Source: Paenibacillus sp. FSL K6-1330 (GTDB lineage: Bacteria > Bacillota > Bacilli > Paenibacillales > Paenibacillaceae). From it: DNA of 64,000 nt. The notes beneath the pieces were generated by a model. The model was not told the DNA's origin and searched no databases. It was given only the letters and a program-made list of their open reading frames with translations. Location of the stretch: positions 2,927,501 to 2,991,500 of the forward strand of contig NZ_CP150269.1 in assembly GCF_037976825.1 (NCBI RefSeq), in the 5' to 3' direction. This document shows positions 1 to 64,000 of the stretch, one piece after another (the first letter of the stretch is position 1; every line of letters starts with the position of its first letter). The position numbers were made by a program, and so were the translations under genes.

Positions 1-112
1 TCAGGTATTCAATTTCACGCTTGTCCTGTCGAGTCTGCTCATTATCGCCGTTGTGGCAACAGCTATGTATCAAATGGTGGTATATATAGAACGGATCCTG
101 ATGCGAGGCTAA
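1..112 (+). CDS. ABC transporter permease, C-terminal fragment
   Basis: Only the last 36 codons are inside the window (reading frame begins at base 2, stop TAA at 110-112). The peptide is a hydrophobic helix followed by a short basic tail ending VYIERILMRG. This is how permease subunits of the nitrate/sulfonate/taurine/thiamine-precursor ABC importers (BPD_transp_1 family) usually end. The role would be membrane passage of a small solute together with an ATPase and a binding protein encoded upstream of the window. The substrate cannot be told from this fragment. A histidine-phosphatase-like peptide is readable in another frame across its last codons (see next entry). Confidence 0.6.
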   Translation, partial: QVFNFTLVLSSLLIIAVVATAMYQMVVYIERILMRG

Positions 113-204
113 CTGAACTGGGTATTCAACAAGCTGAGAATCTTGCAGAATTTCTCACAGGTAAAGATCGTGATTTTAATAGAGTAGAGAACCCTTCCGA
201 CTAG
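61..204 (+). pseudogene. Possible remnant of a histidine phosphatase (phosphoglycerate mutase-like) gene
   Basis: The frame starting at base 61 reads through to TAG at 202-204 and contains DARLTELGIQQAENLAEFL. This strongly resembles the segment after the RHG catalytic motif in histidine phosphatases (typical pattern: LTELG..QA..LA..L). The RHG motif itself is not visible upstream, and the frame stops after about 48 codons, inside a terminator stem. It is therefore a decayed fragment at best. It overlaps the last codons of the permease in a different frame, so one of the two readings may be chance. Confidence 0.3.
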
Positions 205-223
205 CGGAAGGGTTCTTTGTTTT
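189..223 (+). terminator. Rho-independent terminator
   Basis: A perfect 11-bp stem (189-199 with 205-215, GAACCCTTCCG) has a 5-base loop and is followed by TTTGTTTT. It closes the transcription unit that ends with the ABC permease and insulates the pyrimidine-controlled unit downstream. Confidence 0.85.
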
Positions 224-473
224 AATGGGGAATTATGGTAGCGTTGTTGAGTTGAGAGCGATACAGAAGGAGGCGCTTATCGTTGGAAGAGGTGTTGGTG
301 ACGTTGCCGGAAAAAGGAAAGAGAGAGAAGACGCTATTACACGATTGAGTCATGTGGAAGCACTCCTTTATCTTGCCCACCATGAGAAAGGGAAATGCAA
401 AAAAGCGGCGTTAATGGTCTTGGTTGGGGATACTGTTAAGATAGTTATTGTGTACAATTGGAAAGTTTGGAGG

Positions 474-503
474 TTGACATGTTCTTCACTATTTTGCTAG
501 TAT
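474..503 (+). promoter_or_regulatory. Sigma-A promoter of the PyrR-type leader
   Basis: TTGACA at 474-479 and TAGTAT at 498-503 are separated by 18 bases. A transcript starting near 510 would carry the attenuator at 531-635 about 20 bases from its 5' end, the usual arrangement for pyr leaders. Confidence 0.65.
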
Positions 504-530
504 GTATCACGAAATAAATTTTCCTTTAAT

Positions 531-635
531 ACAGTCCAGAGAGGCTGAAAAGGGCTACGTGATATTTCTAGGCTAATAATATCTATGTCTTCGCATGCCC
601 TTTTGCCCTCTGTGCAAGAAGGGCTTTTTATTTTG
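531..635 (+). promoter_or_regulatory. PyrR-binding transcription attenuator (pyr leader)
   Basis: Three mutually exclusive structures can be drawn. The PyrR-binding hairpin is at 532-547 (CAGTCCAGAGAGGCTG), carrying the conserved loop sequence UCCAGAGAGGCU known from PyrR-regulated leaders of Bacillales. The antiterminator pairs 540-555 (AGAGGCTGAAAAGGGC) with 597-611 (GCCCTTTTGCCCTCT). The terminator pairs 597-605 with 615-624 and is followed by TTTTTATTTT. By the established model, PyrR with UMP binds the first hairpin, blocks the antiterminator and lets the terminator form, so the downstream gene is shut off when pyrimidines are plentiful. Two further weak hairpins lie between 647 and 712, before the gene. 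Confidence 0.85.
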
Positions 636-761
636 CTTAAGTACCTCTTTTAAAGGGAGTCCTGTGAGGCTTCAAAAGAGAATGGAAAAGTCTTGTGTAA
701 TCCATTCCCTCAAACACGCTAAAAGAGAGTTTTATCATCAAGAATTTGGAGGAACGCTAGA

Positions 762-1982
762 ATGGATTATCGTAAGAAGACAGTAGTAGCTTCAGTAGCT
801 GGTTTAACGTTGGAAGGAATGGACATTATGTTTGTTTCCTTTGCGATGACAATGATTATTTCAGAATTTAACATTGACTTCGCAACGGGTGGACTGATTT
901 CTTCCATAACGAATATCGGCATGCTGCTAGGCGGTATTATTTTTGGGATTTTAGCTGATAAGTTTGGACGGGTAAAGGTGTTTGCGAATACCGTCTTGTT
1001 GTTTGCAATTGGAACAGCTTTAACGGGATTAGCAGCGAATATTGAACAAGTATATATTTTCAGATTTATCGCAGGTCTTGGCGCAGGGGGCGAATATGGA
1101 ATTGGTATGGCTCTCGTTGCTGAGGCTTGGCCGAAAAACAAACAAGGAAGAGCTTCCTCGTATGTGAGTGTAGGTGCACAGTACGGAGTTATTTTAGCAG
1201 CGTTGCTAAGTGCTGTCATTCTTCCGTTCTTGGGATGGAGAGCTTTATTCTTTGTTGGAGTGGTACCTGTCATTTTCGCCGTTATTGTGCGAAAGAAACT
1301 TGAAGAATCTCCAGAGTGGCTGGCTGCCCAAAAAAATAAAGAAACCAACAAACAACATGAAAAAGGCAAGCTGGCTCAACTATTTGAAACGCCTAGAACA
1401 TCGCTGACAACAATTTCATTGATTATTATGGCAACGGTGCAAATTGCCGGCTACAATGGTTTGATGATTTGGCTGCCATCCATGCTGCAGAAATCTCAAG
1501 GTTTATCCGTTTCAAGTTCTGCTCTTTGGACCATTAGTACAGCGGTTGGCATGATTATTGGGATGCTTGCGTTCGGCCTGTTTATGGACCGATTTGGTGC
1601 AAAGCGTGCTTTTGGCATCTTCTTGCTTGCCTCTGCATGTGCTGTGTTTTTATACTCCTATGCTGCTGGAAGTGTTGCCATTTTAATCGGTGGCGCGATT
1701 GTCGGTTTCTTCTCGAATGGCATGTTTGCTGGGTATGGAGCTTTAATTAGCAGCTTCTATCCTGTGCAAATTCGAAGTACGGCGACAAATACGATTTTTA
1801 ACTTCGGTAGAGCCATTGGAGGGTTTTCGCCAATCTTTGTCGGCTATATTCTTCAAAGTTATGATATGACGGTCGTCATGATCTACTTAGCCGCCTTATA
1901 CTGCATTTCCCTTATCGTCATGTTGACTCTAAAAAAAGAGCCAAGTGAGGTTTTGCAACCCGTTGAAGTTAAAATAAATTAA
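762..1982 (+). CDS. MFS transporter, probably for a pyrimidine or pyrimidine precursor
   Basis: This 406-residue membrane protein has about 12 hydrophobic segments, typical of the major facilitator superfamily. The MFS loop 2-3 motif is visible at residues 62-70 (GILADKFGR), with a related copy in the second half (FMDRFGAKR). An aspartate in the first helix (D21) recalls the aromatic acid:H+ symporter (AAHS) subfamily, whose substrates are small aromatic carboxylates. The start ATG has GGAGG at 748-752. It is a single-gene unit controlled by the PyrR attenuator upstream. From that context I infer uptake of a pyrimidine-pathway compound; orotate or dihydroorotate would suit an AAHS-like carrier. 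The family alone does not prove the substrate. The usual PyrR-controlled carrier, uracil permease PyrP, is an unrelated protein. Confidence 0.85.
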   Translation: MDYRKKTVVASVAGLTLEGMDIMFVSFAMTMIISEFNIDFATGGLISSITNIGMLLGGIIFGILADKFGRVKVFANTVLLFAIGTALTGLAANIEQVYIFRFIAGLGAGGEYGIGMALVAEAWPKNKQGRASSYVSVGAQYGVILAALLSAVILPFLGWRALFFVGVVPVIFAVIVRKKLEESPEWLAAQKNKETNKQHEKGKLAQLFETPRTSLTTISLIIMATVQIAGYNGLMIWLPSMLQKSQGLSVSSSALWTISTAVGMIIGMLAFGLFMDRFGAKRAFGIFLLASACAVFLYSYAAGSVAILIGGAIVGFFSNGMFAGYGALISSFYPVQIRSTATNTIFNFGRAIGGFSPIFVGYILQSYDMTVVMIYLAALYCISLIVMLTLKKEPSEVLQPVEVKIN

Positions 1983-1988
1983 AGCATG

Positions 1989-2027
1989 AAAGAACGAATT
2001 CCACACCATAGGGATTCGTTCTTTTTT
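1989..2027 (+). terminator. Rho-independent terminator of the MFS gene
   Basis: A stem of AAGAACGAATtCC with GGgATTCGTTCTT sits around an 8-base loop, followed by TTTTTT. It ends the single-gene transcription unit. Confidence 0.85.
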
Positions 2028-2252
2028 ATGTGCACCCGGCATGGTATGCATATGTACTATAATAAACCCCTTACCCACCAGATTTATACGGAGAAGAATT
2101 TATCTGAGCTAATTGAAGAACTTCTTAACTTATTTGGCTAGGAAATCCGCTGTGAATTTTTCAATAAATCCATATTTTACCCTGAAAGAAGCCTCCATGT
2201 ATGGGATAATCTCTTTGAGATCGATTAGGAAAACTTGGAGGAAATGATAGCG

Positions 2253-3233
2253 ATGAAATTTATAATTCGAAAGATGAGAGAGCCGGACGATTTTGCTGCG
2301 GTGGCGTCGCTGCTCAATACGGTTTGGCCTGAACCGGTAACGGCGGAACTTTTGAAGGAAGAGGAGGACCAAATCCCTCCGGGTAAGCTGGATTACAATG
2401 AGAAGGGCGAGCTGACAGGATGGGATCGTCCCAAATGGGTAGCGGAAGATGAGTCGGGGCAAGTTGTTGCTTACGCTATCGCTTGGAGAGCACCTTGGAC
2501 GGAGCCGGGTGAATTATTCCTCACCCTTGTTGTACACCCGGAAAGCCGTGGAAACGGGGTAGGCAAGGCGATGTACGATACGCTTCACCAATGGGCGGCA
2601 GAGGTTAGAGCTTCTCGTCTGACCGTTATTTTGAGAGATGCAGACGCTTTGTCGGCAGCTTTTGCCGAACGTCGCGGTTACATACAGGAGCGCCATATTT
2701 TCGAATCTGTTCTGGACCTGGCATCGTTTGACAACGACAACCTGTTTGTTTCGGTCGAAGAGGCAGAGCGATCCGGAATTCAGTTCATTACATTAGCCGA
2801 TGAGCCGGGAGAAGACGGGGAAAGAAAGCTCTATGAGCTTTACAAGGTCACACAGCCGGATATTCCGGGTTTTTCCGGCGATGTCCCTTGGTTTGAAGAA
2901 TGGAAGAAATGGAGCATTGGACACAGCAGAGTGCGCCCGGAATGGATCCATATCGCCAAGGACGGCGACCGCTACATCGGTGTCGTCACATTGCAGCAGA
3001 ACGAGCAGACGCAGGCGATGTATCATGAATATACCGGCGTTCTGCCGGAGTACCGGGGCCGCCGCATCGCGCTTGCCTTAAAGCTGCTCGGCATTCAAAC
3101 AGCACGTGCATGCGGAGTCCCTTATTTGAGAACGCATAATGATTCCATGAACGTCCCGATGCTTCGAATTAACCGTGATCTTATCGGTTTCCGGGCGGAG
3201 CCGGGGAATTATCAGATGGTGCTTAAGCTGTAA
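2253..3233 (+). CDS. Tandem GNAT-domain N-acetyltransferase
   Basis: A 326-residue soluble protein with two acetyl-CoA-binding GNAT domains. The first spans roughly residues 3-165 and has the pyrophosphate-binding motif RGNGVG at 99-104. The second is at roughly 180-326, with YRGRRIALA near 270 as a weaker equivalent that lacks the second glycine of the QxxGxG/A pattern. Proteins of this layout transfer acetyl groups from acetyl-CoA to amines; one domain is often structural only. The substrate is unknown. Start chosen at ATG 2253 because GGAGG lies at 2237-2241; in-frame TTG 2235 and ATG 2244 sit on or too close to it. The downstream metallo-hydrolase starts 31 bases later and is probably co-transcribed. 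Confidence 0.85.
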   Translation: MKFIIRKMREPDDFAAVASLLNTVWPEPVTAELLKEEEDQIPPGKLDYNEKGELTGWDRPKWVAEDESGQVVAYAIAWRAPWTEPGELFLTLVVHPESRGNGVGKAMYDTLHQWAAEVRASRLTVILRDADALSAAFAERRGYIQERHIFESVLDLASFDNDNLFVSVEEAERSGIQFITLADEPGEDGERKLYELYKVTQPDIPGFSGDVPWFEEWKKWSIGHSRVRPEWIHIAKDGDRYIGVVTLQQNEQTQAMYHEYTGVLPEYRGRRIALALKLLGIQTARACGVPYLRTHNDSMNVPMLRINRDLIGFRAEPGNYQMVLKL

Positions 3234-3264
3234 ACATCAACAACTGGAGAAAGAGGAAAACGAA

Positions 3265-3909
3265 ATGGAAATAAAAAAAATCAGGAATCGAAACATTCTG
3301 TTTACGTATCGGCAGCCTGCTGGTTGGGATTTAAATGTTCAGCTTATTCTCGGCAATCGGTACAACTACATCATCGATACAGGCTTGGGCTCTTTGAGCA
3401 TGGAGCCTGTCAAAGAATACATAAAGCATGATTCCAAGCCCATCATCGTCATCAATACCCATTACCATTGGGATCACATCTGGGGAAACAGCTCGTTTCG
3501 AAACTGCACGATTTTATCTCACACGAGCTGCAGGGACATGATCGATGTACATTGGGAAGAGATGATGCAGAAATACGGGCATCTTGTTGACGGTGAAGCC
3601 GAAAAACTTCTACCCGATCTAACTTTCGAACAAGAGATCTATTTTCCCGATGACCAAATAAGAATCATGTATACACCCGGTCATACCGCGGACTCCATCA
3701 GCATTATGGATGAATTGGAAAAGGTCATTCATGTAGGCGATAATATCGGTGACTCGATGGAGGAGCTGGTTCCAAGCCTCTATGGTGAAAAAGATGACTA
3801 TATCAAGACTCTTTTAAAGTATAAAGAAATGGATATGGAACTTTGCGTGTCAGGACATAATACGGTTGCGGAAAAGCAAGTCTTTGACAAAATCCTGGAC
3901 CTCTTATAA
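3265..3909 (+). CDS. Metallo-beta-lactamase-fold hydrolase
   Basis: This 214-residue protein has the MBL-fold metal site: H66-x-H68-x-D70-H71 in THYHWDH, H140 in TPGHTADS, D159 in HVGDN, and a late histidine in SGHNT. This is the two-metal site of hydrolases such as glyoxalase II and related thioesterases or lactonases. The substrate is not evident. Start ATG 3265 follows AGAGGAAA; a longer in-frame reading would run back into the GNAT gene and is unlikely. There is no signal peptide, so it is cytoplasmic. Confidence 0.85.
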   Translation: MEIKKIRNRNILFTYRQPAGWDLNVQLILGNRYNYIIDTGLGSLSMEPVKEYIKHDSKPIIVINTHYHWDHIWGNSSFRNCTILSHTSCRDMIDVHWEEMMQKYGHLVDGEAEKLLPDLTFEQEIYFPDDQIRIMYTPGHTADSISIMDELEKVIHVGDNIGDSMEELVPSLYGEKDDYIKTLLKYKEMDMELCVSGHNTVAEKQVFDKILDLL

Positions 3910-3966
3910 GGGCGCCCGCCAACATTTTAACGGAAATAGACACTACGTACGATTTAATCGTTATTC

Positions 3967-4006
3967 AAAAAGCCGGTTTTCCTCGCTAAGGAATCCGGCT
4001 TTTTAT
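3967..4006 (+). terminator. Rho-independent terminator
   Basis: AAAAGCCGG pairs with CCGGCTTTT and is extended by TTCC/GGAA with a small internal mismatch; a T-run follows on the plus strand. It ends the GNAT-hydrolase unit. The A-run on the other side means it could also stop minus-strand transcription coming from scfB. Confidence 0.8.
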
Positions 4007-4132
4007 ATATTCAATGGACACTTGCACGTTCATGTCTAGTGAAAATTTAGTGTCATAATATCTAATGAAGATGGATCATTTTTTAAAATATTCTATTGGA
4101 AAATTTCCCTTACCGTGCAGTTGTACCGCTAT

Positions 4133-5512
4133 CTACACTTCACTCTCTTCCATCGCTCGGATTGATTCGGCGACCTTGGCCATCATCGAGCATTCGATTC
4201 GTTTGCGGAACACGTCGCAACTAAACTCGTAGATTCCGTTAATGGAACCCGTCGCATGCAAAGCATTGGCAGGGCAGCCGCCGCTGCAGTAGAGTTTAGC
4301 CCAGCAATCTTTACACTCCGGCTTCGTGTAGCAGTTGCTTTCTTTGAATTGGCATTGCAGTTCAGGCCGCTTGATGCCATCCCAGATGTTGCCCATGCTG
4401 TATTCTTCATCCCCGACAAACTGGTGGCAAGGGAACAATTCGCCCCATGGCGTGACCGCGAGATACTCTGTGCCTGATCCACAGCCCGTGATCCGCTTCT
4501 GAATGCACGGTCCCTCTGAGAGATCGAGCATGTAATGATAGAAGGTAAACCCTTTGCCTTGTTCAGTGCGCTCAATCATTTCCTTGGCGAGAATTTCGTA
4601 CTGATTATATATCTCCGGGAGATCTTTCTCGGTAAGCGCATAAGGTTCCCGCGGATCACAGATGACCGGCTCCATCGAGATTTTGTCAAAACCAAGATCT
4701 GCGATATGGAAGATGTCTTTGGTGAAGTCGACATTGTTCCGCGTATACGTTCCCCGTACATAATATTCTTGATCTCCGCGCTTTTGGACGAATTCCTTGA
4801 ACTTCGGCACGATAGAATCATAGCTGCCCTTACCGGTAACGGTTGTGCGCAGCCGATCATGTACCTCTTTTCTTCCATCCAAGCTCAAGACGACATTGTA
4901 CATTTCCTGATTTAAAAACTCGGTAACTTCATCGTTGAGCAGCATGCCGTTCGTGGTGAAGGTGAAGCGGAATTTTTTCTTCCATTCCTTCTCTTTGCTT
5001 CGTGCGTACTTTACAATCTCTTTGACGACTTTCCAAGCCATAAGCGGTTCCCCGCCGAAGAAGTCGATATCAAGGTTTCGGTGATGGCCAGAATTTTCGA
5101 GCAGATAATCGATAGCTCTTTGCCCAACCTCTACGCTCATAATTGCCCGATCACCATTGTATTTCCCTTGGCTGGCGAAGCAATATTCGCACGACAGATT
5201 GCAAGTATGTGCGACATTGAGACAGAGCGCCTTTACATACGTTTTACGTGCTTTTAAATGAATAGATAGATCCTCATAAGCATCCTCAGTAAAAAGCTGC
5301 TCATTCTTAATTAGTTCCTCGACCGCTGAGATCGTCTCCTGAATGCTTTCTTCTGAATATTGTTTTTCCATCATGAGCGACAGGATTTGTTCGGGTGTTT
5401 CATGTTCATAAAGCGCAATAACTTCATATGCCAGGTCATCAACAACATGGACAGAGCCACTATAGGTGTCGATTACGATGTTGTATCCGTTCAGTTGATA
5501 TTGGTGAATCAT
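4133..5512 (-). CDS. scfB: SCIFF (ranthipeptide) radical SAM/SPASM maturase
   Basis: A 459-residue radical SAM enzyme. It reads C104-x3-C108-x2-C111 (CNLSCEYC), which binds the SAM-cleaving 4Fe-4S cluster, then the GGEP motif (FFGGEPLMAW), and a C-terminal SPASM domain rich in cysteines (PCHQF; CYTKPECKDCW; CSGGCP) for auxiliary clusters. The first 90 residues (HQYQLNGYNIVIDTYSGSVH...) form the precursor-binding domain typical of the SCIFF maturase. Such enzymes form thioether links between precursor cysteines and alpha/beta/gamma carbons of acceptor residues. The start is set at ATG 5512 by family resemblance (MIHQYQ...); upstream in-frame TTG codons are less likely. It lies about 100 bases downstream of its precursor gene scfA on the same strand. 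Confidence 0.92.
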   Translation of the reverse strand: MIHQYQLNGYNIVIDTYSGSVHVVDDLAYEVIALYEHETPEQILSLMMEKQYSEESIQETISAVEELIKNEQLFTEDAYEDLSIHLKARKTYVKALCLNVAHTCNLSCEYCFASQGKYNGDRAIMSVEVGQRAIDYLLENSGHHRNLDIDFFGGEPLMAWKVVKEIVKYARSKEKEWKKKFRFTFTTNGMLLNDEVTEFLNQEMYNVVLSLDGRKEVHDRLRTTVTGKGSYDSIVPKFKEFVQKRGDQEYYVRGTYTRNNVDFTKDIFHIADLGFDKISMEPVICDPREPYALTEKDLPEIYNQYEILAKEMIERTEQGKGFTFYHYMLDLSEGPCIQKRITGCGSGTEYLAVTPWGELFPCHQFVGDEEYSMGNIWDGIKRPELQCQFKESNCYTKPECKDCWAKLYCSGGCPANALHATGSINGIYEFSCDVFRKRIECSMMAKVAESIRAMEESEV

Positions 5513-5573
5513 ACTGCGAATCAAGCTCCTTTTAACTACAAATTGCAGGCTGCTATTAAGCAGAAACAACTTC

Positions 5574-5593
5574 GCCGTCCTTGTAAGGACGGC
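5574..5593 (-). promoter_or_regulatory. Intercistronic hairpin between scfA and scfB
   Basis: A 9-bp GC-rich perfect stem (GCCGTCCTT with AAGGACGGC) with a 2-base loop lies between the precursor stop and the maturase. There is no clear T-run on the minus strand. It may be a stabilising or processing hairpin, or a partial terminator, that keeps precursor mRNA more abundant than maturase mRNA, as is common for peptide/maturase pairs. Confidence 0.55.
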
Positions 5594-5615
5594 GGTGAGT
5601 TTCTTTGCCCATTTG

Positions 5616-5768
5616 TTATTTGTTCATTGCGTTCTCACAACGCTGATTAGCTACGCCGCAGGAAGTCTTGCAAGCAGATTGGCAAGATGTCTGGCATGCG
5701 CCGCATCCGCCGTGTTTTGCAGTGTCCATCAGTTTGCGTGTGCTTAGTGTTACGATTCTTTTCATCAT
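5616..5768 (-). CDS. scfA: SCIFF ranthipeptide precursor (six cysteines in forty-five residues)
   Basis: A 50-residue peptide read on the minus strand, starting MMKRIVTLSTRKL, with six cysteines at positions 22, 25, 29, 33, 37 and 44. The core reads GGCGACQTSCQSACKTSC, followed by GVANQRCENAMNK. This matches the SCIFF precursor family: N-terminal leader of the type M(K)xIVTLS, then CxxCxxxCxxxCxxxCxxxxxxC. The start at 5768 (or the adjacent ATG at 5765) is preceded by GAGGAG. The modified product is expected to carry several cysteine thioether bridges made by ScfB. Sister ranthipeptides have been linked to cell-cell signalling in clostridia. No dedicated transporter or protease lies next to the pair. 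Confidence 0.93.
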   Translation of the reverse strand: MMKRIVTLSTRKLMDTAKHGGCGACQTSCQSACKTSCGVANQRCENAMNK

Positions 5769-5963
5769 GAATAACTCCTCTACCATTTCGTGAATTCGAA
5801 TAAACTCGCTACGTTGAACTATGGTAACAACAACTTGGAATACTCAACAATCAAAAAGGTCACACTAATTGGAAAATCTAATGGTCTAGGCCACCCAGGC
5901 ATGGTTGTTTATGGCATTAAAATAAGCTAGGATGAAGATACATTATAATATGTAGTCACCTGA

Positions 5964-5987
5964 AAGGTAACATATAAGGTAACATAT
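5964..5987. repeat. Tandem 12-bp direct repeat
   Basis: AAGGTAACATAT occurs twice back to back between the divergent scfA and exporter genes, 37 bases before the exporter start. It could be a regulator binding site or slipped duplication. No protein is assigned. Confidence 0.6.
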
Positions 5988-6024
5988 ATAGTCATCATCA
6001 ACTCGCCTGGAGGCTCTTCATCAC

Positions 6025-7005
6025 ATGGGATTTCGTGTCATCAAAACGGCTGCGGCAAGCCTGCTTGCCATCTTAATTACAGATGCCTTGAACATACCGG
6101 GGGCTACGTCCGCCGGTCTTCTTGCTATACTCGGCGTTGACGTCACGCGAAAACGGAGTGTGCGCTCCATATCGTCCAGATTGTTCGCTTCATTGCTGGG
6201 CCTGGTGCTGGCGTGTATTCTATTTTATTTTCTCGGTTTTCATTATTGGGTACTGGCCATATACATATTGCTTGCATTTCCCGCGATTTCAAAAGCGAAC
6301 TTTAAGGAAGGCATCGTAACCAGCTCGGTCGTGGTGTTTCGGGTGTTTCAGGGGAAAGAGATCGGAATGGACATTTTGCTAACCCAAATTGAACTGTTGA
6401 TTATCGGTCTCGGATCGGCCATGCTTGTGAACTTGGTTTATATGCCGAACAGCGAGGGAGCGATGATGGAGATTCGCCGGAAGGTGGACGGGCTCTTCTC
6501 TGTCATTTTCCATCATTTCTCGCTTACGCTTCGAGATCCCGAACATATATGGGACGGTAAAGAGTTAATTGAGGCTAACCGGCAGATTGAAAGAGGAATT
6601 GAGGAAGCGAAGCGGGCATCGGAGAATCAGATGATTCACCCGGACGGCTCCTGGAACATCTACTTTTATATGCGGAAGGAACAGATGGAGAATATCCAGA
6701 GCATGATGCATCAGATATCCCAGGTGTATGAGAGGCTTCCTCATGGCGTGCTGACGGCGGAAATATTCGATCAGTTAAGCAAGGATGTCATTGCCGAAGG
6801 ATATACGGGCAAGTCCGAAGGACTGCTGATTGAGCTGGAGGACTTGTTTAAAGAGATGGAGCTGCCGACGACCCGCGAAGAATTCGAGGTCCGGTCCGCC
6901 ATCCTGCAGTTATGCCATGAGCTGGAATACTATTTGAATATTTCAAAGAAGTATAAGGCACCCACGGCGAAAAAACCGCAGAAGCGCGCGGATTCGGCTG
7001 TATAG
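6025..7005 (+). CDS. Aromatic acid exporter family protein (DUF939/FUSC-like)
   Basis: A 326-residue protein with about four hydrophobic helices in the first 150 residues (starting GFRVIKTAAASLLAILITD), then a long soluble helical C-terminal part ending in a basic tail. This matches the ArAE_1 plus ArAE_1_C arrangement of Bacillales YqjA-like proteins, relatives of the p-hydroxybenzoate efflux and FUSC families. Transport has been inferred for the family; the substrate here is unknown. A GGAGG lies 11 bases before ATG 6025, a slightly long spacing. It is divergent from scfAB and followed by the spore coat gene with its own RBS. Confidence 0.8.
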   Translation: MGFRVIKTAAASLLAILITDALNIPGATSAGLLAILGVDVTRKRSVRSISSRLFASLLGLVLACILFYFLGFHYWVLAIYILLAFPAISKANFKEGIVTSSVVVFRVFQGKEIGMDILLTQIELLIIGLGSAMLVNLVYMPNSEGAMMEIRRKVDGLFSVIFHHFSLTLRDPEHIWDGKELIEANRQIERGIEEAKRASENQMIHPDGSWNIYFYMRKEQMENIQSMMHQISQVYERLPHGVLTAEIFDQLSKDVIAEGYTGKSEGLLIELEDLFKEMELPTTREEFEVRSAILQLCHELEYYLNISKKYKAPTAKKPQKRADSAV

Positions 7006-7133
7006 CTTAGGGATTTGCAAAAAAAAATCTGATATTTTTAGCATCATATGAATTTATTTGGACCACTTCATTCAACATTCGCCCATGTCTTGCATACACA
7101 TGTATGGAATGATTGTATGGAGGAGGTTCGAAG

Positions 7134-7700
7134 ATGTCATTGAGTCATAAACACCAATGTAGAGAAATCATCACGAAGGCGATCTGCGGCAAGGGTCGTA
7201 AATTCTCTACCGTAACACATACCGTGACTCCGCCTAATAATCCGACCAGTATTTTGGGAGCTTGGATTATAAACCATCAATACGAGGCGGTTGCCGCCGG
7301 AGACGGAATTGAAGTTATTGGTACTTACGATGTTAACATCTGGTATTCCTATGACAAAAATTCACAGACCGATGTGGCGAAAGAAACGGTATCGTATGTA
7401 GAACGCGTGCCTCTTTCTTATCTGGATCCGAAGCATCGTGCATCCACGGTGGAAGTGTCGGCTGAAGCGACACAGGAGCCGAGCTGCGTTGAGGCCAGCG
7501 TATCCTCGAATGGCACGAGTGTCATTCTGCGGGTAGAAAGAGAGTACGCGGTGGAGCTGATTGCGGAAACCAAGGTCGTTGTCAAAGTATGCAGCCATCA
7601 CCATGGCGACTACGAAGACAAAGAATTCGATTACGTCCTGGGAGACGAAGGCGACGATTACGAAGACCTTGATTACGAAGGTCTGGAGGATGAACTGTAA
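7134..7700 (+). CDS. cotE: Outer spore coat morphogenetic protein CotE
   Basis: This 188-residue protein matches CotE by its segments REIITKAICGKGRKFS, SILGAWIINHQYEA and YDVNIWYSYDKNSQT, and by a strongly acidic C-terminal tail of D/E residues. In Bacillus subtilis CotE assembles on the forespore surface and recruits outer coat proteins. Start ATG 7134 is set by a very strong GGAGGAGG at 7119-7126; an in-frame TTG at 7113 would overlap this site. Its position just upstream of mutS-mutL is conserved in Bacillales. Expression is expected in the mother cell during sporulation; I did not identify a sigma-E promoter with confidence. Confidence 0.95.
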   Translation: MSLSHKHQCREIITKAICGKGRKFSTVTHTVTPPNNPTSILGAWIINHQYEAVAAGDGIEVIGTYDVNIWYSYDKNSQTDVAKETVSYVERVPLSYLDPKHRASTVEVSAEATQEPSCVEASVSSNGTSVILRVEREYAVELIAETKVVVKVCSHHHGDYEDKEFDYVLGDEGDDYEDLDYEGLEDEL

Positions 7701-7759
7701 GATAACCCTCCTGTAGGAATGATTCTAATCTTAGCATATGCAGTGAGGGCAGCTTTGCG

Positions 7760-7792
7760 GAGGGCGGATGCCCTCTTTTTTATTTTTTTTTA
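7760..7792 (+). terminator. Rho-independent terminator after cotE
   Basis: A short GAGGGC/GCCCTC stem with loop GGAT is followed by TTTTTTATTTTTTTTT. The long T-run supports termination. The next gene begins only 15 bases later, so some read-through is possible. Confidence 0.7.
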
Positions 7793-7807
7793 CAGGGGGA
7801 CTAGGAG

Positions 7808-9058
7808 ATGGCTCAATTTAAAGTAGAACCAGTTGCTGTAAAAGAATATGTACCATTGAAGGGAGCTGCAGTGCTCCTCGCGCAAGCACGTCTGATCAGA
7901 TCCGGAATACCATGCTCTCTGGGCTTAAGTACAGTTGAGGAGAAGCATTTCACGGCCAGGTATGCGGTTCATGTCGAGGGGTTGTCCGCAGTCTCGATCC
8001 GCTCTTATCAGCTTGGCGGCAGCGAAGTGATATTTGAGCCCGATCCCGAGAACGGGAGATATGAAGACGGCCTGCATCGGAGATTGGAAAAAGCAGCCCT
8101 GCGGTCGCTGTATACGCTGGGTGTGGATGAAGGAGAGGTCATCATCACGGCCCGGCCAGGGCGAAGATATGTAGTCGAAGGTGTCCGCATGAAAGCGGGC
8201 CGGAATAAAACCGTTATGAGTGCCAAAGGCCAACAGGCGGCAGGTTTTCACGCGCATAACGAAGACAGTGAGTTTCCTTGGACTCCTCCGCTGCTCATGG
8301 GGATGGATCCCGAATTTGTGCTGATGAAGGATAACGGAGATATTGTGTATGCATCCGAATTTATGGAGCGTGGCGGGTCAGTCGGCAGTGACGCCGTTCG
8401 TTATCGGGGTGAGGTCATATACCCCATTGCCGAGCTGAGGCCATTACCGAGAGCAAGGCCAAAGGAGTTAGTGATTGAAATGCAAAAAGCTCTGCGTCAA
8501 GCCCAGAGCCTAATTACCGATCATTCATTAACATGGAGGGCAGGAGCTCTGCCTTATGGTGATTTCCCGCTCGGGGGCCATATTCATTTCAGTGGGGTAC
8601 CGCTTTCCCTGTCTCTTCTTCAGACCCTGGATAATTATTTGGCTCTGCCGCTGGCGCTGCTGGAAGACCCCAAGGGGCGTCTTCGTAGGCCCCGTTATGG
8701 ATATCTGGGGGATTTTCGGAGACAGCCATATGGTGGGTTTGAATACCGTACGCTTCCCAGCTTTCTCGTTTCGCCGCTTGTCGCGAAGGTGTCACTCTAT
8801 GTTGCCTATCTGGCAGCTCGGTACAGCGACCGCTTGCTAGCGAGGCCATTCAATACGGAACGTTACCATCGCGCCTATTATGAAGGCGACAAGTCCGTGC
8901 TTCAAGAATGTATTGCAGGCTGGCATAGGGATTTGTCAGCACTACCGGAATATTCGGACTTTGCTCGTGAAATCGAACTGGCTCTTGCACACATGGAGGC
9001 GGGGCGCGTTTGGGATGAGAGCAGAGATATCAGGCCGCTGTGGAATATTCCCGTTTAA
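7808..9058 (+). CDS. Putative amidoligase (phage phiEco32-type COOH-NH2 ligase family)
   Basis: A 416-residue protein with the hallmarks of glutamine-synthetase-fold amidoligases: GMDPEF with D167 and E169, AELRP at 208-212, GGHIHFSG at 256-263 and GGFEYRTLPS at 309-318. In this fold these acidic and histidine residues bind Mg-ATP and the carboxylate to be activated. The N-terminal 150 residues are less conserved. Members are predicted to join a carboxyl group to an amine (peptide tagging or cell-wall peptides); the substrate is unknown. It sits between cotE and mutS, a place where B. subtilis has no such gene, so a spore-coat or cortex cross-linking role is only a context guess. Start ATG 7808 follows GGGGGACTAGGAG. 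Confidence 0.8.
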   Translation: MAQFKVEPVAVKEYVPLKGAAVLLAQARLIRSGIPCSLGLSTVEEKHFTARYAVHVEGLSAVSIRSYQLGGSEVIFEPDPENGRYEDGLHRRLEKAALRSLYTLGVDEGEVIITARPGRRYVVEGVRMKAGRNKTVMSAKGQQAAGFHAHNEDSEFPWTPPLLMGMDPEFVLMKDNGDIVYASEFMERGGSVGSDAVRYRGEVIYPIAELRPLPRARPKELVIEMQKALRQAQSLITDHSLTWRAGALPYGDFPLGGHIHFSGVPLSLSLLQTLDNYLALPLALLEDPKGRLRRPRYGYLGDFRRQPYGGFEYRTLPSFLVSPLVAKVSLYVAYLAARYSDRLLARPFNTERYHRAYYEGDKSVLQECIAGWHRDLSALPEYSDFAREIELALAHMEAGRVWDESRDIRPLWNIPV

Positions 9059-9384
9059 GAGGTTGTTCAAAAAGTCCGATTTTGATAAGAAAACCTAATC
9101 GATGCCACTTCAAGGATGAGCGACCGCGATGATAGGTAGGTTTTCTTGCGATATAGAATTTCATCAGCCTCCGCTGATAACTAATAAATTCTATATCTAA
9201 CACGAAGTGAATCAAGAAGCAACTCGGCATCGAATCTTGAATTCAGCCGGGCCTTCCGGTGCTCACGTACAAACTACGTACGCTCCGCTCCTCACTCCCT
9301 AGCTTCATCCAACTAAGGCGTTTTGTAAAAACGCACATCGGAAGCATAAGCTTCGGTGCTGAAAACCGACCTTTTTGAACGCGC
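9059..9384. repeat. Structured intergenic repeat element (MITE-like) with inverted ends
   Basis: The whole gap between the amidoligase and mutS is one structured block. Its ends are imperfect inverted repeats: 9065-9084 begins GTTCAAAAAG, and the complement of 9380-9361 also begins GTTCAAAAAG with similar bases beyond. Inside are perfect palindromes: GATATAGAATT (9150-9160) with AATTCTATATC (9187-9197) and ATCAGC/GCTGAT nested in it; GCGTTTT/AAAACGC near 9318-9335; GGAAGC/GCTTCC-type pairing near 9341-9356. No coding frame is convincing. Such gene-free, palindromic blocks with inverted ends are typical of miniature inverted-repeat or REP-like elements. No second copy lies in this window. Confidence 0.6.
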
Positions 9385-9416
9385 ACGTTAAACCGTGATG
9401 CCTTGCGATCAATTTC

Positions 9417-9425
9417 TGTTATAAT
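9417..9425 (+). promoter_or_regulatory. Extended -10 promoter of mutS
   Basis: TGTTATAAT (TGn plus TATAAT) lies 33 bases before the mutS start. No good -35 box is seen at the standard distance, which fits an extended -10 promoter just outside the repeat element. Confidence 0.5.
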
Positions 9426-9458
9426 GGAGGTCAAGCTAGAAGGTAATGGAGGTACGTC

Positions 9459-12227
9459 ATGGCTAAATATACGCCGATGATTGAACAATATTTGAAGGTC
9501 AAAGAACAAGCGCGCGATGCGTTTCTTTTTTTCCGCTTAGGCGATTTTTACGAAATGTTTTTTGATGATGCGATCCTCGCATCGAAGGAATTGGAGATTA
9601 CGCTGACCGGCCGCGAAGGCGGCGGTGCAGAGAAAATACCGATGTGTGGAGTGCCCTATCATTCCGCGGAGGGTTACATCCAGCGGTTGATTGAGAAAGG
9701 GTACAAAGTCGCCATCTGCGAGCAGATGGAAGATGCTTCTGTCACCAAAGGCATGGTGCGGCGGGAAATCGTTCGGGTCGTCACGCCGGGGACCATCATG
9801 GACGGCAAGGTCGTGCACGACAAATCGAACAATTACATGGTGTGCGTTACGGAAGCGGGCGGATTGATGTCTTTATCGGCATGCGATCTGTCCACAGGTG
9901 AGCTTTATGTGACATCAGTGCCATCTTCGGAGGAATGGCTGCGGGATGAGATTGGCCTTTATGAGCCTTCCGAGATCATTGGGGACGCTTCCCTTCTTGA
10001 TATCATCTCATCTCAGGCGCTTCCAGGCAGCCGCAACATTGTCTATACGGCTTGGGATCGTAGGGAGGACGCATTGGTTCGCTCCCAATTCGGAGAACCG
10101 GCCTGGGCCCGCCTGGAAGAGGAGCGAAGAGCCTGCATATCCCTGCTGATCTCGTATTTAAGCGAGACGCAGAAGCGGTCACTGGGACAGCTGACGCAGA
10201 TTGCTTCCTACGAACCGGGACAATACATGGTTCTGGATCCATTCACCAGACGCAACCTGGAGCTGGTTGAGACAGTTCGTGAGCGTTCAAAGAAAGGTTC
10301 GCTCCTGTGGCTTCTGGATCGCACGGAAACCTCGATGGGAGCCAGACTCCTGCGGCGGAGAATCGATAAACCGCTGCTGTCCCGCAGCCGGATTGAAGAG
10401 CGGCTGGAGGCTGTTGAGCATTTGTATAACCAGTACATACTGCGTGAAGATCTGCGGATGGCGCTTAAAGAGATATACGATCTGGAACGGTTGGTCGGCC
10501 GGATTGCGTTTGGCAGCGCGAACGGACGGGATTTGAACGCGCTCAAGCTGTCGTTAAGACAAATTCCTTCCCTGAAAGAGCTGTGTGCCCATTCGGCTTC
10601 CGAGACGCTGCGGCGGGTGGCTGCGGATACGGATATTTGTGACGATCTGTGTGAACTGATCGAGAATGCGATTGTTGATGAACCGCCGGTGTCCGTGCGT
10701 GACGGAGGCATCATCAAGCCGGGCTATCACGAGCGGCTGGATGAGTTTCGTGAAGCGAGCACCAGCGGCAAACGCTGGATCGCCGAGCTGGAAGCGAAGG
10801 AACGCGCGGCTACGGGGATCAAGTCGCTGAAGATCGGTTACAACAAGGTGTTTGGCTATTATATCGAGGTGACCAAGTCCAATCTGTCGTCCCTGCCGGA
10901 AGGCCGGTACGAACGCAAACAGACCCTGGCGAACGCGGAGCGTTATGTCACGCCCGAGCTGAAGGAGAAGGAAGGTCTGATCCTGGAGGCGCAGGAAAAG
11001 ATGGTGGATATGGAGTACGCCCTCTTTACCGAGCTCAGGGACAAGCTGAATACCCAAGTAAGCCGGTTGCAGAAGCTCGCTGAGCGCATTGCAGAGATCG
11101 ACGTCTACCAGTCGCTCGCTGCAGTCAGTGCGGAATACCGGTTCGTGAAGCCGGAACTGAGCGAAGGTTATGATTATATTGTTGAAGGCGGTCGTCATCC
11201 TGTTGTAGAAGCCGTCATGAAGGATTCATCGTTTATCGCGAACGGAACGGATTTGCGCAAGGACGGCTCCTCGATCCTGCTTATTACCGGTCCGAATATG
11301 GCTGGAAAAAGCACGTACATGCGCCAGGTTGCCTTATTATCGATTCTGGCCCAGATGGGCTGTTTTGTCCCGGCAGAGCGTGCGGTTGTCCCGCTGGTCG
11401 ACCGGATCTTTACCCGCATCGGGGCGGCTGACGATCTGATCGGCGGTCAGAGCACCTTCATGGTGGAGATGGCGGATATTCAGGTCATGACGGAAAAAGC
11501 GACGCCCCGCAGCCTGATCATCATTGATGAGCTTGGACGCGGTACGTCGACGAGTGAAGGCATGGCAATCGCACAAGCCGTGATTGAGTATGTGCATGAC
11601 CATATCGGCTGCAAGGCATTGGTATCAACGCATTTCCATGAGCTTGCCCATCTACAGGAAAGCCTTGGCGGTCTTAAAAATTATTCCATGGCGGTTCAGG
11701 AAAGCGGAGACAAAGTGCATTTCCTCCGCAAGCTGATCCCTGGCGCAGCCGACAGCAGCTACGGCATTTACTGTGCGAGATTGGCCGGCTTGCCCGGCAG
11801 TATCATTGACCGCGCCTATGGGCTGCTGCAGGGCCTGGAGATGGCTTCGCTGGCCGCGGTGGCATCAGAGCAAGGGGCTGTGATGCAGCGCGAGCAGCCA
11901 ACTGCCGCACCTCAGTCCGATGAAAAACGAAGCGGACCGGAAGCTGTGTATGAGCATCGAGAAGATACAACGCTGTATACTGAAGGCTTGGGCGGTGCTG
12001 ACCAGAAAGGCGGCGTGGTGCAGCTCTCCATTTTTGGCGAGGAGGAAGTGCCTGAATCGAGTGCTAAGCCTGGTAAGGATCAGCACTCGATGCCGCAGGA
12101 AGCCTCTCAAGATCCTGTGATCAAGAGCCTCATTGATGCTGTCAAGGGCGCGGACGTGATGAATATGACGCCGCTTCAGGCCATGCAGTTCCTGAATGAC
12201 CTGAAGCTTCAAGCGAAGGATATGTGA
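9459..12227 (+). CDS. mutS: DNA mismatch repair protein MutS
   Basis: This 922-residue protein recognises mispaired bases and small loops. The mismatch-contacting F-x-E motif is F30-Y-E32 in GDFYEMF. The ABC-type ATPase has GPNMAGKST at 611-619 and DELGRGTST from D690, then the STHFHEL switch. After about residue 800 there is a long, variable linker, then QLSIF, which resembles the beta-clamp-binding motif (QLSLF type), then a helical dimerisation tail. The length is a little above the usual 850-870 because of this linker. GGAGG precedes ATG 9459. It is the first gene of mutS-mutL-methyltransferase-miaA-hfq. Confidence 0.97.
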   Translation: MAKYTPMIEQYLKVKEQARDAFLFFRLGDFYEMFFDDAILASKELEITLTGREGGGAEKIPMCGVPYHSAEGYIQRLIEKGYKVAICEQMEDASVTKGMVRREIVRVVTPGTIMDGKVVHDKSNNYMVCVTEAGGLMSLSACDLSTGELYVTSVPSSEEWLRDEIGLYEPSEIIGDASLLDIISSQALPGSRNIVYTAWDRREDALVRSQFGEPAWARLEEERRACISLLISYLSETQKRSLGQLTQIASYEPGQYMVLDPFTRRNLELVETVRERSKKGSLLWLLDRTETSMGARLLRRRIDKPLLSRSRIEERLEAVEHLYNQYILREDLRMALKEIYDLERLVGRIAFGSANGRDLNALKLSLRQIPSLKELCAHSASETLRRVAADTDICDDLCELIENAIVDEPPVSVRDGGIIKPGYHERLDEFREASTSGKRWIAELEAKERAATGIKSLKIGYNKVFGYYIEVTKSNLSSLPEGRYERKQTLANAERYVTPELKEKEGLILEAQEKMVDMEYALFTELRDKLNTQVSRLQKLAERIAEIDVYQSLAAVSAEYRFVKPELSEGYDYIVEGGRHPVVEAVMKDSSFIANGTDLRKDGSSILLITGPNMAGKSTYMRQVALLSILAQMGCFVPAERAVVPLVDRIFTRIGAADDLIGGQSTFMVEMADIQVMTEKATPRSLIIIDELGRGTSTSEGMAIAQAVIEYVHDHIGCKALVSTHFHELAHLQESLGGLKNYSMAVQESGDKVHFLRKLIPGAADSSYGIYCARLAGLPGSIIDRAYGLLQGLEMASLAAVASEQGAVMQREQPTAAPQSDEKRSGPEAVYEHREDTTLYTEGLGGADQKGGVVQLSIFGEEEVPESSAKPGKDQHSMPQEASQDPVIKSLIDAVKGADVMNMTPLQAMQFLNDLKLQAKDM

Positions 12228-12264
12228 TTTAGCATAGGAATGAAATGAAACGGAGGTAGGAACG

Positions 12265-14238
12265 ATGGGGATTATTCGGATTTTGGACGAGCATATTGCA
12301 AACCAGATTGCTGCCGGTGAGGTGGTGGAGCGACCTGCCTCCGTTGTGAAGGAGCTAGTCGAGAACGCCATTGATGCCGGGAGCACCAAGATTGACGTAA
12401 CGGTTGAAGAAGGCGGACTGGACAGCATTCGCGTGACGGATAACGGTGCCGGCATTGATCCGGAGGATTGCGAGACGGCTTTTTATCGTCATGCAACGAG
12501 CAAAATCGCTGAAGGCCGCGATTTGTTCCAAATCACCAGCCTTGGATTCAGGGGCGAAGCCCTGCCATCCATTGCGGCTGTATCCAAGGTACGTCTGGTT
12601 ACCTCCAATGCTCAGGATGGGCGCGGACGTGTGATCGAGATCGAAGGCGGTCATCTGCGCGTGAACGAAGAGACGGCCGCACCCAGAGGAACGGATTTCC
12701 TCGTGAAGGAATTGTTCTTTAATACGCCGGCAAGGTTGAAATATATGAAAACAATCCAAACGGAGCTGGGGCACATATCCGACTATCTGTACCGTCTGGC
12801 CCTCTCCCGGCCGGATATTGCCTTTACGCTTAGGCACAATGGAAACTCGCTGCTGCAGACGCTGGGCAATGGCGATGCCCTTCAGGTCATTGCGGCCATA
12901 TACGGTACCCAATCGGCCAAAGCGATGCTGCCGTTTGAAGCGGAGAATATGGATTATACGTTAAGCGGATATATCAGCCGCCCGGATTATACGCGGGCAA
13001 ACCGTAACGGCATGTCGCTCATCATTAACGGGCGGTATATTCGGAATTACGGCTTAATGCAGGCGATTTTGAGAGGTTATCATACGCTGCTGCCGATCAA
13101 CCGGTTTCCGCTCGTTGTCATTCAGCTGTCCATGCACCCCTCGTTGATCGATGTGAATGTGCATCCATCCAAGCTGGAGGTGCGGTTCAGTAAAGAGCAG
13201 GAGCTGTTCGCTTTTGTGGAGGAAGAGATTCGCAAGGTGCTGCAGCAGGAAATTCTTATTCCTCGTCCGGCCAAACAAAATATTGGCAAAAGCGATAACG
13301 CCTATATCCAGGAACAGCTGCAATTTTCTTCTGCGCAAGGTCGTGTCTCTGCGATCGGTAGCGGTAATGAACGGGATATCGCGATCCAAGGAAGCGGCGA
13401 GCTTTCCACTGGTGGAAACATGCCTCTCCATGCGTCGCCTGCGTCGACACGGCCGGAGGGTCAGGTATTCACTCAGTCTGAGTCCAATATCAAGCAGACT
13501 TATGGGGCCGGAGCAGCAGGAACAGCTGCCACCTCGCAAATGCGGGAAACGGCAGCAGCTTCTTCTTACCGCAATGAGACCATGGGGAATGCCGGAATTC
13601 CTGCCATAACGAAGGAGTGGCTGCAGGCGGCCTCAGGACCGGCTCCCGAGATTCCGCCATTTCCGGAGCTTACGCTGATCGGCCAGCATCACGGCACCTA
13701 TCTTATAGCGCAGAATGATACCGGGCTGTACCTGATTGATCAGCATGCCGCACATGAGCGGATTAACTACGAGTATTACTATGAACAGTTTGGCAACCCG
13801 GCAGACGCATCCCAGGAGCTGCTGCTGCCGATTACGCTCGAATTCACGCCCTCGGAATCGGAGAAGGTGAAGGAACGGCTGCATTGGTTTGAGAAGGTTG
13901 GCGTTTATATGGAGTTTTTTGGCGGCCATACCTTCCTGGTTCGTTCCCATCCGTTCTGGTTCCCTAAGGGCGACGAGAAGGCCATTATCGAAGAGATGGC
14001 TGAATGGGTGCTGAGCGAGCGCAATATTGATATCGCCAAGCTGAGAGAAACCTCGTCGATCATGTGTTCCTGCAAGGCTTCCATCAAAGCCAATCAGAAG
14101 CTGACGGAGCAGGAGGCGATGACGTTGATTCAGCGTTTGGGCGCCTGCCGGCAGCCATACACATGTCCGCATGGACGACCGATCGTAGTTTCGTTCTCAG
14201 CTTATGATTTGGAGAAAATGTTTAAACGCGTGATGTAA
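12265..14238 (+). CDS. mutL: DNA mismatch repair protein MutL (endonuclease type)
   Basis: A 657-residue GHKL ATPase. The N-terminal motifs are E-N-A-I-D-A-G (ELVENAIDAG), DNGAGI and GFRGEALPSI. A low-complexity linker covers about 335-450. The C-terminal domain contains DQHAAHERINYEYYYE from D492, the DQHAxxExxxxE metal-binding motif of nicking MutL proteins, plus CKASIKANQ and CPHGRP, the other parts of the zinc-binding nuclease site. It acts after MutS to nick the new strand, as in bacteria without MutH. It starts 37 bases after mutS with RBS CGGAGGTAGG. Confidence 0.97.
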   Translation: MGIIRILDEHIANQIAAGEVVERPASVVKELVENAIDAGSTKIDVTVEEGGLDSIRVTDNGAGIDPEDCETAFYRHATSKIAEGRDLFQITSLGFRGEALPSIAAVSKVRLVTSNAQDGRGRVIEIEGGHLRVNEETAAPRGTDFLVKELFFNTPARLKYMKTIQTELGHISDYLYRLALSRPDIAFTLRHNGNSLLQTLGNGDALQVIAAIYGTQSAKAMLPFEAENMDYTLSGYISRPDYTRANRNGMSLIINGRYIRNYGLMQAILRGYHTLLPINRFPLVVIQLSMHPSLIDVNVHPSKLEVRFSKEQELFAFVEEEIRKVLQQEILIPRPAKQNIGKSDNAYIQEQLQFSSAQGRVSAIGSGNERDIAIQGSGELSTGGNMPLHASPASTRPEGQVFTQSESNIKQTYGAGAAGTAATSQMRETAAASSYRNETMGNAGIPAITKEWLQAASGPAPEIPPFPELTLIGQHHGTYLIAQNDTGLYLIDQHAAHERINYEYYYEQFGNPADASQELLLPITLEFTPSESEKVKERLHWFEKVGVYMEFFGGHTFLVRSHPFWFPKGDEKAIIEEMAEWVLSERNIDIAKLRETSSIMCSCKASIKANQKLTEQEAMTLIQRLGACRQPYTCPHGRPIVVSFSAYDLEKMFKRVM

Positions 14239-14255
14239 CAGCAAGGAGGACCTTC

Positions 14256-15035
14256 ATGATTATAACAACTGGAGAAGCGGAAGCGCCGGACATTGTGGAG
14301 CGCGCGAGATGTTTAGCCCAAGAAATCGGCTGCCGTTATGTCCAGCGCGGCGGTCATTCATTGCGAAAATTAGCCCGCAGGTTCGGAGACGATGACGTGC
14401 TGGTCGTACTGAACGGACATGTACGTCTAAGCGGACCAGATGGGGCGGTCATGGAATTTCATCCAAGTATGGGGTTTGTCCGATTGAAACGCGTGCTGAG
14501 CGGAAAACCCGATCCCATGCTGGAGGCTTCCGGAATGGAGGAAGGGGATTCCGTACTGGACTGTACGGCCGGGCTTGGAGCCGATTCCCTGGTATTCTCG
14601 GGCAAGGGCGGGGCGAGCAGTCAAATCACTGCCCTGGAGAGCTCACTGCCCTTGTATGCGCTGCTGAAAGAAGGGCTGCGGGCCTATGAAAGCCATCTGG
14701 AGGCCAGTGATCAGGCGATGAGGCGAATCGAGGTCAGGCACAGCCATCACCTGGATTATTTGAAGTCGCTGCCGGACCGGAGCGTAGACATTGTTTATTT
14801 TGATCCGATGTTCCGTGAACCGATCGCCGAATCGGCTTCGATCCATCCTCTAAGACATTATGCAAATGGGGAGCCGCTGGAAATGGAAAGTGTGAGAGAA
14901 GCGGTTAGGGTCGCGCGCAAAACCGTCGTGATGAAGGAAGCGCGATCCAGCGGAGAGTTTGAGCGGCTTGGCTTTACATTGCCTGAACGGGGAAAATCGA
15001 AAATAACGTACGGAGTGATTTCCATTGACAGATGA
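14256..15035 (+). CDS. Class I SAM-dependent methyltransferase, RsmJ-like
   Basis: A 259-residue protein with a SAM-binding core: motif I is VLDCTAGLGADSLV (about residue 103), and a putative catalytic or substrate motif is VYFDPMF near 180. The DPMF signature and overall order resemble RsmJ-type enzymes that methylate 16S rRNA N2-guanine, but similarity appears distant and the N-terminal part differs. The target is therefore not certain. It lies 17 bases after mutL, and its end overlaps the miaA start by 11 bases, so it is translated as part of the operon. Confidence 0.75.
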   Translation: MIITTGEAEAPDIVERARCLAQEIGCRYVQRGGHSLRKLARRFGDDDVLVVLNGHVRLSGPDGAVMEFHPSMGFVRLKRVLSGKPDPMLEASGMEEGDSVLDCTAGLGADSLVFSGKGGASSQITALESSLPLYALLKEGLRAYESHLEASDQAMRRIEVRHSHHLDYLKSLPDRSVDIVYFDPMFREPIAESASIHPLRHYANGEPLEMESVREAVRVARKTVVMKEARSSGEFERLGFTLPERGKSKITYGVISIDR

Positions 15036-15972
15036 AACCAAACCGAAACTGCTTGTTCTCATCGGACCAACAGCTGTAGGTAAAACCAAAATGAGCATTG
15101 AGATCGCGAAGAATTTCGGTTGTGAGATTATCTCCGGCGATTCGATGCAGGTATACCGGGGCATGGATATCGGAACGGCCAAAATTTCCGTGGAGGAAAT
15201 GGAAGGCGTTCCTCACCATCTCATTGATATTCACGAGCCCGATCACCCCTATTCGGTAGCCGAATTTCAGGAGCAGAGCCAGAGGCTCATTACGGAGATT
15301 ACGCAGCGGGGGAAACTTCCTTTTATTGTTGGGGGAACCGGGCTTTACGTGGAGTCGGTGTGTTACGGCTATCAGTTTAGCGAGACGGGAGCGGATGAAG
15401 TTTTTCGGGAAGAGCAGTTCCGCTATGCCAACGAACATGGAGCCGAGGCTCTTCATCAAAAATTGGCAGAGGTTGATCCTGAAACGGCCGAGCGGCTTCA
15501 CCCTAATGACCTACGTCGGGTCGTTCGTGCTTTAGAAGTATTTCATGTGACCGGCGTCCCACTTTCGACCCAACTGGCACCTCAAACCAAGCAATCTCCC
15601 TATGACTTATGCTTGGTCGGTTTGACAATGGACAGGCAAATGCTATATAACCGTATTGAAGAGCGAATTGATCTTATGCTGAGCCAGGGACTTGTTGATG
15701 AGGTGGCGGCGCTCATGAACAAAGGGTTCGCTCCGGGGCTTGTATCCATGCAAGGGCTGGGTTACAAGGAAATCGTTTCGTACCTTAGCGGGGAGTTCAG
15801 CTACGAGGAGGCCGTCGTGCTGCTTAAGCGCGATACACGCCGTTTCGCTAAGCGGCAGCTATCTTGGTTTCGCCACATGAAGGACATCGAGTGGGTAGAC
15901 GTCACCGACTCGGGAAATTTTTCTGCGAACTATCAAAAAATCCGTGCTATAATAGCAGGAAAGTTTCACTGA
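15025..15972 (+). CDS. miaA: tRNA dimethylallyltransferase
   Basis: A 315-residue enzyme that adds a dimethylallyl group to A37 of tRNAs reading UNN codons. Visible are the P-loop GPTAVGKTK (about 14-22), SGDSMQVYRGMDIGTAK for tRNA/pyrophosphate contacts, and the C-terminal RDTRRFAKRQLSWFR motif. The start is TTG 15025, supported by GGAG at 15012-15015 inside the preceding gene and an 11-base overlap. The miaA-hfq order is conserved widely in bacteria. Confidence 0.96.
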   Translation: MTDETKPKLLVLIGPTAVGKTKMSIEIAKNFGCEIISGDSMQVYRGMDIGTAKISVEEMEGVPHHLIDIHEPDHPYSVAEFQEQSQRLITEITQRGKLPFIVGGTGLYVESVCYGYQFSETGADEVFREEQFRYANEHGAEALHQKLAEVDPETAERLHPNDLRRVVRALEVFHVTGVPLSTQLAPQTKQSPYDLCLVGLTMDRQMLYNRIEERIDLMLSQGLVDEVAALMNKGFAPGLVSMQGLGYKEIVSYLSGEFSYEEAVVLLKRDTRRFAKRQLSWFRHMKDIEWVDVTDSGNFSANYQKIRAIIAGKFH

Positions 15973-16025
15973 AATCTTGAATATATTTTCAAAACAATCT
16001 AAATGAACCATTGGGGGTACGGCTA

Positions 16026-16265
16026 ATGAACAAGTCCATTAACATCCAAGACACGTTCTTGAACCAACTGCGCAAAGAGAACATTCCGGCCACGGTATAC
16101 CTTACAAACGGCTTTCAGATCCGTGGAACGATCAAAGCTTTTGACAATTTTACCATCGTGATTGACAGCGACGGCCGTCAGCAAATGGTGTACAAGCATG
16201 CTATCTCCACGTTCATGCCGCAGCGTAATGTGTCCCTGATGCAGGATAACAGCAGCGAACAATAG
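16026..16265 (+). CDS. hfq: RNA chaperone Hfq
   Basis: This 79-residue Sm-like protein has Sm1 ([21 protein letters not shown]) and Sm2 ([10 protein letters not shown]) motifs. It forms a hexamer that binds U-rich and A-rich RNA; the KHAI motif, the Gram-positive counterpart of YKHA, lines the proximal face. It starts 53 bases after miaA, with GGGGG as RBS. In Bacillales Hfq is usually dispensable for most sRNA action, so regulatory impact here is uncertain. Confidence 0.97.
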
Positions 16266-16361
16266 ATTTTAGAATGGATTTATAAAGAGCAGAATCATAC
16301 CGTAAATGATTAATTTGAAACTTTTTGGCTTATATTTCGTTTAGCTTATAAGGAGTGCAGA

Positions 16362-16392
16362 GAGCAACCTGAGAAGGTTGTTCTTTTCTTTC
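16362..16392 (+). terminator. Probable terminator after hfq
   Basis: A short CAACCT/AGGTTG stem with GAGA tetraloop is followed by TTCTTTTCTTT. It closes the mutS-hfq operon before the PBP gene. Confidence 0.55.
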
Positions 16393-16449
16393 CGAGGCAT
16401 GACTTGAGTCAGAAGGCTTGATCCCGCAAGGGAGTAAGGAGGGGGACAA

Positions 16450-19128
16450 ATGGCTGGAAAAGATAATCAGATGTCACGGTTGAACAAAAACAAAGACAAC
16501 CCGAAGACATCCAAAACCACGAAACCGAATGCGAAGAAGAAAAAAGGCAAAGGAAAGCGAATTGCATGGGCATTGTTTTTTACGGCTGTCATTGCGATCT
16601 TCTGTGCACTTGCAGGTTATTTGTTCATCTTGATCAGCGGTGAAAAGCTGCTGGAGCAGAATCAGGATAAGCTGACCGCTTACGGAACTTCCAAAGTATA
16701 TGACCGTAATGGCACGCTGATGGGCGAACTGTCCCTTCAGAAGAGTGATCCTGTGAAGTACGAGGATATTCCGGAGCTATTGGTACAAGCATTTATTGCA
16801 ACAGAAGATAAACGGTTCATGGAGCATAACGGCGTAGACATGTGGTCGATCGGCCGCGCAGCGGTAAAGGATGTCATGGCCCGTTCCATGGTCGAAGGCG
16901 GAAGTACGATCACGCAGCAGCTGGCGAAGAACATATTCCTGACAAGGGATAAAACATTCTTCCGGAAGGCGACTGAAATGTCGATCGCGCTGGCGCTTGA
17001 GCGTAAGCACAGTAAACAGGAAATTATTGAGATGTACTTGAACCGGATTAACTTCGGGGGTCCTTATTACGGCATCAAAGCCGCGTCCGAGCGTTATTTC
17101 GGCAAATCAGATCTGAAAAAACTGGAGATATGGGAAATAGCAACACTGGCGGCAATGCCGAAGGGTCCGTCCCGATATAATCCGCTCAAGAACCCTGAGC
17201 TCTCCAAAGAGCGTCGTGCGGTGGTATTGACTTTGATGGAACAGCAGGGTTATATCACGGCCGAAGAGGCGGCGAAAGCCAAGAAAGTGGACTATGCGTA
17301 TACACCGCCTGAAAGACAACAGAAATATACAGCGTTTATCGACTATGTAATGGAAGAAGCCGAAGAAAAATGGGGCCTCACCGAGGACGATGTTAATATT
17401 GGCGGTTATCAGATTTACACAACGATGGACGTGAATGCCCAGACGGCAATGGAAGAAGAGTTCAAGAATCCGGAAAACTTTGAAAAAGGTCCTGATGACG
17501 TACCCGTTGAGGGCTCCATGGTCATCATTAACCAGGAGACCGGCGGTATCGTAGCGATGTCGGGTGGACGAGAATATACCCGCGGCGGGTTTAGCCGGGC
17601 TACCGACAGCCGTCGTCAGCCGGGCTCCGCCTTGAAGCCGATTGTATCGTACGCACCGGCGCTGGAATCCGGGAAGTTTACGAAGGACTCCAGATTGAGT
17701 AATAAACAGCAATGTTTTGGCACCAACTATTGCCCAAGAAACCTGCACGGATATTCAGAGACGATTGGTATGCCGGAAGCGATTCAGCGTTCCGAGAACA
17801 TTCCGGCCGTATGGCTGTTGAACCAAATCGGCGTAAAAACCGGATTCGAGTTCGCTCAGAGTCTCGGCATCAAGATGACCGAAGGCGACGCGAACTTATC
17901 CCTGGCCCTCGGCGGAATGAATACCGGTACGAACACATTCGAGATGGCACAAGCTTTCAGCGCCTTTGCTAATGGCGGAGAATTTAAAGAGGCTTTTGCA
18001 ATCAAACAGATTAAAGATAACAAAGGCAAGGTTGTGCATGAGAACAAAGGCAGCAAAGGGAAGCGCGTGATGAGCGCTTCGACGGCTTCGCAAATGACAG
18101 ACATGATGAAGCGCGTTGTAGAGGACGGAACGGGTAGAAATGCCCGGATCAGTCGTCCGGTAGCCGGTAAGACCGGAACCACGCAGAGCGGCTATAAGGG
18201 CGTCAGCTCAAACCGCGACGTATGGTTTGTCGGATATACGCCGGAGTTAACCGCAGCTGTGTGGATGGGCTATGATAACCCAGACCGGCAGCATCTGCTG
18301 AAACGAAGCAGTTCGATCTCAGCTTCCTTATGGGGCAAAGTGATGGAGAAGGCTGTTCAAGGCTATGAAGCGAAGAGCTTCCCGAGTACCGAGCCGGTAA
18401 AGCCGCCTGTTGAAGAAACGACATTAACCGCAGTCAGCGGTTTGACGGGCTCCTATAACGGAGAGACTCAGACCGTATCACTGAGCTGGAATCCGGTTCA
18501 GGGCAACGTGCAATACCGCGTGTATCGTAAGGAAACGTCGGAATCGGAATACACCCCGATTCTCGATGCCTTAATTGGTACGTCCATTGAGGATTTGAGT
18601 GCAATGGAGGGATTGACCTATGATTATTATGTGACTGCTATAGACCCGTCTACGAGCCAGGAGTCGGCACCTTCGAACCTCCTGCAGATTGTGGCCGTTT
18701 CCGAGGAATTGCCGCCTGAGGATCTTGAACCCGATCCGGGGGACATCCAGGAACCGCCTCCGGTTGATGAAGGTGACAACGGAGCAGGCAATGAGTTCCC
18801 TCCTGGGAATGAGAATGGCAACGGAAATGGCAACGGTAATGATAATGGTAATGGCGAGCCAGGCAATGAGAATGGTGAAGGCCCAGGCAATGGCAATGGT
18901 AACGGTAATGGAACGAACCCTCCTGACAATGGAAACGGAGCCGGGAATGGCCAAGATAATCAAAATCCTGGCAATGGATCTGATGGCTCAGGAGATGGAT
19001 CTAACCATGGTGACACAGGCACTGGAGGAACCGACAGCGATTCGGGTGATATTCCTACGGTACCGGGAACCATTGTGGATCCGTCAGATCCGGTTGATGG
19101 TTCTGACCAGTTCCAAGATAGTCCATAA
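16450..19128 (+). CDS. Class A penicillin-binding protein (PBP1A-type) with Gly/Asn-rich tail
   Basis: An 892-residue bifunctional peptidoglycan synthase. A basic, Lys-rich cytoplasmic start is followed by one membrane helix (about 37-60). The GT51 glycosyltransferase domain has the catalytic E119 in TEDKRFMEHNG and the GGSTITQQLAKN motif. The transpeptidase domain has S393-x-x-K396 (GSALKP), an SEN motif (RSENIPAV) and K574-T-G. A fibronectin type III-like domain follows at about 650-745. The last 140 residues are low complexity, dominated by G and N (GNGNGNG) with P, D and S, outside the membrane. RBS AAGGAGGGGG. Homologous to PonA; the tail is an addition of uncertain function, perhaps wall or cation interaction. 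Confidence 0.95.
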   Translation: MAGKDNQMSRLNKNKDNPKTSKTTKPNAKKKKGKGKRIAWALFFTAVIAIFCALAGYLFILISGEKLLEQNQDKLTAYGTSKVYDRNGTLMGELSLQKSDPVKYEDIPELLVQAFIATEDKRFMEHNGVDMWSIGRAAVKDVMARSMVEGGSTITQQLAKNIFLTRDKTFFRKATEMSIALALERKHSKQEIIEMYLNRINFGGPYYGIKAASERYFGKSDLKKLEIWEIATLAAMPKGPSRYNPLKNPELSKERRAVVLTLMEQQGYITAEEAAKAKKVDYAYTPPERQQKYTAFIDYVMEEAEEKWGLTEDDVNIGGYQIYTTMDVNAQTAMEEEFKNPENFEKGPDDVPVEGSMVIINQETGGIVAMSGGREYTRGGFSRATDSRRQPGSALKPIVSYAPALESGKFTKDSRLSNKQQCFGTNYCPRNLHGYSETIGMPEAIQRSENIPAVWLLNQIGVKTGFEFAQSLGIKMTEGDANLSLALGGMNTGTNTFEMAQAFSAFANGGEFKEAFAIKQIKDNKGKVVHENKGSKGKRVMSASTASQMTDMMKRVVEDGTGRNARISRPVAGKTGTTQSGYKGVSSNRDVWFVGYTPELTAAVWMGYDNPDRQHLLKRSSSISASLWGKVMEKAVQGYEAKSFPSTEPVKPPVEETTLTAVSGLTGSYNGETQTVSLSWNPVQGNVQYRVYRKETSESEYTPILDALIGTSIEDLSAMEGLTYDYYVTAIDPSTSQESAPSNLLQIVAVSEELPPEDLEPDPGDIQEPPPVDEGDNGAGNEFPPGNENGNGNGNGNDNGNGEPGNENGEGPGNGNGNGNGTNPPDNGNGAGNGQDNQNPGNGSDGSGDGSNHGDTGTGGTDSDSGDIPTVPGTIVDPSDPVDGSDQFQDSP

Positions 19129-19138
19129 TGAACTTGAG

Positions 19139-19172
19139 AGCCTCCGCATGATTGCGGAGGCTTCTTTGTTTT
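19139..19172 (+). terminator. Rho-independent terminator after the PBP gene
   Basis: A perfect 10-bp stem AGCCTCCGCA/TGCGGAGGCT with 4-base loop is followed by TCTTTGTTTT. Confidence 0.88.
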
Positions 19173-19227
19173 GAGTGTGATACCCAAATGTGGTAAGCTG
19201 GGAATACGAATGGGGAGGAAAAGTTCC

Positions 19228-19785
19228 ATGAAACGTAAATTCGGAGATCGGGCGAATTGGCGCCGTATCACCCGCCGGCACTTCACTTCCCGGTATGTGG
19301 AATGTGAGCAGTTTACAGGGTATCTCACGTTATATACCATATATGGCCTGAAAGAACCGTTATGGAAGACGTATGGCCGTCATACTTACCGAATCGCGGA
19401 CAAAGGCTATTCATGGCTGCAGTATTATCCGAAGGACAGCCATTTCATCGTGACCGCCATGTTTGATGACAAACGCAATATTGTTCAATGGTACATCGAT
19501 ATTTGCAAGAAACAGGGGGTAACCGATCAGGGTGTTCCTTGGTTTGACGATCTGTATTTGGACGTTGTGGTCGTCAAGAATGGTGAAGTGTTCTTGCTGG
19601 ATGAAGATGAGCTTGAGGATGCCCTAGGGCGGAATGACATTACCCGGGATGACTACAGGCTGGCCAAGGTAACCGCACGGAATCTGCTTCGGGCCATCGA
19701 CGCGCATGAATTCCCTTACTTTATGATGTCTCTGAAGCATCGCGACCAGTTATTTCATAATGGAGAGTTCAGGAGGAAGAAATAA
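19228..19785 (+). CDS. DUF402 domain protein
   Basis: A 185-residue soluble protein. The central part (YSWLQYYPKDSHFIVTAMFDD, then WYIDICKKQG, DLYLDVVV, LDEDELEDAL) fits the DUF402 family. Some members (B. subtilis YgaC, staphylococcal Ntdp) are metal-dependent nucleoside di/triphosphatases, but similarity to those looks low here. Residues likely to bind metal are the D/E in DDLYLDV and LDEDELED. Start ATG 19228 has GGGGAGG nine bases before; an ATG at 19210 would lie upstream of this site. It is coupled to the next gene by a one-base overlap (TAATG). Confidence 0.72.
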   Translation: MKRKFGDRANWRRITRRHFTSRYVECEQFTGYLTLYTIYGLKEPLWKTYGRHTYRIADKGYSWLQYYPKDSHFIVTAMFDDKRNIVQWYIDICKKQGVTDQGVPWFDDLYLDVVVVKNGEVFLLDEDELEDALGRNDITRDDYRLAKVTARNLLRAIDAHEFPYFMMSLKHRDQLFHNGEFRRKK

Positions 19786-20438
19786 TGCGTCAGGAAATAC
19801 ATAAGAGTCTGTCTCAAACAGGCACGAAGAAGAGAGCATGGTATCGGCGAGGGATGATTACCCTGCTCTCTCTCGTTGTTCTTGGAGTGCTATGGTCAGG
19901 TTATGCATATTGGAAGATCGAAAGTGCCGTCAGCAGTCCGTCGGAGAAAGCGGATGTCGGCATTATCCTGGGCGCTTCCATGTGGGGAGATCAGCCAAGT
20001 CCGGGGCTTCGCGAGCGGCTCGAGCATGCGCTAGTTGAATACCATGCAGGCCGTTTTGATACCTTCATCGTTTCTGGCGGCCTCGATAAGCCGGGGTATC
20101 CATATACCGAAGCCGAAGGAATGCGAAATTTCTTGGTTGACGCGGGCGTACCGGAGGAACGGATCTTCCTGGAGAACGAAGCAACGAGCACTTACGAGAA
20201 TTTGCTCTTCAGCCAAGCGATTATGGAGGAGCATGGGTGGAACACTGCCATTATAATAACCCATGACTATCACGGGACGAGAGCGATGGAGGTTGCAACA
20301 ACCCTTGGTTACGATCATCCTTCTATGTCGCTGACGGAATCTACCGTTTTGCCGATGGCTAAACACAAGTCTAGAGAAGTGCTGGCTTATACGAAATGGA
20401 CGGCCGATCGGCTGTTGATCGCCATGGGTGTCCTATGA
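19785..20438 (+). CDS. YdcF/SanA family (DUF218) membrane-anchored protein
   Basis: A 217-residue protein with a basic N-terminus, one membrane helix (about 20-38) and an extracytoplasmic DUF218 domain. Recognisable segments are VGIILGASMWGD, FIVSGG, YTEAEGM, ENEATSTYENL and IITHDYHGTRAM. Family members such as E. coli SanA and ElyC affect envelope barrier and peptidoglycan precursor metabolism; their chemistry is not established. Translation is likely coupled to the preceding DUF402 gene. Confidence 0.85.
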   Translation: MRQEIHKSLSQTGTKKRAWYRRGMITLLSLVVLGVLWSGYAYWKIESAVSSPSEKADVGIILGASMWGDQPSPGLRERLEHALVEYHAGRFDTFIVSGGLDKPGYPYTEAEGMRNFLVDAGVPEERIFLENEATSTYENLLFSQAIMEEHGWNTAIIITHDYHGTRAMEVATTLGYDHPSMSLTESTVLPMAKHKSREVLAYTKWTADRLLIAMGVL

Positions 20439-20519
20439 GGACGAAACTTCTAATAAGCAGGCTGTAAATAGAATACATTGGAATAGATAGTCAGCCCTTT
20501 GGTAAAGAGGTGAGGAGCA

Positions 20520-21503
20520 ATGAACGGGCGTGTAACGGCCGCTAACGGCCGATCTGAAGGACGGCCATCCAGGCAGATTAATGTCGTGCTCCGCAGCGCG
20601 GAACCTCCACTCATCAGCAGTGCGGTTCCGGAACGCGAACCGGCCCCTTCGCCAAACCCTGTTTCCCAGCACAGTCTATTCCAGGAAATACAGAAAGAGC
20701 TGGATCAACTGGTAGGTCTCGAACAAATCAAAGACCTGGTATTTGAAATCTATGCATTGCTTCAAGTGGCCCAGATGCGTTTGGAAGCAGGCTTATTAAG
20801 TGGCGGTCATGTGTACCATATGATTTTTAAAGGAAACCCCGGAACGGGGAAAACCACAGTCGCCCGTATCGTGGCAAAGCTGTTTCAGAAGATGGGCGTG
20901 CTTAATAAGGGTCATCTAGTCGAAGTGGAACGGGCCGATCTCGTAGGTGAATATATCGGTCACACGGCACAAAAGACCAGAGAATTGGTCAAAAAAGCGC
21001 TTGGAGGAATTCTGTTCATCGATGAGGCTTACAGTTTGGCGCGCGGCGGTGAGAAGGATTTTGGCAAGGAAGCGATCGATACGCTGGTTAAGGCGATGGA
21101 GGATCATAAAAACCAGTTCATTCTTATTCTGGCAGGCTATAGCGATGAGATTGATTTTTTTATGGATTCGAATCCCGGCCTGTATTCCCGTTTTCCGATC
21201 CAGATGGACTTCCCGGATTACAATTTGGATCAATTGATCCAGATTTCGGAGCTGATGGCAAAGGAGAGGGATTATATCTTGATGCCGCAGTCGCTGAGCA
21301 AGCTCAAGGAACACCTGCAGATGGAGAAGGATCACGGACTGCACGCCTTCAGTAATGCGCGTTATGTACGGAATGTCATCGAGAAATCGATAAGGAATCA
21401 ATCGGTTCGGCTGCTAAATCAGTACGTAACCGGGAACCCCGGCAAGCTTGAGCTTATGACCCTGCGGCCGGAGGACTTTAAGTTAAACGGAAAAATACAA
21501 TGA
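20520..21503 (+). CDS. spoVK: Stage V sporulation protein K, AAA ATPase
   Basis: A 327-residue AAA+ protein: Walker A GNPGTGKTT (105-113), Walker B ILFIDEAY with D168-E169, and the CbxX/CfqX-type layout with sensor region SNPGLYSRFP. In B. subtilis SpoVK is needed for late spore maturation. The first 60 residues are variable and proline-rich. GTGAGGAG precedes ATG 20520. It is followed, as in B. subtilis, by hflX (ynbA) and ynbB. Confidence 0.93.
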   Translation: MNGRVTAANGRSEGRPSRQINVVLRSAEPPLISSAVPEREPAPSPNPVSQHSLFQEIQKELDQLVGLEQIKDLVFEIYALLQVAQMRLEAGLLSGGHVYHMIFKGNPGTGKTTVARIVAKLFQKMGVLNKGHLVEVERADLVGEYIGHTAQKTRELVKKALGGILFIDEAYSLARGGEKDFGKEAIDTLVKAMEDHKNQFILILAGYSDEIDFFMDSNPGLYSRFPIQMDFPDYNLDQLIQISELMAKERDYILMPQSLSKLKEHLQMEKDHGLHAFSNARYVRNVIEKSIRNQSVRLLNQYVTGNPGKLELMTLRPEDFKLNGKIQ

Positions 21504-21623
21504 TTTTAAGCTTGTCTTCGAACATAATGAAGGGGTAACGTTGCTTTCTTTGGATCATAATGTTTATTGCAGGCAGCAGCGGCTAGTTAAATTAGGAGAC
21601 GTAATGATAGAGGAGTTGGCTAT

Positions 21624-22916
21624 ATGACAAATATAACGCATGATACCCGGACAGAGATCGAAGATAAAGCCGTTTTGGTCAGTTTGGTGACGGATGCAGT
21701 TAAACGTACAGGAATTAATCCGGAACACTCGCTGCAGGAGCTGGTTCAGCTAGCTGAAACCGCTGGAGTGGAGGTACTGGATGTCATTACGCAGAATCGC
21801 GAAGTTCCGGATTCCAAGTGGTTTATCGGCAAAGGGAAGGTCGAAGAACTGCGCATGGCGATTGATGGGTTGGGCGCAACAACAGCCATATTTGATCAGG
21901 AATTATCCGGCGCACAAGTACGAAATCTGGAAGAATCACTCGATGTGAAAATTATCGACCGTACTCAATTGATACTGGATATTTTCGCTCAACGTGCGAA
22001 GACCCGTGAGGGGATTATCCAGGTGGAGTTAGCACAGCTTACTTATTTGCTCCCGCGGTTGTCGGGACATGGTAAGAATCTGTCCAGGCTCGGGGCGGGG
22101 ATCGGGACACGTGGACCAGGGGAAAGTAAACTCGAAACCGACCGCCGGCATATTCGTGACAGAATCAGCGACCTGAAGCGGCAGCTGGATGAAGTCACAA
22201 GGCATCGTACGCTCCATCGGGAGCGGCGGAAGAAGAGCGGTGCCGTACAGGTTGCTCTAGTCGGTTATACCAATGCCGGCAAGTCAACATTGTTAAACCG
22301 GTTAACGGCCGCAGATGTTTATATCCAAGATCAATTATTTGCTACGCTGGACCCCACTTCGCGAGTGTTGGAGCTGCCTAGCGGCAAGGAAGTTGTGCTA
22401 ACGGATACCGTGGGATTTATACAGAACCTTCCTCATGATCTGGTAGCCGCGTTCCGTGCGACGCTGGAAGAAGCCAACGAAGCCGATCTGATTCTTCATG
22501 TCGTAGATGCTTCGTCCCCGATGCGGGACGAACAGATGGCTGTCGTTCAATCCATACTTCAGGATCTGGGGGCGGCGGATAAACCGCAGATCGTTCTGTT
22601 TAACAAGAAGGACGCATGTGAACCGGATCAGTTGGAGATGCTGCCTACAGGGGATGGTCAATTAAAGATTAGTGCGTATCAAGATCAGGATTTGGAAATG
22701 GTTCGTGAAGCGATTCAGGACCAGCTGTCCGGAGGGAACGTGACGTTCCGGATTCCGGCAGACCGCGGCGATCTGAACTCGGTTGTATACCGTGTCGGAG
22801 ACGTGCTGGAGCAGTCTTTTGATGAGAATGATATCCTCTACGAGGTGCGAATCAATAAAGCGGATTATGAGAAAATGGGTTACATGCTCCATGATTACGT
22901 CCAGAACGGATCTTAG
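21624..22916 (+). CDS. hflX: GTPase HflX
   Basis: A 430-residue ribosome-associated GTPase. The N-terminal HflX domain contains the glycine-rich RLGAGIGTRGPGESKLE segment. The G domain has G1 GYTNAGKST (214-222), G3 DTVGFIQNLPHDLV and G4 NKKD. HflX binds the large subunit and splits stalled or heat-damaged ribosomes. It starts about 120 bases after spoVK, with GAGGAG before ATG. Confidence 0.96.
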   Translation: MTNITHDTRTEIEDKAVLVSLVTDAVKRTGINPEHSLQELVQLAETAGVEVLDVITQNREVPDSKWFIGKGKVEELRMAIDGLGATTAIFDQELSGAQVRNLEESLDVKIIDRTQLILDIFAQRAKTREGIIQVELAQLTYLLPRLSGHGKNLSRLGAGIGTRGPGESKLETDRRHIRDRISDLKRQLDEVTRHRTLHRERRKKSGAVQVALVGYTNAGKSTLLNRLTAADVYIQDQLFATLDPTSRVLELPSGKEVVLTDTVGFIQNLPHDLVAAFRATLEEANEADLILHVVDASSPMRDEQMAVVQSILQDLGAADKPQIVLFNKKDACEPDQLEMLPTGDGQLKISAYQDQDLEMVREAIQDQLSGGNVTFRIPADRGDLNSVVYRVGDVLEQSFDENDILYEVRINKADYEKMGYMLHDYVQNGS

Positions 22917-22937
22917 GTACCAATAGGAATCGTAGTG

Positions 22938-22958
22938 TAAGCCCCTGTATGGGGCTTA
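22938..22958 (+). terminator. Weak terminator-like hairpin after hflX
   Basis: TAAGCCCC pairs with GGGGCTTA around a 5-base loop. The following bases are only partly T-rich, so termination may be incomplete. Confidence 0.5.
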
Positions 22959-23053
22959 TATTGCGTGTTCAGGGTGCTCAAGCATTGCGAGTTCTATGAA
23001 ATAAAAATATGTGTTAAGATGTGAGACAACATGTGTAAAAGAGGAGAGAGCAG

Positions 23054-24313
23054 TTGGTCATGGCAAGATTTTCGCAAGATATACTTGAATTGAGCAGTGA
23101 GATTGAGTCCAAAATCGGACAGCGTTTACAGGAGATCGATAATATCGTTGATTTTAATCAGTGGAAGGTGATCGATGCTTTCCAGAAGTTTCAGGTGAGT
23201 GATTTTCATTTTGCGGCTTCCACCGGGTATGCATACAATGATCGCGGCCGTGAAGTGCTCGATGAAGTCTACGCAGACGTATTTGGAGCCGAATCTGCCC
23301 TGGTCAGGCCGCATTTTGCTTCCGGTACCCATACGATCTCAACCGCACTGTTTGGTGTGTTAAGACCGGGAGATGAGCTGTTGTATATTTCGGGTCGTCC
23401 CTATGACACCCTCCATAAAGTGATTGGCGAACCCGGGGACGGCAGCGGATCCCTTCGAGATTTTGGAATTGGTTATCAGGAGGTTGCGCTAACAGAACAA
23501 GGGGAAATCGATTGGGAGCGGGTAGAGAAGGCAATCACGTCTTCAACCAAGGTTATTGGTATCCAGCGTTCCCGTGGATATGATTGGCGTTCTTCGTTCA
23601 CGGTATCCCAGATTGGTGACATGGTAACCCGGATTCGGTCCATTCGCCCGGATTTGATTATTTTCGTTGATAACTGTTACGGTGAGTTTACGGAGCGATT
23701 GGAACCGACGGAGGTTGGCGTTGATCTGATGGCGGGGTCGCTTATCAAAAACCCTGGCGGCGGCATTGCCGAAACCGGCGGCTACATATGCGGTAAAGCA
23801 GCCTATGTGGATAAGGCAGCCTATCGGCTGACTGCTCCCGGCATCGGACGTGAAGTAGGGGCTATGCTGGGAACGACCAGAGGCATTTATCAGGGATTAT
23901 TCCTGGCACCATCCACGGTTGGACAAGCGGTCAAGGGCAGCATTTATGCCGCCGCGATGTTTGAGGCAGTGGGGTTCACAACCAAGCCGGGCTGGCAGGA
24001 TGAGCGGACCGATTTGATTCAGGCCGTATCATTTACCGGAGCGGATCATCTGATCGCTTTTGTACAGGGGATTCAGCGGGCGGCGGCAGTCGACAGTCAT
24101 GTGGTGCCTGAGCCTTGGGATATGCCTGGATATGAACATCCTGTAATCATGGCGGCAGGTACGTTCATCCAGGGAGGAAGCCTCGAATTATCCGCGGATG
24201 CGCCGATCCGATCACCTTATATCGGGTATATGCAAGGCGGCTTGACCTACTCTCATGTTAAATATGGTGTGCTTATGGCCCTCCAAAGCATGAAAGATCG
24301 TAATTTGTTGTGA
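23054..24313 (+). CDS. ynbB: Methionine gamma-lyase family PLP enzyme, YnbB-like
   Basis: A 419-residue fold-type I PLP enzyme of the Met_gamma_lyase (DUF1129-like aluminium-resistance) family. The likely Schiff-base lysine is K232 in GSLIKNPGGGIAETGGY; the PLP aspartate lies in IIFVDNCYGEF. The true reaction is not established for the family. Start TTG 23054 has GAGGAG at good distance (7 bases); ATG 23060 is the alternative. The position between hflX and glnR is the same as in B. subtilis. Confidence 0.88.
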   Translation: MVMARFSQDILELSSEIESKIGQRLQEIDNIVDFNQWKVIDAFQKFQVSDFHFAASTGYAYNDRGREVLDEVYADVFGAESALVRPHFASGTHTISTALFGVLRPGDELLYISGRPYDTLHKVIGEPGDGSGSLRDFGIGYQEVALTEQGEIDWERVEKAITSSTKVIGIQRSRGYDWRSSFTVSQIGDMVTRIRSIRPDLIIFVDNCYGEFTERLEPTEVGVDLMAGSLIKNPGGGIAETGGYICGKAAYVDKAAYRLTAPGIGREVGAMLGTTRGIYQGLFLAPSTVGQAVKGSIYAAAMFEAVGFTTKPGWQDERTDLIQAVSFTGADHLIAFVQGIQRAAAVDSHVVPEPWDMPGYEHPVIMAAGTFIQGGSLELSADAPIRSPYIGYMQGGLTYSHVKYGVLMALQSMKDRNLL

Positions 24314-24325
24314 GTTATCCTTACA
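24309..24325. promoter_or_regulatory. GlnR/TnrA operator
   Basis: TGTGA-N7-TTACA is a perfect match to the GlnR/TnrA consensus TGTNAN7TNACA. It overlaps the ynbB stop codon (TGA at 24311-24313) and ends five bases before the -35 box of glnR, so GlnR bound here would repress its own operon when glutamine is in excess. Confidence 0.85.
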
Positions 24326-24330
24326 TGCGG

Positions 24331-24359
24331 TTGACGTGGTTGATCAGGAAATGTACAAT
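24331..24359 (+). promoter_or_regulatory. glnRA sigma-A promoter
   Basis: TTGACG (24331-24336), 17-base spacer, TACAAT (24354-24359). The spacing is optimal and the promoter lies 36 bases before the glnR start, right beside the GlnR box. Confidence 0.85.
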
Positions 24360-24395
24360 AGGATCAGAATAGACCACTTGGAAGGTTGATGAGAT

Positions 24396-24806
24396 ATGGG
24401 TGATGAGATTCGGAGGAATATGGCATTATTTCCGATAGGCATTGTTATGAAGCTTACGGATTTATCCGCCAGACAAATTCGCTATTATGAGCAGCATAAC
24501 TTAATTGTCCCAGCCCGTACGTCGGGCAACCAACGCCTGTTTTCCTTCAATGATGTGGAGCGACTGCTAGAGATTAAGGCTTTGATTGAAAAAGGTGTTA
24601 ATATCGCCGGCATTAAGCAGGTAATGAACCCTGTCACGAAAGAGTCTGAAGAGGCTACTGTCATTACTCCTGATACCGAGAACAGACGCCGTGAGATGTC
24701 GGAGTCCCAGTTGCGACGTTTGCTGAAGCAGGAATTGATTACCGCTAGAAGACCGGGTCAGGTTTCATTGATTCAAGGGGAATTATCCCGGTTTTTTAAT
24801 AAATAA
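24396..24806 (+). CDS. glnR: MerR-family nitrogen regulator GlnR
   Basis: A 136-residue DNA-binding repressor. The N-terminal winged helix-turn-helix (LTDLSARQIRYYEQHNLI) is followed by NQRLFSFNDVERLLEIK and GVNIAGIKQVM. The C-terminal tail, which senses feedback-inhibited glutamine synthetase in Bacillus, is Arg-rich and short. It represses glnRA and other nitrogen genes in glutamine excess. Followed 61 bases later by glnA. Confidence 0.96.
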   Translation: MGDEIRRNMALFPIGIVMKLTDLSARQIRYYEQHNLIVPARTSGNQRLFSFNDVERLLEIKALIEKGVNIAGIKQVMNPVTKESEEATVITPDTENRRREMSESQLRRLLKQELITARRPGQVSLIQGELSRFFNK

Positions 24807-24867
24807 GGATTGCCATGCTGTAATTCTTCATTAATTCTAGTTTTTTATTTAAAAAGGAGAGGATAAA

Positions 24868-26196
24868 GTGAGTTATACCAGAGAGGACATTCTACGTATT
24901 GCCAAAGAAGAAAATGTTCGATTTATCCGCTTGCAATTTACAGATTTGCTTGGAACGATTAAAAATGTTGAGATTCCTGTAAGCCAGCTGCCTAAAGCGC
25001 TTGATAATAAAATGATGTTCGACGGTTCGTCCATCGAAGGTTATGTACGTATTGAAGAATCCGATATGTATCTGTACCCGGATCTGGATACCTTCATGAT
25101 CTTTCCATGGGTATCCGAGGATCGTGTTGCACGCTTGATCTGCGATGTCTACATGCCTGACGGCACTCAGTTCGCAGGAGATCCGCGCGGCATTCTGAAG
25201 AGAGCGCTGAAAGAAGCTGAAGAGATGGGCTTCACTTCTATGAATGTCGGTCCGGAGCCAGAATTCTTCCTGTTCAAAACCGATGAAAAAGGCAACCCTA
25301 CCCTGGAGCTTAATGACCAAGGCGGATACTTTGACCTTGCGCCTACGGATCTTGGCGAGAACTGCCGCCGCGATATCGTACTGACACTGGAAGAGATGGG
25401 CTTTGAAATCGAAGCTTCTCACCATGAAGTTGCTCCTGGCCAGCACGAAATCGACTTCAAGTATGCCGATGCGATCAAAGCAGCTGACCAGATTCAAACA
25501 TTTAAATTGGTAGTTAAGACGATTGCTCGTCAGCATGGACTGATTGCAACATTTATGCCAAAACCGCTATTCGGCGTGAACGGCTCTGGTATGCACTGTA
25601 ACCAATCGCTCTTCAAAGGAAGCGAGAACGCGTTTGTCGACGAGAGTGATGAGCTTGGCTTGAGCGTAACGGCTCGTAACTATATGGCGGGTATTCTTAA
25701 GCATGCACGCGCGTTTGCTGCGATCACGAACCCAACGGTGAACTCGTACAAGCGTCTCGTGCCTGGTTACGAAGCACCTTGCTACGTAGCATGGTCTGCA
25801 AGTAACCGCAGCCCAATGATTCGAATTCCTGCATCCCGTGGCCTTAGCACGCGTATTGAAGTGCGTAACCCGGATCCGGCGGCTAACCCGTATCTGGCTT
25901 TGGCTGTCATGCTGAAAGCAGGTTTGGATGGCGTGAAGCGCGAGCTGTCGCTCCCGTCTCCAATCGACCGTAACATCTATGTGATGACGGAAGAAGAGCG
26001 TATTGAGGAAGGCATCCCTAGCTTGCCGGCAAACCTGAAAGAAGCCATTAACGAGTTGATTCGCAGCGAAGTCATTTCCGACGCGCTCGGGGATCATGCG
26101 CTGGCTCACTTCTACGAGCTGAAAGAAATCGAATGGGACATGTACCGCACGCAAGTTCACCAATGGGAACGCGATCAGTACATTACAATGTATTAA
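24868..26196 (+). CDS. glnA: Glutamine synthetase type I-alpha
   Basis: A 442-residue enzyme making glutamine from glutamate, ammonia and ATP. Motifs include [10 protein letters not shown] (about 50-59), GPEPEFFLF with metal-binding glutamates, [12 protein letters not shown], the [15 protein letters not shown]-site segment, [17 protein letters not shown] and [16 protein letters not shown]. The short GSI-alpha form has no adenylylation insert; activity is controlled by feedback inhibition and by complex formation with GlnR. Start GTG 24868 has AAAAGGAGAGG. Confidence 0.98.
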
Positions 26197-26203
26197 TAGA
26201 GGA

Positions 26204-26242
26204 ATCCCTTGCGCCGTAAGGCGTGAGGGGTTTTTGTTTTTC
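26204..26242 (+). terminator. Rho-independent terminator of glnRA
   Basis: CCCTtGCGCC pairs with GGCGTgAGGG around GTAA and is followed by GTTTTTGTTTTT. Confidence 0.85.
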
Positions 26243-26352
26243 CAATGAATATGATCAAACAAGCATATGGAATATTAGTCAGGTTTCATATAAAGTTAGT
26301 GGAGTAGGGGAAATGCTGCTGTGGTAAGTGGAACAACGAAGGAGGCTCGTAA

Positions 26353-26763
26353 ATGGCAACTCTAAGTGACCACGAAGAGAAGGGAACTCGGGCAGTGTTC
26401 GCGTTTATATCTCGTATTCATGGTGAGGATGAAGGATGCCAGATCAATTTTAATTTTTTTCAGGCTAACCGAATCATTTATGATTTGAATTTTGGGTGGA
26501 CGAATTTGACAATCCGGAATTATATTTCGGTAACTGCTGAATTTCCGCTTGAGTATTTAAATGGTTTTAAATTAGATGGTTTATTTATGTCTTTCGAAAA
26601 ACATTTATACCAGCTGAGCTGGGAGCCAAAGGAACAAGAAGGAATCTATCAGTTGCATTTTTACGGATCGGAACAGGATTTTCAGTTAACCGCCGACATA
26701 GAATCCATTCGAAGATTTGGTTCTCAATTTAAACAGGCCTGGGATGAGGCTCCGTTAGTTTAG
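26353..26763 (+). CDS. Conserved-looking hypothetical protein
   Basis: A 136-residue soluble protein I do not recognise. It has a strong RBS (AAGGAGG, six to ten bases before ATG 26353) and normal composition, with many aromatic residues (NFNFFQANRIIYDLNFGW; LYQLSWEP). There is no signal peptide, membrane helix or clear motif. It lies between glnA and a sigma-factor gene, about 160 bases from the latter, and may be a separate unit. Confidence 0.65.
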   Translation: MATLSDHEEKGTRAVFAFISRIHGEDEGCQINFNFFQANRIIYDLNFGWTNLTIRNYISVTAEFPLEYLNGFKLDGLFMSFEKHLYQLSWEPKEQEGIYQLHFYGSEQDFQLTADIESIRRFGSQFKQAWDEAPLV

Positions 26764-26923
26764 TAGCAATGGCAATAGATTTTGGTTGATGATTTTGGAG
26801 AACCGTTCAGGAATGCAGCCAATACAGAATCGCCCTCCATAAAAGGGAAGATTCTTTTTTTATTTTTCGAAAAAAGGGAACCTTTGCTCACTTCCATGAC
26901 TCTAATTAGACGAGGTGAATCGG

Positions 26924-27460
26924 TTGGAGCTGGAATACTTGAAGCAGATGACGGTGATGGACACACAGACACTGGATAAAATCATGAACTTATACGGAAA
27001 TGATATCTGGAATTACGCTTATTTTCTGACCAAACAGCAAGCACTGGCTGACGATATTGCTCAAGAGGTGTTTATTAAAGCTTATTTTGGCATACATACC
27101 TTTCGCGGTCGGGCGACGCTAAAAACGTGGCTGCTTACAATTACAAGACATACCGCGTATCGATATAAACAGACTTTTTTCTTTCGGAAAGTGACCCTCA
27201 AGGACAAGCTGCTCATAGATGCCTCAAGCCGCTCGGCGGAAGCAGAGTATTTGGATGGGCAGTATACCAATGAAATATGGGCCATGATTATGACCTTACC
27301 CAGGAAGTTCAGGGAGGTGTTGATCCTGGATCTTTACTATGAGATGTCAATAAATCAGATTGCGGAGTTCCTTAACCTAGCGGCGGGTACCGTAAAATCA
27401 AGACTGTATCGGGCAAGGAAAAAAGTACAGAACCTGTTGAAGGAGAATGGCGATGAATGA
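26924..27460 (+). CDS. ECF-type RNA polymerase sigma factor
   Basis: A 178-residue sigma-70 family protein with only regions 2 and 4: region 2 reads QQALADDIAQEVFIKAY then FRGRATLKTWLLTITRHTAYRYK, and region 4 reads LPRKFREVLILDLYYEMSINQIAEFLNLAAGTVKSRLYRARKK-type helix-turn-helix. It would direct polymerase to a small stress or envelope regulon. Start TTG 26924 is preferred because GAGGTG lies seven bases before; GTG 26915 is inside that site. The 3' end overlaps the next gene, a membrane anti-sigma factor candidate. Confidence 0.9.
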   Translation: MELEYLKQMTVMDTQTLDKIMNLYGNDIWNYAYFLTKQQALADDIAQEVFIKAYFGIHTFRGRATLKTWLLTITRHTAYRYKQTFFFRKVTLKDKLLIDASSRSAEAEYLDGQYTNEIWAMIMTLPRKFREVLILDLYYEMSINQIAEFLNLAAGTVKSRLYRARKKVQNLLKENGDE

Positions 27461-28241
27461 GGATAAACCAGATTGGTATTCCCGGGCTAAAAAAGCTCCC
27501 TTTTCAGATGAAAAGTTCACATCTGAAATGAAAAAAAACGTGCATAGGTCCGTGATTTTCACCGACGGCAAGCCTAAACGTCGAAAGCACTTACAAGTTG
27601 GATTTGCTGGAGGGTTAATGCTTCTGATTATTTTAATTGCCTTTCAATTACCTTTTGGCAGAGAGGAACAACAGAGAGCAGGGACTTTACCTCCTGGTAC
27701 GGAAGAGACAATCCGGGCACAAGGCGTAACGGATGAAGGAAGGTTAAGGGTTATTGCAGTTGGACAGGAAAAAATAACGACATTGGGAGCACCGAGCTGC
27801 TTCGGTATCGAAACGGATATGTCGTTTACCGGAAACTACAGCGTACAGTATAGTACTAACCAAGTTACAAATGAAGTAACTACGCTGGGGGATCTTACTT
27901 TTATTCAACCAACATCTGCTCCGGTTGATATGATTCGTCTGCCGTTTCAAGCTGCCGATGTATTTATACTCGCACCGCAATATAGGGACTGTCATGGTAT
28001 ACAAATCTATGCGTTCGCAGTGGAGCATGAAACGGGTAAAGCCGTCCAGCTCCGATTTCAGGATGAATCCTTGGTATCCTACTTTTCATATTATAGACCA
28101 GGTACTACTCCCATGGTTAAAGATAATAAGCTTGTTCTAGAGTCCACGGAGGGGCCGGGTGGGGAAGGTTCGCCGGATTATAAACCCAAACGGATGTATC
28201 GACTGGATCTTAAACAAGGCATTATGGAGCAGGCAAACTAG
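27453..28241 (+). CDS. Probable anti-sigma factor, single-pass membrane protein
   Basis: A 262-residue protein with a short charged N-terminal part (about 48 residues), one membrane helix (VGFAGGLMLLIILIAFQL) and an external domain of about 190 residues. The layout and 8-base overlap with the ECF sigma gene are typical of anti-sigma partners. No zinc-binding HxxxCxxC motif is seen in the N-terminal domain, so it is not a canonical ZAS protein. The start ATG 27453 fits AAGGAGA; ATG 27447 is too close to it. Confidence 0.75.
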   Translation: MNEDKPDWYSRAKKAPFSDEKFTSEMKKNVHRSVIFTDGKPKRRKHLQVGFAGGLMLLIILIAFQLPFGREEQQRAGTLPPGTEETIRAQGVTDEGRLRVIAVGQEKITTLGAPSCFGIETDMSFTGNYSVQYSTNQVTNEVTTLGDLTFIQPTSAPVDMIRLPFQAADVFILAPQYRDCHGIQIYAFAVEHETGKAVQLRFQDESLVSYFSYYRPGTTPMVKDNKLVLESTEGPGGEGSPDYKPKRMYRLDLKQGIMEQAN

Positions 28242-28269
28242 CTATGATACAGCTTCGTGATCTATATAG

Positions 28270-28312
28270 AAAAAGCAAAGAGGTTACCATCCAATTAAGG
28301 GAGGTAACCTAT
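28270..28312 (-). terminator. Terminator of lexA (minus strand)
   Basis: An AGGTTACC/GGTAACCT 8-bp stem (28281-28288 with 28303-28310) is followed, on the minus strand, by CTTTGCTTTTTCTATA. It lies between the convergent anti-sigma and lexA genes and may also weakly serve the plus strand. Confidence 0.65.
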
Positions 28313-28335
28313 TCTTCATAGATAGATATATGAAA

Positions 28336-28962
28336 TTAGTGGACATCCCGGAAGAGTCCGATTACTTTACCGAGAATCGTAACATGGTTCAGGCGCAGTG
28401 GCTCGTAGGTAGGATTCTCCGGTTGCAATCGTACATGATCCTTCTCCTTATAGAAGGTCTTCACAGTTGCTTCGTCTTCCTCTGTCATCGCTACGACAAT
28501 GTCGCCATTGTCTGCAGTTTGCTGCTGGCGAACAATGACATAGTCGCCGCTGTGAATGCCAGCTTCGATCATACTGTCACCAATAACCGACAACATGAAC
28601 ACCTTATCGTCGCCTACATAATGCTGTGGGAGTGGGAAGTAATCCTCAATGTTCTCCATGGCTGTAATAGGAACACCTGCAGTGACTTTTCCGACAACAG
28701 GCACTCTGGCAATGGTGTGAGTAAACAGGCTTGCGCTTTCGGACTCTTCTTGGCCAAGCAGTTCGATTGCTCTTGGTTTCGTAGGGTCACGGCGAATGAG
28801 GCCTTTCTTCTCCAAGCGGTCAAGATGTCCATGGACCGTTGAACTGGAAGCTAGTCCGACAGCCTCGCCGATTTCCCGGACAGAAGGCGGGTAACCCTTG
28901 CTACGAACTTCGTTGCGGATAAACTCTAAGATCGCCAGCTGGCGGCTGGATATTTTCGACAT
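28336..28962 (-). CDS. lexA: SOS repressor LexA
   Basis: A 208-residue repressor. The N-terminal winged helix contains [23 protein letters not shown]. The self-cleavage site is A95-G96 (VTAGVP), with catalytic S130 (GDSM) and K168 (EATVKTF). RecA-stimulated cleavage relieves repression of DNA damage genes. It is divergent from the SOS division inhibitor gene; four LexA boxes lie between the two. Confidence 0.97.
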
Positions 28963-28996
28963 GCCGTATCAACCCCATTTAGTAACGTTTGGGAAA

Positions 28997-29025
28997 ATTA
29001 TAACATAGAACTTCCGTTCGTACAA
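28997..29025 (-). promoter_or_regulatory. lexA promoter
   Basis: On the minus strand TTGTAC (29025-29020), a 17-base spacer and TATAAT (29002-28997). The first LexA box (29008-29019) lies wholly in the spacer, which explains autorepression. Confidence 0.8.
29008..29019. promoter_or_regulatory. LexA (SOS) box 1
   Basis: GAACTTCCGTTC matches the Bacillus SOS box core GAAC-N4-GTTC. It is located between -35 and -10 of lexA. Confidence 0.85.
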
Positions 29026-29047
29026 ACATAAGTTCTAAATAAAAATA

Positions 29048-29059
29048 GAACAAATGTTC
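29048..29059. promoter_or_regulatory. LexA (SOS) box 2
   Basis: GAACAAATGTTC is a full core match, with flanking A and T making AGAACAAATGTTCT. It is placed between the two divergent promoters. Confidence 0.85.
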
Positions 29060-29068
29060 TTTTTGGTA

Positions 29069-29097
29069 TTGAATCAAACAAGTGTTCGTGTTAATAT
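29069..29097 (+). promoter_or_regulatory. yneA promoter with LexA box 3 in the spacer
   Basis: TTGAAT (29069-29074), 17-base spacer, TAATAT (29092-29097). The spacer carries AAACAAGTGTTC (29076-29087), a LexA box with one mismatch in the left half. Confidence 0.75.
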
Positions 29098-29109
29098 GAA
29101 TCCATAAGA

Positions 29110-29121
29110 GAACACTTGTTT
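29110..29121. promoter_or_regulatory. LexA (SOS) box 4
   Basis: GAACACTTGTTT has one mismatch to GAAC-N4-GTTC. It lies in the early transcribed region of yneA, before its RBS. Confidence 0.6.
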
Positions 29122-29137
29122 GGGAGATGATGATTCC

Positions 29138-29506
29138 ATGTTGAAATACAGTACATACCGTAGCATTTATGAGAACGTTCCAGTGCAAACGAAGTCCTCC
29201 GAGACTTGGATCGATCAATTGAAGTCGAGAATGGCATCCATTCCTTTTATAAAGCTTTTATTCGTTCTGTTAATCGTAGCATCCTGCTGGACAGGGGCAT
29301 ATTCCGTTTTTGCCGGGGGGATGGATAAACCCACGGGGGAGAAGCAGGTTATTGTTCAATATGGCGATAGTTTGTGGCGGATTGCTTCCCTTCATAAACC
29401 GACAGATATGGATACGCGAGTATACCTGGATAGCATCCGAAGAATGAATGGATTGAAGGGTCCGGATATACAGGCAGGAGAGGTGTTGTCTTTACCGGTC
29501 TGGTAA
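29138..29506 (+). CDS. yneA: SOS cell division suppressor YneA-like, LysM domain
   Basis: A 122-residue protein with one membrane helix (about 37-59) and an extracellular LysM domain (about 71-120: QVIVQYGDSLWRIA ... NGLKGPDIQAGEVLSLP). Layout, SOS control and location opposite lexA match B. subtilis YneA, which delays septation after DNA damage and is removed by proteolysis. Start ATG 29138 is preferred, with GGGAGA nine bases before; TTG 29120 is upstream of that RBS. Confidence 0.93.
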   Translation: MLKYSTYRSIYENVPVQTKSSETWIDQLKSRMASIPFIKLLFVLLIVASCWTGAYSVFAGGMDKPTGEKQVIVQYGDSLWRIASLHKPTDMDTRVYLDSIRRMNGLKGPDIQAGEVLSLPVW

Positions 29507-29770
29507 TGGGATGACACTACGAGAAACTCTTTCCTTATATATGTCCCTATTTCTCGCTTCATATTTGTAGGTTTGCCTGACGATGTGATTTCACGCAGTA
29601 TAAGCGTGTTTATAATAGAAGATTATTGATTTCTTGACATAGAGGACTCATTTATAGGCATCATATGTTCATATTTGTTATTAATCAGAGTTTGCAAGGG
29701 TGCAGTTGCCTTGACAAGCTCTTTTTCACATGTTTAAGTTATACATGATATCGGAATTGGAGGAGAAGTC

Positions 29771-29977
29771 ATGGACATCGATACTTTGGTTGAACGCATC
29801 AATGTGCTAGCAAGAAAACAGAAAAGTGAGGGATTGACCGCGGAAGAGCTCAAGGAACGGGCAGAGCTTCGGGAAATATACCTTAATAATATTCGAGGTA
29901 ACTTTAGACAACAGCTGGAATCGATCGAATGGGTTGATGAAAATGAACAAAAAGGCGGCCCGCGATTAAAGCATTAG
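29771..29977 (+). CDS. ynzC: DUF896 protein YnzC-like
   Basis: A 68-residue, helical, charged protein of the DUF896 family, recognisable by RINVLARKQKSEGLTAEELKE and the following R-E-LR-YL-N-RGNF pattern. In B. subtilis it belongs to the SOS-induced yneA-yneB-ynzC operon; here yneB is absent and 264 bases separate it from yneA. RBS GGAGGAG. The role is unknown; a helical hairpin structure is known for the family. Confidence 0.93.
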   Translation: MDIDTLVERINVLARKQKSEGLTAEELKERAELREIYLNNIRGNFRQQLESIEWVDENEQKGGPRLKH

Positions 29978-30043
29978 TCGATCAACTGGAACATGGATCT
30001 ACAACCAGTGATTCATGACCAGATAGTAGGATAGAATTATAAT

Positions 30044-30091
30044 ACTTGGGGTGCCGATTATTCGCGGGAATCGAATACGGTTACCCCAAGT
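30044..30091 (+). promoter_or_regulatory. Long hairpin between ynzC and the next gene
   Basis: ACTTGGGGT (30044-30052) pairs perfectly with ACCCCAAGT (30083-30091). The 30-base interior has further partial pairing (CCG/CGG and ATTCG/CGAAT). Only TTT follows, so it may be a weak terminator or an RNA-stability element. Confidence 0.5.
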
Positions 30092-30137
30092 TTATATGGA
30101 TTGGTAATATATTGAAATTTAATCCAGGGGGAACCAT

Positions 30138-30662
30138 ATGTCACGATCATGGGAAAGAAAAGTCAACAAAAATATGTCACAGCTCAACAAGCAGCGTAAG
30201 AAGCAGGGGCTGACCTCGTACCAAGGCTCTGCCGTTACTGATAAGCATGATGTATTTAAGGGACGTAAATATGTACTTCCGTTAGTGCTTGTTGCATTGG
30301 CTGGTGTGTATGCACTTCTTGGAACGGCGACGTCCGAGGCTGCAGGTGGAAGCAACGATGTACTGAACTGGGTAGGTGTCAGCTTGTACATTCTGTTAGC
30401 GCTTATGATTTTCTTACGCAAGCCTTATTTGAAGATTGAGCGTGCTTCCGTATCCACCATGAAGTTCAATCGGGAACGTCGACTGGCTGTATCGGATATC
30501 GAGAAGATCAAATTGGCTTCGGGTTCCGTCGTGATCCAGGGCAAGGGGAAAGCAGGCAACTGGGTATTCTCGCGTATGATGAATCTTTATGATACGAAAG
30601 CGATGGGCGAAAGATTAGAAGAGTTCGCAAAAACTCATCAAATTCCAGTTGAGCATAATTAA
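30138..30662 (+). CDS. Membrane protein of unknown function, two-helix, PH-like C-terminus
   Basis: A 174-residue protein. The basic N-terminus (about 45 residues) is followed by two membrane helices (YVLPLVLVALAGVYALLG and VGVSLYILLALMIFL) and a 75-residue cytoplasmic part that starts KPYLKIERASVSTMKF. This part looks like a bacterial PH-type beta domain, but I cannot assign a family. RBS AGGGGGAA before ATG 30138. The stop lies 42 bases before the HAD hydrolase, so the two may be co-transcribed. Confidence 0.75.
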   Translation: MSRSWERKVNKNMSQLNKQRKKQGLTSYQGSAVTDKHDVFKGRKYVLPLVLVALAGVYALLGTATSEAAGGSNDVLNWVGVSLYILLALMIFLRKPYLKIERASVSTMKFNRERRLAVSDIEKIKLASGSVVIQGKGKAGNWVFSRMMNLYDTKAMGERLEEFAKTHQIPVEHN

Positions 30663-30704
30663 CAAATAGAATAGATCACAGTGTATATGAGGAGTGGGAG
30701 AGAC

Positions 30705-31496
30705 ATGCCGATAGCTGCGGTTTTGTTTGATTTGGACGACACGTTATTGTGGGATGAACGTAGTGTGGAAGAAGCGTTTGAAGTGACATGCCAGGCCGGA
30801 GCGAACGAGACCGGCATTGATGCCAAAGCACTTTTGGCCGCAGTACGGGAAGAAGCTAGAGCATTATATGAGTCATATGATACTTTTGCTTTTACCAAAA
30901 TGATCGGAATTAACCCTTTCGAAGGCTTGTGGGCTAATTTTACGGCTGGATCACAGCCTGAATTCAGAAAGCTGCAGGAGCTGGCACCCGTATACCGCAA
31001 GGAATCATGGCGACGCGGACTTCAGCGCCTGGGCGTTGATCATGAAACATTGGCCGAAACGTTGGCTGCACAATTCGCTGCTGAACGCAGAACAAGACCC
31101 TATGTATATGAAGAAACGTTTGAAGTTCTGAAGGAATTACAGGGAAATGTAAAGCTGCTGCTTCTCACGAACGGAAGTCCGGATCTGCAGCAGGAGAAGC
31201 TGGACGGTGTTCCAGAACTGGTTCCTTATTTTGATCATATCATCATCTCCGGTGATTTTGGCAAAGGGAAGCCGGATGTTTCCATCTTCCAGCATGCTCT
31301 TGACTTGTTGGGTGTTGAGGCGGATCAAGCCGTGATGGTGGGAGATAAGCTGACCACAGACATTAAAGGCGGGAATGCGGCAGGACTGCATACGGTTTGG
31401 ATCAATCGGGTAAACCGACCTCACGATCCGTCCATTCAACCGAAGTTTGAGATCAAACATTTATCGGAGCTGCATGCCATCGTGGCATCCTTGTAA
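30705..31496 (+). CDS. HAD-superfamily hydrolase, YjjG/YfnB-like
   Basis: A 263-residue phosphatase-like protein. Motif I is LFDLDDTLLW with D9 nucleophile and D11. Motif II is LLTNGS, the motif III lysine is in GKGKPD, and motif IV is MVGDKLTTD. The helical cap between motifs I and II is of the C1 type, as in pyrimidine 5'-nucleotidase YjjG. The substrate is not proven. Start ATG 30705 follows GGAGTGGGAG; an upstream GTG at 30681 is less likely because the conserved strand begins at once after ATG. Confidence 0.88.
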   Translation: MPIAAVLFDLDDTLLWDERSVEEAFEVTCQAGANETGIDAKALLAAVREEARALYESYDTFAFTKMIGINPFEGLWANFTAGSQPEFRKLQELAPVYRKESWRRGLQRLGVDHETLAETLAAQFAAERRTRPYVYEETFEVLKELQGNVKLLLLTNGSPDLQQEKLDGVPELVPYFDHIIISGDFGKGKPDVSIFQHALDLLGVEADQAVMVGDKLTTDIKGGNAAGLHTVWINRVNRPHDPSIQPKFEIKHLSELHAIVASL

Positions 31497-31549
31497 ACTA
31501 CGCAATGAATAACTCACACCCGAATAATGGGTGCGCAATCGTACATAGG

Positions 31550-31591
31550 AACAGCCCTAACAGCAGATTCTGCGGTTATGGGCTGTTTTTT
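31550..31591 (+). terminator. Rho-independent terminator
   Basis: AACAGCCC (31550-31557) pairs with GGGCTGTT (31580-31587), the loop holds a partial inner stem, and TTTTT follows. Confidence 0.8.
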
Positions 31592-31777
31592 GTTGGTTAC
31601 ACAATTGGACTTGAGCCGTGCATTTGGCAATGATAAACGTCACACAATTGTAAGCTGCATGAGATAGAAGTAAAAGAATAATGCGATATAATGGATTAGG
31701 TAACTTAACGAGGTTTGGTAATGACCATTACTTGAATGAACCATACATAGCCCTATTTTGTAAAAGAGGTGTAGAGC

Positions 31778-32182
31778 ATGACCCGAAAAAAGATAGCCTT
31801 ACTTGCGGCCATGGTGCTGATGGCGGTTGCGCTTGCCGCATGTAATGACAGCAAAGCGGAATCTGGAGAAGATGTGATGGCGGAACCCATCATAGTCGAG
31901 CTGTCTCTGACGCCGGAGAGTATTAAGGCTGGCGAGAAGGTGCTGATCGAAGCGAAGGTGACGCAAGCCGGCAGTCCGGTGGAAGATGCGAACAATGTGG
32001 AATTTGAAGTCACGCTGGAAGGCGGAGGCGTTCAGGCGAAGGTACCGGTTAAGCATGATCAAGACGGGGTTTACAAAATGGAGAAAACCTTCGATGAGGC
32101 TGGAACCTATCGCATCGTTTCCCATGTCACGGCGAGAGGACAGCATTCCATGCCGTTGAAGGAACTGAAGGTAACGGAGTAA
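31778..32182 (+). CDS. YtkA-like domain lipoprotein
   Basis: A 134-residue secreted lipoprotein: signal peptide MTRKKIALLAAMVLMAVALAA, then the lipobox cysteine C22. The mature part is one beta-rich domain (about 38-134) of the YtkA/FixH type (LSLTPESIKAGEKVLIEAKV ... DGVYKMEKTFDEAGTYRIVSHV). Members are often found with heme-copper oxidase or copper genes, but here it stands alone with RBS AAGAGGTG and its own terminator, so the role is open. Confidence 0.85.
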   Translation: MTRKKIALLAAMVLMAVALAACNDSKAESGEDVMAEPIIVELSLTPESIKAGEKVLIEAKVTQAGSPVEDANNVEFEVTLEGGGVQAKVPVKHDQDGVYKMEKTFDEAGTYRIVSHVTARGQHSMPLKELKVTE

Positions 32183-32196
32183 AGCATCGCTAATAA

Positions 32197-32243
32197 ATAA
32201 GGCAGCACATGGTCCGCAAGGCGGATCGATGTGCTGCCTTATT
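32197..32243. terminator. Bidirectional terminator
   Basis: AAGGCAGCACAT pairs perfectly with ATGTGCTGCCTT, with an inner stem GTCCGC/GCGGAT-type. A and T runs lie on either side. It serves the lipoprotein gene (plus) and mtnD (minus). Confidence 0.85.
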
Positions 32244-32272
32244 TCGTCTTCCTATTCAATCTGCCCGCAGGC

Positions 32273-32809
32273 TTATTGGAATTGAGGATCTTCTACCGGT
32301 GTAGCAACCCAGCCGTTCTCTTCAATGAAAAGACGAACAGCGATGATCTGCTTGTTCTCCATCAATGTGAAGAAGTGAGGTGTATTTTCCGGTACGGAAA
32401 TGACATCGCCTGGTTCAAGCTCAACATTAAAGTAACCGACATCGTCGGAGCCCTTAATAATGAAGATTCCTTTACCGCCGACAATCGCACGGATTTCATC
32501 TTCCGCGTGGGTGTGAACCTCTTCGAATTTTTTCAGCAGGTCCTCGATATTGGGCGTGGATTCGGAAAGTGTGATGACATCCCAAATTTTGTAGCCGCGT
32601 CTTGCAGCCAAGTCACGAATTTCTTCATCATAGATGTCCAAAATGCGCTTCTTATCGTCATCACTAAGCTTGAAATTTTCTTGAAGCGCTGCCGGGAGTT
32701 TTTCCATATTCCAGTGCTCGTAAACAACCTCTTGGTTACTCAGGAATTCCCGAACATTTTCTTCTCCAGTAATGCGTTCGTTCGTGTTGCGAATCACAAT
32801 CTCTGCCAT
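32273..32809 (-). CDS. mtnD: Acireductone dioxygenase
   Basis: A 178-residue cupin enzyme of the methionine salvage pathway. It oxidises acireductone to the keto-acid precursor of methionine (Fe form) or to an off-pathway product with CO (Ni form). Metal ligands are H99, H101 and E105 in HTHAEDE, and H145 in TPHFF. No other salvage gene (mtnA, K, W, X, B) is next to it; it is divergent from metH, with 169 bases between. Confidence 0.94.
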   Translation of the reverse strand: MAEIVIRNTNERITGEENVREFLSNQEVVYEHWNMEKLPAALQENFKLSDDDKKRILDIYDEEIRDLAARRGYKIWDVITLSESTPNIEDLLKKFEEVHTHAEDEIRAIVGGKGIFIIKGSDDVGYFNVELEPGDVISVPENTPHFFTLMENKQIIAVRLFIEENGWVATPVEDPQFQ

Positions 32810-32978
32810 AGCTTTAACCCTCTTTCTCCCGTTGGATTAATATGTATTATAGCCCCCCTCACAGCATTTGTCATCTGCAAATGTTGATTTGTACCCATTG
32901 CAACGCAATATTTCGGCTTTTCTATTGAAAAATATTCTGATACACTAAGATTTAACGTTTTCGGGGGAGGTTTATGAG

Positions 32979-35900
32979 TTGAACAAGCCTAGCTTACAAG
33001 AAGTACTTAAAGAACGAATATTAATTCTTGATGGTGCCATGGGCACAATGATCCAGCAGGAGGACCTCTCAGCTGAAGATTTTGGCGGCCCGGACCTTGA
33101 TGGCTGTAATGAAATGCTGGTCATTCATCGACCGGATGTCATTCAAAAAATACATGAACAATATCTTGAAGCAGGTGCTGACCTGATCGAAACCAATACG
33201 TTTGGCGCAACCTCCGTTGTGCTTGCTGAATACGATATTCCTGAGCTTGCCCGGGAAATCAACCTGAAAGCGGCTCACTTGGCCCGCGCAGCGGTTGAAA
33301 AATATTCCACGCCGGACAACCCGCGCTATGTGGTAGGAGCCATGGGTCCGACAACCAAGACGTTATCGGTTACCGGTGGTGTGACCTTTGCCGAATTGAT
33401 CGAGAGCTACGAGGAGCAAGCCGTTGCTTTGATTGAAGGCGGGGTTGATGCGCTTCTGCTCGAAACATCGCAGGATACATTAAACGTGAAGGCCGGGAGC
33501 ATTGGGATTCGCCAAGCGTTTGATAAAACGGGCGTCACGCTTCCAATTATGATATCCGGTACGATCGAACCGATGGGAACGACGCTGGCCGGACAAAATA
33601 TAGAAGCATTCTACATTTCTTTGGAGCATCTGAATCCCGTATCGATTGGCCTTAACTGTGCAACGGGCCCGGAATTCATGCGTGACCATATTCGCTCCTT
33701 ATCCGAAATGTCGAGAAGTGCCATCAGCTGTTATCCTAACGCGGGTCTCCCAGACGAGAACGGGCAGTACCATGAATCCCCTGAATCGTTGGCTCAAAAG
33801 ATGGGGGCTTTTGCTGAAAAAGGCTGGCTCAACATCGCCGGCGGATGCTGTGGGACAACACCCGACCATATTCGCGCTTTAAAACAAACGATGGATGGCT
33901 TCTCCCCGCGACCGCTGGATGGTGGGCATTTGCCGGCATTATCCGGTATCGAGCCGGTATATATTGAGCAGGAAAACCGACCTTATATGGTAGGGGAGAG
34001 AACGAATGTTCTGGGTTCCAGAAAGTTTAAGCGTTTAATTGTAGAAGGTAAATATGAGGAAGCCTCCGAGATCGCTCGTGCCCAGGTCAAGAATGGTGCG
34101 CATGTCATTGATGTTTGCGTACAGGATCCGGATCGTGAAGAATCGGAAGACATGATTAAGTTCCTGGAGCTAGTAGTTAAAAAGGTTAAAGTGCCGCTCA
34201 TGATCGATACCACGGATCCGGCTGTTATTGACCTGGCGCTGCAATATTCGCAAGGGAAAGCGATTATTAACTCCATTAACCTTGAAGACGGTGAAGAGAA
34301 ATTTGAGCATGTGATCCCGTTGGTGCATAAATACGGTGCCGCGGTTGTCGTAGGAACCATTGATGAGACCGGTCAGGCAATCCATCGTGACGACAAGCTG
34401 AAGGTGGCCCAGCGTTCTTATGATCTGTTGGTCAACAAATATGGCGTTTCGCCGGAGGACATTATTTTCGACACGCTTGTATTCCCGGTAGGTACAGGGG
34501 ACGAGCAGTATATCGGATCAGCCAAGGAAACGATTGAAGGCATCCGCATAATAAAAGAAGCCATGCCAAAAGTGCATACGATTCTCGGAATCAGTAACGT
34601 TTCCTTCGGATTGCCGGAAGCGGGCCGTGAAGTCCTGAACTCCGTGTATCTGTATGAGTGCACAAAAGCCGGATTGGACTACGCAATCGTAAATACCGAG
34701 AAGCTGGAGCGTTATGCATCCATTCCCGAAGAAGAGCGTCGCCTGGCCGAGGATCTGATTTACAGAACCAATGATGAGACGTTGGCGGCTTTTGTCGCGG
34801 CATTCCGGGATAAAAAGATAGAGAAGAAGGTTAAGGTATCCAATCTGACACTCGAGGAGCGACTAGCATCCTATGTAGTGGAAGGTTCTAAGGAAGGCCT
34901 CATTCCGGACTTAGATATAGCATTGACCAAATATGGCGCGCTCGAGATCATTAATGGACCACTGATGGCCGGGATGACCGAGGTTGGACGTTTGTTCAAC
35001 AACAATGAACTGATTGTCGCGGAGGTGCTGCAAAGTGCCGAAGTAATGAAGGCCTCCGTAGCGTATCTGGAATCCTTTATGGAGAAAAACGAGACGTCGG
35101 TCAAAGGGAAAATCATGCTTGCCACCGTGAAGGGGGACGTGCACGATATCGGTAAAAATCTGGTGGAGATCATCTTGTCCAACAATGGTTATCAAATCAT
35201 TAATTTGGGTATAAAAGTACCACCGGAGCAAATTATCGAGGCATACCGCCGTGAGCAGCCTGATGCCATCGGCTTGTCCGGTTTGCTGGTGAAGTCGGCC
35301 CAACAGATGGTATCCACCGCCCAGGATTTGAAAAACGCAGGCATTAGCGTTCCGATCATGGTAGGGGGGGCGGCTCTGACACGGAAATTCACGAAGACCC
35401 GCATTCGTCCCGAGTATGACGGCATGGTGCTCTATGCCAAGGACGCCATGGATGGTCTTGCGTTGGCCAACCAGCTCAGCGATCCGGTGCAGCGGACGAG
35501 AATAGCGGAAGAGATTAAGGCAGAGCAGGAAGCTGATGCTGCCGCTCCGCAAGTGGTTAAAGTGATGCCGAAGCTGTCAGAAGGACTGCGATCCAAAATT
35601 TCGACCGATGCTCCTGTATATTTACCGCCGGATATGGAGCGGCATGTGCTCCGGAATTATCCGATTTCGCACATTCTGCCTTATATCAACATGCAGATGC
35701 TGTTAGGACATCATTTAGGCCTGAAAGGCTCAGTGGAACAGCTGCTGAAAGCCAATGACCCGAAGGCGGTATCGCTTAAGGAAACCGTTGATGGTATTCT
35801 GGAAGAGGCCGTTCAATCGGGGATCATACAGGCGCACGCAATGTACCGTTTCTTCCCGGCACAGTCAAGAGGAAATGATATTCTCATATACGATCCAAAA

Positions 35901-36419
35901 GATACAACAAAAGTATTGCATACCTTTACGTTTCCAAGACAACAGGTTGAGCCGTACCTGTGCTTGGCGGATTTCCTGAAATCCATAGATAGCGGGGTTA
36001 TGGATTACGTTGGGTTCCTTGTCGTTACAGCCGGCCATGGCGTCGGAAAATTGTCCGGGGAATGGAAGGACAAGGGTGACTATTTGCGCTCCCACGCGCT
36101 TCAATCGGTCGCACTGGAAACGGCAGAAGGGCTGGCGGAGCGGATTCACCATATGATGCGGGATTCGTGGGGATACCCCGATCCGGCAGACATGACGATG
36201 AAACAGCGCTTGGGTGCGAGATACCAAGGCATTCGCGTATCTTTCGGGTATCCGGCCTGTCCGGATCTGGAGGATCAGGAACCGTTATTTAAATTGATGC
36301 AGCCAGAAGATATTGGCGTTCATCTTACCGAAGGTTTCATGATGGAACCTGAGGCATCGGTATCCGCCATGGTGTTCAGTCATCCGGAAGCTCATTATTT
36401 TAACGTAGATAAAGCTTAA
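32979..36419 (+). CDS. metH: Cobalamin-dependent methionine synthase
   Basis: A 1146-residue four-module enzyme. The homocysteine domain has zinc ligands C227 (GLNCATGP) and C290-C291 (GGCCGTTP). The pterin-binding domain begins about 345 with VGERTNVLGSRKFK. The cobalamin cap and Rossmann domain contain DVHDIGKN with the axial histidine H722 and GGAALT. The C-terminal reactivation (SAM-binding) domain contains RGNDI and GYPACPDLED. All modules are complete. Start TTG 32979 is set by GGGGGAGG nine bases earlier; the nearer ATG at 32974 meets a stop after one codon. No S-box riboswitch is visible in the 159 bases upstream of this start. Confidence 0.97.
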   Translation: MNKPSLQEVLKERILILDGAMGTMIQQEDLSAEDFGGPDLDGCNEMLVIHRPDVIQKIHEQYLEAGADLIETNTFGATSVVLAEYDIPELAREINLKAAHLARAAVEKYSTPDNPRYVVGAMGPTTKTLSVTGGVTFAELIESYEEQAVALIEGGVDALLLETSQDTLNVKAGSIGIRQAFDKTGVTLPIMISGTIEPMGTTLAGQNIEAFYISLEHLNPVSIGLNCATGPEFMRDHIRSLSEMSRSAISCYPNAGLPDENGQYHESPESLAQKMGAFAEKGWLNIAGGCCGTTPDHIRALKQTMDGFSPRPLDGGHLPALSGIEPVYIEQENRPYMVGERTNVLGSRKFKRLIVEGKYEEASEIARAQVKNGAHVIDVCVQDPDREESEDMIKFLELVVKKVKVPLMIDTTDPAVIDLALQYSQGKAIINSINLEDGEEKFEHVIPLVHKYGAAVVVGTIDETGQAIHRDDKLKVAQRSYDLLVNKYGVSPEDIIFDTLVFPVGTGDEQYIGSAKETIEGIRIIKEAMPKVHTILGISNVSFGLPEAGREVLNSVYLYECTKAGLDYAIVNTEKLERYASIPEEERRLAEDLIYRTNDETLAAFVAAFRDKKIEKKVKVSNLTLEERLASYVVEGSKEGLIPDLDIALTKYGALEIINGPLMAGMTEVGRLFNNNELIVAEVLQSAEVMKASVAYLESFMEKNETSVKGKIMLATVKGDVHDIGKNLVEIILSNNGYQIINLGIKVPPEQIIEAYRREQPDAIGLSGLLVKSAQQMVSTAQDLKNAGISVPIMVGGAALTRKFTKTRIRPEYDGMVLYAKDAMDGLALANQLSDPVQRTRIAEEIKAEQEADAAAPQVVKVMPKLSEGLRSKISTDAPVYLPPDMERHVLRNYPISHILPYINMQMLLGHHLGLKGSVEQLLKANDPKAVSLKETVDGILEEAVQSGIIQAHAMYRFFPAQSRGNDILIYDPKDTTKVLHTFTFPRQQVEPYLCLADFLKSIDSGVMDYVGFLVVTAGHGVGKLSGEWKDKGDYLRSHALQSVALETAEGLAERIHHMMRDSWGYPDPADMTMKQRLGARYQGIRVSFGYPACPDLEDQEPLFKLMQPEDIGVHLTEGFMMEPEASVSAMVFSHPEAHYFNVDKA

Positions 36420-36505
36420 CATTTGAATACCGGTACAGCCGGTTTGAAATCCTCCGAATGTTTCGGGGGATTTCTCCGGTTTACAACCGAAAGGGGAGAA
36501 GAGGG

Positions 36506-37435
36506 ATGGAACTCTATTTTCTAGGAACAAATGCGGGGGTTCCTACGCTGCAGCGTAACGTAACCTCGATTGCACTGCGTATGCTGGAAGAACGAAGAAG
36601 TCTGTGGCTGTTTGATTGTGGAGAAGGTACGCAGCATCAAATATTGAAGTCCCCGCTCAAGCTGTCCAAGCTTGAAAAGGTATTCATCACCCATATGCAT
36701 GGTGATCATGTATTCGGTTTACCGGGTTTGCTGTCCAGCCGCGGTGCCCAAGGGGTAACTTCACCCCTGACGATATATGGCCCCCCTGGTATTAAGGCCT
36801 TCATTGAAACTGCGCTGAACATTAGCCAATCGCGCGTTCCTTATACGATGGAGGTCATTGAACATACCGGAGGCGTGCTGTTTGAGGACGATAACTTCCT
36901 CGTGGAATCGGCAAAGCTGGATCACAGGGCCGAGAGTTATGGCTACCGTATCGTGGAGAAGGATCTTCCCGGCAGCCTGGACCTGAAACGGTTGGCGGAC
37001 TATGGACTTAAGCCAGGGCCGCTTTATGGCAAACTGAAAAGAGGGGAAAGCGTAGAACTCGGCGACGGCCGATGGATTCATGCCTCTGAGGTGCTCCTGA
37101 CACCGAAAAAAGGGAGAGTGGTCACGATCCTCGGGGATACAAGGCCATGCCCTGGAGTGGAGACTCTGGCCAAAGACGCCGATCTTTTGGTCCATGAAGC
37201 CACTTTCATGGAGGATCTGTCGGAGCTCGCGCACGAATACTATCACAGTACGGCTAAACAGGCGGCGGAAGCAGCGAAACGGGCTGGAGTAAGAACGCTG
37301 TTCCTGACCCATTTTAGCTCCCGGTATAAGGATATGGAGCATTTGCAGCCGCTGCTCAAGGAAGCGCAGGAGATTTTTGAGAATACACGCTTGGCAGAGG
37401 ATTTCGGATTGTACCCAATCCAGCGCAAATCATAA
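36506..37435 (+). CDS. rnz: Ribonuclease Z
   Basis: A 309-residue endonuclease that trims the 3' end of tRNA precursors lacking an encoded CCA. The metal site is H63-x-H65-x-D67-H68 (THMHGDH), with further ligands in LDHRAESYG, ILGDTRPC and LTHFSSRY. The flexible arm (about 150-200) and the HEATF motif are present. Start ATG 36506 follows AGGGGAGAAGAGGG; longer in-frame readings would cover the metH 3' region hairpin. Confidence 0.96.
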   Translation: MELYFLGTNAGVPTLQRNVTSIALRMLEERRSLWLFDCGEGTQHQILKSPLKLSKLEKVFITHMHGDHVFGLPGLLSSRGAQGVTSPLTIYGPPGIKAFIETALNISQSRVPYTMEVIEHTGGVLFEDDNFLVESAKLDHRAESYGYRIVEKDLPGSLDLKRLADYGLKPGPLYGKLKRGESVELGDGRWIHASEVLLTPKKGRVVTILGDTRPCPGVETLAKDADLLVHEATFMEDLSELAHEYYHSTAKQAAEAAKRAGVRTLFLTHFSSRYKDMEHLQPLLKEAQEIFENTRLAEDFGLYPIQRKS

Positions 37436-37809
37436 GCCAATAGAGCTGCTGCTATTTACAGGGAAATATCGAGTGATGGAGTGAATTATTTTCCGGGAAA
37501 GCGCAGGAAATGACAAACCGGTTGATAATCACTAATGCTTGGACACTCTTCGATTTCTTTCGACTGATTAGCTCCCGGGCTGAAGTACTAGCCATGAGCC
37601 TTGCAACCGGAAGTAGCCTTCTTTACAATAATACTAACTGGGGTTTCTACGTAAGTATGCTTCAGGGTAGTGTATGAACCGAGGTTATACATATTTATAC
37701 CGATATATGACGATGAATGACGATCACAGCGATGCCGAGAAAGCTCATACTTTAGCCGATGAATCATTTATGGCGTGAAGGAAAGAAATAAAGAAGGTGC
37801 TATCAATTC
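37436..37809. other. Gene-free gap, nothing recognised
   Basis: 374 bases between rnz and the HAD phosphatase. There is no convincing coding region, tRNA or known riboswitch. A 23-codon frame (37707-37778, MTMNDDHSDAEKAH...) lacks a ribosome binding site. The stretch is not strongly AT-rich and has several short inverted repeats, for example AAGTATGCTT near 37651, so an unknown leader or small RNA is possible. Confidence 0.5.
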
Positions 37810-38604
37810 ATGGAAAAACCAAAACCAAAAGGATTACTGATTGACCTGGATGGAACGCTTTATCATGGCCGTTATCGAATTGAGGGGGCAGACCTTCTCA
37901 TCGAACGGCTGAAGGAATTGCAGATTCCGTTTCTGTATGTAACGAATAATTCATCACGAACACCCGAGCAGGTTGCGGCGCATCTGCTGGAGATGGGGAT
38001 ACCTGCCTTGCCGGAGGAAGTCTGCACCTCTTCCCTGGCTGCAGCTAAATATATCGCGGAGAAGTCACCGGGTGCCAAAGTGGCGATGCTGGGAGAAGTG
38101 GGGCTCCGTGAAGCCCTCTTGTCTGCGGGTCTAAATATCGTGGAGCAGTCCCCTAAATATGTGATTCAAGGAATCGACCGTTCGTTCGATTACGAGAAGT
38201 TAACCCGTGCCGTTCGCTGGATTCAGGAGGGAGCCGTGTCGATATTGACCAATCCGGATTTGCAGCTTCCATCAGATACCGGCTTGATGCCAGGTGCAGG
38301 TTCGCTGGGTGCTGCGATCGAAGCCGCTTCCGGAGTGAAACCGACGGTCATCGGAAAGCCGTCCTCGATTTTAATGAAATTTGCTTCGGATCGTCTCGGT
38401 TTGGCCCCGGAGGACACTTATGTAATCGGAGATAATATACGTACGGATATCGCGGCCGGCGCGCATGCCGGCTGTAAGACGGTGCTCGTTATGACCGGAA
38501 TCACGACCGATCTGAATATGGAGGCACATATGGAAGCCACGGGTGTCACACCGGACTTTATTTGCCGAGATTTGAGCGAAGTGATAAACCTGCTGTGCTC
38601 ATAA
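37810..38604 (+). CDS. HAD-IIA phosphatase, NagD/YutF-like
   Basis: A 264-residue phosphatase of the p-nitrophenyl phosphatase/NagD type. The nucleophile motif is LIDLDGTLYHG with D12 and D14. Motif II is YVTNNSSRTPEQ, the lysine is in VIGKPSS, and the acidic motif is VIGDNIRTDI. A large C2 cap lies between the two halves. It likely removes phosphate from small sugar or nucleotide phosphates. It is the first gene of a tight run ending at 42864; the next start is 51 bases away. Confidence 0.9.
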   Translation: MEKPKPKGLLIDLDGTLYHGRYRIEGADLLIERLKELQIPFLYVTNNSSRTPEQVAAHLLEMGIPALPEEVCTSSLAAAKYIAEKSPGAKVAMLGEVGLREALLSAGLNIVEQSPKYVIQGIDRSFDYEKLTRAVRWIQEGAVSILTNPDLQLPSDTGLMPGAGSLGAAIEAASGVKPTVIGKPSSILMKFASDRLGLAPEDTYVIGDNIRTDIAAGAHAGCKTVLVMTGITTDLNMEAHMEATGVTPDFICRDLSEVINLLCS

Positions 38605-38655
38605 TGAGCGAAAGTGTACATTAACTTTTGTGATTGACGAAAGGGAAGATGAATG

Positions 38656-39474
38656 ATGCCGGAACTGCCGGAAATGGAAAATTACCGAAGATTGTTATCG
38701 CAGAGCATTTTGAATGTGCCGATCACGAATGTTGTCGTGAACCGTGAAAAATCACTGAATGTGACGGTTGACGAGTTTACTTCCGAGTTAAAGGGAAGCA
38801 AGGTCATTTTTGTGGAGCGTAGAGGCAAACACCTCATATTCCATCTGCATAACGGAGGCAGATTGCTGCTTCACCTCATGCTGGGCGGCATTTTGTATTT
38901 AGGGCATAGGGATGAGGAGCGTCCCTCAAGGTCAACCCAGGTCGAGATCACATTTGGTGAACAGGTGCTGTATTTTATCGGTTTGCGTCTGGGTTACTTG
39001 CATTTCTTAACAGCCAGAGAAACGGAAAATGCGCTTAAAGAGCTTGGTCCTGAACTTCTGGATCGGCGAATGACCAAAGCGCGCTTCGTTGAACGGATTG
39101 GAAAACGGCGGGGCGCTTTAAAAACAACGCTGGTTAATCAGCAGGTTGTCGCCGGAATTGGCAACTGTTATGCGGATGAGATTGCCTTTGATGCTCACAT
39201 TCACCCGCTGTCCAAAATTCAGGATTTATCGGAGCAGTCTTTAGAGCAGTTATACGAGAGTGCCGTTAAAGTGATGCACGAGGCGACGGATGGCGGCGGA
39301 TATATGGAAATGCCGTTTCAGGAAGGGGATACTCTGACGGGAGCTTATAACGACGAGTGTAAAGTTTACGATCGCGAAGGAGAGCCCTGTGTTCGCTGCG
39401 GCACGCCGATCGTGAAGGCGGAGCATACCTCGCGCAAAGTGTTCTTTTGTCCAAATTGTCAGCATGAAGTCTAA
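38656..39474 (+). CDS. mutM: Formamidopyrimidine-DNA glycosylase family protein
   Basis: A 272-residue base-excision enzyme that removes oxidised purines and cuts the abasic strand. After removal of Met the catalytic N-terminal proline is exposed in PELPEME; this requires the start at ATG 38656, not the adjacent ATG 38653. The beta-lyase lysine is in RRGKHLIF, the helix-two-turn-helix contains VAGIGNCYADEIAFDAHIHP, and the zinc finger is CVRCGTPIVKAEHTSRKVFFCPNCQ-like with four cysteines. Some intercalation-loop residues (HLMLGGILYLG) differ from classic MutM, so it may be a paralog beside a main mutM elsewhere. Its end overlaps nfo by 11 bases. Confidence 0.88.
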   Translation: MPELPEMENYRRLLSQSILNVPITNVVVNREKSLNVTVDEFTSELKGSKVIFVERRGKHLIFHLHNGGRLLLHLMLGGILYLGHRDEERPSRSTQVEITFGEQVLYFIGLRLGYLHFLTARETENALKELGPELLDRRMTKARFVERIGKRRGALKTTLVNQQVVAGIGNCYADEIAFDAHIHPLSKIQDLSEQSLEQLYESAVKVMHEATDGGGYMEMPFQEGDTLTGAYNDECKVYDREGEPCVRCGTPIVKAEHTSRKVFFCPNCQHEV

Positions 39475-40312
39475 AGTCCGGATTGGAAGTCATGTCAGCA
39501 CACGAGGCGGATTTCTCGCAGCAGCTCAGCACGCAGCCGGCATCGGTTCACTCGCCTATCAGTATTTCCCGAAAAATCCGCGCAGTCTTCATTTGAAGAC
39601 GCCGGATGTCCGCAATGCCGCCGCATGCTCAAAGTTTTGTCAGGAACAAGGACTCGTTTCGATCGCGCACACACCATATCCGACGAATATGGCGGTTGGC
39701 TTAACGCGGGGAGAAGAGTTTTACCAGTTGACCGTAGATTCCCTTAAGAATGATCTCATGATTGCCGAGGCTTGCGGATCGCTGGGTATTGTGGTTCATT
39801 TTGGGCATCTCAAGAGCCAGGATATCCTTGAAGGGTATCAGAATATTATTCGCTGTTTGAATGATGTGTTGGCTTCCTGGACGGGAAGGGCCAAGCTGCT
39901 GATCGAGAATCAGGCGGGAGACCATGGGTCCATGGGGATGACGCTTGAAGAGAGTGTGAAGGTTAGACAGCTTGCTGATGATCCGGAAAAAATAGGCTTT
40001 TGCCTGGATACCTGCCACTTGTTTGCTGCCGGAGGCTGGGACATTTCGAATACGGATGAGCTCCTTGCCAGAGGCAAGGAGCTAGCCTATTGGGAATCCA
40101 CCGTTGCCGTTCATCTGAACGATTCGAAATATGGGGCCGGTTCAAGAAAAGATCGCCACGCCCGCATCGGACAAGGTATGATAGGCACAGAAGCCTTGAA
40201 GCGTTTGGTTCTGGCACCGGAACTTGCGGGCAAGGCATTTGTTCTGGAAAGTGAAAAAGGGGCTGACGGCACACATCGGGAAGACATCGCTAAGGTGCTG
40301 TCCTGGTCCTGA
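39464..40312 (+). CDS. nfo: Endonuclease IV (deoxyribonuclease IV)
   Basis: A 282-residue AP endonuclease of TIM-barrel fold with three metals. Visible are IGSHVSTRGG, VVHFGHLKS, LLIENQAG, FCLDTCHLFAAGG, VHLNDSKYGAGSRKDRHARIG and LESEKG, which carry the His/Glu/Asp ligands. It incises DNA at abasic sites left by glycosylases such as the one encoded just upstream, with which it overlaps by 11 bases. The two form a repair pair. Confidence 0.95.
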   Translation: MKSKVRIGSHVSTRGGFLAAAQHAAGIGSLAYQYFPKNPRSLHLKTPDVRNAAACSKFCQEQGLVSIAHTPYPTNMAVGLTRGEEFYQLTVDSLKNDLMIAEACGSLGIVVHFGHLKSQDILEGYQNIIRCLNDVLASWTGRAKLLIENQAGDHGSMGMTLEESVKVRQLADDPEKIGFCLDTCHLFAAGGWDISNTDELLARGKELAYWESTVAVHLNDSKYGAGSRKDRHARIGQGMIGTEALKRLVLAPELAGKAFVLESEKGADGTHREDIAKVLSWS

Positions 40313-40329
40313 TTAAGGGAGAGAGTAAA

Positions 40330-40668
40330 ATGATTCATCTGTATTTAGACGACTGGCGCCCCAATCCGAAAGGATTTGCGCTGGCTCGAAACGGGGAAGA
40401 GTGCTTGTTGATGCTCCGTGAATGCGAAGTGGATGTTCTGTCGCTTGATTTTGAATTGGGGCACGGCCAGATGAACGGCGGCGAGGTGGTTGCAGCCATG
40501 ATCGCCGAAAACCTGCAGGCCAGGGAAATATACTTGCATACCTCAAGCCCGTCGGGCAGAAGAAAAATGTATGAGCTGCTCTATGAGCACATGCCGGAAA
40601 GCGTCCAGGTTCACAATGGGCCGATGCCGGAATCCGTTCTGCGGGAAGTCGCCCAGGGTTCAAGATGA
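40330..40668 (+). CDS. Cyclic-phosphate processing receiver-domain protein (cREC)
   Basis: A 112-residue single-domain protein resembling the cyclic-phosphate-processing receiver (cREC/REC-like) family: IHLYLDDWRPNPKGFALARNGEECLLMLRE with the acidic DD pair, then VDVLSLDFELGHG holding the receiver-like aspartate, and IYLHTSSPSGRRKMYELL. Members are proposed, mainly from gene context and fold analysis, to act on cyclic-phosphate ends of RNA or nucleotides. It starts 17 bases after nfo and overlaps the thioredoxin-like gene by four bases. Confidence 0.8.
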   Translation: MIHLYLDDWRPNPKGFALARNGEECLLMLRECEVDVLSLDFELGHGQMNGGEVVAAMIAENLQAREIYLHTSSPSGRRKMYELLYEHMPESVQVHNGPMPESVLREVAQGSR

Positions 40669-41012
40669 TTGAGGTTACACAGCGTGAATTGACAGAGAGG
40701 CTTGAATGGCACGAGCGCCTGACGAAACGAGATGCGAATGCAGAGCCTGTCATCGTATTTTTACATACGCCATTTTGCGGCACATGTGCCGCTGCGCGTA
40801 AGATGATCGACATTGTGGAACATGTGGTGCCGGATGTACAGCTGCTCGAAGCCGATGTTAACTTTCTACCGGGCATTGTGGAACGGTATCAAATTCGCAG
40901 CGTTCCTGCATTGCTGGCTATTCAGTCGAGTCCCCTCGCCGCGCCGGAGGTGCTGTACCGGATGGGTTCCGTGCAGGATATCGTAAGTTTTGTTAGGAGT
41001 GTGAGGCCGTGA
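40665..41012 (+). CDS. Thioredoxin-family protein with CGTC motif
   Basis: A 115-residue thioredoxin-fold protein with the redox pair C38-G-T-C41 (TPFCGTCAAARK) and the cis-proline segment IRSVPALLAI. There is no signal peptide, so it is cytosolic. It may reduce or transfer electrons to a partner of the same operon. It overlaps both neighbours by four bases, which argues for coupled translation. Confidence 0.9.
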   Translation: MIEVTQRELTERLEWHERLTKRDANAEPVIVFLHTPFCGTCAAARKMIDIVEHVVPDVQLLEADVNFLPGIVERYQIRSVPALLAIQSSPLAAPEVLYRMGSVQDIVSFVRSVRP

Positions 41013-41782
41013 TTTCGTTACAGCATGTGTCGCTCGTCAGAGGGAGCCGTCATATTCTGGATGATGTTAGTATCGAGATGAAGCCGGGACAGAACTGGGC
41101 CATTTTGGGCAGGAATGGATCAGGCAAAACGACGCTGCTGGAAATGATGACAGGATATATGTTTCCTTCCCGTGGGCGTGTTGAGGTCCTGGGTCATGTT
41201 TACGGACAATGCGACGTTCGGGAGGCCCGGAAGTCCATTGGCTATATTAGCCAGTCATTATTAGAGAAATTGACCCTGAGCGACCCAGTCTGGGAGGTTG
41301 TGGCAACAGGGGCGTATGCCTTTTTGCGCTTCTACCAGGACATTCCGGAAGAGGCCAGGAATCTAGCCTATTCCCTGCTGAACGAAATGAATTTCGGCCA
41401 TCTGGCGGAGCAGCCTCTCGGGACATTGTCCCAAGGTGAACGGAAAAAGGTGATGTTGGCACGCTCCCTCATGGCCGATCCGAAGATTCTGATTATGGAT
41501 GAGCCTTGTGCCGGCCTGGATTTGTATGAACGGGAGAAGATGCTGCAGGAGATTCACAACCTGAGGCAGCGCGAAATTACGGTTGTGTACGTCACGCATC
41601 ATATCGAGGAGATTGTCCCTTTATTTACTCATGTGGCGCTCATGAAAGACGGCCGCTTAACGGGTGCGGGAACAAAAGAAGAAGTATTAAACCATGTACT
41701 TATCAAACAAACTTATGATATCGACGCTCAGCTGGAATGGGATGGCGGACGTCCCTGGATCAAAGTTATTTCTGGAGGTTAA
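41009..41782 (+). CDS. ABC transporter ATP-binding protein, YlmA-like
   Basis: A 257-residue ABC ATPase. Walker A GRNGSGKTT (34-42), signature LSQGERKKV, Walker B ILIMDEPCAGLD, H-loop YVTHHIEEI. No permease or binding-protein gene adjoins, as for B. subtilis YlmA; it may pair with distant membrane subunits or act without transport. It starts inside the last codon of the thioredoxin-like gene and is followed after five bases by the methyltransferase. Confidence 0.88.
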   Translation: MISLQHVSLVRGSRHILDDVSIEMKPGQNWAILGRNGSGKTTLLEMMTGYMFPSRGRVEVLGHVYGQCDVREARKSIGYISQSLLEKLTLSDPVWEVVATGAYAFLRFYQDIPEEARNLAYSLLNEMNFGHLAEQPLGTLSQGERKKVMLARSLMADPKILIMDEPCAGLDLYEREKMLQEIHNLRQREITVVYVTHHIEEIVPLFTHVALMKDGRLTGAGTKEEVLNHVLIKQTYDIDAQLEWDGGRPWIKVISGG

Positions 41783-41787
41783 TCCGT

Positions 41788-42864
41788 TTGGATGAATTAA
41801 ATGTGATGCAAGAGCATGAGGAACAGAAGCAAAATCACCGGGATTTTCACAGCAAGTGGGTATGCACAGCAAACCATGGTTTTGCTCCCTACGCCCAAGA
41901 AGAGCTGCGCCGGATGTTTGGCAGTTTAAAGAGCACGATGATGATGCCGGGCGAGGTGTTTTTGGCGACACTCGGCAGTTCCGAAGAGGAGGCGAAGCGG
42001 CTAATTACGTCTTCCCCGCCAATTTTTCTGCGGCATTTGTTTCCGGTACATCTGGAGGTAGCGGCCGATACCGCTGCCGAGTCATTGCATGCGGTCGTTG
42101 AGCATGTCATGAAGCAGGAGGAGATCGGCAGCAGCCGCGTATCCATCCAGATCCGAAAGACGGAGAACAGCTCGTGGAAGGAAAACCCGGCGGCGCTTCG
42201 AGATGAATTACAGCATCGCTTGACTGCGCTAGAAATTGAATACACGGTTCAGGCACCGGAGTGGATTATTTCACTATTCGCTGCTGACAGCGTCTGGTAT
42301 GTTGGCGTGTCGCGGCCGGAGGACAACCTGTCGGATTGGAACGGAGGCGCCGTCCGCTTTCAACGGGAAGAGGGACAAATCTCAAGAGCCAAATTCAAGC
42401 TCCTTGAGGCGGAGAAACAGTTCGGGATTCCGTTTGATTCCTTCCGCAAGGCAGTTGATATCGGAGCAGCGCCTGGCGGATGGACATCCTTTCTATTGGA
42501 GCGCGGCCTGCAAGTTACGGCAGTTGATCCGGCAAAAATGCATCCATCACTCGATGGTCATAAAAACCTCCGCGTGATTCACAAGAATGCAGCGGACGTA
42601 TCATTTAGAGATTCTGAGTTTGACTTGTTGGTGTGTGATATGAGCTGGAGTCCTAAACAAATGGCCAGAATGGTGACCGGGCTGCTGCACAGCCTTCAAA
42701 CGGGAGGTACTGCTGTCATTACGGTGAAGCTGCTGACTAAGAAACCGATGGCGCTGGTAAAAGAAATCATGTCGGTGTTTGAAGAGTCCAGAATGCAGAT
42801 TCAGGGAGCGAAGCAGCTGTTCCATAATCGGGACGAGATTACGCTATATATGATTAAGTATTAA
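41788..42864 (+). CDS. RlmM-like ribose methyltransferase (FtsJ/RrmJ fold)
   Basis: A 358-residue protein. The N-terminal part (about 25-170) resembles a THUMP-like RNA-binding domain. The C-terminal Rossmann domain has the SAM motif DIGAAPGGWTSFLLE (about 225) and VCDMSWSP, then a late TVKLLTKK lysine that fits the K-D-K-E tetrad of 2'-O-methyltransferases. It is comparable to RlmM, which modifies 23S rRNA C2498 in E. coli; the target here is inferred. Start TTG 41788 has GGAGG exactly nine bases before. Last gene of the operon. Confidence 0.82.
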   Translation: MDELNVMQEHEEQKQNHRDFHSKWVCTANHGFAPYAQEELRRMFGSLKSTMMMPGEVFLATLGSSEEEAKRLITSSPPIFLRHLFPVHLEVAADTAAESLHAVVEHVMKQEEIGSSRVSIQIRKTENSSWKENPAALRDELQHRLTALEIEYTVQAPEWIISLFAADSVWYVGVSRPEDNLSDWNGGAVRFQREEGQISRAKFKLLEAEKQFGIPFDSFRKAVDIGAAPGGWTSFLLERGLQVTAVDPAKMHPSLDGHKNLRVIHKNAADVSFRDSEFDLLVCDMSWSPKQMARMVTGLLHSLQTGGTAVITVKLLTKKPMALVKEIMSVFEESRMQIQGAKQLFHNRDEITLYMIKY

Positions 42865-42871
42865 AAAAGTC

Positions 42872-42901
42872 TTTACAAGTGAATGTAACTTGTTCTATAA
42901 T
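42872..42901 (+). promoter_or_regulatory. Promoter of the Tad-like locus
   Basis: TTTACA (42872-42877), 18-base spacer, TATAAT (42896-42901). It lies 124 bases before the kinase gene and just before the leader hairpin. Confidence 0.7.
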
Positions 42902-42931
42902 GATTCCAAAATTAACCAACGACAACATTAG

Positions 42932-42990
42932 GGAAAGCATCCCGCTATTCATCACAATTCAGTGATGAGGCGGAGTGCTTTCCTTTTTTT
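42932..42990 (+). terminator. Leader hairpin with T-run (terminator or attenuator)
   Basis: GGAAAGCA (42932-42939) pairs with TGCTTTCC (42976-42983); inside, CCGC/GCGG-type and CATCAC/GTGATG pairs extend the stem. TTTTTTT follows directly. It lies between a good promoter and the kinase gene, so it would end most transcripts unless antiterminated. It may also terminate read-through from the repair operon. Confidence 0.75.
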
Positions 42991-43025
42991 TGTTGTGCTT
43001 GTAAGTCAGAGGAGAGGGCGTTGAC

Positions 43026-44492
43026 ATGAATCAGCCTTGCAGATTGGTACATGGGGAAGTGTTGGGCGAGCGTTACGTGATTGACCGCGTGATTGGTGAA
43101 GGGGGCATGAGCTGTGTATATCTAGCCGAGGATCAGAAACTGCCCGGGAAGAAATGGGCAGTGAAAGAGAGCTTGTCTGAACCCGGTATGCAGCGCGCCG
43201 TTCAGGATGAGGCACAGCTTCTGATTAAACTCAGTCACCCGCGGCTGCCCCGTATTGTCGATTTTTTTCATGTTCAGGATACCGGCTACACCTATTTAGT
43301 TATGGATTATATTCAGGGCATGACATTGGAGAAGTACTTCCGAGGATATCGGGGAAATGTGAATCCGGACTTCATTATGGAACTGATCGAGCAATTGCTG
43401 GATGTTCTGGAGTATCTCCATAATCACGAACCTCAGGTTATATTCCGAGATTTAAAGCCATCGAACATTATGCTGACCGATCAGCTGGAGGTTAGACTCA
43501 TCGATTTTGGAATCGCGAGAAGTTATAAACAGGAGAGTGGCGAGGATACGGTCAAGCTAGGCACGGTTGGATTTGCAGCGCCGGAGCAATACGGAGGAAG
43601 GCAAAGCGATGCGAGATCGGACCTGTATGGACTTGGTGCGCTTCTGCTTTATCTCTCAACCGGAGGCAAATTCAGTGAATGGATAACGGGCGTGGAGCGA
43701 CATATTCGTGGCGATTTACCAAGAGAGCTTGTGCCCGTTATCCGAAAGCTGCTGCAGTATGCTCCGGAGCACCGATATCAATCCACAGTAGAGGTTCGTT
43801 CAGCACTAAACAGGCAGCAGTCGATTACTGCGAATATTGCGGGTGTTCAGTCCAACACGCTAGCCGGGACGCTTGTGACGGCCGTATTGGGGACATCGTC
43901 CGGTGTAGGAACAACGCATAGCTGTATCGCATTTGGTCATTACTTGGCATCAAGGTACGGGAAGGTAGCGATCGTGGAAATGAGCGCAAAATCCACCGCC
44001 TTTACCCGGATTCAGGAAATTGCCGAGGGCGGGAAGCTGGGATCTATCCGAAAATTCGAAATCAACGGGATTCATTTCTGGCGGCAAACGGCCAGAACGG
44101 AAGTTATTTCGCTGCTCGGAGGCAGCTACGATGCAGTTGTGTTGGATTTGGGAGCATACCGGGACAGCGAACGGCTTGAGGAGTTCCTTCGGGCTGATCT
44201 GCCTATCGTTATCGGATCAGGAGCGGAGTGGCGACAGCATGATGTGGTGACGCTGGCCCGGATGCTGTTAAGACACCCACAGGCGGCAAGGATCTATGCA
44301 CTGCCTCTTGCAGGAGAAGAAACAATTCAAGAAATGAGAAGAACGCTAGGAACGAATAAAGTTTATTCTTTACCCCTGCAATTGGATCCGTTTGAAGTAC
44401 CGGACAGCAGCAGGGAGGCATTTGCACAGTTATTTCAGGACTACTTGCCGCCGGCAGAAAGGAAGCGAAGATTCAGGTTTCTAAAGAATTAA
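43026..44492 (+). CDS. Ser/Thr protein kinase fused to a ParA/TadZ-like domain
   Basis: A 488-residue protein. The N-terminal kinase (about 17-265) has the glycine loop IGEGGMSCVY, the ATP lysine K47 (WAVKE), the catalytic loop FRDLKPSN (D142, N147; the usual HRD histidine is phenylalanine), DFG at 160-162 and APEQY. The C-terminal half (about 283-488) opens with VLGTSSGVGTTHS (around 287-299), a P-loop-like strand as in ParA/MinD/TadZ proteins but without the P-loop lysine, followed by VAIVEMS and AVVLDLG. There is no membrane helix. I infer a phosphorylation-linked controller for the secretion-like machine encoded downstream. First gene of a ten-gene run; 28 bases to the next. Confidence 0.88.
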   Translation: MNQPCRLVHGEVLGERYVIDRVIGEGGMSCVYLAEDQKLPGKKWAVKESLSEPGMQRAVQDEAQLLIKLSHPRLPRIVDFFHVQDTGYTYLVMDYIQGMTLEKYFRGYRGNVNPDFIMELIEQLLDVLEYLHNHEPQVIFRDLKPSNIMLTDQLEVRLIDFGIARSYKQESGEDTVKLGTVGFAAPEQYGGRQSDARSDLYGLGALLLYLSTGGKFSEWITGVERHIRGDLPRELVPVIRKLLQYAPEHRYQSTVEVRSALNRQQSITANIAGVQSNTLAGTLVTAVLGTSSGVGTTHSCIAFGHYLASRYGKVAIVEMSAKSTAFTRIQEIAEGGKLGSIRKFEINGIHFWRQTARTEVISLLGGSYDAVVLDLGAYRDSERLEEFLRADLPIVIGSGAEWRQHDVVTLARMLLRHPQAARIYALPLAGEETIQEMRRTLGTNKVYSLPLQLDPFEVPDSSREAFAQLFQDYLPPAERKRRFRFLKN

Positions 44493-44520
44493 CCGCATTT
44501 GAACTGAAGGAGATGAAGCA

Positions 44521-45630
44521 ATGCCGATTATCAGGAGGCGCAGCCGCAAACTGATATTTGCTGGACTTGCCGGCGCAGCCGTAACGGGTGCCGTATGTGC
44601 TGGTACAATGATGTATTATGTGCACGGTTATAAAGAGCAGCAGAATGTAGAGCGTACTAAATACGAGCAGCGAATCACGGAGCTTGAAGAGACACAGCTG
44701 CAGCAGCTCAATTCAATGAAGGTTGCATGGGTTCCGTTAAAAGATATTCCGCCTGGTCATTTCATAGATGCAAAGGATATTAAGGAAGTGCGTTTGCCTG
44801 ATGACGGTTCTTCCGGCAATCTGTTCTCGGTCAAGGAAGAGATCGCAGGGAAGGGGGCTAAGATCGAGCTGCTGCAGGGAACACCGATTACCCGCTCGAT
44901 GCTCTTTGAAGAAGAGCCGACACCGTCTGATCTCCGTCATCGGGAGATGAAGTCCGTATATCTGCCAAGCAATTTACGCCAAGGGGATGTGATCGATGTA
45001 AGGGTTCAATTTCCTACCGGACAGGATTATATCATTTTATCCAAAAAGAAGATCGACAAGCTTCAAAATCCGGCGTTCTGGACGACGTTAAGCGAACAGG
45101 AGATTTTATTGCTTTCCAGCGCTTTGGTGGATGCTTATCTGCATGATGCAACGCTTTATGCACTCACCTATGTAGAGCCGGAGCTGCAAGATAGAGCGAT
45201 TCCTAACTATCCTCCGAACGCTGAAGTAACGAAGCTGATTACAAGCAACCCGAATATTGTGAAGAAAGCTGAGAAGTTTTTCGAGGTTACGCTGCGAAAC
45301 ACGCTGGAAGAGGATTTAAAGAAGCTTCAACCGAATCAGCAGGCTCAGGTATCTGACATGCATCATAACTCGATCTTTGCTAGCGGTGCAAGGAGTCCGG
45401 ACTACTGGAGTCCTGCGTCCAACATAAGCCCCCAAGCAAAATCTTCAACGGATACGGAATGGAATAACGCTGACATCCGTTCTGACGATGAGACAAATAC
45501 AGGGACTCCGCTTCGTGAAGAGCGGGATTCAGAAGCAGAGCAGATTTTGGGATCATCCGGCTCGCCAGAATCCCAGAATAGCAGTGATAGGGAATTACAA
45601 GAAGCGGAGTTGATATTCTCAAGTCCTTAG
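44521..45630 (+). CDS. SAF-domain protein, CpaB/RcpC-like
   Basis: A 369-residue protein with one N-terminal membrane helix (about 11-33), a coiled-coil stretch (EQQNVERTKYEQRITELEETQLQQL) and a SAF domain (about 67-135: VAWVPLKDIPPGHFIDAKDIKEV... ITRSMLF), then VRQ-type barrel (LPSNLRQGDVIDVRV). The tail from about 270 is Ser/Asn/Glu-rich and likely disordered. This is the layout of CpaB/RcpC, the periplasmic or wall-side component of Tad pilus systems. RBS GAAGGAGA. Confidence 0.82.
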   Translation: MPIIRRRSRKLIFAGLAGAAVTGAVCAGTMMYYVHGYKEQQNVERTKYEQRITELEETQLQQLNSMKVAWVPLKDIPPGHFIDAKDIKEVRLPDDGSSGNLFSVKEEIAGKGAKIELLQGTPITRSMLFEEEPTPSDLRHREMKSVYLPSNLRQGDVIDVRVQFPTGQDYIILSKKKIDKLQNPAFWTTLSEQEILLLSSALVDAYLHDATLYALTYVEPELQDRAIPNYPPNAEVTKLITSNPNIVKKAEKFFEVTLRNTLEEDLKKLQPNQQAQVSDMHHNSIFASGARSPDYWSPASNISPQAKSSTDTEWNNADIRSDDETNTGTPLREERDSEAEQILGSSGSPESQNSSDRELQEAELIFSSP

Positions 45631-45683
45631 TAAGACAAGGCGAACCCCGAAGAACAGATGGTATGTGAAGGAGTGTAATCAAA

Positions 45684-46391
45684 GTGAAGACGTGGATATT
45701 TACAGGCATCTGTGATAAGAGCGACATGCTTCTCTTTATGTGCAAAATATTAGCCAATGGAGACAATAGAGTACTGCTCGTGGATGGTGCGATTGATGCG
45801 AAGTACAAACATTGCATAGGCGTGATACATCCACAGCTGCCGGTTATGGAGTTTGCCGGATTCGACGTGGCAACCGGATTTGAGAACTATACGTCGCTGA
45901 TGGACTATTTGGAGGAAACAGACGAGAAGAAATATGACTATATCGTCATGGACGTGGAGAAGACGGAATTCCTGGACAAGATGCAGTGGGATACAGCAGA
46001 TGCCCATGTTTGGGTTAGCGGGTTTGAGGTAACAGGACTGCGTAAGAGTACGGCCTTGCTTGATGAACTGAGAGCTTCAAGAACAGATGCTCCGCTACCG
46101 CCGTTCCACCGGGTATATGTTCAGGTCATTGAAGATTTGATGGATGAAACCTACATTGAAGGCTATCTGGAAGACAGCCGGATTCAGTGGCTGGGTCCTC
46201 CCGTGAAAATGCCATGGGATGAATTGTTTTTCGCCTTGAAAATAAAAAATGAACATGCAGGAAGATTGGGCATCAAGCCATTGTCCAGACAGTATAAACG
46301 ATCGCTTACCGAACTTCTCCGCCTTTTAACGGAAATGGAGCAGCGGCATATTCGCCGGGCGCTTCGGCAAGCAGGAAGGAGGCATGCATGA
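45684..46391 (+). CDS. Degenerate ParA/TadZ-like protein
   Basis: A 235-residue soluble protein I can place only by fold resemblance. It starts with a beta-strand/loop (WIFTGICDKSDMLLFMCKIL) where a P-loop should be, but without G-K-T. It continues with VLLVDGA and YDYIVMDVEKTEF, as in the Walker B strands of ParA-type proteins. The C-terminus is helical and very basic (RHIRRALRQAGRRH). It is most likely an inactive or nucleotide-free relative of TadZ. Start GTG 45684 has AAGGAG; it overlaps the next gene by four bases. Confidence 0.7.
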   Translation: MKTWIFTGICDKSDMLLFMCKILANGDNRVLLVDGAIDAKYKHCIGVIHPQLPVMEFAGFDVATGFENYTSLMDYLEETDEKKYDYIVMDVEKTEFLDKMQWDTADAHVWVSGFEVTGLRKSTALLDELRASRTDAPLPPFHRVYVQVIEDLMDETYIEGYLEDSRIQWLGPPVKMPWDELFFALKIKNEHAGRLGIKPLSRQYKRSLTELLRLLTEMEQRHIRRALRQAGRRHA

Positions 46392-47257
46392 GTCTGATTG
46401 CTGTATGGAGTCCCTTGAAGAGCGGCAGTGGCAGTACGATGTTGGCTTCGAGCTTACCTATCGTATTGGCGCTTGAATATCAGGTTAAAGTGCTCCTCGC
46501 CCATGGTGGACATGCAGGGGAACGAGTGGAGCAAGCCTTTACCTATAAACAGGAAGCATTAGATTATATGACGGCATTTCAAGATACCGGAATGGATGCC
46601 TTGGAACGGCTTCGTGCAAGCGGGCGTCTGAGCCCAGAGAATGTACGCAATTATACCTTGCCGCTCCTGTCTGATCGGCTCGATCTTTTATGTGGACCGA
46701 AACCGATGTCTGCCGATGCTATACATACAACAGGAAATGCGGAGGACAGGAAACAGGCAGAACTTATGACCAGAGTTATGGAGTCCTCCAAGCGAAGTTA
46801 CGACATCAGGGTAGCCGATGCAGGAAATGGAGTTCCTGGTGCGGCAGATCGGGCGATACTTCAAGCGGCTGACTTAATCGTAGTTGGTTTGAATCAGAAT
46901 TTACATATCCTGGAGAGTGCGATTGAACAGGAGAGGTTGCCTCCAGAAGTGAGTGACAAGGCATGCTTGTATATCGTCGGCAAATACGACCGGGATAGCC
47001 ATTGTACACTGCAAAATATCAAGCGCCGCTTTGGCATCAAGACGACGGTACTCGGTGTTCCGTATTGTTCCGGAATGACGGATGCATGGAATATGCGCTC
47101 AGTTATGCCCTACATGCAGCGAAGCCGGGGAGGCGCTGACCTGAAACGCATGAGCTCACTGTATAATGCGGTTCGTAATCTGGCGGATGCCGTGGCTGAA
47201 CAGCTTGGTCTTCCTGCTGGCGGTTCGAAACTGGGAGGCCTGCATGCTCTTGGGTAA
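46388..47257 (+). CDS. ParA/TadZ (CpaE)-like protein with altered P-loop
   Basis: A 289-residue protein opening with AVWSPLKSGSGSTMLASSL. In the deviant Walker A of ParA/MinD this should read K-G-G-x-G-K-S/T; here the first lysine (K11) stays but the P-loop lysine is serine (S16). YDIRVADAGNGVPGAADRAIL and ADLIVVGLNQN match the following strands. TadZ/CpaE proteins place Tad machines in the cell; ATP hydrolysis is doubtful here. Its 3' end overlaps the ATPase gene by 14 bases. Confidence 0.78.
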   Translation: MSLIAVWSPLKSGSGSTMLASSLPIVLALEYQVKVLLAHGGHAGERVEQAFTYKQEALDYMTAFQDTGMDALERLRASGRLSPENVRNYTLPLLSDRLDLLCGPKPMSADAIHTTGNAEDRKQAELMTRVMESSKRSYDIRVADAGNGVPGAADRAILQAADLIVVGLNQNLHILESAIEQERLPPEVSDKACLYIVGKYDRDSHCTLQNIKRRFGIKTTVLGVPYCSGMTDAWNMRSVMPYMQRSRGGADLKRMSSLYNAVRNLADAVAEQLGLPAGGSKLGGLHALG

Positions 47258-49148
47258 TTCCTTGAATACGATATGGATCATCGTCATGATTTTGTTTGTA
47301 TTGCTGTTTGTATATCTGCGTTATTTGGATACCCGAAAACCGGTGGCTACGATTTCGCGGGGATCGGACCCCTATTCTCTTGAAGCTATGACTGCGTTTG
47401 TTAAAGAAAGCCTTCATCAGCTGACGCACAGTCAGTTGTCTGATTTAGGGTTGCACGAAGAGGAGTATCGCCGCAGGCTGAACAAGCGAAGCGAATTGAG
47501 AAGTGCCCTCAAGGGCTGCGTTTCCGGAGATGTGCTGGATAAGGCGTATGTAAAGGATTTTTTAAAGCAGCTCCTGGTAAGAGACCTAGGTTTGAACGAG
47601 TCCAACATTCATGCAGCCATTCCGTTCGAAAACCTGACCGAGTTAACAGCCCAGGATCAATTCGAGATCATATTATACCTGTATAAGCAGAGGCACGGAG
47701 AGGATGCTCTATCCGTACTTCTTGAAACGTATGATCTAGCAGAGCCGCGCGTGATTCCAGGTTATGGAGAGGGCAGCGTCTATGCGGTTACCGCGGAAGA
47801 CATCGCATATATCTATGAGTCAGAGCAGCGTCCGCTCTTGTTTCCGGAGAAGCTGGACATCGTCGTTCAGCGCATATATCAGCAGTACAAAGGCTTTTCC
47901 GTTGTGGATGAAATCAGGGATCAACGGATTGACGGGATCAGTGGCGGCGTTAGTGGCATTCCTGTTAATCGTGACAGCGGGCAGGATATTTTTCACTCCG
48001 AGGATGAGTTTTTGGGGCTAAGTTTTTCGCATCCCGAATCGCCAGCAACAGGCTGTGAGAGTGTGTGGATTTTTTATCGAGGGGTGTCGCTGCATCTAGC
48101 TTTTTTATCATTTGGTTCGATGCTGGAACTTAAGAGGGTATGTCAAAACATATACAAATACAATCATCCTGGGCAGCTTTCAGAAGCTAGCGGTTATAAA
48201 GTGAATGAAATGAAGGATGGCTCCAGGGTCGTTGTGGTCCGGCCCCCATTTGCCGAGTCCTGGGCGTTCTTTGTCCGCAAGTTTGATCTGCCCAAGGCTT
48301 CGCTGGATCAGTTAATTACGGGAAACGGCTCCGAATTGGTGATCGGTTTGTTGAGGTATTTAATGAAAGGCAGCCGGATTACGGCAATCACCGGTGCTCA
48401 GGGATCCGGAAAAACAACGCTGCTCATGGCGATGGTGGGTCATATTTATGCGTCTTATACTCTTCGGGTTCAGGAGATGGCCTTTGAGCTGCATTTAAGG
48501 AAAATCTACAGCCGCAGGAATATTCTCAGCTTCAGGGAAACCGAGCATATTAGTGGGCAGGCAGGTCTGGATCTGCAGAAGAAAACGGACGGTACCGTTA
48601 ATATTCTTGGTGAGGTTGCCAGTGACGAGGTTGCGTCATGGATGATACAGATGTCTCAAGTGGCAAGTTTGTTTACCGTGTTTACCCATCATGCCAAGAC
48701 ATTCAAAGACCTTGTACAATCCTTGCGCAACTCCTTGCTCAAGAGCGGCGTTTTCAGGCAAGAGCATATTGCTGAGCAGCAGGTGGTCAGCGTGATCAAC
48801 TTTGATATTCATCTTAGAAGAGACGCTGACGGTAACCGTTACATAGAGCGTATTACAGAGTGCATCCCGGTTGAGAAGGGATCCCTGCCACCATTCGAGG
48901 GAACTTCGGAAAAACGCTGGAAGAGCAGCATGGAGGAGTATTTTCAGCTAAGTGCAGAACATATGCGGAGATTGAACGAATTAAGTTATTTCGTATCCCG
49001 TAATGTAATTGAATACCGGGACGGTGCCTATATCGCTGCCGCCAAGTTATCCGAAAGCAGTGTTCGTGAAATGTCCGAGCAGATGCATCCGGAAGATGCC
49101 GAAGAATTCAGAGTGTTTCTGGCTTCGGGTTGGGGGGAACAAAAGTGA
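47244..49148 (+). CDS. Membrane-anchored CpaF/TadA-type secretion ATPase
   Basis: A 634-residue protein. An unusual N-terminal membrane helix (about 8-26) is followed by a helical region, then a type II/IV secretion ATPase core: GAQGSGKTT at 384-392, Walker B-like VNILGEVASDEVASWMIQ (near 455) and THHAKT, equivalent to the usual GEVRG.EA...L and THAN. Conserved arginines and acidic boxes are only partly kept. It should power assembly of pilin-like subunits. Start ATG 47244 has GGGAGG seven bases before; an earlier in-frame start would lie deep inside the preceding gene. Confidence 0.82.
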   Translation: MLLGNSLNTIWIIVMILFVLLFVYLRYLDTRKPVATISRGSDPYSLEAMTAFVKESLHQLTHSQLSDLGLHEEEYRRRLNKRSELRSALKGCVSGDVLDKAYVKDFLKQLLVRDLGLNESNIHAAIPFENLTELTAQDQFEIILYLYKQRHGEDALSVLLETYDLAEPRVIPGYGEGSVYAVTAEDIAYIYESEQRPLLFPEKLDIVVQRIYQQYKGFSVVDEIRDQRIDGISGGVSGIPVNRDSGQDIFHSEDEFLGLSFSHPESPATGCESVWIFYRGVSLHLAFLSFGSMLELKRVCQNIYKYNHPGQLSEASGYKVNEMKDGSRVVVVRPPFAESWAFFVRKFDLPKASLDQLITGNGSELVIGLLRYLMKGSRITAITGAQGSGKTTLLMAMVGHIYASYTLRVQEMAFELHLRKIYSRRNILSFRETEHISGQAGLDLQKKTDGTVNILGEVASDEVASWMIQMSQVASLFTVFTHHAKTFKDLVQSLRNSLLKSGVFRQEHIAEQQVVSVINFDIHLRRDADGNRYIERITECIPVEKGSLPPFEGTSEKRWKSSMEEYFQLSAEHMRRLNELSYFVSRNVIEYRDGAYIAAAKLSESSVREMSEQMHPEDAEEFRVFLASGWGEQK

Positions 49149-51217
49149 CCTCTAAAGATGTGTTAATACTGATTTTAATCATATCTCTGGCACTGTTTTC
49201 CATCACATTCGGTATCATGTCGTGGATGAACAGGAGACGAGGGGATCGTGAGGTAACTCCCGTCAAGGTGGATGCGGGCGAGGTGAGATCCTTGCGGGGG
49301 ATGTACCGGCAATGGTTTCAATTGGCCTATATGTATGGGATGAAGCTCCCGCTAATCAAAGCCTATCTTAAACGGATCAGACAGCGGATCGCGATCATGC
49401 ATCCTTACGACGAAATATCACTCCGGTTTGAAACAGTGAGGCTAGCCTTGGCGATAACCGGCACGATCGGGTTAACCGCCATGCTTCTTATATGGAGTCA
49501 TCCGGACTTGGGGTTTATTATCATTGTTATTCTCGTAGCAACGGTTATTAACAATATGCTCATTGAGATGTTCATTAACCGACTGGAACGAAAAATACTT
49601 ATCCAATCGGTTGAATTGTTCTCCTCCGTCCGTCATCACTATCAGCAGCATGGAATGGTAGAGGAAGCTTTGTACGAGGGGGCGGAGACTTCTGGACATG
49701 AAATCTCTATGCATGCCCATCGGATCTACAATGCTTTGGTATCCCACGATCCTGATGACGAGTTGGAGAGGTATTATGAGGTAGCGCCGAACCGATATCT
49801 TAAAGCGTTTGCGGGTATTTCACATCTGGTCATGGAGTTTGGCGATCATGCGAGAAAACAAGGCTCAATCTATCTGCATGGACTAAGCGGATTGACCAAG
49901 GAGATCCAATTGGAAATATTGCGCAGAGACAAGCTGGATTATTTAATGAAGGGCTTGAATGTGATTGCGTTGGCGCCGGTCTTTTTCACCAAACCGATTG
50001 AACGCTGGGCCAGAAGCAGTTTTCCATCGATGGATGTGTTTTATATGAGCAAGCTTGGGTATATGACCAAGATATCCATTTATGTCATTATTCTCATTTC
50101 TTATATCTTGCTTCAGAAGCTCCAGCAAAATCGAGAAACGGATTACCGCGCTCAGGTTCAGAAAATGACCTTGGAAGAAAGGATGTACCGAATTCCTGTT
50201 ATGCGCTGGCTTGTGAAGGTGATGGCTCCGACACCCGGTACGGTGAAATATGACAGGCAGATACGGTTACTAAAGGAAAGCAACGCGAGAATCAAGTTCG
50301 AATGGCTCTATATCAGAAGGGTGACGTTTTTCCTCCTGGCTTTCTTCCTGTCGTTGTCGCTGGCAGCAGGCCTGCATGTGCAGGCAAAACATCATCTGCT
50401 GTATGTCCCCGTTTCCCTGAACCATTCCCTGTTCGGCCAGATGAATGAGATCGAGCGTCGGCAGGCAGAAGAAACGGTTGAGCGTGATCGGCTGCTAATG
50501 GAACAATTGCATATGTCGCCGGATGTAACTGATGATCAGATCAAACAGATGGTCAGTGAGACAGACCCTATTGGATTGACCAAAGAACAAGTTGAAATCA
50601 CAACCGATCGAATTATGACTAAACTGCAGCGCTATGATAGCGAGTATTTGAAATGGTGGGAGTTGCTCCTATCCTTTCTGGCAGGTGTGGCTGCATATGC
50701 GGCGCCATTATGGCTGCTGCATTTTCACCGGAAAGTTCGCAATATGGAAATGCGGCATGAAATTTATCAATTTCAGACGGTCATCTCTATATTGCGTGGA
50801 ATGGAGCGAATCTCGGTTGAGGGCATATTAGAATGGCTTAATCGGTTTGCCGTTATTTTTAAGATTCCCATTCAAAAAAGCTTGCTTCATTACGAACATG
50901 GCGCACAGTTGGCTTTGCTGGAGTTGAAGGAAGACGTCTGGTTTCCTGAATTTCAGCGGCTCGTGGACAAGCTGCTGCTTGCGGTGGATAAAGTACCGAT
51001 CAAGGATGTTTTTGATGATCTCGATGGAGAAATGATATTCAGTTTCGAGCAGCGCAAGCAGGAATATGAAGCGATGATCGACACGAAGGCCGCATGGGGG
51101 CGAATGATCGGTTTTACTCCGATGTATGCGCTGATCTTTATGTATCTTGTCATTCCGCTAATCGGCATGAGTTTCTCCCAGATGGAAACGTACTATGAGC
51201 AAATTCAACGATTATAA
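49145..51217 (+). CDS. TadB/TadC-like inner-membrane platform protein, apparently both halves in one chain
   Basis: A 690-residue membrane protein. One helix near 7-25, a pair near 95-150 and two near 270-340 form the first half; helices near 390-410, 520-545 and 655-675 form the second, with soluble helical blocks between them. Canonical Tad systems have two separate proteins (TadB, TadC) of about 300 residues each, so this length suggests a fusion. Start GTG 49145 shares GTGA with the previous stop. The next gene is 73 bases further. Confidence 0.72.
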   Translation: MTSKDVLILILIISLALFSITFGIMSWMNRRRGDREVTPVKVDAGEVRSLRGMYRQWFQLAYMYGMKLPLIKAYLKRIRQRIAIMHPYDEISLRFETVRLALAITGTIGLTAMLLIWSHPDLGFIIIVILVATVINNMLIEMFINRLERKILIQSVELFSSVRHHYQQHGMVEEALYEGAETSGHEISMHAHRIYNALVSHDPDDELERYYEVAPNRYLKAFAGISHLVMEFGDHARKQGSIYLHGLSGLTKEIQLEILRRDKLDYLMKGLNVIALAPVFFTKPIERWARSSFPSMDVFYMSKLGYMTKISIYVIILISYILLQKLQQNRETDYRAQVQKMTLEERMYRIPVMRWLVKVMAPTPGTVKYDRQIRLLKESNARIKFEWLYIRRVTFFLLAFFLSLSLAAGLHVQAKHHLLYVPVSLNHSLFGQMNEIERRQAEETVERDRLLMEQLHMSPDVTDDQIKQMVSETDPIGLTKEQVEITTDRIMTKLQRYDSEYLKWWELLLSFLAGVAAYAAPLWLLHFHRKVRNMEMRHEIYQFQTVISILRGMERISVEGILEWLNRFAVIFKIPIQKSLLHYEHGAQLALLELKEDVWFPEFQRLVDKLLLAVDKVPIKDVFDDLDGEMIFSFEQRKQEYEAMIDTKAAWGRMIGFTPMYALIFMYLVIPLIGMSFSQMETYYEQIQRL

Positions 51218-51290
51218 CGACACGAGGATGGGTCAACTGGAATTAGATCAGTAGATTTAAAAAATAAATAAAAGAATGAGGGAGATTTCA

Positions 51291-51749
51291 ATGAATAATG
51301 CATCATCCGCTTTAAAGGTTGCAGCAGGTATATTTCTGACCATTGCTCTGATTACCATTGTTGTTATTTTGTTTATCTCGGCGCAGGAGGCAACCAAAAC
51401 TGCTCAGAACAACTTTTCAGATATTCAGACAGAGCTGTCCCAGGCAGCATTTACCGTATATGACGGAACAACCATCAGCGGTTCTCAGGTGACAAACGCA
51501 CTGCGCAAATACAAGGACAAGGATCAATTTGGCGTTTTCATAGCAACAGGCAAAAATAAAGCAGGGCAATGGTACGGCAATGTGTTGGAGAAGGACGGTT
51601 CGATTCCCAATCCGGATTCAAGACAGGGAAATATCGAACACGTTATGGATGAGAAAAGCCCGGAGTACGTCAATCCAAGCGGGAAATTCAAGGCCACCAT
51701 CGTTAAGGATGATTCCAACGTGATCAGAGGCATCAAGTTTGATCAATAG
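51291..51749 (+). CDS. Pilin-like protein with N-terminal hydrophobic helix
   Basis: A 152-residue protein: short polar start MNNASSALK, then a hydrophobic helix (VAAGIFLTIALITIVVILFISA, about 10-31), then a soluble domain with a GFVFIA-type strand (FGVFIATGKNK). The layout resembles type IV or Flp pilins and pseudopilins. The classical G/E cleavage site before the helix is not present, so processing by a prepilin peptidase is doubtful. RBS GAGGGAGA. It probably forms the filament or part of the pseudopilus. Confidence 0.65.
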   Translation: MNNASSALKVAAGIFLTIALITIVVILFISAQEATKTAQNNFSDIQTELSQAAFTVYDGTTISGSQVTNALRKYKDKDQFGVFIATGKNKAGQWYGNVLEKDGSIPNPDSRQGNIEHVMDEKSPEYVNPSGKFKATIVKDDSNVIRGIKFDQ

Positions 51750-51773
51750 TTATGAATGGAAAGGTGAATTGCC

Positions 51774-52169
51774 TTGCGTGAACAAACGATAAGCGCGCTG
51801 GAAATGGCAGCAGGGGTGGCATTATTTCTTGGCGCAGCCCTGTATGCATTGCATATTCAGACGATGGTTGATGGCGGTATATCAGCCGCAGGGAGAATGA
51901 CTCAGGAGCAGCATGCGGGTGTGATCACCGTAGAGATGACGAACGAGAACAGGAAGCTCATTTATAAGGGGAGCGAAGTATTATTCACGCTGCGAGAGGT
52001 TCAAGCAGGCGGCTTCAATATGTATGTAGATGGAGCACTGTTCCGATCAGGACGTAATCCGGAGGAGCTGGATCTCTCGATCATTGATATGAACGCCCGT
52101 TATGCTACGGAATACGTTCGGAGAATCAATGGAGATGTGGAAAGCATCCAGTTTGTTAAAGTGAGGTAA
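51774..52169 (+). CDS. Small pilin-like membrane protein
   Basis: A 131-residue protein with a short N-terminus (MREQTISALEMA), a hydrophobic helix (about 12-28) and a soluble part of about 95 residues. It follows the previous gene by 24 bases; start TTG 51774 has AAAGGTGA. No known family is recognised; position and layout suggest a minor pseudopilin. Confidence 0.6.
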   Translation: MREQTISALEMAAGVALFLGAALYALHIQTMVDGGISAAGRMTQEQHAGVITVEMTNENRKLIYKGSEVLFTLREVQAGGFNMYVDGALFRSGRNPEELDLSIIDMNARYATEYVRRINGDVESIQFVKVR

Positions 52170-52174
52170 CAGCA

Positions 52175-52729
52175 ATGTCAAACTCGGTTTCGAAATGGTT
52201 TGCTGCCTTTCTGGCACTTCTTCTGCTGTACTTGGTTCCCGCAGGTGAGATGGCTAGAAGACAGGATGATCTGTCACGACTTGTTGTTTATCAATCCGTC
52301 ACCAAATTCGTGGACAGTGTTCGTACGAAGGGGTATATTACTCCGATCATGTACAATGACTTCCTGCAAGAGCTGGCAGCCACCGGGAACATTTACAATG
52401 TGGAGATGGAGCACCACCACAAGAAGTACCACCCGGAATATGGGGATCCTTCAGATCCTGGTACATTCCTGAATCGTTATTCAGTCGTATATGATGCTTA
52501 CTATCAGGAAGATGTTATGGGATATTTGTTCCCGGAGTCGAATGTTGATAAACACGATGATAGACGCCGATACCGCTTAACGGCCGGAGATCACTTCCAG
52601 GTAAGTGTCAGTTCTCTGAATCGAACACCCGGACTGATCATGTTCGATGCGCTGACCGGATCAAATTCAGGTGGAAAAGCAGCAATCGCATTCCCATACG
52701 GAGGCTTGGTTCTGAATGAAGATTACTGA
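52175..52729 (+). CDS. Pseudopilin-like protein of unknown family
   Basis: A 184-residue protein with N-terminal hydrophobic helix (about 8-25) and a soluble domain rich in His, Tyr and Asp (EMEHHHKKYHPEYGDPSD). It starts five bases after the preceding stop and its own stop overlaps the next gene by 14 bases. Function not known. Confidence 0.6.
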   Translation: MSNSVSKWFAAFLALLLLYLVPAGEMARRQDDLSRLVVYQSVTKFVDSVRTKGYITPIMYNDFLQELAATGNIYNVEMEHHHKKYHPEYGDPSDPGTFLNRYSVVYDAYYQEDVMGYLFPESNVDKHDDRRRYRLTAGDHFQVSVSSLNRTPGLIMFDALTGSNSGGKAAIAFPYGGLVLNEDY

Positions 52730-53711
52730 TCTTGCCATCGTATTCACCGCCGTGTTTTTCCCCATGTTTATTATTCTGGGCATGCGTGCCGAGAGTCTGG
52801 AGGATGTCCGGTACGTAGAAATGAAATACTCGGCAGCTCTGCGCACAGCCGTCCAAGACGGTGGGATGATGCTGAACGATAATGAGACCCAGGACAAAGA
52901 GTCGGCATATGATTCTTTAAAGTTTATGCGTGCGGACAAAGAGCGAGCGTTGGAGTCCTTTTCTCAGACGCTGTACATCAATATGGGAATCGCGGATGAT
53001 CCGGCTGCGCAGACTGCCCTGTGGTGGTATATTCCTGCTATCGTTGTGCTGGATTATGACGGGTATTATATGTATGTTTCGCAAACCTTCACCGACGCGT
53101 ATGGGGAGGAGCTCATGGAGCACAGATGGACACCCAAAATCCCTTATGCCTGGAATGATGGCAGGGGCAACAGCATCCGGTTTACATTGGATTCCTTCGT
53201 TCAGGTGTATGAATCAGGTGGAGGCTCCTCCATCTGGCACTCTGGATTTCGGGAGGATCTGACTGGCAGGACGGGTGTAGCTTTGCTGGAAGATAAAGAT
53301 AGGTTTGAACAAGTTAGGCGGATCACGATTGTAAATACCGTTCAAGATCATCTGGCTTATTACATACAGCGGCACAACCAAGTGGCGCTCCGAAACGGAG
53401 TATCCTATACGTTCGCGCTTCCGTTGATATCCCAGGAAGAGTGGGTGAATACGATTGATGATATCGGTATGATGGCATTTATTCAAGGTATTCCCCTGGG
53501 CGATCAGTATTATAATAACTATGCCCTTGGAGGCGGCAGACTCGTTAAAGCTCCGGTTTATTTCGGAGGTGTGGATAGCAGGGGACTCAAATATTATTAT
53601 CGCGATGTCTGCCAATACAACTATCGCGTGGAAGAAGTGTTTCCGAGTGCCAAGGAGGCAGCGGCAGCAGGTTATCAGGAGAAAAGCTGTTCTAATCCCG
53701 GTGTTCTATAA
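52716..53711 (+). CDS. Membrane-anchored protein of unknown function, last gene of the locus
   Basis: A 331-residue protein with a hydrophobic N-terminal helix (about 5-23), helical region and a large mixed domain rich in aromatic residues (YDGYYMYVSQTFTDAYGEE; WIPKIPYAW-like). No domain is recognised. By position it could be a large pilin-like or adhesin subunit or an assembly factor. It overlaps the preceding gene by 14 bases; no strong terminator was found after it. Confidence 0.6.
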   Translation: MKITDLAIVFTAVFFPMFIILGMRAESLEDVRYVEMKYSAALRTAVQDGGMMLNDNETQDKESAYDSLKFMRADKERALESFSQTLYINMGIADDPAAQTALWWYIPAIVVLDYDGYYMYVSQTFTDAYGEELMEHRWTPKIPYAWNDGRGNSIRFTLDSFVQVYESGGGSSIWHSGFREDLTGRTGVALLEDKDRFEQVRRITIVNTVQDHLAYYIQRHNQVALRNGVSYTFALPLISQEEWVNTIDDIGMMAFIQGIPLGDQYYNNYALGGGRLVKAPVYFGGVDSRGLKYYYRDVCQYNYRVEEVFPSAKEAAAAGYQEKSCSNPGVL

Positions 53712-53833
53712 TCTCTGAAAGTTATGGTTTCTGCCGGACTCCAGGATGTGATACAATAAACTCTTGACTGTGTATATTTCGCTAAATTAACTTGAAATAA
53801 GTTCATTTTATACAGACAGGAGTTACTATAGCC

Positions 53834-55387
53834 ATGAGTTTATTGACTGTAGAGAACGTATCACATAATTTCGGGGAACGTACTCTATTTAAGAATGTAT
53901 CCTTTCGTTTGTTGGCAGGCGAACATGTTGGTTTGGTTGGAGCAAACGGCGTAGGCAAATCAACACTAATGAATATTTTGACCGGGCAGCTGTTAAAAGA
54001 CAGCGGCAAGGTGGAGTGGACACCGAAGATCCGGTACGGATACCTGGATCAGCACACCAAACTGACACCTGGCAAAACGGTTCGTGATGTGTTGAAGGAT
54101 GCCTTCCTGCCTCTGCTGGAGCTGGAAAAAGAAATGATGGAGATCACCAATAAGATGAGTGATGCTTCTCCCGAAGAGTTGGAGCTGCTGCTCGAACAAA
54201 TGGGTGAAATTCAGGAGCAGCTGGATATCGGGGATTTCTACATGTTGGACGTAAAGGTTGAAGAGATGGCGAATGGTCTTGGGTTATCCGTCATTGGCTT
54301 GGATCGCGATGTAGCAACATTAAGTGGGGGACAGCGTACTAAAGTATTGCTTGCAAAGCTTCTTCTGGAGAAGCCCAATGTACTGTTGTTGGACGAGCCC
54401 ACCAACTATCTGGATGTTGAGCATATTGATTGGCTCACTCAATATTTGAAGCAATACCCATATGCTTTCATCTTGATATCCCATGATACGGAATTTATGA
54501 ACCAGGTGGTGGATGTGATCTATCATTTGGAATTTGCAAAATTGACTCGCTATACAGCGAACTACGAGAAGTTCCTGGAAATGGCCGATATCAATAAGAA
54601 TCAGCATATTGATGCTTACGAGAAGCAGCAGGAATTCATCAAGAAGCAGGAAGACTTCATTCAGCGGAACAAGGCCCGTTACTCCACCTCTGGCCGAGCG
54701 AAAAGCCGGGAGAAGCAGCTGGATCGTATGGAGCGGATTGACCGCCCCGAGGAAGCAGCTAAACCTGTGTTTAACTTCAAGGAATCCCGTGCTAGTGGTA
54801 AAACGGTATTCGAGGGGATCGATTTTGAGATCGGATATGATCGACCGTTGCTCCCCAAAATGAATATCCTGATCGAGCGAGGAGAGAAAATTGCCATTGT
54901 TGGCTGTAATGGCGTAGGTAAATCAACGCTGCTGAAGACCATATTAGGCAAAATCCCGGCGCTCTCCGGGAAGACGTATCAAGGGGATTTCCTGGTGCCT
55001 GCTTATTTTGAGCAGGAAGTACGTCCAGGGAATATTACGCCGATTGATGATGTGTGGAACGAATTCTCACACTTGAACCAGCACGAGGTTCGTGCAGCGC
55101 TTGCTCGCTGCGGGCTCAAAAACGAGCATATTACCCGTCCATTGAAGGCACTTAGCGGCGGAGAGCAAGCCAAGGTCCGTCTGTGTAAACTTCTGATGCG
55201 CGAGAGCAATTGGATTCTGTTTGACGAACCGACGAACCACCTTGATGTTGTGGCTAAGGAAGAACTAAGACGTGCTTTGAAAGAATATAAAGGCACAATC
55301 CTGCTGGTTTCCCACGAACCTGAGTTTTATGAGGATTGGGTGACCAAGATCTGGAACGTCGAAGACTGGTCCAACCAGAATTCCTGA
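53834..55387 (+). CDS. ABC-F ATPase, YkpA-like
   Basis: A 517-residue protein with two ABC ATPase domains in one chain and no membrane helix: first P-loop GANGVGKST (36-44), signature LSGGQRTK, DEPTNYLD; second P-loop GCNGVGKST from G357, signature LSGGEQAK, DEPTNHLD. The linker between (about 225-305) is charged and helical. ABC-F proteins act on ribosomes, some giving antibiotic protection. Lineage appears close to housekeeping YkpA/YbiT rather than to resistance-type members. Confidence 0.9.
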   Translation: MSLLTVENVSHNFGERTLFKNVSFRLLAGEHVGLVGANGVGKSTLMNILTGQLLKDSGKVEWTPKIRYGYLDQHTKLTPGKTVRDVLKDAFLPLLELEKEMMEITNKMSDASPEELELLLEQMGEIQEQLDIGDFYMLDVKVEEMANGLGLSVIGLDRDVATLSGGQRTKVLLAKLLLEKPNVLLLDEPTNYLDVEHIDWLTQYLKQYPYAFILISHDTEFMNQVVDVIYHLEFAKLTRYTANYEKFLEMADINKNQHIDAYEKQQEFIKKQEDFIQRNKARYSTSGRAKSREKQLDRMERIDRPEEAAKPVFNFKESRASGKTVFEGIDFEIGYDRPLLPKMNILIERGEKIAIVGCNGVGKSTLLKTILGKIPALSGKTYQGDFLVPAYFEQEVRPGNITPIDDVWNEFSHLNQHEVRAALARCGLKNEHITRPLKALSGGEQAKVRLCKLLMRESNWILFDEPTNHLDVVAKEELRRALKEYKGTILLVSHEPEFYEDWVTKIWNVEDWSNQNS

Positions 55388-55463
55388 TTCATATCAGGAT
55401 CAGAATCCAGCTCTCTGCCAGGACAAATGAAACTTTGATTATCATAAATTTATTAGTATTCCA

Positions 55464-55499
55464 TAAGGAGGATGGGCAGATTGCTGCCTGTCCTCCTTA
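55464..55499 (+). terminator. Hairpin after the ABC-F gene
   Basis: AAGGAGGATGGGCAG pairs with CTGCCTGTCCTCCTT (two G-U or mismatched positions) around a 4-base loop. No clear T-run follows, so terminator strength is uncertain. Confidence 0.55.
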
Positions 55500-55531
55500 T
55501 GTATATCCGCAAAATGGGGCGTACGGTTACG

Positions 55532-55625
55532 GTTTATTGGTTTTATGTTTTATGTTATATCGTATATTGTTCGTATATCGTATGGTATATGCCTTATGCC
55601 TTATACTTTATGTTTTATGGTATAA
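55532..55625. repeat. AT-rich low-complexity tract
   Basis: Short repeats such as TTTTATG, GTATAT and TTATGCC recur over about 90 bases between the ABC-F gene and the phosphotransferase gene; TTTATGTTTTATG occurs near both ends. No protein or RNA gene is evident; it may hold promoter elements for the next unit. Confidence 0.5.
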
Positions 55626-55676
55626 GTGCATTTATGATATGCTAGAAACAACCTGAAATGAACGGAGGAGATGTTG

Positions 55677-55736
55677 ATGGAAGACATGGACTTATCCATC
55701 GGGGCATCATTATATGAAGGGGATTCGCATCCATAG
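55677..55736 (+). CDS. Possible leader peptide (19 residues)
   Basis: ATG at 55677 has an excellent RBS (GGAGG at 55664-55668) and a 19-codon frame, MEDMDLSIGASLYEGDSHP, ending 46 bases before the phosphotransferase start at 55783. The larger gene has a poorer RBS. The short frame might set translation of the next gene, as leader peptides do for some resistance genes; this is not proven and could be chance. Confidence 0.35.
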   Translation: MEDMDLSIGASLYEGDSHP

Positions 55737-55782
55737 CCCCATGAACCCGTGTAATTCCCTTCTGGAAGGGAGTCGTACTAAA

Positions 55783-56583
55783 ATGAATTGGGAAAATAAC
55801 TTAAATCAGGGAGAAGACGTCATGCTCTCTCCCGAGAAGTCGGTTATACGGCGGGGCCAGATTGTGTACCGCCCCGCCGGAGCTTGGACTCCGGCTGTAC
55901 ACTCTTTGTTGAGGCATTTGAGGCAATCAGGGTTTACATCGATTCCGGATATTATAGGTTCAGGATGTAATGAGAAAGGCCAAGAGATGTTAAGTTATAT
56001 CGAAGGCGAATTTGTTCATCCCGGGCCTTGGAGCGACGAAGGTATCATCGAAGTAGGACAATTATTACGGCAGCTTCATGACGCTTCTGCTACATTTAAA
56101 CCCCAACCCGGGCTTGTCTGGAAGCCATGGTTCCTGCGTAAACTGGGTGACACCAGGGTTGTATACAGCCACGGTGATATTGCCCCTTGGAATATGGTTA
56201 CCCGTGATGGGAGGCCGATTGCATTAATTGACTGGGAATACGCTGGCCCTGTACATCCGTTTCTTGAACTAGCCCGCGTATGTTGGCTATTTCCGCAGCT
56301 GCATGATGATGATGTAGCTGAAAGGGTTGGTTTGCCAAATGCAGAGGTTCGTGCAAGGCAGCTCCGCTTATTGGTTGACGCATATGGCCTCGATCCAACT
56401 AGTAGGGCCGCCCTCTTTGAGATGATCGTTGAAGTGGTCGTAAGGGAAACGGCAGAGGAAGCGATCGAGTTACAGGTCACGCCGGAAACGGAAGGCCTTC
56501 TATGGGGGATTGCCTGGGAGGGCGCGGAGTGCGGCCTGGATTCTGCGTCATCGCAGTATAATGGAGAAGGCGCTAAATACTAG
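55783..56583 (+). CDS. Aminoglycoside phosphotransferase-like protein
   Basis: A 266-residue kinase-fold protein of the APH family. The catalytic motif is SHGDIAPWN with H130-G-D132 and N137, and the Mg motif is IDWEYAG from D150. The N-terminal part (VYRPAGAWTPAVHSLLRHL) is typical of small APH-like kinases. The substrate may be a small metabolite rather than a drug. Start ATG 55783 follows GGAAGGGAG; in-frame ATG 55714 and others have no RBS. Confidence 0.8.
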   Translation: MNWENNLNQGEDVMLSPEKSVIRRGQIVYRPAGAWTPAVHSLLRHLRQSGFTSIPDIIGSGCNEKGQEMLSYIEGEFVHPGPWSDEGIIEVGQLLRQLHDASATFKPQPGLVWKPWFLRKLGDTRVVYSHGDIAPWNMVTRDGRPIALIDWEYAGPVHPFLELARVCWLFPQLHDDDVAERVGLPNAEVRARQLRLLVDAYGLDPTSRAALFEMIVEVVVRETAEEAIELQVTPETEGLLWGIAWEGAECGLDSASSQYNGEGAKY

Positions 56584-56710
56584 GTTGCAATAGTTAAACA
56601 GCCCATCCTCTTCGTGGGATGGGTATTTTCAATCATGGGTCGTCGTCAAAAAACTTCGTGAACGTCATCTTTTGTTAGAAGATTTGCAGATATTGATCGG
56701 AGGAAAATTC

Positions 56711-57838
56711 ATGTCTGATTTAAGCGATAACAGGGAGGAAGTAAATCGTACACAGTCTCTCTTCGTGGCAGCCTCGGGGTCCCCGGACCGTGATGTAACA
56801 ATGAAAAGGGAACGAGAGGATCGGTATTCTAGGCAAGAGCGCTTTACGCCATTTGGAAAAGAGGGCCAGCTCCGCCTCCGGGACAGTCACGTGCTCGTTC
56901 TTGGTGCTGGGGCGCTGGGAAGCGCTATAGCTGAAACTTTGGTTCGCGCAGGTGTCGGGCATGTAACGATCGTGGATCGGGATTACGTGGAATGGAGCAA
57001 TCTGCAGCGTCAGCAGCTGTTTACCGAACAGGATGCGATCGATCGATTACCGAAGGCCGTAGCAGCGGCTAAAAGGTTATCCGAAATTAATTCGGATGGT
57101 ATCGTAGATGGTATCGTTATGGATGTACGTGCCCAGGAACTGTCGGTACTCTGTCAAGGCGTTGATTTGATGATGGATGCTACCGATAATTTCGGGACCC
57201 GGCTGATCCTGAACGACATCGGTTTTAAGCATGGAATCCCGTGGATTTACGGAGGCTGCGTGGGAAGTTCAGGCATGAGTTACACATTCTTGCCGGGAGA
57301 GACGCCATGCTTGAACTGTCTGCTTGGAACGATTCCCTTGGGTGGTGACACCTGCGACATTAACGGAATTCTTCCGCAAGCGGTACAGGTGGTCGTTGCC
57401 CATCAAACGATGGAAGCGATGAAGCTTTTGTCAGGACACCGACATGCTCTTAGAAAAAAGATGCTGTCGTTCGATTTATGGCGTAATGAACGGGTGGAGT
57501 TTGGCGTGGACCGAGCGAAAAAATCGGACTGCCCCACATGCGGGGAGCATCCGAAATATCCTTACTTGACGGCTGAACACGCGGATAAAAGCGAGGTGTT
57601 GTGCGGCAGGGATACGGTACAGATTAGGCCAGCCAGACCGCTGCAGCTTCAGCTGGATGAAATGGCCGATCGATTGAACAGGCTTCATCATGGAAAAGCA
57701 ACCGTAACGCCGTATATGATCATCTATCAGGTGAATCCACATCGTTTGGTTATATTCCGGGACGGCAGAACCCTGGTGCATGGCACATCGGATATCGCCA
57801 AGGCCAGGTCGCTGTACAATCAATACGTTGGTGGGTAA
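56711..57838 (+). CDS. ThiF/MoeB/HesA-type adenylyltransferase
   Basis: A 375-residue E1-like enzyme that adenylates the C-terminus of a ubiquitin-like sulfur carrier. The nucleotide loop is GAGALGS (65-71). RYSRQERF at the start of the domain and the YVEWSNLQRQQLF segment match. Zinc cysteines appear in CLNC and CPTCG. The last 85 residues form an extra domain. No sulfur-carrier gene (thiS, moaD) or partner enzyme adjoins. Start ATG 56711 has CGGAGG. Confidence 0.88.
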   Translation: MSDLSDNREEVNRTQSLFVAASGSPDRDVTMKREREDRYSRQERFTPFGKEGQLRLRDSHVLVLGAGALGSAIAETLVRAGVGHVTIVDRDYVEWSNLQRQQLFTEQDAIDRLPKAVAAAKRLSEINSDGIVDGIVMDVRAQELSVLCQGVDLMMDATDNFGTRLILNDIGFKHGIPWIYGGCVGSSGMSYTFLPGETPCLNCLLGTIPLGGDTCDINGILPQAVQVVVAHQTMEAMKLLSGHRHALRKKMLSFDLWRNERVEFGVDRAKKSDCPTCGEHPKYPYLTAEHADKSEVLCGRDTVQIRPARPLQLQLDEMADRLNRLHHGKATVTPYMIIYQVNPHRLVIFRDGRTLVHGTSDIAKARSLYNQYVGG

Positions 57839-57885
57839 TTACAAGGACAAGAGCAAAAACGTTTCATCAATAATCGTAAACGCAC

Positions 57886-57918
57886 AAAAGGAGTGGGCCT
57901 CGCAGGCCCACTCCTTTT
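57886..57918. terminator. Bidirectional terminator
   Basis: AAAAGGAGTGGGCC/GGCCCACTCCTTTT, a 14-bp perfect stem with a 5-base loop between convergent genes. Confidence 0.9.
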
Positions 57919-57936
57919 CATGTTGATCCCCAATCC

Positions 57937-60900
57937 TTAATTCAAAATTAAATTAAAGCCGTTCTGAATGAAATACAGATCAGGATGAGCGATATTTTCT
58001 GTTGTCAGATTGTTAAATGTTGCCGACCCATTGCCCGTATAGGTGTAAATCGCCGCACCTGGATGAGGATTCGAGAATCTTGAGGATGTGATCCCGTCTA
58101 GCCCCGTACCGTCAATATGGATGTTGTTAAATACGATGTTCTGAAAACCGCCGCCATAACCAAGCTGAACGGCACTGCGCTGGGTGTTCAGGATATCGAT
58201 GTTGGTAAACGTGACATTGCGGATTGCATCATTCGATGCTTCCAGATCAATTGCGCCGCGCTCCCCATCATACAGGTCTTTACTGGTTCCACTCCCAATG
58301 ATCGTTGTATCGGAGAACAGAATGCCGGTATTGTTCTGGAAATGGTATCCCGGGAACACGGTATTCATTCGAATACCGGAACCGCCTACGGTATCAATAA
58401 TCAGGTTGTGAGTAGCCTTATGTCCGCTTCCCCCAAAGAATGCGATGGCTGCTGCGCGCCAATTATTTTCGATGGTGTTGTAGGAGAAGGTGTTGTTAAC
58501 GCCCGCAGGTGCGCCATTCACGTTACTCGTCCATACGGCGAGACCATCGTCTCCGTTATTTCGAATGCTGCTATTGCGGACAGTTGAATGGCTGGTTCCT
58601 TGGGCAAAATTGACCCCGTCCGCGAGATTATTGCGGATTCGGCTGTTTTCAATGATCAGACCCTCCGCAATAATGGCTGGGGTATGTGCATAATCGCCTA
58701 CCCAGAATCCACACTCAAAGTGCTCGACCCACACATTGTGAATTTTGGAGTTGGTGCCGAAGTTATCCATAAATCCCTTGTAGATTGCATTTTGATTATA
58801 ACGTGACCGCAGATTTGAGTTGAGGTAGATATGGCTGAAATCAAGCTGGCCCGTGATCCGAAGCGAGATCCCGCCAGAAGCGGCATTTGAATTGGTAAAT
58901 TGAATATTTGTATGCCAGATGCCTGCGCCCATAATCTTGATGTCATCAATCATATTCCCAACCGAACCGATCTTCCACATGTTGCCCAGATGGAATGTCC
59001 CTTCGGGAATGTATAAGGTCTTGCCGGTTGAAGCGGCAGCCTGCACAGCAGCTTCAAACGCTGATAGGTCATCTTGGCCGTCGTTCGGGGTTGCACCGAA
59101 ATCCGTTACGGATACCGAATTTGCCGGACGGGCGATTGCCGCAGGGACCGGCTCGATTTCGATAAAATCAACGCCATATTCCAGGTTATCGGCACTGGAC
59201 TTCTGAATACGAATTTTGTCTCCCGGCTGAAGCGGCGTATCCATCTTCCAGTGTACTTCATCAAACCGGAAGAGAGGGCGTCCCCCACCAGGCGCATCTG
59301 CAGGATGATCGCTGGAGAAGTATTGCCAGTTGTAGTAGGAGGTCAATGGAATGGTCTTTTTCTTCGTGCCATTCACATAAACGTCGAGTGAGCCAGTCAA
59401 TCCCATGCCGTCGGATGAGTCCGGCATCGTATAGCGCATAGTTATGCCAGCCCCGCCTTCACCTGGCCGAACCGTCCATTCGAGATTGGACCCGTTGGAA
59501 GGTAGCGCTACATAACGTTGGCCGGATGCTTCTGATGCTGTGAGCGCTTGATCGAAAGTCGGTGCCGACTTTAGCAGAGCCCCGCCACCGCGTAATGCAT
59601 CATCCGTATCGTAACGGGTATATGGCATGCTGGCGCCGCGGGAGGAATATACCGTGAGATTGGCCTGGCTGACGTTGTTCTCCCGTTTAACGGGTAGTTC
59701 GTTTACATCCGGTGCTATGGATGTTGTTAACGTGTAGCTGCCATTTTCCGCTGTCCATGTGCCCGGAATATGGACAGCGGCGGAGGAACCTGCAGCAAGC
59801 ACGCCATCATAACTTCCGGTGAAAGTTTGAATCGTTGAACCGGCCGGATTCTTCAGAGCGACGGAAATCGCGTGGGATCCGCTTGCCGTGGCTTTGTTGC
59901 CCTGGTTCTTAAGATTAACGGTAAAGGATACTGCATTCCCTGCGACAGGAGTGGCGGGTGTCCATTGTACCGTTCCTATCAAATCAGAACTTGCGAGCGC
60001 ATCAATAACCAGAGGGGATGGATGCGAATAGCTGTTATTTTCATTATTTTGTTCCACGATTTCATCATCTTCATCGACCTTGGCGCTGACGGAATAGGAT
60101 CCAGCCGCCTTGGTTCCGGCTTGGAGCGTTACCGTGGTGGAAGCTCCTGCCGCTAGCGGCCCTACCGGGGAGGAGCCTGCTTTGGAACCATTTAAGTAAA
60201 AATTGACCGTCGTTGCCCCAGCTTCCAAGTCCCCAATGTTTTTAACTGTAGCACTCAGTGTAATGTTATCGTTTTCATTCGGGGAAACTGGAGTCAAGGA
60301 CATATCCGTAATGGTCAGGTCCGGATTCTGTGCGGGTGTGCCGTAAACTTCGAATTCGGCAATCTGCCCTGCCGGTGCACCGGAATTGGACGTTATGTTC
60401 AATTGTAGACGTTTCACGGTCGCCGCTACCGGAATTATTACGAAGTTGCCGGACGCGGGATTGAATGTATAAGACTGAGCCGATACCAAATCACTAAAAT
60501 TTGTTGAGCTCTGGTCATGCCCGAGCACTTGTATGGTTTGGGTGCGCGTACTCCACGCTGGAGACGGATTCAGCTTCAGCACGATGGAGGTGATATCGTG
60601 ATCGGTTCCCAAGTCGAGCGTCAAGGAGCTTGGGTTGCTTCCGCCTTCCCAGTAGGTTTGGATGTCATTGTCGTTAGCATGGGTTGCTGCATACGTGAAG
60701 GTGCTTGAGGAGGCGGTAATCGGCTTGCCGCTCGCGATATTGTTACCCGTAGGAGGTGTTGGCGGGGAGACCGATGGTCCATAAATTTCAAACTCAGACA
60801 GCTGCGCTGCCGGCCAAGTCGTGTTACTCGTTACGGTCAGGCGAACAAATCGCGTGCTCGCTTCGTCAAAACGGATAGTCACCGAGTTTCCTGCTGTAGA

Positions 60901-61287
60901 CGGGTTGAATTCATAATCGGCCGAATCCACGATATTTGAGAATGTTGAACCGTTCGAGCTGCCTTGTACCATTAACGTTTGTGTCCGTGATTCCCAAGTG
61001 GCAGGTAGTTTAAGGACGATCCGGTTGATGCTGGTGTCATCACCGAGATCGACTTGAATCCACTGCGGAAAGGCATGATTGGTGCTTTCCCAGTACGAAC
61101 CTTGATTTCCATCGTTAACGTTAGCCGGCTCGTAGGTTTGGGATTGACCACTTGCTGTTACGGCTTTGCCGAGCGAGAGGTTTGTTTCGCCTGCGGCTGA
61201 AACCGGTGCGGGCGGCCCTGCGGCCGTGCATACGATAGATATCAGCATAGCCATGACAAGTGGCCATACCACGAGTTTGTTGCGCAT
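57937..61287 (-). CDS. Secreted GH87-type glucanase (alpha-1,3-glucanase/mycodextranase family) with two discoidin domains
   Basis: 1116 residues. The signal peptide MRNKLVVWPLVMAMLISIV precedes an AXA-type cleavage site (PVSAAGE). Two F5/8 type C (discoidin) domains lie at about 30-165 and 175-315, two CARDB-like domains at about 325-560, then a catalytic right-handed beta-helix. The helix contains D890 (NLADGVNF), D913 and D914 (NNGDDGLAVW); the 23/24-residue spacing fits the three catalytic aspartates described for GH87 enzymes of Bacillus circulans and Paenibacillus. Substrates would be fungal wall or dental-plaque-type alpha-1,3-glucan. Start ATG 61287 follows GGAGGAGG; longer reading upstream lacks an RBS. 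Confidence 0.85.
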   Translation of the reverse strand: MRNKLVVWPLVMAMLISIVCTAAGPPAPVSAAGETNLSLGKAVTASGQSQTYEPANVNDGNQGSYWESTNHAFPQWIQVDLGDDTSINRIVLKLPATWESRTQTLMVQGSSNGSTFSNIVDSADYEFNPSTAGNSVTIRFDEASTRFVRLTVTSNTTWPAAQLSEFEIYGPSVSPPTPPTGNNIASGKPITASSSTFTYAATHANDNDIQTYWEGGSNPSSLTLDLGTDHDITSIVLKLNPSPAWSTRTQTIQVLGHDQSSTNFSDLVSAQSYTFNPASGNFVIIPVAATVKRLQLNITSNSGAPAGQIAEFEVYGTPAQNPDLTITDMSLTPVSPNENDNITLSATVKNIGDLEAGATTVNFYLNGSKAGSSPVGPLAAGASTTVTLQAGTKAAGSYSVSAKVDEDDEIVEQNNENNSYSHPSPLVIDALASSDLIGTVQWTPATPVAGNAVSFTVNLKNQGNKATASGSHAISVALKNPAGSTIQTFTGSYDGVLAAGSSAAVHIPGTWTAENGSYTLTTSIAPDVNELPVKRENNVSQANLTVYSSRGASMPYTRYDTDDALRGGGALLKSAPTFDQALTASEASGQRYVALPSNGSNLEWTVRPGEGGAGITMRYTMPDSSDGMGLTGSLDVYVNGTKKKTIPLTSYYNWQYFSSDHPADAPGGGRPLFRFDEVHWKMDTPLQPGDKIRIQKSSADNLEYGVDFIEIEPVPAAIARPANSVSVTDFGATPNDGQDDLSAFEAAVQAAASTGKTLYIPEGTFHLGNMWKIGSVGNMIDDIKIMGAGIWHTNIQFTNSNAASGGISLRITGQLDFSHIYLNSNLRSRYNQNAIYKGFMDNFGTNSKIHNVWVEHFECGFWVGDYAHTPAIIAEGLIIENSRIRNNLADGVNFAQGTSHSTVRNSSIRNNGDDGLAVWTSNVNGAPAGVNNTFSYNTIENNWRAAAIAFFGGSGHKATHNLIIDTVGGSGIRMNTVFPGYHFQNNTGILFSDTTIIGSGTSKDLYDGERGAIDLEASNDAIRNVTFTNIDILNTQRSAVQLGYGGGFQNIVFNNIHIDGTGLDGITSSRFSNPHPGAAIYTYTGNGSATFNNLTTENIAHPDLYFIQNGFNLILN

Positions 61288-61513
61288 GTTAATTTCCTCC
61301 TCCAAAGTGTTCACATACTTTCCCATTAAACATGAGCTAATCGGTGAAGATATCCCCCTTTCCTAATCTTATATCCCATTATAAAAATAGCGCCGCTGCA
61401 GAGATAAGATGTATTTCTACGGAAATCGTATGTGATCCCAGCATCTTTTGGAGTGAAAGCAGGATGAATCAGCCATACTTACATTATTAAGTGTTGAAAG
61501 CGGGGGGGAACCC

Positions 61514-62236
61514 GTGGAGAAAGTAATTCTGATCGCGGCAGACAATCAAGATCGGGCACAGACCGTTATGGAGATTTTAAAACAAGCGGGCTATGAGGTT
61601 AGGCATGCCATGAGTTATTCGGAAGTGGTCGCCATTTTACAGCGCTCAGGCGCAGACTTGCTGCTCATCGACAGCAGACTGCCGGGTATGAACCATTTTA
61701 ATCTCGTGGAACGGCTGACGGGCAAAAAGGAACAGACCCCGATCATCGTCATCGGAAATGACGGTTCTGATGAAGCCATTCAGGCATTGGAGGCAGGTGC
61801 CCATGACTATATCCCTGATGACAGAGATACAAGGGAGCTGTTGGCGCGGATTGCCAATTTGCTGAAACTTTTTCAGACAGGTCGCATGGAGCAGGAGGAA
61901 GTCATCCGAATCGGAGATCTGGTGATCGATCCTCTGAGCCGGAATGTATCCCGGGAAGAAGAAGCCATCGAGCTGACTCATCGCGAATATGATCTGCTGC
62001 TGTTTTTGGCTAGAAGGCAGGGACAAGTATGCACCCGTGAGGATATTTTAAAACAGGTGTGGGATTACGATTTTCATACGGGTACCAACGTGGTGGATGT
62101 CTATATTCTTCATCTAAGAGAGAAAATCGATAGAGGGCGCAAACAAAAGCTGCTGCGTACGATTCGGGGAACCGGATATAAACTGGTATCGCAGGAAGAA
62201 ATCAATGCTGCAAGCAAAAAAGACCGCCTTCCGTGA
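61514..62236 (+). CDS. OmpR-family response regulator with atypical receiver
   Basis: A 240-residue protein: receiver domain (about 4-118) and OmpR-type winged helix (about 140-230: ELTHREYDLLLFLARRQGQVCTREDIL ... VDVYILHLREKI ... RTIRGTGYKL). D53 sits at the phosphorylation place (LLIDSRLPG). Of the acidic pair only D10 is present (AADN). The conserved Thr/Ser is G81 (IVIGND) and the conserved Lys is D103 (YIPDDRD). Such atypical receivers often work without phosphorylation. No sensor kinase gene adjoins. Start GTG 61514 has GGGGGGG. Confidence 0.87.
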   Translation: MEKVILIAADNQDRAQTVMEILKQAGYEVRHAMSYSEVVAILQRSGADLLLIDSRLPGMNHFNLVERLTGKKEQTPIIVIGNDGSDEAIQALEAGAHDYIPDDRDTRELLARIANLLKLFQTGRMEQEEVIRIGDLVIDPLSRNVSREEEAIELTHREYDLLLFLARRQGQVCTREDILKQVWDYDFHTGTNVVDVYILHLREKIDRGRKQKLLRTIRGTGYKLVSQEEINAASKKDRLP

Positions 62237-62252
62237 GTGGAAGACGGTCTTT
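62218..62252 (+). terminator. Terminator overlapping the regulator stop codon
   Basis: AAAGACCGCCTTCC pairs with GGAAGACGGTCTTT. The left arm includes the last codons of the regulator gene; TTGATTTCATT follows. Confidence 0.75.
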
Positions 62253-62286
62253 GATTTCATTCGTTAGTAACAAGTGGAGTATTGAA

Positions 62287-62781
62287 CTACAGCACGCGGC
62301 GGGCTTTCAGGTAAGTCTTGCTCCAGTTGCCTGACAGGCTGGAGATTGTTACGCCAGGCTTGCCGTAAGTGTGCAGAATTTTGTTGTTGCCCATATAAAC
62401 GGCAACGTGTGTTACGTTTCTACCATTTGCGCGGCTTCCGCTCGAGAAGAATATCAAATCGCCGGCTCTCAGGTTCGATTTTGATACAGCCTTACCCACT
62501 TTGGATTGGGCAGCGGATGTACGCGGCAGGTTCACGCCGTATTTTTTAAAGATATGCTTCATAAAGGAAGAGCAGTCAAACACTCTTGTGGTGGACGTGG
62601 ATGCTCCGAATTTATAAGGTGTACCCATATATTGTTTACCAAAGTTAACCACTTGAGATCCTTTGCTTACCGATGCTGCTTCTACAGGAGCCGGTGGTGC
62701 AACTGTAAGAACTGCTCCTACACCCAAAGTTGCGCTCAAGCTGATGACTACGGCCTTCTTAATCCAATGCTGTCGATTCAT
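62287..62781 (-). CDS. Secreted NlpC/P60 peptidoglycan endopeptidase
   Basis: A 164-residue protein with a signal peptide (about 1-36, cleavage near VEAAS). The NlpC/P60 domain has the catalytic triad C70 (FDCSSF), H125 (THVAVYMG) and H137 (ILHTYG). Such enzymes cut D-Glu-gamma-diaminopimelate bonds in peptidoglycan. No LysM or SH3 wall-binding domain is present. RBS GGAGGTAATAACA before ATG 62781. Confidence 0.93.
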   Translation of the reverse strand: MNRQHWIKKAVVISLSATLGVGAVLTVAPPAPVEAASVSKGSQVVNFGKQYMGTPYKFGASTSTTRVFDCSSFMKHIFKKYGVNLPRTSAAQSKVGKAVSKSNLRAGDLIFFSSGSRANGRNVTHVAVYMGNNKILHTYGKPGVTISSLSGNWSKTYLKARRVL

Positions 62782-62967
62782 GTTGTTATTACCTCCAAGC
62801 AGTTTTTGTTTTTTGCGATGAACCGAGTATATCAGATTTGAAACCGACTATATTTTGGATAATCGGCGCAAACCCTTGGGCCACATGAAATGAAAGCGAA
62901 TTATTAAAATATCATTAAAAGTTACAAAATATTAAGAATTAGATGCAAACGATGACTTGAAAATGTG

Positions 62968-62996
62968 AAAAAACCCTTGATATACAAGGGTTTTTG
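62968..62996. terminator. Terminator between NlpC/P60 and thiN units
   Basis: AAAACCCTTG/CAAGGGTTTT is a 10-bp stem with runs of A and T outside on both strands; it mainly serves thiN, which reads towards it. Confidence 0.8.
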
Positions 62997-63050
62997 ACAA
63001 TGATTTCGATTGTTAACATTGCTGCATCAAAGATGACAAAATAGTAATGA

Positions 63051-63695
63051 TTAGTGGTCTTTACTCTGAATAATAAGGAGCAGGCCGCCTTCGATCCGGA
63101 CCGTCCCTTTGTCCTCGGCCAGCTTATTGCTAACTCCGAGAGACTGCCCTAATCGCAATGTGGCATCGTGAAGCGGGTACTCAAATCCTTCGAGATTGAT
63201 CCCGGTAACTTCCGTAGTCAGCGGCAGTAGGGAGACATATGTAAACCCTTTGTTCTCAACTATGCAGCTGGAGCCCGTCAGGGTAATAAAATTGTTCTCA
63301 TCTAATATAGAACACGGAATATGATGTTGGAGTCCACGAATCAGCATATGGATATTAGCCAGCGTGTGATCCAGGCGCGTTCCCGTAGCCCCTAGAATCA
63401 GGATGGATTCGGGGGAATGCTCCAGTGCCATTTCGAAGGCAAGCTCGGTGTCGGTCAAATTTTTATCGATCGGATCACAGTCGATTACCTTACCGCTCAT
63501 AGATCGTACTCGATCCATTTGGCCGGGCGGAATGGAGTCAAAATCTCCAACGGACAGGTGCGGCTTAATCCCATGTTCAATCAGGTAGAGGGCTCCGCGA
63601 TCAGCCCCTATAATGAAGTCCCCGTTTTGAACCTCATCCAGGAAACGTGGTGACAACTCCCCACCTGTAAAGATCAGGACGCGAGTATGGCTCAT
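63051..63695 (-). CDS. thiN: Thiamine pyrophosphokinase
   Basis: A 214-residue enzyme transferring pyrophosphate from ATP to thiamine. Visible are ADRGALYLIEHG and VGDFDSIPP (metal/ATP site), KNLTDTELAFEMAL, and LGATGTRLDHTLAN near the middle, plus a C-terminal beta domain for thiamine. Start ATG 63695 has AAGGAGGA; the upstream in-frame ATG at 63767 would lie before this site and begins with residues unlike the family. Confidence 0.95.
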   Translation of the reverse strand: MSHTRVLIFTGGELSPRFLDEVQNGDFIIGADRGALYLIEHGIKPHLSVGDFDSIPPGQMDRVRSMSGKVIDCDPIDKNLTDTELAFEMALEHSPESILILGATGTRLDHTLANIHMLIRGLQHHIPCSILDENNFITLTGSSCIVENKGFTYVSLLPLTTEVTGINLEGFEYPLHDATLRLGQSLGVSNKLAEDKGTVRIEGGLLLIIQSKDH

Positions 63696-63828
63696 TATAT
63701 AAATTCCTCCTTTTTCGAGAGAATTGTCATTGTATTCTAGTATAGAGCAGTTTTCATGCTTGCACAATTTTAATAGGCACGGCTACAATGTAGTATGTAA
63801 ATTGACGGGGGAGCGGGGGAACTGAATT

Positions 63829-64000
63829 TTGGACATGCATCTGTTTGACGTATTCAGTATTATTGGCACCATTGCGTTTGCCATGTCCGGAGCTTTTGTA
63901 GCTATGGAAGAGGAATACGATATTCTGGGGGTTGTGGTTCTGGGTTTAGTCACAGCCTTCGGCGGGGGTATTATAAGAAACGTATTGATCGGCGTGCCGG
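63829..64000 (+). CDS. TRIC-type cation channel family protein (UPF0126), N-terminal part
   Basis: 57 codons lie in the window and run off the end. The peptide MDMHLFDVFSIIGTIAFAMSGAF, then ILGVVVLGLVTAFGGGIIRNVLIG, matches the first two helices and GGG-x2-R motif of UPF0126/YvgT proteins, bacterial relatives of trimeric intracellular cation channels. Start TTG 63829 has GGGGGA about eight bases before; ATG 63835 is an alternative. Confidence 0.88.
   Translation, partial: MDMHLFDVFSIIGTIAFAMSGAFVAMEEEYDILGVVVLGLVTAFGGGIIRNVLIGVP

Follow-up and report, generated by a model that had tools for sequence, protein, structure and literature searches.

Ten genes in a row on the forward strand of a bacterial chromosome, the first of them for a protein kinase, raise the question of what kind of machine they specify. 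They are located in a window, i.e., the whole stretch of 64,000 nucleotides analysed here; the host chromosome is that of a soil-dwelling Paenibacillus close to P. lautus. With moderate confidence we favour the view that the locus encodes a divergent Tad-like (type IVc) envelope machine that would be controlled by the kinase and an RNA leader and would act in cell contact.

Gene order, promoter and leader RNA

In agreement with a preliminary description of the region, the ORF list of the window places a promoter-like site followed by ten genes, termed g01 to g10, on the + strand (42872-53711). The close spacing or overlap noted there for most genes likewise holds, with overlaps at four junctions and a largest gap of 58 bases. 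The promoter-like site, TTTACA-18-TATAAT (42872..42901, + strand), agrees with the consensus at 11 of 12 positions, is the best among 13 such sites found and, by eye, occupies the same place in related loci. Since 13 sites are not above the number expected from shuffled sequences (mean 16.4), the promoter call draws on position and by-eye conservation.

Between this site and the start codon of the kinase gene lies a feature absent from the preliminary description, a hairpin with a U-tract resembling an attenuator of the intrinsic terminator type (42931..42991, + strand; 5' arm GGGAAAGCATCCC; MFE -32.8 kcal/mol). The hairpin precedes the kinase gene in genomes from across Paenibacillus, a strict form of the pattern being present in only 42 of 100 genomes. 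A role as regulon element is ruled out by the presence of one exact copy in the genome and by the finding that 42 of the 43 copies of the strict pattern in the 100 genus genomes belong to the g01 kinase gene. Assignment to a known RNA family was also rejected, as an Rfam search of the leader yielded no family at the cut-off and only two microRNA families far below it. The hairpin would stop most transcripts early and let the operon through under some signal.

The full set g02 to g10 stands in its usual order at 25 of 29 loci (60 genomes) and at 74 of the 80 named loci, two sets that have at least nine loci in common and in which some of the incomplete loci are contig ends; the earlier expectation that the genes are kept together in related genomes is thus confirmed. 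The same methyltransferase gene is found upstream in all 59 kinase-bearing named loci, directly adjoining in 57 and separated by one intervening gene in two, which rules out a mobile element in the window.

The kinase-TadZ fusion and its wider family

The product of g01 (43026..44492, + strand) comprises a Hanks-type Ser/Thr kinase domain (residues ~17-218; Pfam Pkinase 2.5e-37) joined to a TadZ/MinD-like domain (residues ~279-481) in which the P-loop lysine is missing. Residues K47, E62, D142, N147 and D160 of the kinase domain are invariant in 21 of 21 homologues, while the R of the HRD motif is replaced in one homologue (L184). With catalytic Lys and Glu, HRD Asp and DFG Asp in place, the protein is, as judged by sequence, an intact Hanks-type Ser/Thr kinase. 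None of 21 C-terminal domains has the P-loop lysine, and in hhalign this domain matches (E 2.7e-31) the TadZ-like proteins encoded at loci linked to type VII secretion or conjugation.

The notion of a kinase-led Tad locus stands insofar as the kinase leads the ten genes here, but the kinase gene itself is distributed genus-wide: each of the 100 Paenibacillus genomes searched has a homologue, and all eight low-scoring homologues that were read have no Tad genes alongside. A kinase gene belonging to this operon only is thereby ruled out and, because it is also present in genomes without Tad genes after it, the kinase may serve another task. A related kinase, with 38-49% identity in the kinase domain, leads ordinary Tad loci in other families. 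Of 23 genomes from these families, 17 encode it at a distance of 2.9-5.1 kb from a CpaF-type gene of the ordinary kind and three more at 2.7-4.6 kb from the divergent motor, and the same ABC/methyltransferase genes precede it in three of the six other-family kinase-Tad loci read.

The genus-wide kinase without adjoining Tad genes in those eight cases would also fit a relic, in which selection acts on the kinase and the Tad genes behind it are passengers in decay, and so would a split kinase in G019 and an internal TGA in one motor gene of G016. We regard this as very improbable, as the motifs of g05-type motors are kept down to 36% identity and gene order is complete in the great majority of loci in both overlapping sets.

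Parts of the proposed machine

The preliminary description had proposed a Gram-positive, strongly altered relative of Tad, a view upheld by matches to CpaF, TadZ and CpaB/SAF. The motor protein g05 (47244..49148, + strand; the mechanical ORF begins at 47166 and the gene start was taken as 47244) is a predicted CpaF/TadA-like ATPase that matches TIGR03819 (7.1e-12) at 45.2 bits, which is under the curated cut-off of 373.15, and matches CpaF from the PDB (8rkd, 2.9e-11), identifying it at sequence level as a CpaF homologue. Its N-terminal hydrophobic (membrane) helix recurs in 24 of 24 aligned motors of this type vs. none of six ordinary TadA proteins. The g04 protein (46388..47257, + strand) is a predicted TadZ/CpaE-like pseudo-ATPase; comparison with the canonical TadZ profile (E 6.9e-10, prob 96.6) marks it as a TadZ homologue, and the P-loop lysine is present in none of 26 sequences. 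The g02 protein (44521..45630, + strand) features an N-terminal hydrophobic helix and a SAF domain (2.5e-6, 28.4 bits at a cut-off of 21), on the basis of which it is classified as a CpaB/SAF-type, CpaB/RcpC-like protein; its match to TIGR03177 pilus_cpaB (2.2e-6) is under the model cut-off. For g03 (45684..46391, + strand) domain-model searches returned no significant family match, and its place in the row, its size and the general look of the sequence suggest a degenerate ParA/TadZ-like protein.

A putative platform protein is encoded by g06 (49130..51217, + strand), a single 695-residue chain with two similar-looking helical halves, the first of which weakly matches the TadB profile (E 1.6e-5); the platform assignment is weak for the second half. 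Of the two matches expected in the preliminary description, that to CpaF was obtained for the motor, while the 695-residue protein has no PF00482 (T2SSF) domain match and its AF2 model (pLDDT 80.8) found no Foldseek match at E <= 0.001. The two halves show no match in a profile-to-profile comparison, which leaves an internal duplication unsupported; by eye, the lengths of their helices do correspond in the model.

The g07 protein (51276..51749, + strand), duplicated or triplicated in some relatives, is predicted to consist of a long N-terminal helix and a small alpha/beta domain. In its AF2 model (pLDDT 76.2) a helix from residue 4 to 60, with residues 42-54 below 50 pLDDT, is followed by a sheet, and a pilin-like identity may be deduced from this succession of elements in a model of middling quality; no pilin is among the structure matches listed, and comparison of g06 and g07 profiles with PDB sequences gave nothing convincing. 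Three further single-helix proteins follow on the + strand: g08 (51774..52169), which is small and g07-like by eye, and g09 (52175..52729), both without significant family match, and g10 (52716..53711), 331 amino acids long and without family match.

A simple pattern for the prepilin cleavage site, which detected canonical Flp as a control, found no site in any of 30 g07-type proteins or in g07-g10 of the window. The ten-gene locus holds no prepilin peptidase gene, and the one place with PF01478 in the genome is its canonical Tad locus. In one relative with a 100% complete genome in one contig (G006), the divergent locus is kept although the genome has neither a PF01478 match at E <= 0.001 nor an ordinary CpaF match. 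The canonical Tad/Flp (type IVc) locus found in the genome of the window (L018, C1:6.107-6.118 Mb) shares with the ten genes a CpaF motor, a TadZ-like protein, an envelope platform and single-helix surface subunits. It differs from them in having separate TadB- and TadC-like proteins with T2SSF matches, its own prepilin peptidase and a DUF6382-FHA protein, in a motor that, unlike g05, has no N-terminal hydrophobic helix and in a TadZ that, unlike g04, has kept the P-loop lysine (by eye).

From this inventory we infer both control by phosphorylation and the nature of the product. The membrane-tethered g05 motor would push g07 and the minor subunits g08-g10 from the one-chain g06 platform through the cell wall, and the resulting filament would be a short pseudopilus or thin pilus making cell contact. 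Subunits of the g07 type would retain an uncleaved N-terminus, so that no prepilin peptidase would be needed. The kinase-TadZ fusion together with g03 and g04, without the usual nucleotide-binding lysine, would place the machine and switch it on through threonine phosphorylation.

Plasmid, conjugation and type VII contexts

High-scoring matches in five of 398 genomes (own genome included), all from one family, had suggested confinement to Paenibacillales, a notion overturned by a plasmid search. Relatives of the ten genes reside on large plasmids (24 plasmid records), and outside Paenibacillaceae the divergent machine occurs in Tumebacillus and on plasmids of Lysinibacillus, Alkalihalophilus and others. 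Many members are annotated as hypothetical in the public records of five plasmid copies, as had been predicted for automatic tools. In four of the five plasmid copies read, g10 is followed by copper amine oxidase/stalk or S-layer homology proteins and then by DUF5704 proteins, in one of the four after one further gene, and an S-layer-homology-like protein is encoded near g10 in one close relative (L028, by eye). Such surface stalk-domain/DUF5704 proteins, whose genes come after g10 on plasmids and in part of the chromosomal copies, could be the cargo of a pseudopilus-driven, type II-like secretion device, given that g07-g10 could build a short pseudopilus only. An exporter of this kind seems unlikely to us for the locus studied here, where an ABC-F gene comes next after g10; an ABC-F homologue lies at most two genes 3' of g10 in 48 of the 59 kinase-bearing named loci.

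In other relatives, the Tad-like genes are lined up with MobL relaxase/VirD4/TrbL/VirB4-like genes, and VirB4/VirD4/relaxase-type conjugation genes are present at loci such as L043/L051; none of VirB4, VirD4 or relaxase is among the ten proteins of the window. The conjugative Sulfobacillus plasmids pL15/pY0017 and an integrated element encode MinD-like, CpaF-like and TadB/TadC-like proteins with relaxase, TraG and VirB4 (PMC6803676); the likeness is by description, and the portion of that source consulted describes no kinase. In Gram-positive Cutibacterium acnes, Flp-pili plasmids carry Tad genes beside conjugation genes and appendages are reported by EM (PMC5696575, in part); these are actinobacterial plasmids compared by description. 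A proteobacterial counterpart, also likened by description, is the Kil system of Myxococcus xanthus, a Tad-like apparatus for killing at cell contact (PMC8460266, in part). Closer by, two loci of Flp/Tad-like genes without pilin in another Paenibacillus (PMC5072692) and tadB and tadE in P. polymyxa (PMC8370563) have been noted, according to the portions of these sources consulted. Tad beside type VII or conjugation genes is already in print for other loci. Among the papers listed by searches of open-access full text, none dealt with the ten genes as a locus, with the fusion of kinase and TadZ or with the leader.

T7SSg and T7SSh loci adjoin Tad genes and, in the excerpts consulted, a functional link between T7SS and Tad is left open (Garrett, Higginson, Palmer 2024, PMC11217815). 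Resembling these, L042, L045 and L046 have relatives of all ten parts, g01 without kinase domain, interleaved with EssC/YukD/WXG100-like genes, while the window copy stands alone and carries the kinase domain. The protein that seems to correspond to TshM of that study, judged from its position and C-terminal helix, is TadZ-like and shares the g01 C-domain; the EspG-like (TshG) position is filled in L045/L046 only, without Pfam support. By genome, Tad-like relatives are interleaved with type VII genes in G018, G036 and G054, adjoin them in G039 and, as a second copy, lie ~15 kb from EssC in G014.

The Tad part might be a component of a type VII route and cooperate in trans with the T7SSc-like locus that its own genome carries (EssC at 4.777 Mb), much as it seems to do with adjoining type VII genes in other genomes; the T7SSc assignment is by eye, and the protein taken for the T7SSc kinase has no Pfam match. 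EssC with at least 66% identity (best piece) to the genome's own is found in 30 of 100 genus genomes, all of them among the 35 with high-scoring g01. However, the Fisher p of 1.1e-20 ignores kinship, and shared ancestry can explain this nesting because the 30 genomes may be one clade. In addition, no EssC/TshC, WXG100 or YukD-like gene is found among the ten proteins of the window locus, the nearest EssC over the cut-off is 1.8 Mb away, 11 of 26 divergent-motor genomes (among 60) lack EssC over the family cut-off and four (among 60) have EssC without divergent motor. We consider the type VII route quite unlikely.

Type VII, conjugation and plasmid neighbourhoods are context, not function. Returning to the envelope machine acting in cell contact, a tentative and rather doubtful extension is that one conserved nine-gene Tad-like module forms a portable Gram-positive cell-contact apparatus without prepilin peptidase, which would be plugged into type VII secretion, conjugation, large plasmids and the chromosomal locus under phosphorylation and RNA control, and in each would hold two cells together through two walls. 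To our knowledge, it is poorly understood by what means Gram-positive bacteria achieve cell contact when they deliver toxins or transfer DNA. One recognisable machine in both settings, with kinase and leader RNA as handles, would make this question testable. It would also offer a reading of an unassigned secretion-system component, with TshM, as far as described in the excerpts consulted, as a TadZ-like protein, and an example of a type IV-like filament that might consist of uncleaved subunits.

Composition of the Tad-like locus

On the 7.43 Mb Paenibacillus contig (window, 2,927,501 to 2,991,500), the plus strand between window positions 43026 and 53711 is filled by ten ORFs (g01 to g10) with intergenic gaps of at most 58 bases, in agreement with the ten close-packed genes of the preliminary description. 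Among the matches listed, the named proteins closest to the motor g05 stem from P. lautus in one search (90%), and from P. lautus NBRC 15380 (96%) and Paenibacillus sp. EZ-K15 (98%) in a second.

By profile and sequence comparison, g05 is CpaF-like, and among 24 sequences there is little or no variation in its Walker A motif, the GE of its Walker B motif and its HH motif. A hydrophobic N-terminal helix is present in all 24 motors of this type (best 19-residue mean hydropathy 2.26–3.53, vs. 0.12–0.87 in six ordinary TadA proteins). Of the CpaF and T2SSF folds originally proposed, the former is borne out by g05, while family searches detected no T2SSF domain in the platform candidate g06, the first half of which matches the TadB profile across 226 columns (E 1.6e-5). 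Its second half gave no convincing profile match to TadB/TadC-type proteins, and the halves did not match each other by profile (TadB–TadC control, 1.8e-14); judged by eye, the g06 model (mean pLDDT 80.8) consists of two halves with helices of parallel length. The model of g07 (pLDDT 76.2; below 50 for residues 42–54) shows a single helix of 57 residues and, after it, a small alpha/beta domain, the same order of elements as in type IV pilins, where a long helix precedes a small domain. No pilin was among the structure matches listed for this model, a simple prepilin site pattern was found in none of 30 g07-type proteins, and g03, g08, g09 and g10 had no significant match in family searches. 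The g07 homologues of plasmid copies L195 and L199 are publicly named "ABC transporter permease," apparently a misannotation.

The protein g01 combines a Ser/Thr kinase (Pfam, 2.5e-37), whose catalytic residues do not vary in 21 aligned sequences, with a second domain, in which the P-loop lysine position is occupied by threonine in 17 of 21 sequences, by valine, serine, cysteine and alanine in one each, and by lysine in none. TadZ-like g04 matches the ordinary TadZ profile (E 6.9e-10), and the P-loop lysine was found in none of 26 g04-type proteins; as a control, the simple P-loop pattern matched four of seven ordinary TadZ proteins and missed three, including that of the genome's own canonical Tad locus, which by eye retains the lysine. 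The identity of the ten-gene locus as a divergent Tad-like machine, earlier put forward as a changed Gram-positive relative of Tad, is well supported by CpaF-like g05 and the TadZ match of g04. Because prepilin site and prepilin peptidase, both defining Tad features, were not found in the locus, and a third, the platform fold, has a profile counterpart only in the first half of g06, we class it as a Tad-like variant; its mechanism, its product and the role of phosphorylation we infer.

Distribution and gene neighborhoods

A motor search in 60 genomes, the window's own included, yielded 30 high-scoring places (at least 372 bits; next score, 59) in 26 genomes. The genes g02–g10 are complete and in order in 25 of 29 loci from this set (window excluded) and in 74 of 80 named loci (best 80 of 557 confirmed), the two sets overlapping by at least nine loci, so that the genes indeed stay together in related genomes. 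Kinase-bearing g01 is present in 59 of the 80, in every case with the same methyltransferase gene upstream, directly adjoining in 57. Twelve genomes in a 398-genome sample of the phylum matched the motor: five (own included), all from one taxonomic family, at 856 bits or more, and seven, resembling ordinary CpaF, at 88 bits or less. With an E-value limit of 1e-40, 24 records of a plasmid collection matched: ten from Paenibacillus, seven from Lysinibacillus, two from Butyrivibrio and one from each of five further genera. In 23 of the 24, the match spans 80% of the query or more. All five plasmid copies read encode a TadZ-like domain protein (in two pieces in L198) and g02–g10 in order, and many of their proteins are publicly named "hypothetical protein," as had been anticipated for most parts of the locus.

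Individual loci show peculiarities: the kinase gene is broken into two ORFs in G019 (L024), a motor gene (G016:C1:438673-440553) contains one internal TGA, and in G020 g09 and g10 are separated by a reverse-transcriptase-like ORF (L039, 1683–3542) that by eye resembles those of group II introns. The complete genome G006 contains the divergent locus, with no match to ordinary CpaF or prepilin peptidase. In the window's own genome (7.43 Mb), two T2SSE-type places occur in all at E ≤ 0.001; as these are canonical CpaF and g05, no ComGA/GspE-type ATPase is seen. Downstream of g10, a stalk-domain or S-layer homology protein is encoded in L195–L198 and, by eye, in L029, L033 and L034, and in the plasmid copies (L195–L198) a DUF5704 protein comes next; these proteins are candidate surface partners of the machine.

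Three genomes (G018, G036, and G054) exhibit the gene order EssC, YukD, TadZ-like, WXG100-like, CpaB, g03–g10. EssC is above the family cut-off in all three; in G054, YukD is Pfam-supported and WXG100 slightly below the cut-off. In G018 and G036, EssC and YukD are separated by an additional ~235-residue protein, which has no Pfam match and takes the position of the EspG-like chaperone in T7SSh. In G039, g10 is followed downstream by genes for an FHA-bearing EssC, two WXG100 proteins, a kinase and a PP2C-type phosphatase. On one strand of G021 contig C108, MobL relaxase, VirD4, T4SS-pilin-like, TrbL, PrgI-like and VirB4-like genes (T4SS-pilin and PrgI matches under cut-off) are followed by M23 peptidase, TadZ-like, CpaB and g03–g10. 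The g01 C-terminal domain matches TadZ-like proteins of type VII- and conjugation-linked loci over ~200 columns (E 2.7e-31).

The sections consulted of Garrett et al. (2024; PMC11217815) report that T7SSg and T7SSh adjoin Tad genes, the significance being left open by the authors, and that TshM, which could not be predicted with confidence, has a C-terminal helix and is potentially homologous to kinases. The TadZ-like proteins of three type VII-interleaved relatives (L042, L045, and L046) fit this description and may correspond to TshM; the C-terminal domain that they have in common with g01 would then explain the apparent kinase homology. By eye, an ordinary Tad set directly adjoins EssC and YukD-/WXG100-like genes in L170 (G001) and L172 (G049), as in T7SSg according to the same sections. 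L176 (G054:C14) is, also by eye, a second type VII-type locus, with CpaB-like and ParA-like genes after it. The own genome harbors at 4.77 Mb a type VII locus resembling T7SSc by eye, in which the protein at the kinase position is without Pfam match. Tad-like and conjugation genes are combined on Sulfobacillus (PMC6803676) and C. acnes (PMC5696575) plasmids, according to the portions of these articles consulted.

Distribution and proposed history of the kinase gene

A g01 homologue was found in all 100 Paenibacillus genomes searched. It scores above 500 bits in 35, in 15 of which the Tad operon was directly seen downstream of the kinase; judged by score, it probably follows in the remaining ones. 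Scores in the other 65 are 274–432, the match comprising the kinase domain only in four. All eight low-scoring loci read consist of methyltransferase, kinase and ABC-F genes in this order, uninterrupted by Tad genes; for G018, G035 and G036, among these low scorers, the divergent Tad locus is situated elsewhere in the genome. Among 23 genomes of other families, a kinase relative (38–49% identity across the kinase domain) is 2.9–5.1 kb away from ordinary CpaF-type genes in 17, and 2.7–4.6 kb away from the divergent motor in three and 19 kb in one; none was found in two at E 1e-45. Six of the 17 were read, and all look like Tad loci headed by the kinase; ABC and methyltransferase genes homologous to those of the window precede it in L189, L191 and L193, and L189 and L193 also share an nfo homologue. 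Two ordinary Tad loci, L018 and L189, encode a DUF6382-FHA protein, and in L044 the gene upstream of the kinase does so too. We infer that the chromosomal site once held an ancestral kinase-Tad locus and now carries, in Paenibacillus, either the divergent machine or a lone kinase.

The leader of the kinase gene

In 54 of the 59 named kinase loci (from the best 80 of 557), GGGAAAGnATCCC occurs downstream of the promoter; by eye, L092, L094 and L127 have leader variants, and the last two, L111 and L129, an extra gene in front. Folding of 53 sequences, the window included and two that did not fit the 3' pattern left out, predicted a single extended hairpin with a T run at its end and an energy of -30 to -45 kcal/mol. 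The inner stem varies widely, and position 8 pairs as C-G in 51, T-A in three and T-G in two of 56 sequences scored. A strict leader pattern occurred 43 times in 42 of 100 Paenibacillus genomes, 24 among the 35 high g01 scorers and 18 among the 65 others, and never in the reversed control; 42 of the 43 copies lie on the same strand upstream of the kinase gene, 40 at 32–73 bases from the aligned start. Six kinase-Tad loci of other families lack the pattern, as do 15 of the 17 further divergent loci that were checked, and Rfam gave no match for the window's leader (42931–42991). Since a terminator sits between promoter and start codon, the sequence suggests that the leader may work by attenuation; a small hairpin, GGGA-AAGYA-UCCC, could be its alternative form, a possibility on which the near invariance of this hairpin is neutral. 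This conserved kinase leader, which recurs through the genus, is possibly a new regulatory RNA. The interest of the locus lies in one module that recurs in several contact-dependent settings and in a conserved kinase-leader unit.
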